Origin: Planctomycetaceae bacterium
GTDB taxonomy: Bacteria > Planctomycetota > UBA8742 > UBA2392 > JABWBM01
Assembly (NCBI GenBank): GCA_013360495.1
Contig: JABWBM010000004.1
Span: 1 to 40,782 of the forward strand
Reading direction: 5' to 3'
Length of the DNA stretch: 40,782 nucleotides
The translations under genes were made by a program, and so were the position numbers. Positions 1 through 40,782 of this stretch are shown here, in pieces; position 1 is the stretch's first letter; each line of letters starts with the position of its first letter. The notes beneath the pieces were generated by a model. That model searched no databases. It was not told the DNA's origin and saw only the letters and a program-made list of their open reading frames with translations.

Positions 1-2
1 AG

Positions 3-89
3 CGCGCGCTGGCTTGGTTCCGGCGTCTGGTCGACAATGGCTATCAGGGTTTTAGGCGCTACGTCCAACCGGCAACGATACGGGCGTAA
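3..89 (+). CDS. C-terminal fragment of a protein entering from the left edge (…RALAWFRRLVDNGYQGFRRYVQPATIRA*), possibly a TPR-like tail
   Basis: Open reading frame from position 3 to TAA at 87-89; too short for a family call. Confidence 0.3.
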   Translation, partial: RALAWFRRLVDNGYQGFRRYVQPATIRA

Positions 90-284
90 CTCCCTGAAAT
101 ATCGCGCGTTACGCTTTCCTCGGCACTTTCTGCTCGCGGTGAACCATCACGTCCTTGTGTACCCAAACCGTAATCTACACGCGGACGTGATGCGACTTGT
201 TCGCCGCTGGATGTACTTTCTCCTAAGTCCGGTATTCTTTCTCCCGTAGACCCGGAAAATATCCGGCCAAGACGGGAGACAATC

Positions 285-1229
285 ATGAACGCTCGCCACC
301 TTACAATTCCCAGTGCGCTCGCCGTTGCCGCCACCTGCGCGGGCATCATCAGCGCGGAAAGTTTCGGCGGTGACTTAAGTGATAGCGAAACGTCCGGAAA
401 CGCGTCAGCGCCAATCCTGATGCGATCAGGGGAAACGGCCGGCGCGGACGCGCCATCGGGCAGACTCATGCTGCGCGTGCCGGCGAAGGATGGGGCGGAT
501 TCAGAAAGCTCTCGCCCGCCGGTTGAAACCGGCAACCCGTCCGTCGAACCATCGGATCCTATGGACGAGGACGGCGAGGGTCCCTTCATTTTTGGAATCG
601 AAATAGTGGGACACAAGGTCGTCTTCAACCTGGACTTTTCCCTTTCGATGGGCGCTTCTCACGGAAGTTACGAGGATGCCGATGGCAATATCATTTCCAA
701 CGCATCCCGCCTCGACATCGTCAAGGCCGAAGCCATCAAGGCCATTAAAGCTTTCGATGACACCTTCTCTTTCGACCTTGTCTATCTTGCCGGCGGTGAA
801 CCGGCGGATATCTGTCAGCTTCCAAACAGCGATGCATGGCAGGGCGCACTGGTGCAATGCACAGGGGAAGCGCAAGCAGCCGCGATCGAGGAAATCAAAA
901 CACGGACAACCTGGCTTGGTACGCCGACCTATCGTTCGCTTGAAAGAGCCTGCCACGACTACAGCGATATCGACACACTCTTTGTGTTGAGCGATGGCGC
1001 GCCCTACCCCGCGACGCCGAAATTTCTTGGCGGCCGCAAGCACATGGCTGCATGCCTCGAAGATTTTCCGGGCTGGTTCAGCAGGTTTGAAGATGCCAAG
1101 TTCATCTGCATCTTCATCGGCGACCCGAATGCAAAAACGGTTGGCGCGATGGGGGGCGGCGCGGAAGCCGTTGAATTCATGGCCACGCTGGCCGCGAGCG
1201 TGTCACGCTCTGAATTCTTGGTGCGCTAG
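285..1229 (+). CDS. Secreted von Willebrand factor A (VWA)-like domain protein
   Basis: N-terminal signal-like segment; MIDAS-like DxSxS (VVFNLDFSLSMG) and later LFVLSDGAP. Confidence 0.7.
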   Translation: MNARHLTIPSALAVAATCAGIISAESFGGDLSDSETSGNASAPILMRSGETAGADAPSGRLMLRVPAKDGADSESSRPPVETGNPSVEPSDPMDEDGEGPFIFGIEIVGHKVVFNLDFSLSMGASHGSYEDADGNIISNASRLDIVKAEAIKAIKAFDDTFSFDLVYLAGGEPADICQLPNSDAWQGALVQCTGEAQAAAIEEIKTRTTWLGTPTYRSLERACHDYSDIDTLFVLSDGAPYPATPKFLGGRKHMAACLEDFPGWFSRFEDAKFICIFIGDPNAKTVGAMGGGAEAVEFMATLAASVSRSEFLVR

Positions 1230-1409
1230 CGGCTCGAGCCGTCTTTATTGGTGGCCAGGCGCTTTGACGTTTCCGTTGGCAGCGAGGGAATCAACCCTGA
1301 AAGATAGCCGTCAACGACCACGTGTCGCATTCACGTATCGACAGGTGATCGAACGTTGTCCCGTACCAGGGCGCAGCGGTTCGCGTATTGCGCGAATCAA
1401 GGAGAATCC

Positions 1410-3338
1410 ATGTATCGATTTATCAACAGTGCTTCAAGGCTGGTATTGACAGTACTGCTCGCCACACCGCTCTTGGCCGATAACCCAATACGCATCACAC
1501 CCAATCCACTGCCAAATGGGAAAGAGAGCGCCGCATACGACCAGGAGTTAAGGTTCAGTCAGCCTGTCATCGAAGAGCCGTATTTCTCGCAGGGATACAC
1601 ATTCAAAAGTTTTTCGAACGCATCCATTGCCGACATAACCGCATACGATCCGGCGAATACGAGCGGCGTGCCATTCTCGGCTTCAGCCCTCGGACTTACC
1701 ATCACGCTCGAACCGGGAACGACGGGACGGGGGATAATTTCCGGCACACCCGCCGAGGGATGCGCCAATGCGCTTGGCGACGGTCCGACAACCTATGTTG
1801 TGTTCGTGTCGGTAAAATACGTCATTAATAAGCCCGGGGATTTGGTTGGACTGACGCTCTCAAACGTAAGCGATATCACGACCACCATCGAAGGTGGCGC
1901 CGCCTCCGAAAAGACGTGGCTTGAAGCAGCCGTCGAAGGCGAACCGTACAGCGCCGTGAATCTTCCCTATATCCCATCGTCGGGTGTCATCGCCGACAGC
2001 GCGGGGGGATTGCCCGATGGACTTGCGCTCAACACCGACGGCAGCATCGGTGGCACACCGCAGACCGGTTCCGCCGGCGAATACGTCATCACCATCCATT
2101 ATCACGAAACGATTCTGAGCGGTTTTGTACCGACAACCTATTACTACCCATCACTGACGCTCGCATTAAACGTTGTCAAGCCGCATGAGTTCGATACCGT
2201 CAATATTCCTGATGCAACAGAGCACCTAACCTATGAGCCGCTATCGCTCCAGCTCTCAGGCGGCACTGCGCCATACACCTTCGGCAACATTGACGGTCTC
2301 CCGCCGGGAATGATGATCGCCGCTGATGGAACCTTGAGCGGCACGCCATTCTGCGGCGGCGCAGAACATGGCGCTTACACCGCGACCTTCGATGTCACTG
2401 ACTCGACGACTCCCAGCCCGCTGACCACAATCTTCGTGTTCACGCTGAATGTCAGCGGGCCGGAGGTGACCATCGAAACGTCCGCGCTCCCCGTCGCCAC
2501 AGAGGGCGTCGCGTATATCACGCCACTGAAAATCTCCGGCGTCATCGCATCGTTGAGCATGGCCGCAACCGGCTTGCCCGCGGGCCTTCTCATCGGCAAG
2601 CATGGCGGGGTCTGGGCTATCATGGGCACCCCGAAATTGGGAACCGCCGGAGGATACGCGCTGGAAGTCACGGCCAACGAAACAGATCAGTATGCGTCTC
2701 ATTCCGTGAGTCGGACGTTCGCGTTCAACGTCGAAGGCGGCGCTTCCGGCGACTTGCGAATCCTGAACAATTATCTTCCCGACGGTCAGGAGGGCGAGGT
2801 TTACGGTCCCGTGACATTGAGCGCGACCGGTGGAGAATCGCCCTACAGGTTCGACGCGTCGGGTCTCCCCGAAGGCCTGAGACTCTTCGCATCCAGCGGC
2901 GTGATTGCCGGTAAACCTGCCGCGGGGAGCGCGGGCAACTCCGTAGTCGTGATCGCGACCACAGATGCCGCTGGTGATACTGCCTCCATCGCGCTGATGT
3001 TGTACGTCGCTCCGGCAGCCGCGACGGACGGCTCTTCAGAGACTTCGCTGGACGTTTTGAGCGCGGAACTCGTCGCCGACGCGCCCGCATCGTGCATGCT
3101 GACAGGAACGTCGGGTGTGCCGGCTCTGATGTTGCTCACAGTCTTGCTTTGGATCGGCGCAGGGCTCCATCGGGTCCGATGTGACGGCCCGCGTGTTGCG
3201 GCGCCGGGGAGTCGGGGCATGTTCGCGAAATATCGTAACCGACGGAGGTTTTACAGCTCAAGCATCGCCACGCGATGCGGACCCCAGGGCGGCAGTTCGA
3301 ACTCCGGGCCGTGGGCGATGAAACCCAAGCGTTCGTAG
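1410..3338 (+). CDS. Secreted protein with putative Ig (He_PIG-like) repeats and a C-terminal hydrophobic anchor
   Basis: ATG at 1410 with GGAG upstream; signal peptide; repeated 'GLPxGLxxxxxGxxxGTPxxGxAGxY' motifs; C-terminal Cys plus TM plus Arg segment (SCMLTGTSGVPALMLLTVLLWIGAGLHRVR). Confidence 0.7.
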   Translation: MYRFINSASRLVLTVLLATPLLADNPIRITPNPLPNGKESAAYDQELRFSQPVIEEPYFSQGYTFKSFSNASIADITAYDPANTSGVPFSASALGLTITLEPGTTGRGIISGTPAEGCANALGDGPTTYVVFVSVKYVINKPGDLVGLTLSNVSDITTTIEGGAASEKTWLEAAVEGEPYSAVNLPYIPSSGVIADSAGGLPDGLALNTDGSIGGTPQTGSAGEYVITIHYHETILSGFVPTTYYYPSLTLALNVVKPHEFDTVNIPDATEHLTYEPLSLQLSGGTAPYTFGNIDGLPPGMMIAADGTLSGTPFCGGAEHGAYTATFDVTDSTTPSPLTTIFVFTLNVSGPEVTIETSALPVATEGVAYITPLKISGVIASLSMAATGLPAGLLIGKHGGVWAIMGTPKLGTAGGYALEVTANETDQYASHSVSRTFAFNVEGGASGDLRILNNYLPDGQEGEVYGPVTLSATGGESPYRFDASGLPEGLRLFASSGVIAGKPAAGSAGNSVVVIATTDAAGDTASIALMLYVAPAAATDGSSETSLDVLSAELVADAPASCMLTGTSGVPALMLLTVLLWIGAGLHRVRCDGPRVAAPGSRGMFAKYRNRRRFYSSSIATRCGPQGGSSNSGPWAMKPKRS

Positions 3339-3706
3339 AAGCCAAGCGCGCTCATGCGCGCGTTGCACCAGATGAGCTTCGCGCCGCGCTTTTTCTGGTC
3401 AGCGACCGTGAACTCGACGACGAGACGGCCGACACCTTTGCCCTGCACCTTCGGATCGGTGCCCATGGCGCGAAGCTGGCGCGCGGGAGCTATCGCGCTG
3501 TTCGGCGCGGCCTTGTCGATCATGGTGAGCGTGCAGACGACGCGGCCAGTTTCGTCAACTCCACCATAGTGAAGCGTCGAAGGATGCTCATCGCCCGGCA
3601 GAAAGCATTCCTCACGCGTCTTGCCGGCGCGGACGGTGAGCAAGCGGACGCTGATGGCTTCGTCGAGCGTGATCAAGCGGCAGATGATGGGCGATTCGCG
3701 GCTCAT
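3251..3706 (-). CDS. GNAT family N-acetyltransferase
   Basis: RAMGTDPKVQGKGVGRLVVEF acetyl-CoA binding motif and 'ALGFYERLGFIAHGPEF'; start at 3706 (MSRESPII…) preferred over the ORF-track start at 4015. Confidence 0.85.
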   Translation of the reverse strand: MSRESPIICRLITLDEAISVRLLTVRAGKTREECFLPGDEHPSTLHYGGVDETGRVVCTLTMIDKAAPNSAIAPARQLRAMGTDPKVQGKGVGRLVVEFTVADQKKRGAKLIWCNARMSALGFYERLGFIAHGPEFELPPWGPHRVAMLEL

Positions 3707-3718
3707 AGGCGGCAGAAG

Positions 3719-4008
3719 ATTCACCACAGAGGCACAGAGTTCATAGAGGGAAAGACGAAATCCAAGGAACTTTTTACCACGGGGACCACGGGGATTCACG
3801 GGGAAAGAAAAGAGAAGATTGTCCGAAGATTTCGCAGACTTTGAGGCGAGAGCCGCCATCCAGTGAATGGTGGCGAAGCCGAAAAGCCACGCCGATGGGA
3901 AGATGAAAGAGCGAAACGCACTTGCTCGCACATAATCTGCGAACATCTGCGTTATCTGTAGATGGCTTTCTTTTCTTTCTCTGCTTGCTCTGTGCCTCTG
4001 TGGTGAAT
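3719..4008. repeat. Intergenic cassette bounded by a perfect 21-bp inverted repeat
   Basis: attcaccacagaggcacagag (3719-3739) and ctctgtgcctctgtggtgaat (3988-4008) are exact reverse complements; interior has related phrases such as accacggggaccacggggattcacgggg. Confidence 0.8.
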
Positions 4009-4011
4009 TCT

Positions 4012-4926
4012 TCAAGGTAGGACAAGCGTGAAGACCGCGCCGCCTTCGGGGTGGTTAGCGGCTTTGAGTTCGCCGCCGTGGGCTTCGGCGATGCGCTGAC
4101 AGAGGGCCAGACCGAGGCCGGTACCGCCCTTCTTGGTAGTGAAGAAGGGAGTAAAAATCTTGTCGCGGTTCTCGGGCGCGATGCCCGGGCCGCCGTCGCG
4201 CACTTCAATCACAGCCTTGCTGAGCGGTTGGCCCGGTTTCTCCGCGGTGCAGGGAATCGTGTACGCCCTTAGTAGCACTTCCTTGCCATCGGCCGAGGCT
4301 TCGACGGCGTTGCGAAGAAGATTCAGTACGAGGTGATGCAGAAGCTCCGGATCGGCGCGAAGGTTGTTCAAAGCGGGTGACACATCTGCCGCAATGGAGA
4401 CCTTGCGTTGCGTTGCCAATGGCTTGGCCATCTCGGCTGCTTCCGCCGTGAGCGCGCGGACATTCACGTCCTGCAATTTTGGTTCGACGGGGCGCGTGAA
4501 GCCGAGGATCGCCTCGACGATATGGTTGAGCCGCGCCACCGCGCCGCCGATTTTCTCGCATATCGCGAGCGAGCCTTCATTTCCGTGCACGTCTTTGCGT
4601 AGGAGATCGACATAGAGGGCGATCCCGCCAAGTGGATTGCGGATCTCGTGGGCGACTCCAGCGGCCATTTCGCCAAGGGCAGCGAGGCGTTCCTGCCGCG
4701 CGAGCAGGCGGTTCTTGTGCTCGATTTCTGCGGTGAGGTCGGCGACCTTTTTGAGCAAAGAGTCGTGACTAGCGGAGATGCGCGCGATGGCGCGGTCGTA
4801 TTCGGCGAGTAGCGCGGTGAACGCCTCGCGATCTTCGAGCCCGATGGGAGCGTTGCCTGCGCGCTGCGCCGGGGGCAGATCAGAGTCCGCTGCGTGAGGC
4901 GCATTGCTCGTGGTGGCGCGTTGCAT
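4012..4926 (-). CDS. Sensor histidine kinase, NtrB/FlrB-type
   Basis: HisKA box LAALGEMAAGVAHEIRNPLGGIALYVDLL; HATPase N/G boxes (LVLNLLRNAVEA, DGGPGIAPENRDKIFTPFFTTKKGGTGLGLALCQRI); start at 4926 next to the FlgN-like stop. Confidence 0.88.
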   Translation of the reverse strand: MQRATTSNAPHAADSDLPPAQRAGNAPIGLEDREAFTALLAEYDRAIARISASHDSLLKKVADLTAEIEHKNRLLARQERLAALGEMAAGVAHEIRNPLGGIALYVDLLRKDVHGNEGSLAICEKIGGAVARLNHIVEAILGFTRPVEPKLQDVNVRALTAEAAEMAKPLATQRKVSIAADVSPALNNLRADPELLHHLVLNLLRNAVEASADGKEVLLRAYTIPCTAEKPGQPLSKAVIEVRDGGPGIAPENRDKIFTPFFTTKKGGTGLGLALCQRIAEAHGGELKAANHPEGGAVFTLVLP

Positions 4927-4927
4927 G

Positions 4928-5398
4928 TTATGACTTCGAGCGCCGGTCAACGAAGCGTGGTTGGACCGTGTTACCCGCATAGGCGGCGTAGGCGCGGTTC
5001 ACCTGCGATTTCTGTTGAATGCGCTGCAGGCTTTCCTTGGTTTTGGCCATGGCGGCTTCGAGGGATTTGTGGGCTTCGTCCTCGAGGGAGATCAGTGTCT
5101 TGATGGTTTCCGAGAGCCGCGCGATCAGGGCGTCGACCTCGCTGCGGGCGTTCTCGGCAAGTTCCGCGCGCTCGTTGGGCCAGCGGTCTTTGAGCGGGCG
5201 TGCGCGCTCCTCGACGCGCATAACGTCGGCCATCAGGTTCTGCTTGCGGCCAACGAGGGCGAGGAGGTCGTCGGGGTCGCGGCTTTCATCACCGGTAAGC
5301 AGCGCGCGCTGCTCCTCGTTGATGGCGATCATGTCCTCGTACAGCTTGAGCTGTACTTGAAGATCGGCGCGAAAGTCGCTGATGTCTTGGTCGGTCAC
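4928..5398 (-). CDS. FlgN-like flagellar export chaperone
   Basis: Helical protein 'QLKLYEDMIAINEEQRALLTGDESRDPDDLLALVGRKQNLM…'; GTG start at 5398; adjacent to an FlrB-like kinase. Confidence 0.5.
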   Translation of the reverse strand: MTDQDISDFRADLQVQLKLYEDMIAINEEQRALLTGDESRDPDDLLALVGRKQNLMADVMRVEERARPLKDRWPNERAELAENARSEVDALIARLSETIKTLISLEDEAHKSLEAAMAKTKESLQRIQQKSQVNRAYAAYAGNTVQPRFVDRRSKS

Positions 5399-5425
5399 CG
5401 AGGCTCCACAGAAACCACCGCTCAA

Positions 5426-5456
5426 TCGTCATTCCCGCGGAGGCGGGAATCCAGTC
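5426..5456. repeat. REP-like palindrome (gtcattcccgcggaggcgggaatccag)
   Basis: ATTCCCGC…GCGGGAAT stem; same word family as repeats at 14004, 32084 and 36416. Confidence 0.75.
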
Positions 5457-5537
5457 CTTGTTTGACTATCCCAAACCCTTGGAGGTGCGGGAGTATAACA
5501 TTAGGGGCGCACTTTCGAGCCTGATTTTCGGCGAAGA

Positions 5538-5795
5538 ATTTTCACCGCAAAGGCTCAGAGAACGCAAAGAAGAAAGATTTTTAGCCGCGGATGAACGCAA
5601 ATAAACCCGCCTTCGCTAAAGCTACGGCGGGCAAGCGCGGATAAGAAAATTCATCACGAAATTTCGAAAAAATGAAAGCACGAAAGGAGCCATGATGATG
5701 CAACTTCAGCATTATCCTGCCTTTTTCGTGGTTTCCCCATTTCGCGTTTTCATAGTTCTCTTTATCCGCGTTCTTTGCGCTTTTGCGGTGAAAAT
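5538..5795. repeat. Second long inverted-repeat intergenic cassette
   Basis: attttcaccgcaaa (5538-5551) and tttgcggtgaaaat (5782-5795) are exact reverse complements, with partial arm extension (aacgcaaagaa / ttctttgcg). Confidence 0.75.
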
Positions 5796-5813
5796 CACAA
5801 AGGACGAAAGGAT

Positions 5814-6602
5814 TTATCGCGCGCCGGCTTTGGTGTCGCCGGTGACAGTTTCGGAGATCGTCACGGATCCGGCGATCGCCGCGGAAGTGACGCCGGTGAC
5901 TGAGATGTTGGCGAGCGCAGCATCAGCTTCCTTGGGCTTGCGGCGGTGGCGTACATAAACAATGAGAGCCACTACGCCGATCACCACGGCCGCGAGAAAT
6001 CCCACCGAGGTATTGGCGATCCAGTTCTTGAGTTCGTCTTGATAGTTGCTGCCGATGGCGCCAAGCGTGAGCCAAACTGGAACGCTGACCAGCGCGCCGA
6101 GAAAATCCCAAAACAGAAAGCGCAGGAGCGGCATACGCACAGTGCCGGCGGTAAAGAACGTGACGAAGCGCACGCCTGCCACCTGACGCCCGAGGAAGAC
6201 GGTGCCGCCGCCAAAGCGCTGGAACCAGCCCTGAACTTTTTCGAGGCGTTTGTCGGTCAGCAGCCGCTTGAAGAGTTTGACGCGCTCGCGGATTGGGAGG
6301 CCGAACTTCTTGCCGAGCCACCAGCAGCAGGCATCGCCGATCAGGATGGCGGAGGTGACATAAAGGAAGGCGTAGAGAAAGTCGCCAAGAATGAACGTCA
6401 TGTGGTTGGGGTGGCTGCCAAAGAAGCCCGACTGGAAGGTGAGGAATCCGGTGAGTGTGAGCGGGATATCCTCGGGGAGCGGTGCGCCAATGCCCGACGC
6501 GAAAAGCACGACCCAGATCAACGACCAGACGGGAGTCGAACCATCGGCGCCGGCCCACTGAACGGCCTGTTCGAAATAGGTGAATGCATCAAGCAGGGGC
6601 AC
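5814..6602 (-). CDS. DedA family (VTT/SNARE-associated) membrane protein
   Basis: ASGIGAPLPEDIPLTLTGFL near the N-terminus, FGGGTVFLGRQVAGVRFVTFFTAGTVRM, multiple TM segments. Confidence 0.88.
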   Translation of the reverse strand: MPLLDAFTYFEQAVQWAGADGSTPVWSLIWVVLFASGIGAPLPEDIPLTLTGFLTFQSGFFGSHPNHMTFILGDFLYAFLYVTSAILIGDACCWWLGKKFGLPIRERVKLFKRLLTDKRLEKVQGWFQRFGGGTVFLGRQVAGVRFVTFFTAGTVRMPLLRFLFWDFLGALVSVPVWLTLGAIGSNYQDELKNWIANTSVGFLAAVVIGVVALIVYVRHRRKPKEADAALANISVTGVTSAAIAGSVTISETVTGDTKAGAR

Positions 6603-6700
6603 GCTCTATCCCGCATTAAGGTGTTGTCGGTCGCACGGAGTCCCCGCGAGTTTAGAGGCTCGGGAGTCATTGGCAACGGAGAAATGGAGAATCGTGGCTG

Positions 6701-8116
6701 TTACGCCGTTTCGGGGGCGTTGAGTTGGCGCGAAAGGCGGTTGACCGTCGCCTTCAACTCAGGGTCTTCTTCGATGGCGCTCGTAATTTTTTGTTCGGCG
6801 AAGACGACCGTCGTGTGATTCTTGCCGCCGAAAAAGCGGCCGATTTCCTTCAATGAATGCTGGGTAAGCTGCCGCGCGAGATACATGCAGACCTGGCGCG
6901 CGATGGCGATATTGCGCTTGCGCACACGGCCATGAAGTTGTTCCGACGTGACGCCGAAGTGCGCGATCACCACGTTTTCGATGTCGCTCAGTTCGACAAG
7001 CCGCCGGCGGTGGGCGAGGAAGTCGGTGAGCGCCTGCTGCACCAGCGGGAGCGAAAGTTTGTCGCCGGTCATGGCGGCGAGCGCCGAAAGTTGGGTCAGG
7101 TAGCCTTCCAGTTCGCGAATGTTGCAGTCGAGCTTCTCGGCGAGGAAGGAGACCACGCCGTCGGGGAAACGTTCCCGGTGGGGGCCGAGTTTCGACTTGA
7201 TCAGCGCGAGTCGCGTGTCGAACTGCGGTGTGTTGAGTTGCGCTACCATGCCTTGGACGAAGCGCGATTGCAGCGATTGCTTAAACTCCTCGAGCTCCTT
7301 CGGATGCAGGTCGGAGGCAAGCACGATCTGCTTGCCTTGTGTTTCGAGGGCGGCGAGCGTGTGCAGCAGTTCTTCCTGCGACTTCTCCTTGCCGCGCAGG
7401 AAGTGGATGTCGTCGACGATCAGCACGTCGAGGTTGCGAAAGCGCGCGCGGAACTGTTCGATGGCGTTGCTGGTGAGCGCCTGCACGTACTGATTGACGA
7501 AGTATTCCGCCGACACATAGAGTGTGTGCAGGTTCTCGTGGCGCTGGAGCAGCGCGTTGGCGATACCCTGCAGCAGGTGAGTCTTGCCGAGGCCGCAGCC
7601 GCCGTAGATGAACATCGGGTTGTAGGTGCGTCCGGGGCGCGTCGCGACTTCGACCGCGCAGTTGAAGGCGAGCTTGTTGCTCGGGCCGACGACAAAATTG
7701 TCGAGGCGGTAGCGCGGATTGAGATTGAAGACTTGCGCGTTCAAGCGGCGGCGTGGTATCGGCTCGCGGCGCGGAGTGGTGCGTGGCGCTTCCGGCGCGG
7801 GATCAACCGGGCGTTCGTCGCGGTTCGCGCGCTCGCGCTCGCGAAGGCGGCGGAAGAGGTGGCCGTTGATGCTGAACTTGAGCGTCGCAGGCCGGTAACC
7901 CTGCACGCGCTCGATGCTCGCCATGATGTCGTTCGCGAAACGATCCTCGACGAAGTCGGCGATGGTGAGGTTCGGCACGCCGATCTCGGCGATGTCAGGG
8001 TTGAGCTGAACGATCAGCGTGTTCTTGAGATAGAGGTGGAAGTTCTGCTCGCCAATGGTGCGCTCAAGCTCCGCTTGAACCTTCTCCCAGGCTTCCTTGA
8101 CGACTGCGTGAGTCAC
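6701..8116 (-). CDS. dnaA: Chromosomal replication initiator protein DnaA
   Basis: Walker A GGCGLGKTHLLQGIAN, Walker B VLIVDDIHFL, C-terminal DnaA signature GRFFGGKNHTTVVFAEQKI; GTG start at 8116 inferred. Confidence 0.97.
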   Translation of the reverse strand: MTHAVVKEAWEKVQAELERTIGEQNFHLYLKNTLIVQLNPDIAEIGVPNLTIADFVEDRFANDIMASIERVQGYRPATLKFSINGHLFRRLRERERANRDERPVDPAPEAPRTTPRREPIPRRRLNAQVFNLNPRYRLDNFVVGPSNKLAFNCAVEVATRPGRTYNPMFIYGGCGLGKTHLLQGIANALLQRHENLHTLYVSAEYFVNQYVQALTSNAIEQFRARFRNLDVLIVDDIHFLRGKEKSQEELLHTLAALETQGKQIVLASDLHPKELEEFKQSLQSRFVQGMVAQLNTPQFDTRLALIKSKLGPHRERFPDGVVSFLAEKLDCNIRELEGYLTQLSALAAMTGDKLSLPLVQQALTDFLAHRRRLVELSDIENVVIAHFGVTSEQLHGRVRKRNIAIARQVCMYLARQLTQHSLKEIGRFFGGKNHTTVVFAEQKITSAIEEDPELKATVNRLSRQLNAPETA

Positions 8117-8394
8117 GCCCACCCCTGTTATCTCGTAGCCCCCGCAAGGAGGCGTTGGTTCCCGGCACGTTTCGCGCGATGACAAACGCGACGGTTTTGC
8201 CGTCGCCGATGATCCTTCCTCACGCGTGAAGGGGCGCATCCTAACAGTGGTGTTCGGCGAGGTCAAAGACGGAACCGGAGAGTGTCAAAAATTTTGTACC
8301 ACTAGGGGTTGTGGGTCTTGTGAAGGCGGATACCAGCTTGGTACTTCGTCGCGTTTCGCTTGTGATGCAGCCCATTTTGGAGCACACTCTCCAT

Positions 8395-9741
8395 ATGAAG
8401 ACAGCCGCGAGAGAATCGTCCGGCAAGATCAAGCGAATCGTCGCGCCGCGCTTCGGGGAGGAGCGCTATGAAACGACATTGCCCTGCGGCCTCTTTGTCA
8501 GTGTGGCGCCGCGGCGCGGCTTCGCGGGCAAGTTTGCTATGTTGGGATTTAAATTCGGTGCGATCGACCAGATGTTCGAATTGCCGGGGAATAAATCCGT
8601 GCGGCTCCCCGAAGGCACGGCGCATTTCCTCGAGCATCAGTTGTTCAAGAAGAAGGACGGCGACCTGAGCGATGCGTTCGGCGCGCGCGGGGCAGTCTCC
8701 AACGCGCAGACAACACATACCACCACGTCGTTTCATTTCGAGGGCGTGGGCGCTTTCGAGGATAATCTGGAGACGCTCTTTCGCCTCGGCTTCGAGCCGT
8801 GGTTCGACAAGGCGCTCGTCGATGTCGAGCGCGGCATCATCGTGCAGGAGTTGGTGAGCTACCGCGACCACCCGCACTGGATGAGCTACCAAAGCCTGAT
8901 GTCGTGCATGTACCACCGCCATCCGGTACGCGTGGATATCGTCGGCACCGAAGAATCGCTCGCGCGTATGACGCCCGCTGCCCTCTCGACGGCGCATAGT
9001 TTGTTCTATCACCCAGCCAACGCGGGGCTTTTCGTTTCGGGGGACGTCGATCCGCACGACACCGTGGAGCTTGCCCATGAACTTGCCACGCGATTCGCGC
9101 GCCGCCAATTGCCCGGAACAATCAAACGCATCCGCGTCGACGAGCCTGCATCCATACGTCGTGCGAAAGATGGGCGTATGATGCAGACGGCGCTGCCGCA
9201 CGTGTTGGTTGGCTACAAGGATGCGGTTTCAGAGTCCATGGGCGGCGAGGAACGGTTGCGCAGGGAGACTGAGGTCGGGCTCGTCCTCGATCTCATGTAT
9301 GGGCGGGGGACGGCGTTTTTCGATGCGCTCTATGGCGACGGTGTCGTCACGGGCGACTTCTCTGCGAGCTACCACACCGAGGCTGATTTCGGTTATGCGA
9401 TGGTGGGGGGCGAGACGACGAATCCGGACGAACTCGTGCGCAGGCTTGAGCAGCGATTAGCGGAGTTCCTGCGCCGGCCGGTGACGGGCGCGGACCTTGA
9501 GCGCAAAAAGCGCAAAATCTTCGGGCGCTTCTTGCGGAACTTCGAATCGGCGGAGGCGACGGCTTTTGCCCACCACGACGCATGGCTTTCTGGAGTCGAT
9601 GTCTTCGATTTCCCGCGCATGGCGGAGTCGATAACGGCGGCTGAGCTGTTAGCCGCCGCCAAAAAACTCTTCGCGCCAAAGCAGCGCTGTGTGAGCCTTG
9701 TTAGCCCGCGCGGAAAGCGTTCACGGGCCAAGTACAAGTAA
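8395..9741 (+). CDS. M16 family zinc metallopeptidase (YmfH-like)
   Basis: HFLEHQLF (HxxEH zinc motif) and downstream 'VDVERGIIVQELVSYRDHPHW'; ATG at 8395. Confidence 0.85.
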   Translation: MKTAARESSGKIKRIVAPRFGEERYETTLPCGLFVSVAPRRGFAGKFAMLGFKFGAIDQMFELPGNKSVRLPEGTAHFLEHQLFKKKDGDLSDAFGARGAVSNAQTTHTTTSFHFEGVGAFEDNLETLFRLGFEPWFDKALVDVERGIIVQELVSYRDHPHWMSYQSLMSCMYHRHPVRVDIVGTEESLARMTPAALSTAHSLFYHPANAGLFVSGDVDPHDTVELAHELATRFARRQLPGTIKRIRVDEPASIRRAKDGRMMQTALPHVLVGYKDAVSESMGGEERLRRETEVGLVLDLMYGRGTAFFDALYGDGVVTGDFSASYHTEADFGYAMVGGETTNPDELVRRLEQRLAEFLRRPVTGADLERKKRKIFGRFLRNFESAEATAFAHHDAWLSGVDVFDFPRMAESITAAELLAAAKKLFAPKQRCVSLVSPRGKRSRAKYK

Positions 9742-9805
9742 AGGATACGAATTTGCGCGGTTTCTTGGGCCAGTTCACATCTTCTGGTGAGATTCCCTTT
9801 TCCGT

Positions 9806-9822
9806 GCTGCCAAAGCGGCAGC
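9806..9822. terminator. Short GC hairpin downstream of the M16 gene
   Basis: GCTGCC-AAAGC-GGCAGC perfect stem; no clear T-tract. Confidence 0.3.
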
Positions 9823-9999
9823 CGCGACTTCGCCTTTCCATGATTCCTGCCACTGCGGCAGCGGGGCAGATCGCCCATAAGCCCATATAGCCAATTATAT
9901 TGCTGCTGTTTCCTAGATGTCTCGGAATAGGTGGACTGGAACGGGAGTTGCTAACCCGTCCGGCAGCATTTACGCCAATACGCAACCGGAGGATGAAGC

Positions 10000-11607
10000 A
10001 TGGGTGCCAAGCAGTTGACCTTTGACGTTGAAGCTCGGGAAAAGATTCGCGGCGGTGTGGACAAGCTTGTCCGCGCTGTCGCCTCAACCATGGGGCCCAA
10101 GGGCCGCACCGCCCTGCTCGACAAGGGCTGGGGCGCGCCGAATGTGACCAAGGACGGCGTCACCGTCGCCGAGGAAATCGACCTCAAGTGCAAATACGAA
10201 AATTGCGGCGCTCAGATGGTGCGCGAAGTCGCATCCAAGACCTCCGATGTCGCGGGTGACGGTACGACTACCGCCACCGTGCTCGCGGGTGCCATCTTCA
10301 ACGAAGGCCTGCGCTATGAAACCGCCGGTCATAATCCGGCCGCCATCAATCGCGGCATTCACTTCGCCGTGTCGGAGATCATCAAGGCGCTTGAGAAACA
10401 GGCCCGCCCCGTGGACGGCCAAAAGGATATTCAGTTTGTCGCAGCCGTCGCAGCCAACAACGACAAGAGCGTCGGTAAAATTATTGCGGAAGCTCAGGAA
10501 AAGGTCGGCAAAGACGGCGTGATCACCGTCGATGAAGGCAAGTCCGCCGAGACCGAAATCAAGGTTGTCGAGGGCATGCAGTTCGACCGCGGCTATCTCT
10601 CCGCCCAGTTCATCACCGATCAAAAGGCGATGAAGGCCGAGCTTGAAAACTGCTACGTCCTCATTCACGAAGACAAGATCACCAACGTGCAGAAGCTCGT
10701 GCCGATCCTCGAGAAGGTCAGCAAGAGCGGGAAACCCCTGTTGATCATCGCGGAAACCATCGAGGGCGAAGCGCTCGCGACGCTGGTCGTCAACAAGTTG
10801 CGCGGCATCCTCCCCTGCTGCGCTGTGAAGGCGCCGGGCTACGGTGACCGCCGCAAGGCGATGCTCGAAGACTTGGCGATACTTACGGGTGCCAAGGCGA
10901 TCATGACCGATCTCGGCATCGACCTCGCGCAGATCGATCTCAAGGACCTTGGCCGCGCGAAGAAGGTGATCATCGATAACGACAACACCACGGTTATTGA
11001 AGGCGCCGGCTCGAAGGATCAACTCAAGGGCCGCATCGCGCAGATTCGCAAGGAAATCGAAACCACGACCTCCGATTACGATCGTGAAAAATTGCAGGAA
11101 CGCCTCGCGAAGCTTGCGGGCGGAATCGCCGAGGTTCGCGTCGGCGCGCCGACCGAAACGGAAATGAAGGAGTTAAAGGCTCGCGTCGAGGACGCACTTC
11201 ACGCCACTCGCGCTGCCATGGAAGGTGGAATCCTTCCGGGCGGTGGCGTCGCCCTGCTGCGCGCGTCGGAGAAGATCGCAAAACTCAAGACCAAGAATGA
11301 GGACGAGCAGATCGGCGTGGACATCGTGCGCGCCGCCATCTCCCGTCCCATCAAGCAGATCGCCGAGAACGCCGGCAAGCACGGCGCGGTGATTGCGGCA
11401 AAGGTGCTGGAGAACAAGTCCGAGAGCTACGGCTGGGACGCGCTCAACGACAAGTACGGCGATATGTTTGACGCCGGCATCGTCGATCCCGCCAAGGTGA
11501 CGATCTCGGCGCTGCAGAACGCGGCGTCCGTGGCGAGCATGTTGCTCACCACCGATTGCATCATCACCGCGAAGCAGGACGAGAGCGACGACGACCACGA
11601 AGACTAA
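10000..11607 (+). CDS. groEL: Chaperonin GroEL (copy 1, divergent, acidic C-terminus)
   Basis: [48 protein letters not shown]; tail [13 protein letters not shown]. Confidence 0.97.
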
Positions 11608-11610
11608 ACA

Positions 11611-11674
11611 TGTAGCGCCATGCGCCCCCGCATGGCGGACTTGAGAAGACGTCACGCGAGGGCGCGTGACGCTA
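11611..11674. repeat. Double-hairpin intergenic module between groEL1 and groES
   Basis: CGCCATGCG-CCCC-CGCATGGCG (11617-11638) and CGTCACGCG-AGGG-CGCGTGACG (11650-11671); near-identical copy at 12039-12103. Confidence 0.9.
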
Positions 11675-11720
11675 AGACCAAAAACAAGGCAGGCGTTGAA
11701 ATTCAGAGGAGATACGAGCC

Positions 11721-12035
11721 ATGTCAAAGGGTGCAGTTGCAACGAAGGTGAAGATCGTCCCGCTCGATGACCGCGTGGTCGTCAAGCCCGAGGACGCCGA
11801 GACCGTCACATCCGGCGGGATCGTCCTGCCCGACTCCGCGCAGGACAAGCCGACGCGCGGCAAGGTGATCGCCATCGGACCCGGCAAGCTCACCAAGACC
11901 GGCGAGCGCGTGAAACCCGACGTGAAGGTCGGCGACTTGGTGCTCTATGGCAAATACTCCGGCTCAGACGTCAAGATCAACGGCGAAGAGCACAAGATCA
12001 TTCAGGAAGGCGAACTGCTGGCGAAATTGGACTAA
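11721..12035 (+). CDS. groES: Co-chaperonin GroES
   Basis: PLDDRVVVKPEDAETVTSGGIVLPDSAQDKPTRGKVIAIGPG. Confidence 0.96.
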   Translation: MSKGAVATKVKIVPLDDRVVVKPEDAETVTSGGIVLPDSAQDKPTRGKVIAIGPGKLTKTGERVKPDVKVGDLVLYGKYSGSDVKINGEEHKIIQEGELLAKLD

Positions 12036-12038
12036 GGA

Positions 12039-12103
12039 TGTAGCGCCATGCGCCCCCGCATGGCGGCTTTGAGAAGACGTCACGCGAGGGCGCGTGACGC
12101 TAC
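12039..12103. repeat. Double-hairpin intergenic module between groES and groEL2
   Basis: Near-identical to 11611-11674, with the same two perfect stems. Confidence 0.9.
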
Positions 12104-12126
12104 GAACACAGACAGGACAAAGCATC

Positions 12127-13731
12127 ATGAGCAAGCAAATCGTGTATGAAACCGAAGCGCGTCAGAAGATTCTCAAGGGAATCGCAACGCTTGCGCGCAC
12201 CGTCAAGTCCACCCTTGGTCCCGCGGGCCGCAGCGTGATCCTCAATAAATCCTTCGGCGCGCCGCAGGTGGTGAACGACGGCGTTACCGTCGCCAAGGAC
12301 ATCGAACTGCCCGACCCCTTCGAGAACATGGGCGCCAAGCTCATGCAGCAAGTGGCGTCGAAGACCAACGACCAGGCGGGCGACGGAACTACGTCGGCCA
12401 CTGTGATCGCCGAAGCCATGCTCGAGGGCGGCATGAAGGCCGTCGCAGCAGGCGTTAACCCCGTGGACATCAAGGCCGGCGTTGACAAGGCTGTCGACGC
12501 GGTGCTGGCTGAACTCGACAAGCTCTCGCGTCCGGTGAAAAGCCGCGACGATCTCGAAGCCGTTGCCACCGTGTCCGCCAACCACGACAAGGAAATCGGC
12601 AAGCTGATCGCCGACGCCATCGAGAAAGTCGGTAAGGAAGGCGTCGTCACCGTCGAAGAGGGCAATGGCCTCGAAACCACCCTCGACTATGTGGACGGCC
12701 TGCGCTTCGACAAGGGCTATCTCTCGCCTTACTTCATCACGGACGTCAAGGCCATGACGGCGGTGATCGAGGACGCGTACATTCTTTTCTTCGACAAGAA
12801 ACTTTCCAACGTGCGTGAGATCATCCCCGTATTGGAGAAGGTCGCCGCCACCGGCAAGCCATTGCTCCTTATCTGTGAAGATGTCGAGGGCGAAGCGCTC
12901 GCGACACTCGTCGTCAACCGCCTGCGCGGGACGCTCAACGTCTGCGCCGTGAAGGCGCCAGGTTTTGGCGACCGTCGTAAAGAAAACTTGGAAGACATGG
13001 CCGTCGTTACCGGCGGCTCCGTCGTTGCCGAGGACCTCGGCATCAAGCTCGAAAATCTCGACGTCAAGCAGCTTGGCCGCGCGAAGAAGGTGGTGATCTC
13101 CAAAGATGACACCATCATCATCGAAGGCGCGGGCAAGCCCGCCGATATCAAGGCTCGCGCTGATTCTCTGCGCGCGCGCATTGAGACGACGACGTCAACC
13201 TACGACAAGGAAAAGCTTCAGGAGCGCCTCGCCAAGATTCAGGGGGGCGTCGCCGTTATCAAAGTCGGTGGAACCACCGAATCGGAAATGAAAGAGCGCA
13301 AGCTGCGCGTCGATGACGCTATCAACGCCACCAAGGCAGCCTATGCTGATGGCATCGTTCCGGGCGGCGGTGTGGCTTATCTGCGTTGTGCCTCGGCCAT
13401 TCAGGGGCTGAAGGTCAAGGGCGATGAGCAGTTCGGCGTGGACATCCTTGCCGGCGCGCTCGAAGCGCCGACGCGCCAGATCGCCGATAACGCGGGCTTC
13501 GATGGCCGCGTCGTGGTCGAAACCCTCAAGGAAAAGGGCGGCGTGACGGGCTTTGACGCTATCTCCGGCGAATACGTCGACATGATCAAGGCCAAATTCA
13601 TCGACCCAACCCGTGTGGCCCGCTGCGCCATTCGCAACGCCGCGTCCATCGCTGCCACGGTGTTGACGACGAATGTGATGGTGACCGAGTTGAAGTCGGA
13701 CAAGGAGGCTTCCGCCGGGGCTATTGTCTAA
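12127..13731 (+). CDS. groEL: Chaperonin GroEL (copy 2)
   Basis: TVKSTLGPAGRSVILNKSFGAPQVVNDGVTVAKDIELPDPFENMGAKLMQQVASKTNDQAGDGTTSATV; ATG at 12127. Confidence 0.97.
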   Translation: MSKQIVYETEARQKILKGIATLARTVKSTLGPAGRSVILNKSFGAPQVVNDGVTVAKDIELPDPFENMGAKLMQQVASKTNDQAGDGTTSATVIAEAMLEGGMKAVAAGVNPVDIKAGVDKAVDAVLAELDKLSRPVKSRDDLEAVATVSANHDKEIGKLIADAIEKVGKEGVVTVEEGNGLETTLDYVDGLRFDKGYLSPYFITDVKAMTAVIEDAYILFFDKKLSNVREIIPVLEKVAATGKPLLLICEDVEGEALATLVVNRLRGTLNVCAVKAPGFGDRRKENLEDMAVVTGGSVVAEDLGIKLENLDVKQLGRAKKVVISKDDTIIIEGAGKPADIKARADSLRARIETTTSTYDKEKLQERLAKIQGGVAVIKVGGTTESEMKERKLRVDDAINATKAAYADGIVPGGGVAYLRCASAIQGLKVKGDEQFGVDILAGALEAPTRQIADNAGFDGRVVVETLKEKGGVTGFDAISGEYVDMIKAKFIDPTRVARCAIRNAASIAATVLTTNVMVTELKSDKEASAGAIV

Positions 13732-13749
13732 CCGGCAGATGGAGGCCCC

Positions 13750-13989
13750 ATGCCGGTGAGCTTTTCCGGCGAATATCGAGATGCCGCCGGCTACTTGCAC
13801 GCCCGCTTTGCGGTGGTGACAGGGGACGGCAAACGATACATGGGTGAAGCGATTTACGACGGCAAACTGGAACGGACAATACTCGATGACGATGTCTTGC
13901 GACTCCCGCGGGACATCGTCATTGAAGTTAAGCGAGGGATGAAGGAGTTCGCTGCGAAGAATGGCACGGGAATTGATACTTCAAAGTGA
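13750..13989 (+). CDS. Small conserved-looking hypothetical protein (79 aa) in the chaperone cluster
   Basis: ATG after GGAGG-like 'atggaggcccc'; co-directional, 18 bp after groEL2. Confidence 0.55.
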   Translation: MPVSFSGEYRDAAGYLHARFAVVTGDGKRYMGEAIYDGKLERTILDDDVLRLPRDIVIEVKRGMKEFAAKNGTGIDTSK

Positions 13990-14003
13990 CGCTTGACTGG
14001 AAT

Positions 14004-14103
14004 GTCATTCCCGCGCAGGCGGGAATCCAGAGCCCATCAAAGGGTATTGCGGGGAACTGGATGCCCGCCTCCCGGCTACGCCGAGGCGAGTCGCGGGCAT
14101 GAC
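14004..14103. repeat. BIME-like pair of REP palindromes
   Basis: gtcattcccgcgcaggcgggaatccag … ctggatgcccgcct…gcgggcatgac in opposed orientation. Confidence 0.8.
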
Positions 14104-14125
14104 GCAAGTAGAGGTGAAGTCTCCC

Positions 14126-15253
14126 ATGGCTGAGAAGCGCGACTATTACGAAGTCCTTGGCGTCGAGCGCAACGCCGACGTGGATGCCATTAAGAAGGCC
14201 TACCGCGTCTTGGCGATGAAATATCATCCTGACCGCAACCCCGGCAACGCCGAGGCCGAAGCGAAATTCAAAGAGGCCGCGGAAGCTTATGAAGTCCTCT
14301 CCGATGGCGAAAAGCGCAAGAAGTACGACACCTTCGGCCATGCCGGAGCGCAGGGCGGAACGCGCTTCCAGTCCACCGACGACATTTTCTCCGCCTTTGG
14401 CGACATCTTCGGCGACAGCAGTATCTTCGAGCAGTTCTTTGGCGGCGGGCGTGGCGGTGGGGAACGCAGGCGCGGCCGTCGAGGTTCATCGCTCAAGGTC
14501 GTGATCGAGCTCGATTTCAACGATCCGCTTCAGGTGCAGACGCGCACCGTACAGTTCAAGCGTCACGAGCGCTGCACAACATGCGCCGGCTCAGGCGCGA
14601 AGAAAGGCACCAGCCCGACCGCGTGTTCCCAGTGCGGCGGCGCCGGCCAAGTGGTGATGAATCAGGGGTTCTTTTCGGTTCGCACTACCTGTCCGGTGTG
14701 CAAGGGGCAGGGACAGATTATCCGCGATCCATGCGGGACGTGCGGCGGTTCGGGCTTTGAGAAGGTCTCGCGCGAGGTGGAGATCAAGATTCCCGCCGGC
14801 GTTGAAGACGGCATGACATTGCGTGTGGCGGGCGAGGGCGAGCCGGGCGACCCCGGCGAAGAGAACGGCGATCTGCTCGCGGAGATTCACGTTCATCCCC
14901 ACGCGATTTTTAAACGCCGCGAGGCCGATGTCGCCATACAGCTTCCGGTTGGTTTCGCGCAGGCGGCACTCGGCGACAAGGTCGAGGTGCCGACGCCGCG
15001 CGGCACGGCATCGCTGAAAATCCCCGCCGGGACACAACCCTATACGGTTTTACGTATGCGCGGCGAAGGTTTTCCGGTCATCAACGGCCGTGGCAACGGC
15101 GATATGCTGGTGGAAGTGCTCGTTGAGGTGCCGCGCAAGCTGACGAATGAGCAGAAGGAACTCTTGAAGAAATACGCGCAGACGGAGGAGCAGAATCCCT
15201 CGGACGCGCGCAAGAATTTCTGGGATCGCGTCAAGGGAGTGTTTAATACCTAA
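14126..15253 (+). CDS. dnaJ: Chaperone protein DnaJ
   Basis: J-domain with HPD ([28 protein letters not shown]), G/F region, four CxxCxGxG-like zinc repeats; ATG at 14126. Confidence 0.97.
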
Positions 15254-15257
15254 GGGG

Positions 15258-15290
15258 GTGTAGTGCCCCGCGCCCTCGCGGGGCGGACAT
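15258..15290. repeat. Single-hairpin relative of the GTAGCG repeat family
   Basis: gtgtagtGCCCCGCG-CCCT-CGCGGGGCggac. Confidence 0.65.
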
Positions 15291-15345
15291 ACCCAGAGGC
15301 AGGACGATTTCCCGGATACTGCAAAGTGAAACCTAACGATGTGTT

Positions 15346-15999
15346 ATGGCTGACGAGGCAAACGAGACGAAACCATCCGATGCTGCCACAACGGCGGAGC
15401 AGCTTGTGCGCAAGCTCAACGACGGCGAGGTGACACTCGACGCCATCGACATCGCGCAGCTCCGCGGCTTGTCTGATGAAGAATTGCGCAAGCTATTAGG
15501 GTTGGCACAGGATGCGTCGCGCTATCTTGATCTCGCGCGCCGCACGCAGGCGGAGTTCGACAACTATCAAAAGCGCGCCGAAAAGCAGCGTCAGGACGAA
15601 GCGAAGTACGCGATTGTGCCGCTGGTACGCGAACTGGTCGGGAGCGTTGACAACCTCGCTCGCGCTCGGGCAAGCGCCGAAAAGAACAAGGATTTCGAGC
15701 CGCTGTTCAAGGGCGTCGAGATGACCCATCAGTCCCTGTTGCAAAGCCTCGCCAAATTCGGTGCGCAACCGATCGACGCGAAAGGCGAGGCGTTCAATCC
15801 TGAGTGCCATGAGGCGGTGATGACGGGAAGCGATCCATCGCAGGCCGACGGCGTCGTTCTCGACTGTTTCGAGCAGGGCTGGCGGCTGAAAGATCGCGTA
15901 ATCCGCGCCGCCAAGGTGCGCGTCAACAAGCTTGAAGAAGCGGTGGGGGAGCCGAAGGCGAAGAGCAACGAAGACAATGCCGCCGAAAGCGGGAAGTAG
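15346..15999 (+). CDS. grpE: Nucleotide exchange factor GrpE
   Basis: AEFDNYQKRAEKQRQDEAKYAIVPLVRELVGSVDNLARA; C-terminal GWRLKDRVIRAAKVRV. Confidence 0.94.
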   Translation: MADEANETKPSDAATTAEQLVRKLNDGEVTLDAIDIAQLRGLSDEELRKLLGLAQDASRYLDLARRTQAEFDNYQKRAEKQRQDEAKYAIVPLVRELVGSVDNLARARASAEKNKDFEPLFKGVEMTHQSLLQSLAKFGAQPIDAKGEAFNPECHEAVMTGSDPSQADGVVLDCFEQGWRLKDRVIRAAKVRVNKLEEAVGEPKAKSNEDNAAESGK

Positions 16000-16005
16000 G
16001 AAGCC

Positions 16006-16389
16006 ATGCCGACATACGACTATCAATGCACCGCGTGCGAACACCAATGGGAAGAGTTCCAGTCCATGAACGACAAGCCCCTGCGCAAATGCCCGAAGTG
16101 CGCCAAGCTCAAGGCCAAGCGGCTGATTAGCGCTGGCGCCGGGCTCATTTTCAAAGGCAGCGGCTTCTACGTTACGGATTACAAGAAGTCCGGGCCATCG
16201 AAGGAAAGCGCGTCGAAGGACTCCGGTGGCGACAGTGCGAAACCTGCAAGCGATGCAACCAAGACGGATTCCAAACCGAAGGCTGCCTCCACTTCAAAGT
16301 CTGAATCCGCGCCGAAAGCGGAGCCTTCGAAGAAATCTTCAAGTATGTCATGTGGAATCGGTGGAGGCGGCTGTGGCGCCTGCTCTTAA
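16006..16389 (+). CDS. FmdB family zinc-ribbon protein with Ser/Lys-rich tail and Cys-rich terminus
   Basis: MPTYDYQCTACEHQWEEFQSMNDKPLRKCPKC; tail SCGIGGGGCGACS. Confidence 0.88.
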   Translation: MPTYDYQCTACEHQWEEFQSMNDKPLRKCPKCAKLKAKRLISAGAGLIFKGSGFYVTDYKKSGPSKESASKDSGGDSAKPASDATKTDSKPKAASTSKSESAPKAEPSKKSSSMSCGIGGGGCGACS

Positions 16390-16600
16390 GAAACGCCGTT
16401 GCCCGGAGTGCAAGAAGGCCTACACCTACGAGGACGTGGAGAAGCACCCGACTTATCCCTTTTGCTCGCCACGCTGCAGGCTGATCGATCTCGGCGCGTG
16501 GCTGACCGAGAAATACGCCGTCACCCAGAACATCGATCCCGAAATCGCGGCGCAACTGGCAGAGGGTTCGCCGGAAAGCGGCTCGCCGCCGGAAGAATGA
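16373..16600 (+). CDS. yacG: DNA gyrase inhibitor YacG-like zinc protein
   Basis: RRCPECKKAYTYEDVEKHPTYPFCSPRCRLIDLGAWLTEKYAV; GTG start overlapping the FmdB stop. Confidence 0.82.
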   Translation: MAPALKKRRCPECKKAYTYEDVEKHPTYPFCSPRCRLIDLGAWLTEKYAVTQNIDPEIAAQLAEGSPESGSPPEE

Positions 16601-16637
16601 CCCTCCAGCGGCGAGCACGTTATAAAGATATTTATAT

Positions 16638-16653
16638 GGACTTCTTCAAGTCC
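16638..16653. terminator. Possible hairpin between convergent yacG and the diiron oxygenase gene
   Basis: GGACTT-CTTC-AAGTCC perfect stem-loop in an AT-rich intergene; no long T-run. Confidence 0.35.
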
Positions 16654-16676
16654 ACTACGTAAGTCTTATGTATGGC

Positions 16677-17870
16677 TTACCGCGTTGTCATGGGCTTGAA
16701 GTCCCATGCGTTGGGCGGAAGCTTCTTGTCCTGAATCCACGCATTGTCCTTCGCGATGTCCGCGGCCTTGGCCTCGTCATGCTCCGACGGCATGTTATCG
16801 CGTAGGTATTGATCGTAAGCCGCTTTGTCCTTGATCTCGTTACCGTGGATATCGAATTGCCCGCCCGCCCAGTCGCCGATCTCGCGGCGGAACTTAAGGT
16901 GCGGCATCACGAGCTTTTCCTTGCGGCCGGTCTCTTCGATGTGAATGTTGAGCTTGCGGAGAATCTCGGCCACTTCATTGTGGTAGAGCGTGCGGTTGTG
17001 ATCGTTGAGCGTCTTGCGATCGAAGTTGGTCTTGTCTTTCTGCTCGCGTTCGTCGAAGCGTCCTTTGAGACCCCAGACATAGCCCCATTCGGCGGTGGAC
17101 GAACCGTCCTTGCCGAAGAGGTCGTGGGCCGTCGACACCCACTTGTTGACGTATTTCTGGAGCAGCGGGATCGGCAAACGATTGCCGAGGATGATGCGCT
17201 TCAAGCCATCTTGACCCGAGCCGAGGTGGAAGGCTTCCTCGCGCAGCATTGGGCCAGCGCTGCGGGCGAGAGGCGCGAAGGCAGAGGGCGCCAACATGCC
17301 AAGCTGATACTTGCCATCGCGGTCGACGAAGCATGTGTAGGAATAGAAATCCACCCAGTTGTTCACCGCCTGATTGAAGCTGCCGAGCAGGCGCTTGCCG
17401 CCCTTGCTGCCCGGGAAGGCTTCGGACGCACGGCGCTCGAGGAGTTTGCGCGCCTCGACCTTGCCGGAGTCGCCGAAGTAGCGCACTAGCACATCGCACA
17501 TCTGCCAGCCGTGGCGCATTTCCTCGATCATGATGCGCACGAGCGCGTAACGGTCGTATTCGTGCGGGGCGTTGTTGACAAGCAGACGTTGCTGCTCGAC
17601 GGATGCGAACTCGGTGTCGCCCTGCACATAGGTAAGCTGGAGTAGCGTGTCGCGGATATTCTGCGTCGGGACTTCGAGGACGCTGTTCCACTTTTTGTTG
17701 CCGGCGAAATCGCCGAATTCGATCTCTGTGCCGGTGGTGGCGTCGGTGTCGTACAGCTCAGTGAACTGGTACTTCTTCACCTCGGGCAGATCGAGGCCGA
17801 TGTCCTCCTGCCACGAGTGAAACATGTCCACCCAGTCGTCCATGGTACGGATGCGTTTCGAGATCATCAT
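16677..17870 (-). CDS. BoxB/PaaA-like ferritin-fold diiron oxygenase (phenylacetate/benzoyl-CoA oxygenase superfamily)
   Basis: IMIEEMRHGWQMCDVLVRYFG and PMLREEAFHLGSG (paired ExxH), RLLGSFNQAVNNWVDFYSYTCFVDRDGKYQL. Confidence 0.72.
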   Translation of the reverse strand: MMISKRIRTMDDWVDMFHSWQEDIGLDLPEVKKYQFTELYDTDATTGTEIEFGDFAGNKKWNSVLEVPTQNIRDTLLQLTYVQGDTEFASVEQQRLLVNNAPHEYDRYALVRIMIEEMRHGWQMCDVLVRYFGDSGKVEARKLLERRASEAFPGSKGGKRLLGSFNQAVNNWVDFYSYTCFVDRDGKYQLGMLAPSAFAPLARSAGPMLREEAFHLGSGQDGLKRIILGNRLPIPLLQKYVNKWVSTAHDLFGKDGSSTAEWGYVWGLKGRFDEREQKDKTNFDRKTLNDHNRTLYHNEVAEILRKLNIHIEETGRKEKLVMPHLKFRREIGDWAGGQFDIHGNEIKDKAAYDQYLRDNMPSEHDEAKAADIAKDNAWIQDKKLPPNAWDFKPMTTR

Positions 17871-17912
17871 GGTTGTCGTCTCCCTGGTCTGTGTAATCAG
17901 TCATGAATGCAA

Positions 17913-18605
17913 TCAGGGCGCGAAAGGGTACGTGGAATCCTGCCCATTTCGTTGCCCTATAAAGTCCGGAATTTCGAATTCGAAGCGCTTGCCGCTCTTG
18001 AGCGCGCTTACGAAGATGTCGGCATAAGCCTTGCCAATGGCTTTCGCGTCATAGCTTCCGCCCGCGCGATACCACTTGGCGATCCAGTTGATCGCGCCAA
18101 GCAGCATGAACACGGCGAGCTTCGCGTCAACCGTGCGAAAGATGCCCTCGTCAGTGCCGCGCTTGATCAGCGATCTTAACCCTCGCTCAAAGCGGTCGCG
18201 CTTGGCGATGATCTTTTTCAAGAGAGGTTCGGAGAGCGCCGAGAAGTCCAGCGCCATGGCCGAACCTTGCAGCGCGTCGAGCATCACATCCACGTGCGCG
18301 GCCGTCAGGCAGGCGAGCTTCTCGTCGGTGGGGGCGTCCATCGCTTCCACCTGTTCGAGGTTGTCGAGCACGAGGTTCAGGGAATAATCGTGGCAGGCAA
18401 AGAGGATTTCCTCTTTGTCCTTGAAATAGTAGTAGAGCGAGCCTTTGGTCATCAGCAGCCGCTCGGCGATGTCCTCCATGGACGTGCCGTAATAGCCCTT
18501 TTGCGCGAAGGCGGCAGCCGCCGAACGCAGGATGGCCTCGCGCTTGCGCTCGGTCTTGAGCTTGCGACGAGTTTCGGCCTTGAGCTTGACACTGGGCTGA
18601 ATCAT
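17913..18605 (-). CDS. TetR/AcrR family transcriptional regulator
   Basis: AFAQKGYYGTSMEDIAERLLMTKGSLYYYFKDKEEIL HTH. Confidence 0.93.
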   Translation of the reverse strand: MIQPSVKLKAETRRKLKTERKREAILRSAAAAFAQKGYYGTSMEDIAERLLMTKGSLYYYFKDKEEILFACHDYSLNLVLDNLEQVEAMDAPTDEKLACLTAAHVDVMLDALQGSAMALDFSALSEPLLKKIIAKRDRFERGLRSLIKRGTDEGIFRTVDAKLAVFMLLGAINWIAKWYRAGGSYDAKAIGKAYADIFVSALKSGKRFEFEIPDFIGQRNGQDSTYPFAP

Positions 18606-18626
18606 GGGTTATCTCGCCGGACAATA

Positions 18627-18646
18627 ATTGACTAATCGTTCAAAAT
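18627..18646. promoter_or_regulatory. Candidate TetR operator upstream of the TetR-boxB-like operon
   Basis: Partial palindrome attgactaatcgttcaaaat, 22 bp upstream of the TetR start. Confidence 0.4.
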
Positions 18647-18773
18647 AATATCATAGGGTATGTCTTTGTCAATGGCAGAAAGGCAAGGCGGGGGAGGAAT
18701 CGCGTGTATCCGCTTGCTTTTGAGACGCGTCGGCATTGATATGGCCGCGTAGGTCCAACACGTGACGTGAACC

Positions 18774-19598
18774 ATGACCAACGACACCGATTTTACCCTC
18801 GACGTGCTTTACGGCGCGAAACCTCCCGCTGCGGCGAGCCTTTATGGGGCGCTGGGCCAGAGCCAGAATCCGCGGCCAGGGGAGAGCCTCTACAAGAGCT
18901 TCAAGGAAACGGGCATCAAGGCCGAGGGGCTTGCCGTGGACGTCGGCTGTCGCGACGCGGCGTTCGCCTGCAACGTGGTGAAGTTTTTCAAGTGCCGGGT
19001 GATCGGTATCGACCCCGTGGACAACAACCTGCGCAACGCGCAGGCGAAGGTCAAACAGCAAGGGGTAGTCGGCCAGCTTGATCTGTTGCGCGGGGCGTTG
19101 CCATTGCTGCCGCTCAAGGGCGAATCGTGCGACGCCATCTGGTGCAGCGACGTGATGACCTATGCGCCTGACTTACGCGAATGCTTGGACGAGTGCGCGA
19201 GAGTTCTGAAGCCCGGTGGGGGGATGATGCTCTATCAGACGCTTGCGGGCGAATCGATGACGCCAGCCGAATCGGAGTGGCTCTTTACGCGCATGGGCGG
19301 TGTGCCGCGCAACCACGATCAAGCGTACTTCGAGGGCGCTATCAAGGAATCGCGCTTCGAAATTCAAAAGAAAGATGTGATATCGAGCGAGTTCCGTGAA
19401 TACTTCGAAGAAACCGGCAACCGCATGACCTCGCTGCAACTCTTGCGCATGGCGCGCATGTTGCGCAAGCGGGACGCGCTTATCGCGGAATCAGGTCCGG
19501 TGAGGTACGAAGCGGAACTGGCCGAATGCTACTGGGGCGTGTGGCAGATGATGGGCAAGCTTTGCCCGGTGGTGTACGTGCTCAAGAAACCGGCATAA
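18774..19598 (+). CDS. Class I SAM-dependent methyltransferase
   Basis: LAVDVGCRDAAFACNVVKFFKCRVIGIDPVDNNLRNAQ; CDAIWCSDVMTYAPDLRECLDECARVLKPGGGMML. Confidence 0.88.
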   Translation: MTNDTDFTLDVLYGAKPPAAASLYGALGQSQNPRPGESLYKSFKETGIKAEGLAVDVGCRDAAFACNVVKFFKCRVIGIDPVDNNLRNAQAKVKQQGVVGQLDLLRGALPLLPLKGESCDAIWCSDVMTYAPDLRECLDECARVLKPGGGMMLYQTLAGESMTPAESEWLFTRMGGVPRNHDQAYFEGAIKESRFEIQKKDVISSEFREYFEETGNRMTSLQLLRMARMLRKRDALIAESGPVRYEAELAECYWGVWQMMGKLCPVVYVLKKPA

Positions 19599-19625
19599 TC
19601 TCCAAGAATACACTTTTTAAAATTT

Positions 19626-19651
19626 GATGGGCCACGAGTGCGCGGCCCATC
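19626..19651. terminator. Hairpin terminator between convergent genes
   Basis: GATGGGCC-N10-GGCCCATC; on the minus strand followed by AAATTTTAAAAAG. Confidence 0.6.
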
Positions 19652-19671
19652 GGATCGTTACCGCTGATTCA

Positions 19672-21483
19672 CTATTTTTTGAAAACGCTCGCGTCAAATG
19701 TCTTCACGTTATGCCAGATAGGACTGTAGGCGATGTAGCCATCCGGGCTCATGAATCCCGGGCGTTCGACGTTGTAATAAACATGCACGGCGCGCTCGCT
19801 TCTCGGCAGGAGCATGATCGCGAAGGGGCGGCCATGCTGCACCGGGAGACCATCGCGTGCGTTCGGGTCTCCCCGTCTTGAAGGGCTCAGGCGCAGTTCC
19901 AGTTGTTCATTGTTTTTAACCGCCGGATATACGTCGAAGCCATTCTCAATCAGATCAGCTGGTTCGCCCACCGCCGCGATGACGTTGAATTTTTCGAAAT
20001 CGACATCGCCAATGGCTTTTGAAACGTCTTTTGCTTTGAGCAGGAGGCCGAAATCGCGCTCGAAGTCCGATTTAGCTTGTTTAATATTATTCGACATCGT
20101 TTCGCTGCTTCCGGCAGACGGCGCCGAATAGAGGGAAATTTTGCTTTCAGTGAATTGTTTGGCGAAGGCATCCGAGCCCAGAATCATGCCAGCAAGGAAG
20201 GGATGTCCGGAACCATTACCACTCGGGAAATCTGTCTCGAATTCCGCATCCGGCTTGCGCGCTTCGCCGATGGAAACCTGTCCCAATTCAGTCCAGCCGT
20301 GAATCCATGAAACCGAAGAAGAACCGAACTGCGTGGTTATCGTAGTCACGTCGATTTTGACGGGCAGGAGAGGTTTATTCTCATCTCCTGGGCTGGTCCG
20401 TCCTTCTATTTCAATGATCACTTTGCCACGTTCTGGCGCATCCGCCGCCGGAACCACGAAGAATCCATAGGCCGTGAACCTGTCGGTGGAATTGATAACT
20501 TTGTTGGAGTAGCCATCCTCCACTGCACAACGCATAACAACGACATCGGATTCGCGTAGTGTCTCCTTGAGCGTGATTCCATTTACTGTTTTGCCAGCGA
20601 CGGTCTTATACACCGCGACGACAACATTCTTGGCGAAATCCACCTCGGGTATCGTGCGTGAGTAGGTGACGGCGAACTCGTCCCATCGTTTTTTCCACTC
20701 TTTTTCGTTGGTAATGATCTCGTGAGTTGCCGAATGAGGCCCCGTACGTGCGCCGGGATAGCTTTCGAGAATCCTGAACCTGTCGGCCCACGATTTCATC
20801 GATTCGTCGACTTGATCTGGCGGGGCGGCCTTATCCGCCGAATAGGTTGCGCCATTGAAGACGAACGATCCTGAGAGCGCCAGCAATGAGACGCCGCCTG
20901 CGGTCAACCAGCGCTTTGTATCGCTTAACATGTCTTGTTCCTCCTGTGTCAGTGTTTCGCTTAACCACTCCGATGCATCGATTTCCACATCGCTTGGCGG
21001 ATTTCCGGCCTTCACCAGCACCCGTCCCTGAATCGACTCGACGTGGCCATCGTCGGTTCGGATTGTGGCGGACGAATGGTCAAGCAAAAGCCACCCCTTT
21101 CTAATTTCATATTCCTGCCCATTTCGCTCATACAGCGCATCCGGCGAGGGGTTCCAAGCGGGCATGGGAGGCCCTGCAGTAGTTATGAAGTCATCTTCTT
21201 CCCACACACCCGACCCGAAGATCATGAGCAGCACACCCGCTATTGCCGCCGCTGCAGCAATGCCGATTCCAATTGACCTCCTGCGGTGAGTCGATTCGAG
21301 CGGCACATGTTCGCCTTCCGGTTCGAGAACCGTCGAAACTTCCACGTCGTCGGCGCTTGGTGGATGTTCAAGCCGTTCAAGTATCTGCGCCGAGAGGTCA
21401 GGGAGCTTGGCGCCGCCAAGCGTTTCATCGAGCGCGCGTTGGAGGACGACATCATTGGCGTCGTGATGGGCTTGGTCTGTCAT
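19672..21483 (-). CDS. Membrane-anchored anti-sigma/FecR-like protein with a PrcB-like domain
   Basis: Overlaps the ECF sigma stop; TM IGIGIAAAAAIAGVLLMIFGSG; FecR-like 'IRKGWLLLDHSSATIRTDDGHVESIQGRVLVKAG'; PrcB-like 'NEKEWKKRWDEF…IPEVDFAKNVVVAVYKT'. Confidence 0.6.
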   Translation of the reverse strand: MTDQAHHDANDVVLQRALDETLGGAKLPDLSAQILERLEHPPSADDVEVSTVLEPEGEHVPLESTHRRRSIGIGIAAAAAIAGVLLMIFGSGVWEEDDFITTAGPPMPAWNPSPDALYERNGQEYEIRKGWLLLDHSSATIRTDDGHVESIQGRVLVKAGNPPSDVEIDASEWLSETLTQEEQDMLSDTKRWLTAGGVSLLALSGSFVFNGATYSADKAAPPDQVDESMKSWADRFRILESYPGARTGPHSATHEIITNEKEWKKRWDEFAVTYSRTIPEVDFAKNVVVAVYKTVAGKTVNGITLKETLRESDVVVMRCAVEDGYSNKVINSTDRFTAYGFFVVPAADAPERGKVIIEIEGRTSPGDENKPLLPVKIDVTTITTQFGSSSVSWIHGWTELGQVSIGEARKPDAEFETDFPSGNGSGHPFLAGMILGSDAFAKQFTESKISLYSAPSAGSSETMSNNIKQAKSDFERDFGLLLKAKDVSKAIGDVDFEKFNVIAAVGEPADLIENGFDVYPAVKNNEQLELRLSPSRRGDPNARDGLPVQHGRPFAIMLLPRSERAVHVYYNVERPGFMSPDGYIAYSPIWHNVKTFDASVFKK

Positions 21484-22001
21484 ATTCCTACCTTCTTTTC
21501 GATGCAGGCGCGCAGAGCAAGACGTGCGCGATAGAGCATGGTCTTGGCGTTGCCGATGCTCGTGCCGAGATGTTCTGCAATGTTCTTCATTGGCGCGTGG
21601 CCCGAGTGTTGCATTTCCAGCGACTCCTTCATGCGCGGCTCAATGGTCTCCATGCAAAGCCGCAGCGCATCGAGATAGGAGTCATAGCGCTCGTCATCTG
21701 CGCCAGCCACTCGCTCCCACGCCTGCGTCAGTTCATCTTCGCTCATGGCCGCGCGGCGTACTCTTTGCGCGCGTAACGCCATAAGAAAGCGGTTCTTGGC
21801 GACCGTACGCAGATAGGCCTTCATCTCTCCGGCGCTGCGATATTCGAAGGGCTTGCGCAAGATCGTCAGGAAGGTCTCCTGCGTCAGGTCGTCTGCCGTG
21901 GCCGGTTCGCAGCCGAGCACACGCAGATAACGCCACACATCCGCCTGATGGGCGGCGATAATGTCCTTCGCGCTTGGAGCTTCCTGTGTCACCATCTGCA
22001 T
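21480..22001 (-). CDS. ECF-type RNA polymerase sigma factor
   Basis: DVWRYLRVLGCEPATADDLTQETFLTILRKPFEYRS; sigma4 'MKNIAEHLGTSIGNAKTMLYRARLALRACI'. Confidence 0.9.
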   Translation of the reverse strand: MQMVTQEAPSAKDIIAAHQADVWRYLRVLGCEPATADDLTQETFLTILRKPFEYRSAGEMKAYLRTVAKNRFLMALRAQRVRRAAMSEDELTQAWERVAGADDERYDSYLDALRLCMETIEPRMKESLEMQHSGHAPMKNIAEHLGTSIGNAKTMLYRARLALRACIEKKVGI

Positions 22002-22117
22002 CTTGAATGCCCAATGGGGCCGATGGTCACAAAAAAACGCAAATTCTTTATGGGTGGCGCAATACAGTAAATCTTGTCATATCATGCAGGTCGGTGTTGA
22101 ACACGGTATGGAGCCTT

Positions 22118-23137
22118 ATGGTACGCATCGTCCGAGAGAATGAGCCCATTACCATCGGCAATGTCACGGTGCAGCCCGGTGAGCGCGCATACATCGAAGT
22201 GCCGCTTGCCCGCCTTCCCACCAACACCTGGATGTCAATTCCTATCGCGGTCGTCAATGGCATTAACCCCGGTCCCAATCTTTGGCTCAACGCCGCGATT
22301 CACGGCGATGAGATCAATGGCGTGGATGTCATTCGCCGCGTTCTCAAACGCATCAAGCCGAAAGCGATGAGCGGCGTGTTAATCACGGTGCCTATCGTCA
22401 ACATCATCGGGTTCCTGAATCAGTCCCGCTATCTTCCCGACCGCCGCGATCTGAATCGGCTTTTCCCCGGATCGGCCCGCGGTTCCCTTGGCTCGCGCAT
22501 GGCGCACTTCTTCATGACTGAGGTGGTGGCGCGTTGCGATTACGGCGTTGACATGCATACGGGCGCATTTCATCGAAATAACTTGCCGCAGATTCGCGCC
22601 GACCTGTCTGATGAAGGCACTCGGGAATTGGCGTTTGCTTTCGGGACACCGATCGTCATTAACTCGAGCGTGCGCGACGGAAGCCTGCGCGCCGAGGCCA
22701 CGGAGCTCGGCAAACGAGTGCTTCTCTATGAGGCTGGCGAGCCGAGCCGTTTCAGCGAGTCCGCGATCAAGATCGGTGTGCAGGGCGTTATGAACCTCAT
22801 GCGTTTTCTCGGCATGCTTGAAGGCTCTATCCGAATGACGCGCAAGCTTCCGTGGGAGTCCGACGGTTCCACGTGGCTGCGGGCCAAACGCGGCGGCATC
22901 CTGCGCACCTACTGTGACGTTGGCGACATCGTCGAGGAAGGCGAACCGGTCGGCGTCATTTCCGACACATTCGATGAGGACGTTTACACACTGAAGGCGC
23001 CGGCGAGCGGAGTCGTTGTCGGGATTACGAAATTGCCACTTGTCAACCAAGGCGATGGCATCCTGCACGTGGCGAATATCAAGCAGCTTCCTTCGCGTCG
23101 TCGCATTCCAAGGCGCACGATCTTTCTGGAGAAGTAG
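22118..23137 (+). CDS. Succinylglutamate desuccinylase/aspartoacylase family zinc protein
   Basis: LWLNAAIHGDEINGVDVIRRVL (HxxE), DRRDLNRLFPGSARGSLGSRMAHFF, YGVDMHTGAFHRNN; ATG at 22118. Confidence 0.88.
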   Translation: MVRIVRENEPITIGNVTVQPGERAYIEVPLARLPTNTWMSIPIAVVNGINPGPNLWLNAAIHGDEINGVDVIRRVLKRIKPKAMSGVLITVPIVNIIGFLNQSRYLPDRRDLNRLFPGSARGSLGSRMAHFFMTEVVARCDYGVDMHTGAFHRNNLPQIRADLSDEGTRELAFAFGTPIVINSSVRDGSLRAEATELGKRVLLYEAGEPSRFSESAIKIGVQGVMNLMRFLGMLEGSIRMTRKLPWESDGSTWLRAKRGGILRTYCDVGDIVEEGEPVGVISDTFDEDVYTLKAPASGVVVGITKLPLVNQGDGILHVANIKQLPSRRRIPRRTIFLEK

Positions 23138-23154
23138 CGATCGCACGAATGGTT

Positions 23155-23261
23155 CGTAGCGTCACGCGCCCTCGCGTGACGGACGCATCGAAGACGCCCT
23201 GCGAGGGCGTGAGGCAAGCGCGCGAAGCGTGCGTTACGCCGAACGCATCTTGGCGCTACGC
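23155..23261. repeat. GTAGCG-family hairpin repeat cluster
   Basis: gtagcgtcacgcgccctcgcgtgacggac … cttggcgctacg; first arm is the reverse-complement version of the groE module arm. Confidence 0.75.
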
Positions 23262-23382
23262 CCCAGGTTATGCAGGGCTCAAAAAGCAACAATATGATTT
23301 TCGAGAGGCAAAGACGTCACCATACATCATGGCGCCACAAGACATTGCATCCGCGGCGTTCGCCATGTAAACGATAGCCGCC

Positions 23383-24870
23383 ATGGAGAACGAATACCGC
23401 GAAATCCGCCTGCAGAAGGCCGCGCGTTTGCGCGAGCTTGGGGTTGATCCCTATGCGTTACGTACACCCGAGCGCCAGCCATGCGCAGCGTTGGTCAAAG
23501 CTTTCGAAGCGAATAACCCTGAAGGAACAACGGAGCCGAAGCCCGTTCCCGGCGCAACCGCTGGACGTGTGCTGAGCCTGCGTATGATGGGCAAGAAGGT
23601 GGCTTTCCTCGATGTCTGGGACGAGAGCGGGAAGATTCAGTTTTACATCAACCAGAAGGAAGTCTCCCCTCAAGAGTGGGAGGTCTTCACCAACCTCGAC
23701 CTCGGCGACTGGCTTTGGGGCAAGGGCGACGTTACCCGCACCAAGACCGGGGAGATCACGCTCTTTGTCAAAACGCTCAAGCTGCTGACCAAATCGCTGG
23801 CAGTGCCGCCGCTGGAGAAATCGGGCGGTTTGCAGGAGAAGGAGTTGCGCTATCGCAAGCGCTACGCCGACTTGCTCGCTGATCCGGAGCGTCGCAAGAC
23901 TTTCGCTACCCGCTCGCGCGTCATTTTCGAGATTCGCAAGTTTCTCGATGGGCGGGGTTTTATGGAGGTCGAGACGCCGGTGCTGCATGCAATCGCCGGC
24001 GGCGGAACCGCGCGTCCATTCGTCACCCATCACAACACGCTCGATCAGGACCTTTATCTCCGGATCGCCTTGGAGCTGCCGCTCAAACGCCTGTTGGTGG
24101 GGGGCTTCGAGAAGGTCTACGAGATCGGGCGGAATTTCCGGAACGAGGGCGTGGACGCCACCCACAATCCCGAGTTCACCATGCTCGAGCTCTATCAGGC
24201 CTATACCGACTACTACGGTATGATGGAGCTGATGGAATCCATGCTGGTTCACCTGCTCAAGACCATACGCGGCGCTGATACGGATCTTTCAAAAGTCGAG
24301 TGGGATGGGCAGGTGCTGAACTTCACGCCGCCGTTTCGGCGCGTAAGTTACGGTGAATTGTTTAAAGAGTGTACCGGCATCGACATGAATGATGAAGCAG
24401 CAGTGCGCGCAAAAGCCGCGTCGCTGGATATCCCGAAGACCTTTGGCCATTGGAAGCTGGTTGACGAGCTATTTGACCGCTTCGTGCAGGGCAAGCTCGA
24501 CAACCCTACGTTCCTGACCGACTACCCGACGGCCATCTGCCCGCTGGCGAAGAAGAAGGTCGAGAATCCGCAGGTGGCGGAGCGATTCGAGATTTTCTGC
24601 AAGGGCATGGAGCTCGGCAATGCGTTCTCCGAACTTAATGACCCGGTGGACCAGCTCGCTCGCTTCGAGGAGCAGGTCAAAAAAGGCAAGGTGGAGAAGG
24701 ACGAAGAGGTTCCAAAGGAAGTCGACTACGACTACGTGGAAGCCCTTGAATACGGCATGCCTCCCGCCGGGGGCATTGGCATCGGCATTGACCGCATAGT
24801 GATGCTTATGACCAACCAGCACTCGATTCGCGACATTCTGCTTTTCCCGCATATGCGCAAAGAAGAGTAG
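23383..24870 (+). CDS. lysS: Lysyl-tRNA synthetase (class II)
   Basis: RYRKRYADLLADPERRKTFATRSRVI, EVETPVLHAIAGGGTARPFVTHHNTLDQDLYLRIALELPLKRLLVGGFEKVYEIGRNFRNEG, GIGIGIDRIVMLMT. Confidence 0.97.
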   Translation: MENEYREIRLQKAARLRELGVDPYALRTPERQPCAALVKAFEANNPEGTTEPKPVPGATAGRVLSLRMMGKKVAFLDVWDESGKIQFYINQKEVSPQEWEVFTNLDLGDWLWGKGDVTRTKTGEITLFVKTLKLLTKSLAVPPLEKSGGLQEKELRYRKRYADLLADPERRKTFATRSRVIFEIRKFLDGRGFMEVETPVLHAIAGGGTARPFVTHHNTLDQDLYLRIALELPLKRLLVGGFEKVYEIGRNFRNEGVDATHNPEFTMLELYQAYTDYYGMMELMESMLVHLLKTIRGADTDLSKVEWDGQVLNFTPPFRRVSYGELFKECTGIDMNDEAAVRAKAASLDIPKTFGHWKLVDELFDRFVQGKLDNPTFLTDYPTAICPLAKKKVENPQVAERFEIFCKGMELGNAFSELNDPVDQLARFEEQVKKGKVEKDEEVPKEVDYDYVEALEYGMPPAGGIGIGIDRIVMLMTNQHSIRDILLFPHMRKEE

Positions 24871-25004
24871 TGGGCACTTAGGTGCGACCCGTCCACGTCC
24901 GTCACCTGGCGGGTGTTTGCTATTTGGTGGTATTCACCACTCCCTTGATTTGGCTTAATCCTGCGCGCTGCCCGGTTCATGGAGATTCGGGTTGCCGACA
25001 CGCC

Positions 25005-28000
25005 ATGCTGATTATCCGCGCCATATTTTTCGCGCTCTTCATCGCTCTCGCCCTCGCCATGCTCGTATGGCAGGGAATCGTGGCGTGGGATTTCTATGGG
25101 CTGGCGGCAGGCACGCCAAACAAACGCGCGCTGATCCTTGCCGGCGCAATGACCGGGCTCTGCATTGTCGAATTCGCGCTTTTCCGGTTCTTTCCGGCCG
25201 GGATGAGGAGAGTTTCATCGATTGTGACCTTGCCGGTCAGGCTGGTGTTTCAGGGTTTGGTGCGTTCGTTGATGGGTAGAGGCGCCGGCGTCCGGACAAG
25301 CTGGCAATCGTTTCAGATCGTGCTCCTCGTGCTCGCGCTCAATGCGGGTCTTCCCTTGATATTCGCGATGGGCGGACTGGTCGCCACTTCGGATGCCATC
25401 GGCGCCATCATGGTGCAGTACTTTCTGTTCGTTGATGTTTATCTCGGGCGGGCGCTGATCCATTACTTCGGCAGCGGCGCAGTCGCCTTCATCTCCCTCC
25501 GCTATCTCCGTAAGCGTCCAGTATCGCTCGCCAGCGTGATCGGCATTTCGGTCGGTGTGGCGGTGCTGATCGTCGTCAACTCCATCATGAGCGGCTTCGT
25601 TAGCGACTACCGCAAGCTCGCCCGTGGCTCGTTGAGCGACGTATTGATCGACGTGCAGGGAAGTGCACTGGGGCCGATGGAGAGCGATATCGAGCGCGAG
25701 TTATGGGCGCAATATCTGAAACGAGTCGCCGAACATCCCGACGCCCCGGACCGCTGGGCGCACGCGCAAGCGCTCGCATTGCAGGGGATGCGCGCTAGCC
25801 GCGCCATTGAATTGGAGAACTCCCCCGAGTTTCCCAAAGGGTTGAAACCAGAACCCCGCGACGATGCGGAACGAACGATGCTCGACACGTTGAACAGTCC
25901 TTTCCATGCCGGCGGATCGGGGCGGCGTTGGCTGCCGGAACACCCCACCTTGGGCGTCGCGACGCCGGAGAACATCATCCTCTCCTACATCGTCAACACC
26001 AATGACAGGAAGGAGCAGGCGAGAAATGCCTATAGCCGCGCGCAGGACGAGTTGTTTCTTCCCCGGTTGCAGGCGGGAATGGCGCTCCTTTCTGACGCGG
26101 CCATGAAACACCAGGCTCCCAACGGCGGGCCGCCGGATGTGGTCGCCACGTCGCCGCGCTTGAGCAACTTCGCCCCGATTTCGGCCGAGCGCAAGGCGGA
26201 CATCTTCGAGGAGATCACGAGCATCACAGCGGTCGATCCTGAACGCGAGCCGATGATCAGTGAATTCGGGGCATACGTCGCTGATGCCGAGTTCTCGGGT
26301 TTCGTGTCGGACTATGCGCGCTGGCCTCTGCTATCGTTGCTTGGCGCATGCCTCGTGTTTGAAGACCCGGAATACGCGCCGTCCCATCCGGAGTTGCGGG
26401 CGGTTGAAAATCGCGATGGAAAGCTCGTCGTCAAATATGGCGGCGGTCTCACGCTCTTGAGTAACCGGCAGATCATCACGCACGATGGCAAGGTGACATG
26501 GCCACGGCTGCACGCCGTCCGCTTCCGCGAGGACTCGCCGGGCGAGGAGGCGGTGGGGCTGATCGAGCGCGCCATCAAGAAGCTGGCAGGAGCTTCGGAC
26601 GTGGGAGGGGTGCGCGTTGTACTCTCGGAACTGATGGAGCGTTGGAAGGAGCTGGTCGATGAACGGTTGAAAATGACCGGAAGTACGATCGATCAACATC
26701 GTGTAACGAGGAGCATTGGCAGTCGTGATTATCTCGGCGATGACCATGCCCTGGTTCGGCTTTGGGACGACTACTTCGATGGTATGGGAGAAGTGCGTGG
26801 CCGGATCACTTTTTCGTTGGTTACGAATTTTTCGGACGAGTTGAATCAACGTGTTGAGATTCTTGAAGAAGACTGGACGGACTTAACGCATCTTTCGAAC
26901 GATTTGCGAGTACATGCATACCATTTTGTTCGTACCAAGTTACCACGAGCAAAGACATTGAACGAAGCCAACGAATTCGTGCGGCTTGAGCTTTTGGAAC
27001 TTCGCAAAAAGACCGAACCATTCATCGCTAGTCATGAAGAAAGGCTTCAGGCGAAAGCTGCCCGTGTGCTTACGAAACTTGAAGAACTCCACGACGAAAC
27101 GCTCTTTCTCGTGTCCGACGAGGTGCGGCCCCGCTCCAGCGCCATCGGGCGGGTGCTCGATCATTGGACCAGCCTTGTGGGTGCCATGGAGCGTCGCCGT
27201 GAAGCCTATTCGCGAGTGCTCCCCCTGCGGACATTGATGCTTGAGGGCGAAACGGTGGAGGAATACCTGCACCGCGCGCGCAACATCTTACCGCTGATTC
27301 CGGAAGGGATGCTCGACAATCCGGAGGTGGTAGCGAAAGCTCGTGTTGCAGCGAAAGCGCGATTGACCTCGTGCTTTCTTCCGTATCGCATCGTTCCATT
27401 GGGTCTCGATTCGGCCTTGCACGCCGAAATCGGGAATCGCATCGGAGCAGCAGTCGCTCAGTTCGAGAGGGACTTTGAGCTCGGCGCATTCGCGAATATT
27501 GACGCCGTTCAAACCGCTCTGAATCAACACGTGGCTTCGCTGGGTGAGGATCTTCGGCAGCTTGCGACCGAACGTGGCACCGCCGGGAACACTGCCCTGC
27601 AGGCCTCGCTCGCGTTGCTCGACCCCGTTGCTTACGCCGAGTACTGGCGGCTGCGGGTGATGACGCCCGGCATTATCGTTGGTGAAGCGCTTGCGGACCG
27701 TTTGCGCAAGGGAGCTGGCGATACAGTCAAGTTGTGGGTCGTAAGGAAGGGGCGTTCGTCTGATGGCCGTCTTGAGCTGAGCCAGAGCAAGGAGATGGCG
27801 TTCACGATACAAGCTACCTACCGCTCGGGCATGTTCGACGACAGCCTGCGGACGATGTACGGAGACTTCGAGAGTTGGGCGGGGTTGCTTGGCGCGGATT
27901 CCGCCAATTACCTGCTCTGCGCGCGGCTTGCTTCCTATGCGCCCTACGAAGGCCGGGCGGTGCAGCTTATCGATGAAATCGAGGCGTTACTCGTTCGTCA

Positions 28001-28580
28001 CGTCAGAGCAGTGCGTGTGGATGGGGCTGCCTCACGCGAGATGAAGGCGGCGGCATACGCGATCACGAACCCGCGGGTGTCGGTGTGGGAGTTGCAGCAG
28101 GCAAAGCTCTTGCAGGCCGTGGAACGAGAGAAAAATATCCTGGTGTTAATGGTTTCCTTCATCATGGTGCTTGCCGGTGTCGTGATCATGATCGTCGTTT
28201 ATCTGACGGTTGTGGAGAAAGTGAAAGACATCGGGATCATGAAGGCGCTTGGCGCGTCGCCGTGGGGGGTGCGTAGCGTATTCATGTTCAACGCGCTCTT
28301 CATTGGACTCTTCGGAACGCTGCTTGGCGCAGGTCTTGGCATTGCGATCTCGGAGAATCTCAATGGCATCGAGGACTGGGTGGACGCGACATTCGGCGTC
28401 CGTCTTTTCCCGCCTGACGTCTATTATTTGACGTACATCCCGGCGGTCAAAGGCGCGGACCTGCTTATGCTGGCGGCAAACATCGCGGTGCCAACCGTGC
28501 TCTGGGCTTTCTTTTGTGGCATTGTCCCCGCAAGCATGGCCGCGCGGAAGAGCACCGTCGAAGCTCTGCATTATGAGTAG
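25005..28580 (+). CDS. Giant FtsX/LolC/MacB-type ABC transporter permease (~1190 aa)
   Basis: ISLRYLRKRPVSLASVIGISVGVAVLIVVNSIMSGF (LolC-like TM1) and C-terminal 'VVEKVKDIGIMKALGASPWGVRSVFMFNALFIGLFGTLLGAGLGIAIS'; very long segment between them. Confidence 0.88.
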   Translation: MLIIRAIFFALFIALALAMLVWQGIVAWDFYGLAAGTPNKRALILAGAMTGLCIVEFALFRFFPAGMRRVSSIVTLPVRLVFQGLVRSLMGRGAGVRTSWQSFQIVLLVLALNAGLPLIFAMGGLVATSDAIGAIMVQYFLFVDVYLGRALIHYFGSGAVAFISLRYLRKRPVSLASVIGISVGVAVLIVVNSIMSGFVSDYRKLARGSLSDVLIDVQGSALGPMESDIERELWAQYLKRVAEHPDAPDRWAHAQALALQGMRASRAIELENSPEFPKGLKPEPRDDAERTMLDTLNSPFHAGGSGRRWLPEHPTLGVATPENIILSYIVNTNDRKEQARNAYSRAQDELFLPRLQAGMALLSDAAMKHQAPNGGPPDVVATSPRLSNFAPISAERKADIFEEITSITAVDPEREPMISEFGAYVADAEFSGFVSDYARWPLLSLLGACLVFEDPEYAPSHPELRAVENRDGKLVVKYGGGLTLLSNRQIITHDGKVTWPRLHAVRFREDSPGEEAVGLIERAIKKLAGASDVGGVRVVLSELMERWKELVDERLKMTGSTIDQHRVTRSIGSRDYLGDDHALVRLWDDYFDGMGEVRGRITFSLVTNFSDELNQRVEILEEDWTDLTHLSNDLRVHAYHFVRTKLPRAKTLNEANEFVRLELLELRKKTEPFIASHEERLQAKAARVLTKLEELHDETLFLVSDEVRPRSSAIGRVLDHWTSLVGAMERRREAYSRVLPLRTLMLEGETVEEYLHRARNILPLIPEGMLDNPEVVAKARVAAKARLTSCFLPYRIVPLGLDSALHAEIGNRIGAAVAQFERDFELGAFANIDAVQTALNQHVASLGEDLRQLATERGTAGNTALQASLALLDPVAYAEYWRLRVMTPGIIVGEALADRLRKGAGDTVKLWVVRKGRSSDGRLELSQSKEMAFTIQATYRSGMFDDSLRTMYGDFESWAGLLGADSANYLLCARLASYAPYEGRAVQLIDEIEALLVRHVRAVRVDGAASREMKAAAYAITNPRVSVWELQQAKLLQAVEREKNILVLMVSFIMVLAGVVIMIVVYLTVVEKVKDIGIMKALGASPWGVRSVFMFNALFIGLFGTLLGAGLGIAISENLNGIEDWVDATFGVRLFPPDVYYLTYIPAVKGADLLMLAANIAVPTVLWAFFCGIVPASMAARKSTVEALHYE

Positions 28581-28637
28581 CAACAAGCATTCGCGCCGAG
28601 CGCTTCCCGGAAATCGCCCGCGAACATGCGGCTCGCT

Positions 28638-29276
28638 TTACATTGCGCGGATGACACCGACGCAGAGCCCTTCGATGGCGAACTCGTCTTTGTCGTTATC
28701 CACCGAGATAGGCTTGTAGCGCTTGTTGGCGGCCTCAAGCTCAACCTGTTTTCCCTTGCGCCGCAAGGTTTTGACCGTCACGTCGCCGTTGACGTTAGCG
28801 ACAATCACGTCGCCGCTTCGCACTTCCTGTGTGCGATGCACCGCGATCAGGTCGCCTTCGTATATGCCGGCGTCGATCATGCTGTCCCCATGGACGCGTA
28901 AAAGATAGTCGGCGCGCTTTTTGAAGGCGTCGCTGTCAAGCGCGAGCTCTCCCTCGATATGCTGTTCGGCGAGAATAGGCGAGCCAGCCGACACCCGGCC
29001 TACGATGGGAATGCTCGGTGTGAGTGTGGAATGCTGGACAGCGCCGCCAGTGGTTTTGAGCACTTCTATACCCCGGCTGGCGCGCGGTTCGATACGTATG
29101 TACCCCTTTTTACGCAGAGCATTGAGGTGCGACGCCGATGCGTTGGGCGAGTTGAAACCGAACTTGGTCGCGATCTCCGCCACGGTGGGGGGGAAGCTGC
29201 GTTCTCCGATGTGATCAATGATGAAGGTGAGCACTTCTTTTTGACGGTCAGTGAGCGTTTCCGGTGAGGTGCGCAT
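28638..29276 (-). CDS. lexA: LexA repressor
   Basis: LTDRQKEVLTFIIDHIGERSFPPTVAEIATKFGFNSPNASASHLNAL; cleavage site VSAGSP; catalytic GDSM and DVTVKTLRR. Confidence 0.95.
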   Translation of the reverse strand: MRTSPETLTDRQKEVLTFIIDHIGERSFPPTVAEIATKFGFNSPNASASHLNALRKKGYIRIEPRASRGIEVLKTTGGAVQHSTLTPSIPIVGRVSAGSPILAEQHIEGELALDSDAFKKRADYLLRVHGDSMIDAGIYEGDLIAVHRTQEVRSGDVIVANVNGDVTVKTLRRKGKQVELEAANKRYKPISVDNDKDEFAIEGLCVGVIRAM

Positions 29277-29379
29277 GGTAGTCTCCAATTCCTGGCGGGC
29301 CGACACCCGCAAAAGTTTCCAAACGTCCTACAATCCATCGCCGATTGTACCCTTATGTGCTGGGTTTGCAGCGATGTAC

Positions 29380-29399
29380 CAACATACAGTAACATGTTG
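29380..29399. promoter_or_regulatory. Candidate LexA (SOS) box in the lexA upstream region
   Basis: Palindrome caacat-acagtaac-atgttg about 100 bp upstream of the lexA start. Confidence 0.35.
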
Positions 29400-29574
29400 C
29401 GGACGGAATGCAAATACAATTTGTTGAGGATTAACGTTGTAAGTGATCCCACGCCCTATCACGTAGACCAAACGGCAAGAATTCACCAAATGCTTTACAT
29501 TCGCTATTGGACATCGTTACAATTAGTCGTGTGCGGACGCTGAGGTTTTGAGTGCGTCACGACGAAAGTCTTCA

Positions 29575-32079
29575 ATGGACGAAGAACCAATCACGGCGTC
29601 CGATTACTTCCAAAAGGGCGTCGAATACCTCCAGAATCAGCAATTCGACAAGGCCTTGGAGTGCGTCAACAACGCCATTGCCCGCAACTATTTCGGCGGC
29701 GATATCGCCCTCGTAAAGGGCGAAATCCTTTTCGAACTCAAACGCCACGACGAAGCATTAGAGTGGTTCAACCGTGCGCCGGAGTTGGACAATTCTCTGG
29801 CCGCGGAAGCGACGTTATGGAAGGGGCGCGTATTTTTTGAGAAGCAGCAGTTCGGCCGCGCGCTTTCCGCGTTCAATCGCGTAATCGACATGACCCCCAT
29901 GCCGGGGGACGCGTATCTCAATAAGGGCATGGTGCTCTGCGAGCGCGGGGATTTTCTCAAAGCCATCGAAGCCCTCGATGAAGCGCGGGGATTGATCGGC
30001 GACTCCGACGACAAACTGGCGGAAATTCTGTTCTGGCAGGGGCGCAGCCTGCGAGGCTTGCGCCGGGACGGCGAGGCCGCTGCCACGTTGGAAAAGGTCA
30101 TCGGTCTCACGCCGGATTTCGTCGAAGCCTACGTCGAGCTTGGTGAACTCTACCGCTCGCAGGGCCAGCTCGGCAAAGCATGCGAAATCTATACGCGCGG
30201 CCTCAAGGAGTTTCCCAACGACCCCTCGATCGCGAACGACTATGGCAACGCGCTGCGCGACCTCGGCAAGCTCGATGAATCGCTCGAGCAACTTTCCCGC
30301 GCCGTGAAATTCGACGGCCCTACATCGGTTGCGGTCTATAACCGCGCGCTGACCTTCGAGCGCATGAACCGCTGGGACGACGCGCTCGCCGACTATGCGG
30401 CTGTGGTCAATGCCAACCCGCGCGACATTGACGCGCGCCTGCGCCGCCTTGACCTGCTTGCGCGTCAGGACCGTTTCGCTGAAGCGTTCAAGGAACTCGA
30501 CACCTTCGACGAAGACGAGCGCGGCGTCCCGGAAGTGCAGGAAGGGATCGCGCGGCTTTTCAACCGGCAGGTGCGGATTCTCGAAATCGAAGGCAAGGCA
30601 TCCGATGTGCTCGCCATGTATCAGCTACTGTTGAAAGTTCATCCGGATTTCCTCGATCTCGACAATCCTGGCAAACAGTACGAAAGCTCGCGAGAGCGCC
30701 ATGAGCGCATCCTTGCGCTCCTCGAATCCATCAAGCCTGACGACGCGAACGCCGATTTGTTGGCGCTCCTGCGTGCGGTGTTGTATGCGAAGATCGAGCG
30801 GCGAGCGGAATCGCTTGAATACCTCGAGCGCGCCAAAGCCGGGCCGTTTCCGGAAGTGGCGTGGCTGCTCTACGCCGACATTATGTACTATGACCTGCAG
30901 GATCCGGAGCAGGCATTGAAAGCCGTCGACAAGGCGCTGGAAATGCGCCCCGAGTTCATCGCGGCGCTCTGGCTCAAGGTGGCGGTGCTCTACGAAGGTC
31001 TGCGCGATTTCGACGGCGCCATCAATATTTACCGTCGCGTGCTTGATATTTCCCACGACAACCCGGCGGTATTGCACGCGCTCGGCGAAGTCTATCTTGA
31101 TCATGGCCAGCCCTTCCGCGCGCTGATGTGCTTCCGGCGCATGGTGAGCCTCTCGCCCGGTGATAGCGCGATGCAGCGCGAATTGGCGCAGTGCTACCTC
31201 GCGCTCGGACGCACCGTCGAGGCGGTCGCGGAACTCGAGCGCCTCCGCGCGAACAACGAAGGCGACCTCGAACTCACGCTTGATCTTTCCGAAGCCATGA
31301 TTCGCGGGGGTAGGCGTGAGGAAGCGCGGCTCTTGATCGAGCGCGTGATGGCTGAAAATAAGGGGTTGAGCCCGTCCGTGGACGCATCGAGCTGGGAGCT
31401 GCTCTCGGAACTCGCGAACATGAACCGCATGTACGACGAGGCCCTCACTTGGCTCGATCGCATCGACAACGAGGAGCTTTCGTCGCTCGGAATGTTACAA
31501 AAGGGGATTGCCCTCGCCGGACTCGGAAAGACGGACGTGGCGCGCGAGAGTTTCGAGGAATTATGCGCTGAACGCGGCGCTGAAACCCGCGAAGGACGCA
31601 AGGGACGTATCGAGCTCGCAAAGCTGCTGCGAGCGAGAGGCGAGCGTGACCGTGCGCGCCTCCTGATCGAAGAGGCGCTCGATGGCGCGCCGTATCACTG
31701 GCGCACGCGGGCATTGCTGGTATGGGTACTGCGGGAAATGGGCGAGTCTGACGCGGCCGAGGCACAGGAGCGTTTGATAACCTTGCATCGCGACCTTGAG
31801 CCCGGCATGCGTTTTATGAGCACCGAGGAATACGCCGACGCCGCGGACGAATTCCGCCGGCTCAGCGGAAAATATCAGGGCGAGGCCGATGTGAGCTATT
31901 GGTTGGCTGCCGCGCAGTGCATGGCTGGGCAGTATGACGGCGCTGCGCTGTCGTTGCGCCATGCTATTTCGATCGAGCCGGGCCTTGCCGATCGCGCGCG
32001 CCTCGACCCTTTCTTCGATGAGTTTGCGTTCAGCGAACTGCAGGCGGAACAATCGACCGACGATCTTGGCGGATCTTAA
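29575..32079 (+). CDS. Large tetratricopeptide-repeat protein
   Basis: Many TPR units (e.g. ARNYFGGDIALVKGEILFELKRHDEALEWFNRAPELD; AYVELGELYRSQGQLGKACEIYTRGLKEFPNDP); ATG at 29575. Confidence 0.9.
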   Translation: MDEEPITASDYFQKGVEYLQNQQFDKALECVNNAIARNYFGGDIALVKGEILFELKRHDEALEWFNRAPELDNSLAAEATLWKGRVFFEKQQFGRALSAFNRVIDMTPMPGDAYLNKGMVLCERGDFLKAIEALDEARGLIGDSDDKLAEILFWQGRSLRGLRRDGEAAATLEKVIGLTPDFVEAYVELGELYRSQGQLGKACEIYTRGLKEFPNDPSIANDYGNALRDLGKLDESLEQLSRAVKFDGPTSVAVYNRALTFERMNRWDDALADYAAVVNANPRDIDARLRRLDLLARQDRFAEAFKELDTFDEDERGVPEVQEGIARLFNRQVRILEIEGKASDVLAMYQLLLKVHPDFLDLDNPGKQYESSRERHERILALLESIKPDDANADLLALLRAVLYAKIERRAESLEYLERAKAGPFPEVAWLLYADIMYYDLQDPEQALKAVDKALEMRPEFIAALWLKVAVLYEGLRDFDGAINIYRRVLDISHDNPAVLHALGEVYLDHGQPFRALMCFRRMVSLSPGDSAMQRELAQCYLALGRTVEAVAELERLRANNEGDLELTLDLSEAMIRGGRREEARLLIERVMAENKGLSPSVDASSWELLSELANMNRMYDEALTWLDRIDNEELSSLGMLQKGIALAGLGKTDVARESFEELCAERGAETREGRKGRIELAKLLRARGERDRARLLIEEALDGAPYHWRTRALLVWVLREMGESDAAEAQERLITLHRDLEPGMRFMSTEEYADAADEFRRLSGKYQGEADVSYWLAAAQCMAGQYDGAALSLRHAISIEPGLADRARLDPFFDEFAFSELQAEQSTDDLGGS

Positions 32080-32083
32080 CAAC

Positions 32084-32163
32084 GTCATTCCCGCGCAGGC
32101 GGGAATCCAGAGCCAATCAAACGATTTATCGTGAAGCTGGATGCCCGCCTTCGCGGGCATGAC
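32084..32163. repeat. BIME-like pair of REP palindromes
   Basis: gtcattcccgcgcaggcgggaatccagagcc … ctggatgcccgccttcgcgggcatgac. Confidence 0.85.
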
Positions 32164-32176
32164 GCGCGTAGGTATT

Positions 32177-32407
32177 CTACGTCTTGAGCAAAGGCTTGAG
32201 GGCTTCGATCACCTCGCCGTGTTCGGGAAAGCGGCCTTCAGCAAATTTCGAATAGATCATCTTGCCATCGGCCTTGACGTCGAAGATACCGCCCCTGCCC
32301 TGGATCATGGTAGGGGTGATGCCAAGTTGCTGTTGAAGAGCTGCCGCCAGACCGGCGGCTTTGGGTTGATAATTTCACTGCATGCAGTATTCGATGGTGA
32401 CATTCAT
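32177..32407 (-). CDS. SelW/Rdx-family selenoprotein (CxxU thioredoxin-like); UGA at 32375-32377 read as Sec
   Basis: Reverse-strand translation: MNVTIEYCMQ[U]NYQPKAAGLAAALQQQLGITPTMIQGRGGIFDVKADGKMIYSKFAEGRFPEHGEVIEALKPLLKT*, continuous through a single TGA; family hallmarks EYCxxUNY, GGIFDV, K.AEGRFPE. Confidence 0.9.
32343..32359 (-). promoter_or_regulatory. Candidate bacterial SECIS hairpin of the SelW-like gene
   Basis: Minus strand GCCGCC-GGUCU-GGCGGC; loop starts with GGU, 21 nt after the UGA. Confidence 0.75.
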
Positions 32408-32612
32408 AACTGGTTCTTTCGTCTGCTCGTATCGTAGGGAGAAAACGCTTGATTCATCGTAGGAATTCCGCGATTTTTGGGAAAGCCGGAATCCTGCCCA
32501 ATGGTGTATTTCCCGCCATTTTCTCTTTGCGCCTGCGGTCTCTCCTATACAATTGATGGGCGCGGTATGTGCAGAGTTGCGCCACAGGCGCTCGACCAAG
32601 CAGGACACAATC

Positions 32613-34664
<2,052 letters not shown>

Positions 34665-34741
34665 TAGGACGGGCCATCCCGCGAGCTGGCCTAACCTTTC
34701 ACGTTCTTGTCGGCTCGTTTATCGCCCGCAAAGTCAAGCCG

Positions 34742-36382
34742 CTACTTGCGGGGTGGCGCAAGCTCTGCGGCGTCGTCATCAACGCCAAACTCTGTATGGC
34801 ACGCGCCGCAGGCAATGTGGGCCGTTTGTAACCCTTCATAGACCTGTGGCGCCGCTTCTGCTTGACGGATCATCCGGCACGCATCCATGAGATCGCGTAT
34901 TGTTTGGTCCCAAACCTCGCGCTTGCCGACATCGGCCATTCCTTCGCTCTCGAAATATGGGGCAAGAGCCTTGGTGTATGCCTCAAGGTCCAGCAAGGCC
35001 TGCGCAGAACCCGGACCGGCGGCATTCAACTCATCATATGCCTGATGCATGTGCTTCATCAGGTTCTTCAGCTTGGCGGGTATGTCGCTAGTCGGCGCGA
35101 GATTCGCAAACGCATCCTCACTCAATGGGTACCTGTCAGGCGGATGCGGCAATATGGGCCACACGTTCTCGTCTGTTTCCTGCAACTTGTGGCAGTCATC
35201 GCAAAGCGTACGCAAACTATGCAGCGTTGCGTCGGCGTCGCGCGGTTTGCTCCAAAATTCGATGACACGTTCACGAGACTCGGCGCACCACTCAAGCCAG
35301 CGTTTGCGATCTTTGACGTCCCCATGATCCGCAAGCTGTTCGACTTCACGCAACAGCATAAGGAGGTCTGCGGCTGCTTCAGCAGCGCGCTCAGACGCCC
35401 CCAGCTGCCCCTCGTACCCGAGGCGTTCGTTGACTTTCCCCATTTCGGTCATGACGGCTTCGAGATCAGGGGTACGGAAATATCCCACGCCTTTCTTCGC
35501 GTCCTGACCAAAACCCCATGCCGTCAAGCTGAGATGGATAGCAAGCGCCCCGCACATGGCGACACGGTCGAAATTCCCTTTGAGCTTTGGAGCGATGAAG
35601 GGCCACACGATCAGCGCGATCGCGGCCACACCTGCGCCGATGTGGATGCACGTTCCTGCTACGCTCCCAAGCCGCAACGCCATCGACAGCGGCAGGAAGA
35701 ACCACTCCGGGCGAACGTCGGCGAGCGGCGTTTCCGGCCGCGCCGCTATACTGATGGGACGAGGAAAAAGCGCGGCAAGAGCCACGAGAAGTGCGGACGC
35801 GACGATTGCGCCGGCAATGACGGCCGGATCGCGTGGTCTGCGCCGGTACAGCGCGAAGAGAAGTCCGAGCATTATCACAGGGAGGACGATCGCGTGCAGG
35901 GCGTAAAAACGCGTCAAGGTCGTGCCGTCCACCCTCGCAGAGCCGAAGAGCATGTCGCGGATCCACGGCCCAATCAACGGCACGCTCTCGACGATTCCCA
36001 TGCGTACAACCGTGCCGTGGTACGCATCCTGATCCATGAGCAAAAGCTGGCCCGTGAAACTGTAAAGTCCGGCAATGGGAACCAACGCCAGCAGAAGGTA
36101 CCAGCGCATCTCGATGCGGTCACCGGCGCGGTAACTACGCCGCAGCCACATAGTTGCTATCGCCAATATGGTGAGCGTCATTACGCCGGACTCGGCGAAC
36201 CAGCGAAAACTTCGCAACGTGGCAAGGAAGGGGCTCGCCGTCTCGGCGTAAACGATCGAACTATGGGCGTCGTCAATGGATGGAACGTAGTAGAGCGCGA
36301 ACACCCACGTCGCGCACACGACGAGAACCAAACCGCAGATCAACGCGCCGAGCAGCGCGCCCTCGATACGCGCGCCCTTCAT
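34742..36382 (-). CDS. Cytochrome b/b6-like membrane protein fused to a C-terminal region with two CXXCH motifs
   Basis: TLTRFYALHAIVLP, VPLIGPWIRDMLFGSARV, GQLLLMDQ, RPEWFFLP; CDDCH and CGACH near the C-terminus. Confidence 0.82.
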   Translation of the reverse strand: MKGARIEGALLGALICGLVLVVCATWVFALYYVPSIDDAHSSIVYAETASPFLATLRSFRWFAESGVMTLTILAIATMWLRRSYRAGDRIEMRWYLLLALVPIAGLYSFTGQLLLMDQDAYHGTVVRMGIVESVPLIGPWIRDMLFGSARVDGTTLTRFYALHAIVLPVIMLGLLFALYRRRPRDPAVIAGAIVASALLVALAALFPRPISIAARPETPLADVRPEWFFLPLSMALRLGSVAGTCIHIGAGVAAIALIVWPFIAPKLKGNFDRVAMCGALAIHLSLTAWGFGQDAKKGVGYFRTPDLEAVMTEMGKVNERLGYEGQLGASERAAEAAADLLMLLREVEQLADHGDVKDRKRWLEWCAESRERVIEFWSKPRDADATLHSLRTLCDDCHKLQETDENVWPILPHPPDRYPLSEDAFANLAPTSDIPAKLKNLMKHMHQAYDELNAAGPGSAQALLDLEAYTKALAPYFESEGMADVGKREVWDQTIRDLMDACRMIRQAEAAPQVYEGLQTAHIACGACHTEFGVDDDAAELAPPRK

Positions 36383-36415
36383 GCCACCCCTTCGAAAATT
36401 TCCTGTTTTACGACC

Positions 36416-36495
36416 GTCATGCCCGCGAAGGCGGGCATCCAGTTCCCTTGAGCCAGCATAGGGCCAAGATGGATTCCCGCCTTTTCGGGAATGAC
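36416..36495. repeat. BIME-like pair of REP palindromes between the Rieske and cytochrome b genes
   Basis: gtcatgcccgcgaaggcgggcatccag … ggattcccgccttttcgggaatgac. Confidence 0.85.
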
Positions 36496-36527
36496 ATCAC
36501 GAATCAGGTTCTGGTGGAACCAGCCCT

Positions 36528-37064
36528 TCACAGCTCGATCCTTTCCGCCGTGTCGAGGCGATAGCGCGTAAAACGCACCTCAAGCCCCGCCTCCGTCAAC
36601 CTGTGCGGGATTGGATCAAGCCCGCGTGGCGGCGGGCCGTCGAGTACACGGCCATCAATGCCGAAATAACCGTCGTGGCATGGGCAGTGAAAGCGATTCT
36701 CTTTGGCCTCAAAGCCAACCACACAGCCTGCATGGGTGCAGATGCTGGAAAACACGGTTAACGCTTCAGCCTCGCCTCGCACCACATAGAGTGCGACCTT
36801 TTCTTCGCGCACGCGCCAGCGCTCGGCTACGACGCGCGTCAAGTCAGCCCGCTTCGGTTTGCCCGGCGCGATCGTTTCCACCTCGCCCGCAGGGACCAGC
36901 AACACCCACGGTTCTTCCGAAACGTCCATTGAAGCCGGTGGCATCTCCGCCAGCGCACGTATCAGTGGGTAGCCGCCGATCAATGCGGCTATGCCGGCCC
37001 CGAGCGCGGAGACAAAGCCCCGGCGGGAAGGATTCTCAGGCGGTTGGTTGGCGGTATCGGTCAC
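36528..37064 (-). CDS. Rieske [2Fe-2S] protein (bc1/b6f-type, Tat-like N-terminus)
   Basis: SICTHAGCVVGF … FHCPCHDGYFGIDGRVLDGPPPRGL; N-terminal SRRGFVSALGAGIAALIGG. Confidence 0.93.
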   Translation of the reverse strand: MTDTANQPPENPSRRGFVSALGAGIAALIGGYPLIRALAEMPPASMDVSEEPWVLLVPAGEVETIAPGKPKRADLTRVVAERWRVREEKVALYVVRGEAEALTVFSSICTHAGCVVGFEAKENRFHCPCHDGYFGIDGRVLDGPPPRGLDPIPHRLTEAGLEVRFTRYRLDTAERIEL

Positions 37065-37176
37065 GCGTCGGGATTATAGCTAGGCGATTGAAAAGAGTCC
37101 GTATCGACGTTGCCCAGCAATTCCATTCGCGTCATACTGACCGCTGAACCCCGCCCCTGAACCCTTCTCAATGCGA

Positions 37177-37201
37177 AACGCCCGGCTCATCGCCGGGCGT
37201 T
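37177..37201. terminator. Hairpin terminator candidate downstream of flgE
   Basis: AACGCCCGGC-TCATC-GCCGGGCGTT perfect 10-bp stem. Confidence 0.55.
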
Positions 37202-37220
37202 CCACACAGATACTTCTCAC

Positions 37221-37262
37221 GACTCTGGACTTCCGACTATCGACTTCTAACTGTCGACTCTT
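37221..37262. repeat. Imperfect heptameric tandem repeat (GACTNNN)n
   Basis: GACT at 37221, 37228, 37235, 37242, AACT at 37249, GACT at 37256: strict 7-bp spacing ending at the flgE stop. Confidence 0.8.
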
Positions 37263-40200
37263 ACCTCACGAGATTGACCAACTCTTGCAGGAGCGAGTCG
37301 GATGTCGTGATGGTGCGAGCGTTGGCCTGGAAGGCGCGCTGCTGTTGGATCAGGTTCGTGAACTGTTCGGCCAGTTCCACGTTCGACTCTTCGAGGAAAC
37401 CCGAGCGGATCAGGCCGCGTCCGGCGGAACCGGCGGTGCCGATGATCGCCTGACCGGAGTTGGTGCTCTCCTTGAAGTAGTTCTCGCCCTGCACGTCGAG
37501 GCCGCCCGGATTGGCGAAGCGCGCTACGGCAAGCTGGCCAAGCGAACGGGTGAGGCCGTTATCGAAGAGACCGGTGATCTTGCCGTCGGACGCGATGACG
37601 AAGTCGTCGAGGGTGCCGGCCTTGAAGCCGTCCTGATTGAAGAGGAAGACTTCCGTCGGGTTGGCCACGCTGCCATCCGGCGCGACGTCGGCCGCAAAGC
37701 CGGTGAGGCTCGCGAAATTGAGCGTCGCGACCAGCGGCTCGTCGACGCCGAAGTCGTCGAGGTCGATGCTGATCTGGTCGCCGGAGTCGGCAAGGTAGCG
37801 GCCATTGGTGTCGAAGTTGATCGTTCCTGTGCCGACCACGGTCTGAATGTCGGTGCCTGGGGTGACGTTGTTGTCTTCGGCGCGAGCCATCCAGCGCCAG
37901 CGTGTGCCACTGTTGCTCTTGGATTCGAGCCAGTAGGTGACATCCACCGTGCGCGGGATGCCGAGGGAGTCGAAGAGCACCGCGGTCGAGCGGAAGCTCT
38001 CGCCGGCGGCGTCATTGATCTCGGAGAAGCCGGCCAGCACGCTTTGGGAATTGTCGGTCTTGACCTTGATTTCGACGTTGGTAATGGCATTGGACGTGCC
38101 GACGTGTCCGGAGATGCGCAGCTTGCCCGAATCACTCGCGGTGTCGAGACCGGCGGGCGGGTTGGCGGCGGCGAGCGTCGAGTTGACGCCGATGTCCACT
38201 GATGCGGCTTCATGAATCGTGTAGGCAGAGGGGACGGTGGTCGACGGGAAGCTGTCGGAAGACTGCACTTCGAACTGCAACGCGTGAACGTCGTTGATCA
38301 GCGTTCCGGTCGTGGTGTCCGTGCGCATGCCGACGGCGGTGATCTTGGCGATCAGTCCGGCTGCGTTGCCCGTTGAGAAGCGGATGAAGTCGCCGACCTG
38401 CACGCCGGCGGCGGTGAAGTCGGTTTCATCGTCGATCATTTCGGCAGTGGCCACGCCGTCCACGAAGTCAGACGAGTTGGGCTGCGTGAAAGTATCGGCT
38501 GAGGCACCGGCGCCCACGAGGGACGATCCGCCGGAAACAGTGAAGCCTGCGGTCGCCGTTTGAACGATGCCGCCAAGACTGCCTGCGGTGGCGTTGCCCT
38601 GGCTGTTGCCGATGATGCTGTTGTCGGTGATGCGCAAGAACGACCCGATCGCCGAAGCCGAGAGCGGCGGGTTGGCATTGATTGAGCTATTGATCGCAGC
38701 CGCGATCGCCTGCGTCGTCAACGCCGGACTATCTTCAACCTCCACTCCGGTGTAACCCGCAGTCGCGGCGCCGCCCTGTGGAATGAGAAGGATCTTGATA
38801 CCGTTTGAGGAACTGGACGTTGAGGTTGCGAAGACCGTTCCAAAGTCGGCCGGGTTCGCGGGGTCGGCGGAAATGGTCAGCTCGGCGTTGTCGGAACTGA
38901 CGATTTCGAGCGTGCCAGTCAAGAGGCCGGCCGCCGCGGTATTCGCTCCAATCGAGAAATTGCCGTTGAGACCGGCAGCGATGACGTCAGGATCGGCGTC
39001 GATCTGCGCGATAATGTCGGCGGCGAGAGCCTGAACGTCCGCCGGCACGCCGCTCAATTGGATGATGATCGGCGAATTCGTCATGTTCGTGATATTCACC
39101 TGCAGGAACTCGTTGCCCGCAAGCGTCGTCACGTCATTGACTGTACTGGTCATAGTGGATTGCACGGCATTGCCATCGGTGCTGATGTCGAGGGTGTCAC
39201 CCGCGACGGCATCGACCGCGTCGACGCCGACAGTCGACAGAACCGCGGCATTCGCCGTATTGGTTGTCGCTGTGATGGTGAAGTTCCCGTCAACACCGGA
39301 CGTTTTGGCGAGGAGCTGGATCTGGTTGCCGACCACGCTTGCCGTCACGATGCCGGAAATTGCCGAATTCATGTTGATCGCGGTGGCGAGGTTGGTAGCC
39401 GTTTCGGCTGCCGTCGCGCCGATTTCAAACTGGTTCGAACTATTGCCGAGACCCGCGGCTACGGCCGTCATGGTCTGGCCCGCCATGATTGGGGTGAAGC
39501 TGTCAAACGTGACGGTATCCCCCGCCTGCATCAAAGGCTGCTGGGCGGTGCCGAGCGTCGGGTCGGCTGCCGAAGCAAGCACTGCCGCAAAAATCGGCGT
39601 CGAACCCGTGTCCGCGCTGATGAACGAATTACCTTCCGTGTTGATGATCGTGAAACCGTTGGTGGTATCGCCGCTCACCGAGAACTGCGAGGTCAATCCG
39701 TTGGTTGTGGCGAGACCGTTGAGAGCGGTCTGGAGATCGGACGCGGTGACCGTTCCGCCTGCACCGGTGCCGTTCACGATAACCGGGCTTGCCGCGACAA
39801 GGATATTTCCATTGGCGTCGGAAATCTGGACGCCGCCGATCGTGGTGGGGCCGACCACGCCGGCGCCAACACCTGCGTCAACTTCGGATTGATAGTCAGC
39901 TCCCGAAAGTGTGAGCGTATTGAAACCTGCGGCGCCGACCTGGTCGAGCGTGCCGTTGGTGGCCTCACCCGTGAGCGCGTTGATGCGCTGGGCGGAGATC
40001 ATTTCTTCGCCCGCCGCGTCCGAGCGGTGAATGCCGAGCGCGCCCTGCATCCAGTCACGCAGGTCGCCGAGCGTCAAACCGCCGGTCGGAGGGGGATCGC
40101 CCACGATGAATTCACGCGTCACCTTGCGTCCGCCGATCAACGCTTCGATCGTGATGGTGCTGCCGAGTTGAATGCTGAGGTCTACGGCATTGCCGGTGTT

Positions 40201-40782
40201 GTCGCCGGTGGATGAACGCACGAGATTGGTCAGGAGTGTGGATTCGGAAGCCTCGATCAGTGTTCCGCTGCTGCCGTCGAAGAGGGCGTCGGATTCGAGC
40301 ACGGTGGCGTTGTCGGCGATGTCGCCGCCGCCGTTAAGATTGCCGCGCCAGTCGGTGAAGGTGGTTTCTTTCGCGATGGTCAGGTTGCCAAGTTCGATGG
40401 AGATCTGCTCCAAGGGTCCGGCGGAGGTGAGGGCGAAGTCGATGGAACCGTCAGGTCCGACAACCTGGGAGGAGGTGTCGGCCATCCAGCCCTGAACGAT
40501 GAAGCCGTTGCTCGAATCAAAGAGCTTGCCGGTGTTATTGAGGGCGAAGGAACCATCGCGGGTATAGATATTATTTCCCGAGTGGTCGCCGAGGATGAAG
40601 AAGGTGCGCGCCTGACTGCCGTCATCGATGGCGAGGTCGGTGGCGATACCAGTGGCTTTGAGCGCGCCTTGCGTCATGATCTTCTGGATGTCCGCGACCT
40701 GAACGCCGAGCCCGATCTGGGCCGGGTTGGTGCCGCCGAGGAAGCCGCTTGGCGCGGTCCCGAACTTGAGGTTCTGGCTGAT
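37261..40782 (-). CDS. flgE: Flagellar hook protein FlgE, unusually long, N-terminus beyond the window
   Basis: Frame stays open to the right edge (NPAQIGLGVQVADIQKIMTQGALKATGIATDLAIDDG); C-terminus LRSFRSTAVLFDSLG…/GFLEESNVELAEQFTNLIQQQRAFQANARTITTSDSLLQELVNL-type FlgE signature. Confidence 0.9.
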   Translation of the reverse strand: MSQNLKFGTAPSGFLGGTNPAQIGLGVQVADIQKIMTQGALKATGIATDLAIDDGSQARTFFILGDHSGNNIYTRDGSFALNNTGKLFDSSNGFIVQGWMADTSSQVVGPDGSIDFALTSAGPLEQISIELGNLTIAKETTFTDWRGNLNGGGDIADNATVLESDALFDGSSGTLIEASESTLLTNLVRSSTGDNTGNAVDLSIQLGSTITIEALIGGRKVTREFIVGDPPPTGGLTLGDLRDWMQGALGIHRSDAAGEEMISAQRINALTGEATNGTLDQVGAAGFNTLTLSGADYQSEVDAGVGAGVVGPTTIGGVQISDANGNILVAASPVIVNGTGAGGTVTASDLQTALNGLATTNGLTSQFSVSGDTTNGFTIINTEGNSFISADTGSTPIFAAVLASAADPTLGTAQQPLMQAGDTVTFDSFTPIMAGQTMTAVAAGLGNSSNQFEIGATAAETATNLATAINMNSAISGIVTASVVGNQIQLLAKTSGVDGNFTITATTNTANAAVLSTVGVDAVDAVAGDTLDISTDGNAVQSTMTSTVNDVTTLAGNEFLQVNITNMTNSPIIIQLSGVPADVQALAADIIAQIDADPDVIAAGLNGNFSIGANTAAAGLLTGTLEIVSSDNAELTISADPANPADFGTVFATSTSSSSNGIKILLIPQGGAATAGYTGVEVEDSPALTTQAIAAAINSSINANPPLSASAIGSFLRITDNSIIGNSQGNATAGSLGGIVQTATAGFTVSGGSSLVGAGASADTFTQPNSSDFVDGVATAEMIDDETDFTAAGVQVGDFIRFSTGNAAGLIAKITAVGMRTDTTTGTLINDVHALQFEVQSSDSFPSTTVPSAYTIHEAASVDIGVNSTLAAANPPAGLDTASDSGKLRISGHVGTSNAITNVEIKVKTDNSQSVLAGFSEINDAAGESFRSTAVLFDSLGIPRTVDVTYWLESKSNSGTRWRWMARAEDNNVTPGTDIQTVVGTGTINFDTNGRYLADSGDQISIDLDDFGVDEPLVATLNFASLTGFAADVAPDGSVANPTEVFLFNQDGFKAGTLDDFVIASDGKITGLFDNGLTRSLGQLAVARFANPGGLDVQGENYFKESTNSGQAIIGTAGSAGRGLIRSGFLEESNVELAEQFTNLIQQQRAFQANARTITTSDSLLQELVNLVR

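Follow-up and report, generated by a model that had tools for sequence, protein, structure and literature searches.

The stretch of DNA that we analysed (the window, 40,782 nucleotides from a Planctomycetaceae bacterium) carries on its minus strand a frame that runs from an ATG at 32407 to a TAG at 32177 and is interrupted by one internal TGA, at 32377-32375. The frame at 32177-32407 (minus strand) translates as MNVTIEYCMQ*NYQPKAAGLAAALQQQLGITPTMIQGRGGIFDVKADGKMIYSKFAEGRFPEHGEVIEALKPLLKT. With the TGA read as selenocysteine (Sec), the product is 76 residues long and has Sec as residue 11, in the context EYCMQ-U-NYQP. The following features were assigned to the locus:

32177..32407, minus strand: predicted SELENOW-like (Rdx family) selenoprotein gene, ATG start, TAG stop, 76 residues; based on the frame, the profile matches, and homologs sharing the start and the C-terminal motif
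32375..32377, minus strand: in-frame UGA, predicted to be read as selenocysteine (CMQ-U); based on TGA in the same column of homologs
32384..32386, minus strand: Cys8 codon, the putative resolving cysteine of the CxxU motif; based on the translation, and invariant in the homolog alignment
32343..32359, minus strand: candidate bSECIS hairpin, stem GCCGCC/GGCGGC, apical GGUCU; based on a fold of -11.6 kcal/mol and on homolog covariation

A standard ORF call would cut this gene short, and the first-pass annotation was right that the ORF track misses it. The gene is solitary, flanked by genes for a TPR protein and a PrkA kinase, so its neighbours give no hint of a partner. Separately, the window contains seven copies of a dispersed palindrome, TTCCCGC-N4-GCGGGAA, against 0.46 expected (5432-5449, 14008-14025, 24844-24861, 32088-32105, 32142-32159, 36420-36437, and 36474-36491). 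Two of the seven (32088-32105 and 32142-32159) lie just downstream of the Rdx gene. These palindromes resemble REP-type repeats or terminators.

A thioredoxin-like fold and a CxxC or CxxU motif characterise Rdx proteins. The translated product matched the Rdx family over the full length of the Pfam profile (PF10262, 67.2 bits, cut-off 22.6, E=1.5e-18), as well as the NCBIfam model TIGR02174 CXXU_selWTH (56.2 bits, cut-off 34.2), and both scores exceed the curated cut-offs. The match on both sides of the TGA agrees with the earlier claims that family-like sequence continues past the codon and that a single TGA occupies the CxxC/CxxU redox position. The motif CMQU lies near the N-terminus, and its in-frame UGA falls in the Cys/Sec column of the homologs. 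The best-scoring NCBIfam model for the product was NF041051 SelTWH_Campy, with 85.1 bits; however, its curated cut-off is 88, and by that test the product is not a member. Taken together, an Rdx-family match with a putative Sec codon at the redox column lies far beyond chance.

For the homolog comparison suggested in the first-pass annotation, GTDB genomes were scanned with the C-terminal part of the alignment only, which kept the Sec column from influencing what was retrieved. The scan returned 80 named loci from many bacterial phyla, including Planctomycetota, Acidobacteriota, Deltaproteobacteria/Myxococcales, Calditrichota, Verrucomicrobiota, Zixibacteria, and others. In every one of the 80, a TGA occupies the Sec column, in the context Cxx-U-[NDSGH], and the reading frame is uninterrupted both before and after it. 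None of the 80 loci showed the random stops that had been named as grounds for rejecting the gene, and the view that the TGA is not a random truncation stands.

The hairpin GCCGCC-GGUCU-GGCGGC (32359-32343) begins 15 nt past the UGA, with its loop starting after 21-22 nt. The apical GGUCU can also be read as a GUC triloop closed by a G.U pair, which gives a loop of 5 nt (or 3) on a stem of 6-7 bp. The bSECIS model allows a loop of 3-9 nt and a stem of 4-16 bp, with a G in the first two loop positions, a spacing of 16-37 nt, and a minimum free energy of at most -7.5 kcal/mol (PMC13188914). At -11.6 kcal/mol, with the loop GGUCU and a spacing of 21-22 nt, the hairpin falls within every one of these limits. 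A comparable hairpin follows 49 of the 1335 TGA triplets in the window (3.7%), and the 71-nt hairpin region folded no better than its shuffles (z=0.41). Additionally, 26% of the gene's synonymous recodings fold as stably, because the amino acids AA-G-LAA in a GC-rich code favour a hairpin. Taken alone, the hairpin is weak evidence, and its fold energy by itself is uninformative.

Comparison of 103 distinct homologs gave a different weight to the same element. In all 103, standard pairing links the third-codon positions +18 and +30 (CG 78, GC 12, TA 6, GT 4, TG 3), and likewise the third-codon positions +21 and +27 (CG 97, GC 4, TA 2). At the loop codon, 100 of the 103 have AGT or GGT, two codons that make up about 11% of Gly/Ser codons in the remainder of these genes. 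Three Cys-type homologs lack this loop codon. Under the bSECIS model, -7.5 kcal/mol was reached by 72% of the homologs and by 23% of synonymous recodings. In a second count, restricted to 48 of the 103 homologs, covariation was 0.203 versus 0.096 in shuffles, which ignore kinship (0 of 500 as high), and it was at most 0.09 in the same 48 when the partner was slid. The covariation looked for in a bSECIS element is therefore present in the homologs. The strict stem and loop motif was found after only one of 21,948 TGA triplets in a sample of about 0.7 Mb of the organism's own genome, namely that of the Rdx gene. The significance of the putative bSECIS thus comes from its conservation in homologs and from the specificity of the stem-loop motif. 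Of the hairpin first proposed, the perfect stem, the 15 nt distance, and the loop at 21 nt were all recovered; the strong part of the case is homolog covariation.

We searched the host assembly (Planctomycetota, 256 contigs, 3.42 Mb, 91.8% complete) for the Sec machinery, as had been proposed. Both selA (558 bits, cut-off 268) and selB (345 bits, cut-off 242, 645 aa, no internal stop) scored above the curated cut-offs and were confirmed by hmmscan. ARAGORN and an Rfam tRNA-Sec search of the genome returned no selC (the top match was a tRNA-Gly), and no tRNA-Sec lies close to selA or selB. A relaxed pattern from the anticodon arm to the T-arm, however, located the 3' 64 nt of selC, with a UCA anticodon, at C163:15247-15310 on the minus strand; the contig breaks off before the 5' part. 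In the tRNA-Sec model, this fragment covers everything from position 26 onwards (42.3 bits, E=1.1e-6), and it shares 87.5% identity over 64 nt with a selC of the same order. The standard finders report no tRNA-Sec because the contig end halves the gene; such a false absence of selC may be common in fragmented assemblies. Neither a profile nor a relative's protein found selD in the 91.8% complete assembly, the best match being a thiamine-phosphate kinase-like gene. Since about 8% of the genome is missing and a contig end visibly truncates selC, we treat this absence as a gap, and the incomplete assembly may explain it.

The same genome has ten AhpC-TSA matches, and eight of them contain exactly one TGA, each at the active-site Cys. 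The contexts are TFVUPTE, TPGUTKQ, and TPGUTTE in peroxiredoxin-like genes, and SWUGAC, TYUGPC, TWUGPC, PGUPSC, and YTUPPC in TlpA-like genes. The eight AhpC-TSA genes with an in-frame TGA, given by contig, are:

C166:12956-13363, minus strand
C32:5361-5726, plus strand
C34:6113-6490, plus strand
C151:7137-7481, minus strand
C133:10529-10870, minus strand
C207:8296-8628, plus strand
C32:4090-4479, plus strand
C214:8917-9102, plus strand

With these eight further TGAs, the reading of UGA as Sec does not depend on the Rdx gene alone, and the planctomycete host is predicted to have nine or more selenoprotein genes, most of them in a single superfamily. The long ORFs of the genome stop at TGA in 125 cases, at TAG in 125, and at TAA in 90; TGA is thus a common ordinary stop, which points to site-specific recoding and not to a changed code. 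No convincing further selenoprotein was found within the window, and scanning about 0.7 Mb of the genome by coding score brought back known cases but no other clear one. The earlier proposal that the host decodes UGA as Sec accordingly gains support from selA, selB, the conserved TGA, and the eight active-site TGAs.

Among 392 sampled Planctomycetota genomes, 142 gave an Rdx match, with exactly one TGA in nearly all of the matches listed, so that SelW-like selenoproteins appear widespread in the phylum (about one third of the sampled genomes). A strong selA match was present in 123 of the 135 genomes with a TGA-containing Rdx gene versus 117 of the 250 without an Rdx match (Fisher p=1.3e-19). 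The 12 genomes with such a gene and no strong selA match (G037, G064, G075, G095, G133, G144, G159, G172, G217, G265, G301, and G331) include some that are incomplete and others that are about 90% complete. The host genome is the sole one sampled from its family. The Rdx gene is absent from the other 16 genomes sampled from the order (G001-G016), and all 16 have selA, selC, and selD. Where checked, selC lies close to selA in these genomes, and their SelD itself has an in-frame TGA.

The absence of the gene from its 16 relatives is what one might expect if a chance nonsense mutation had struck a Cys-type Rdx gene that is now decaying as a pseudogene. Distant homologs nevertheless have TGA in the same column in 80 of 80 cases, the frame past it is intact and conserved, and the synonymous hairpin positions co-vary; we consider decay highly improbable, the conserved TGA and hairpin having already refuted it. 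A general reassignment or readthrough of UGA (e.g., as Trp or Cys), with a selenium-free product, could be argued from the internal TGAs in eight further genes, but all eight sit at the active-site Cys, long ORFs end in TGA as often as in TAG, and selA, selB, and selC are Sec-specific. To this reading we attach almost no credence.

Loss of Sec decoding in the species would make this a former selenoprotein gene whose UGA now terminates, and it draws on the failure to find selD and on the partial recovery of selC. Against it, selA and selB are intact, and nine genes retain TGA and open frames where decay would be expected after a loss; the fragmented state of the assembly, with selC cut at a contig end, also speaks against it, and such a loss is hardly credible. 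It is very unlikely, too, that selD is truly missing and that Sec is decoded in this species through another selenium donor, with no recognisable SelD.

We are therefore highly confident, judging from sequence, that the locus is a bacterial selenoprotein W-like (Rdx) gene whose UGA would be decoded as Sec via the downstream hairpin. The predicted assignment joins Rdx family membership, a conserved UGA, a conserved hairpin, and selA, selB, and a partial selC in the genome. That Sec is in fact inserted, and that the protein runs through a redox cycle on a physiological substrate, is what we infer. SelB with Sec-tRNA(Sec) would bind the hairpin just 3' of the UGA, and Sec would be inserted at position 11 in place of a stop, yielding a protein of 76 residues that has a thioredoxin fold and a CxxU redox pair. 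Sec11 would then attack an oxidised target, and the resulting Cys8-Sec11 selenenylsulfide intermediate would be reduced by a cellular thiol. The product is most likely a small thiol/selenol oxidoreductase. Besides adding a gene overlooked by the standard ORF call, the analysis provides a sharp consensus for the bSECIS of the SelW family, in which paired synonymous codon positions close an N-GU-N-N loop. This consensus can serve in finding and annotating genes of this kind, and in probing SelB recognition.

By sequence, the nearest solved relatives are MIEN1/C17orf37 (PDB 2LJK) and bacterial SelT/W/H proteins. Mammalian SELENOW and MIEN1 share the Rdx fold family and the place of the redox motif with the product; however, MIEN1 has Cys where the product has the predicted Sec. 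Eukaryotic SELENOW has its SECIS in the 3'-UTR. SelW-like CxxU selenoproteins formed the largest family in the Sargasso Sea set, with 48 genes, and were predicted to be redox proteins (PMC1088965); they were also the most numerous in the GOS data, with 427 genes (PMC2398784). A 2006 survey of bacterial genomes reported ten and proposed Sec as the family's original form (PMC1794560), and a 2026 review includes the family (PMC13188914). In Planctomycetes, Sec use and selenoproteins have already been described (PMC4807772). SelW-like CxxU proteins have thus been known as bacterial selenoproteins since 2005, and what is new here is the species and the locus. With the bacterial SelW-like family (PF10262, TIGR02174), the gene shares the CxxU motif, the short single-domain Rdx protein, and a bSECIS right behind the UGA; the new locus differs only in species and position, and its anatomy is fully typical.
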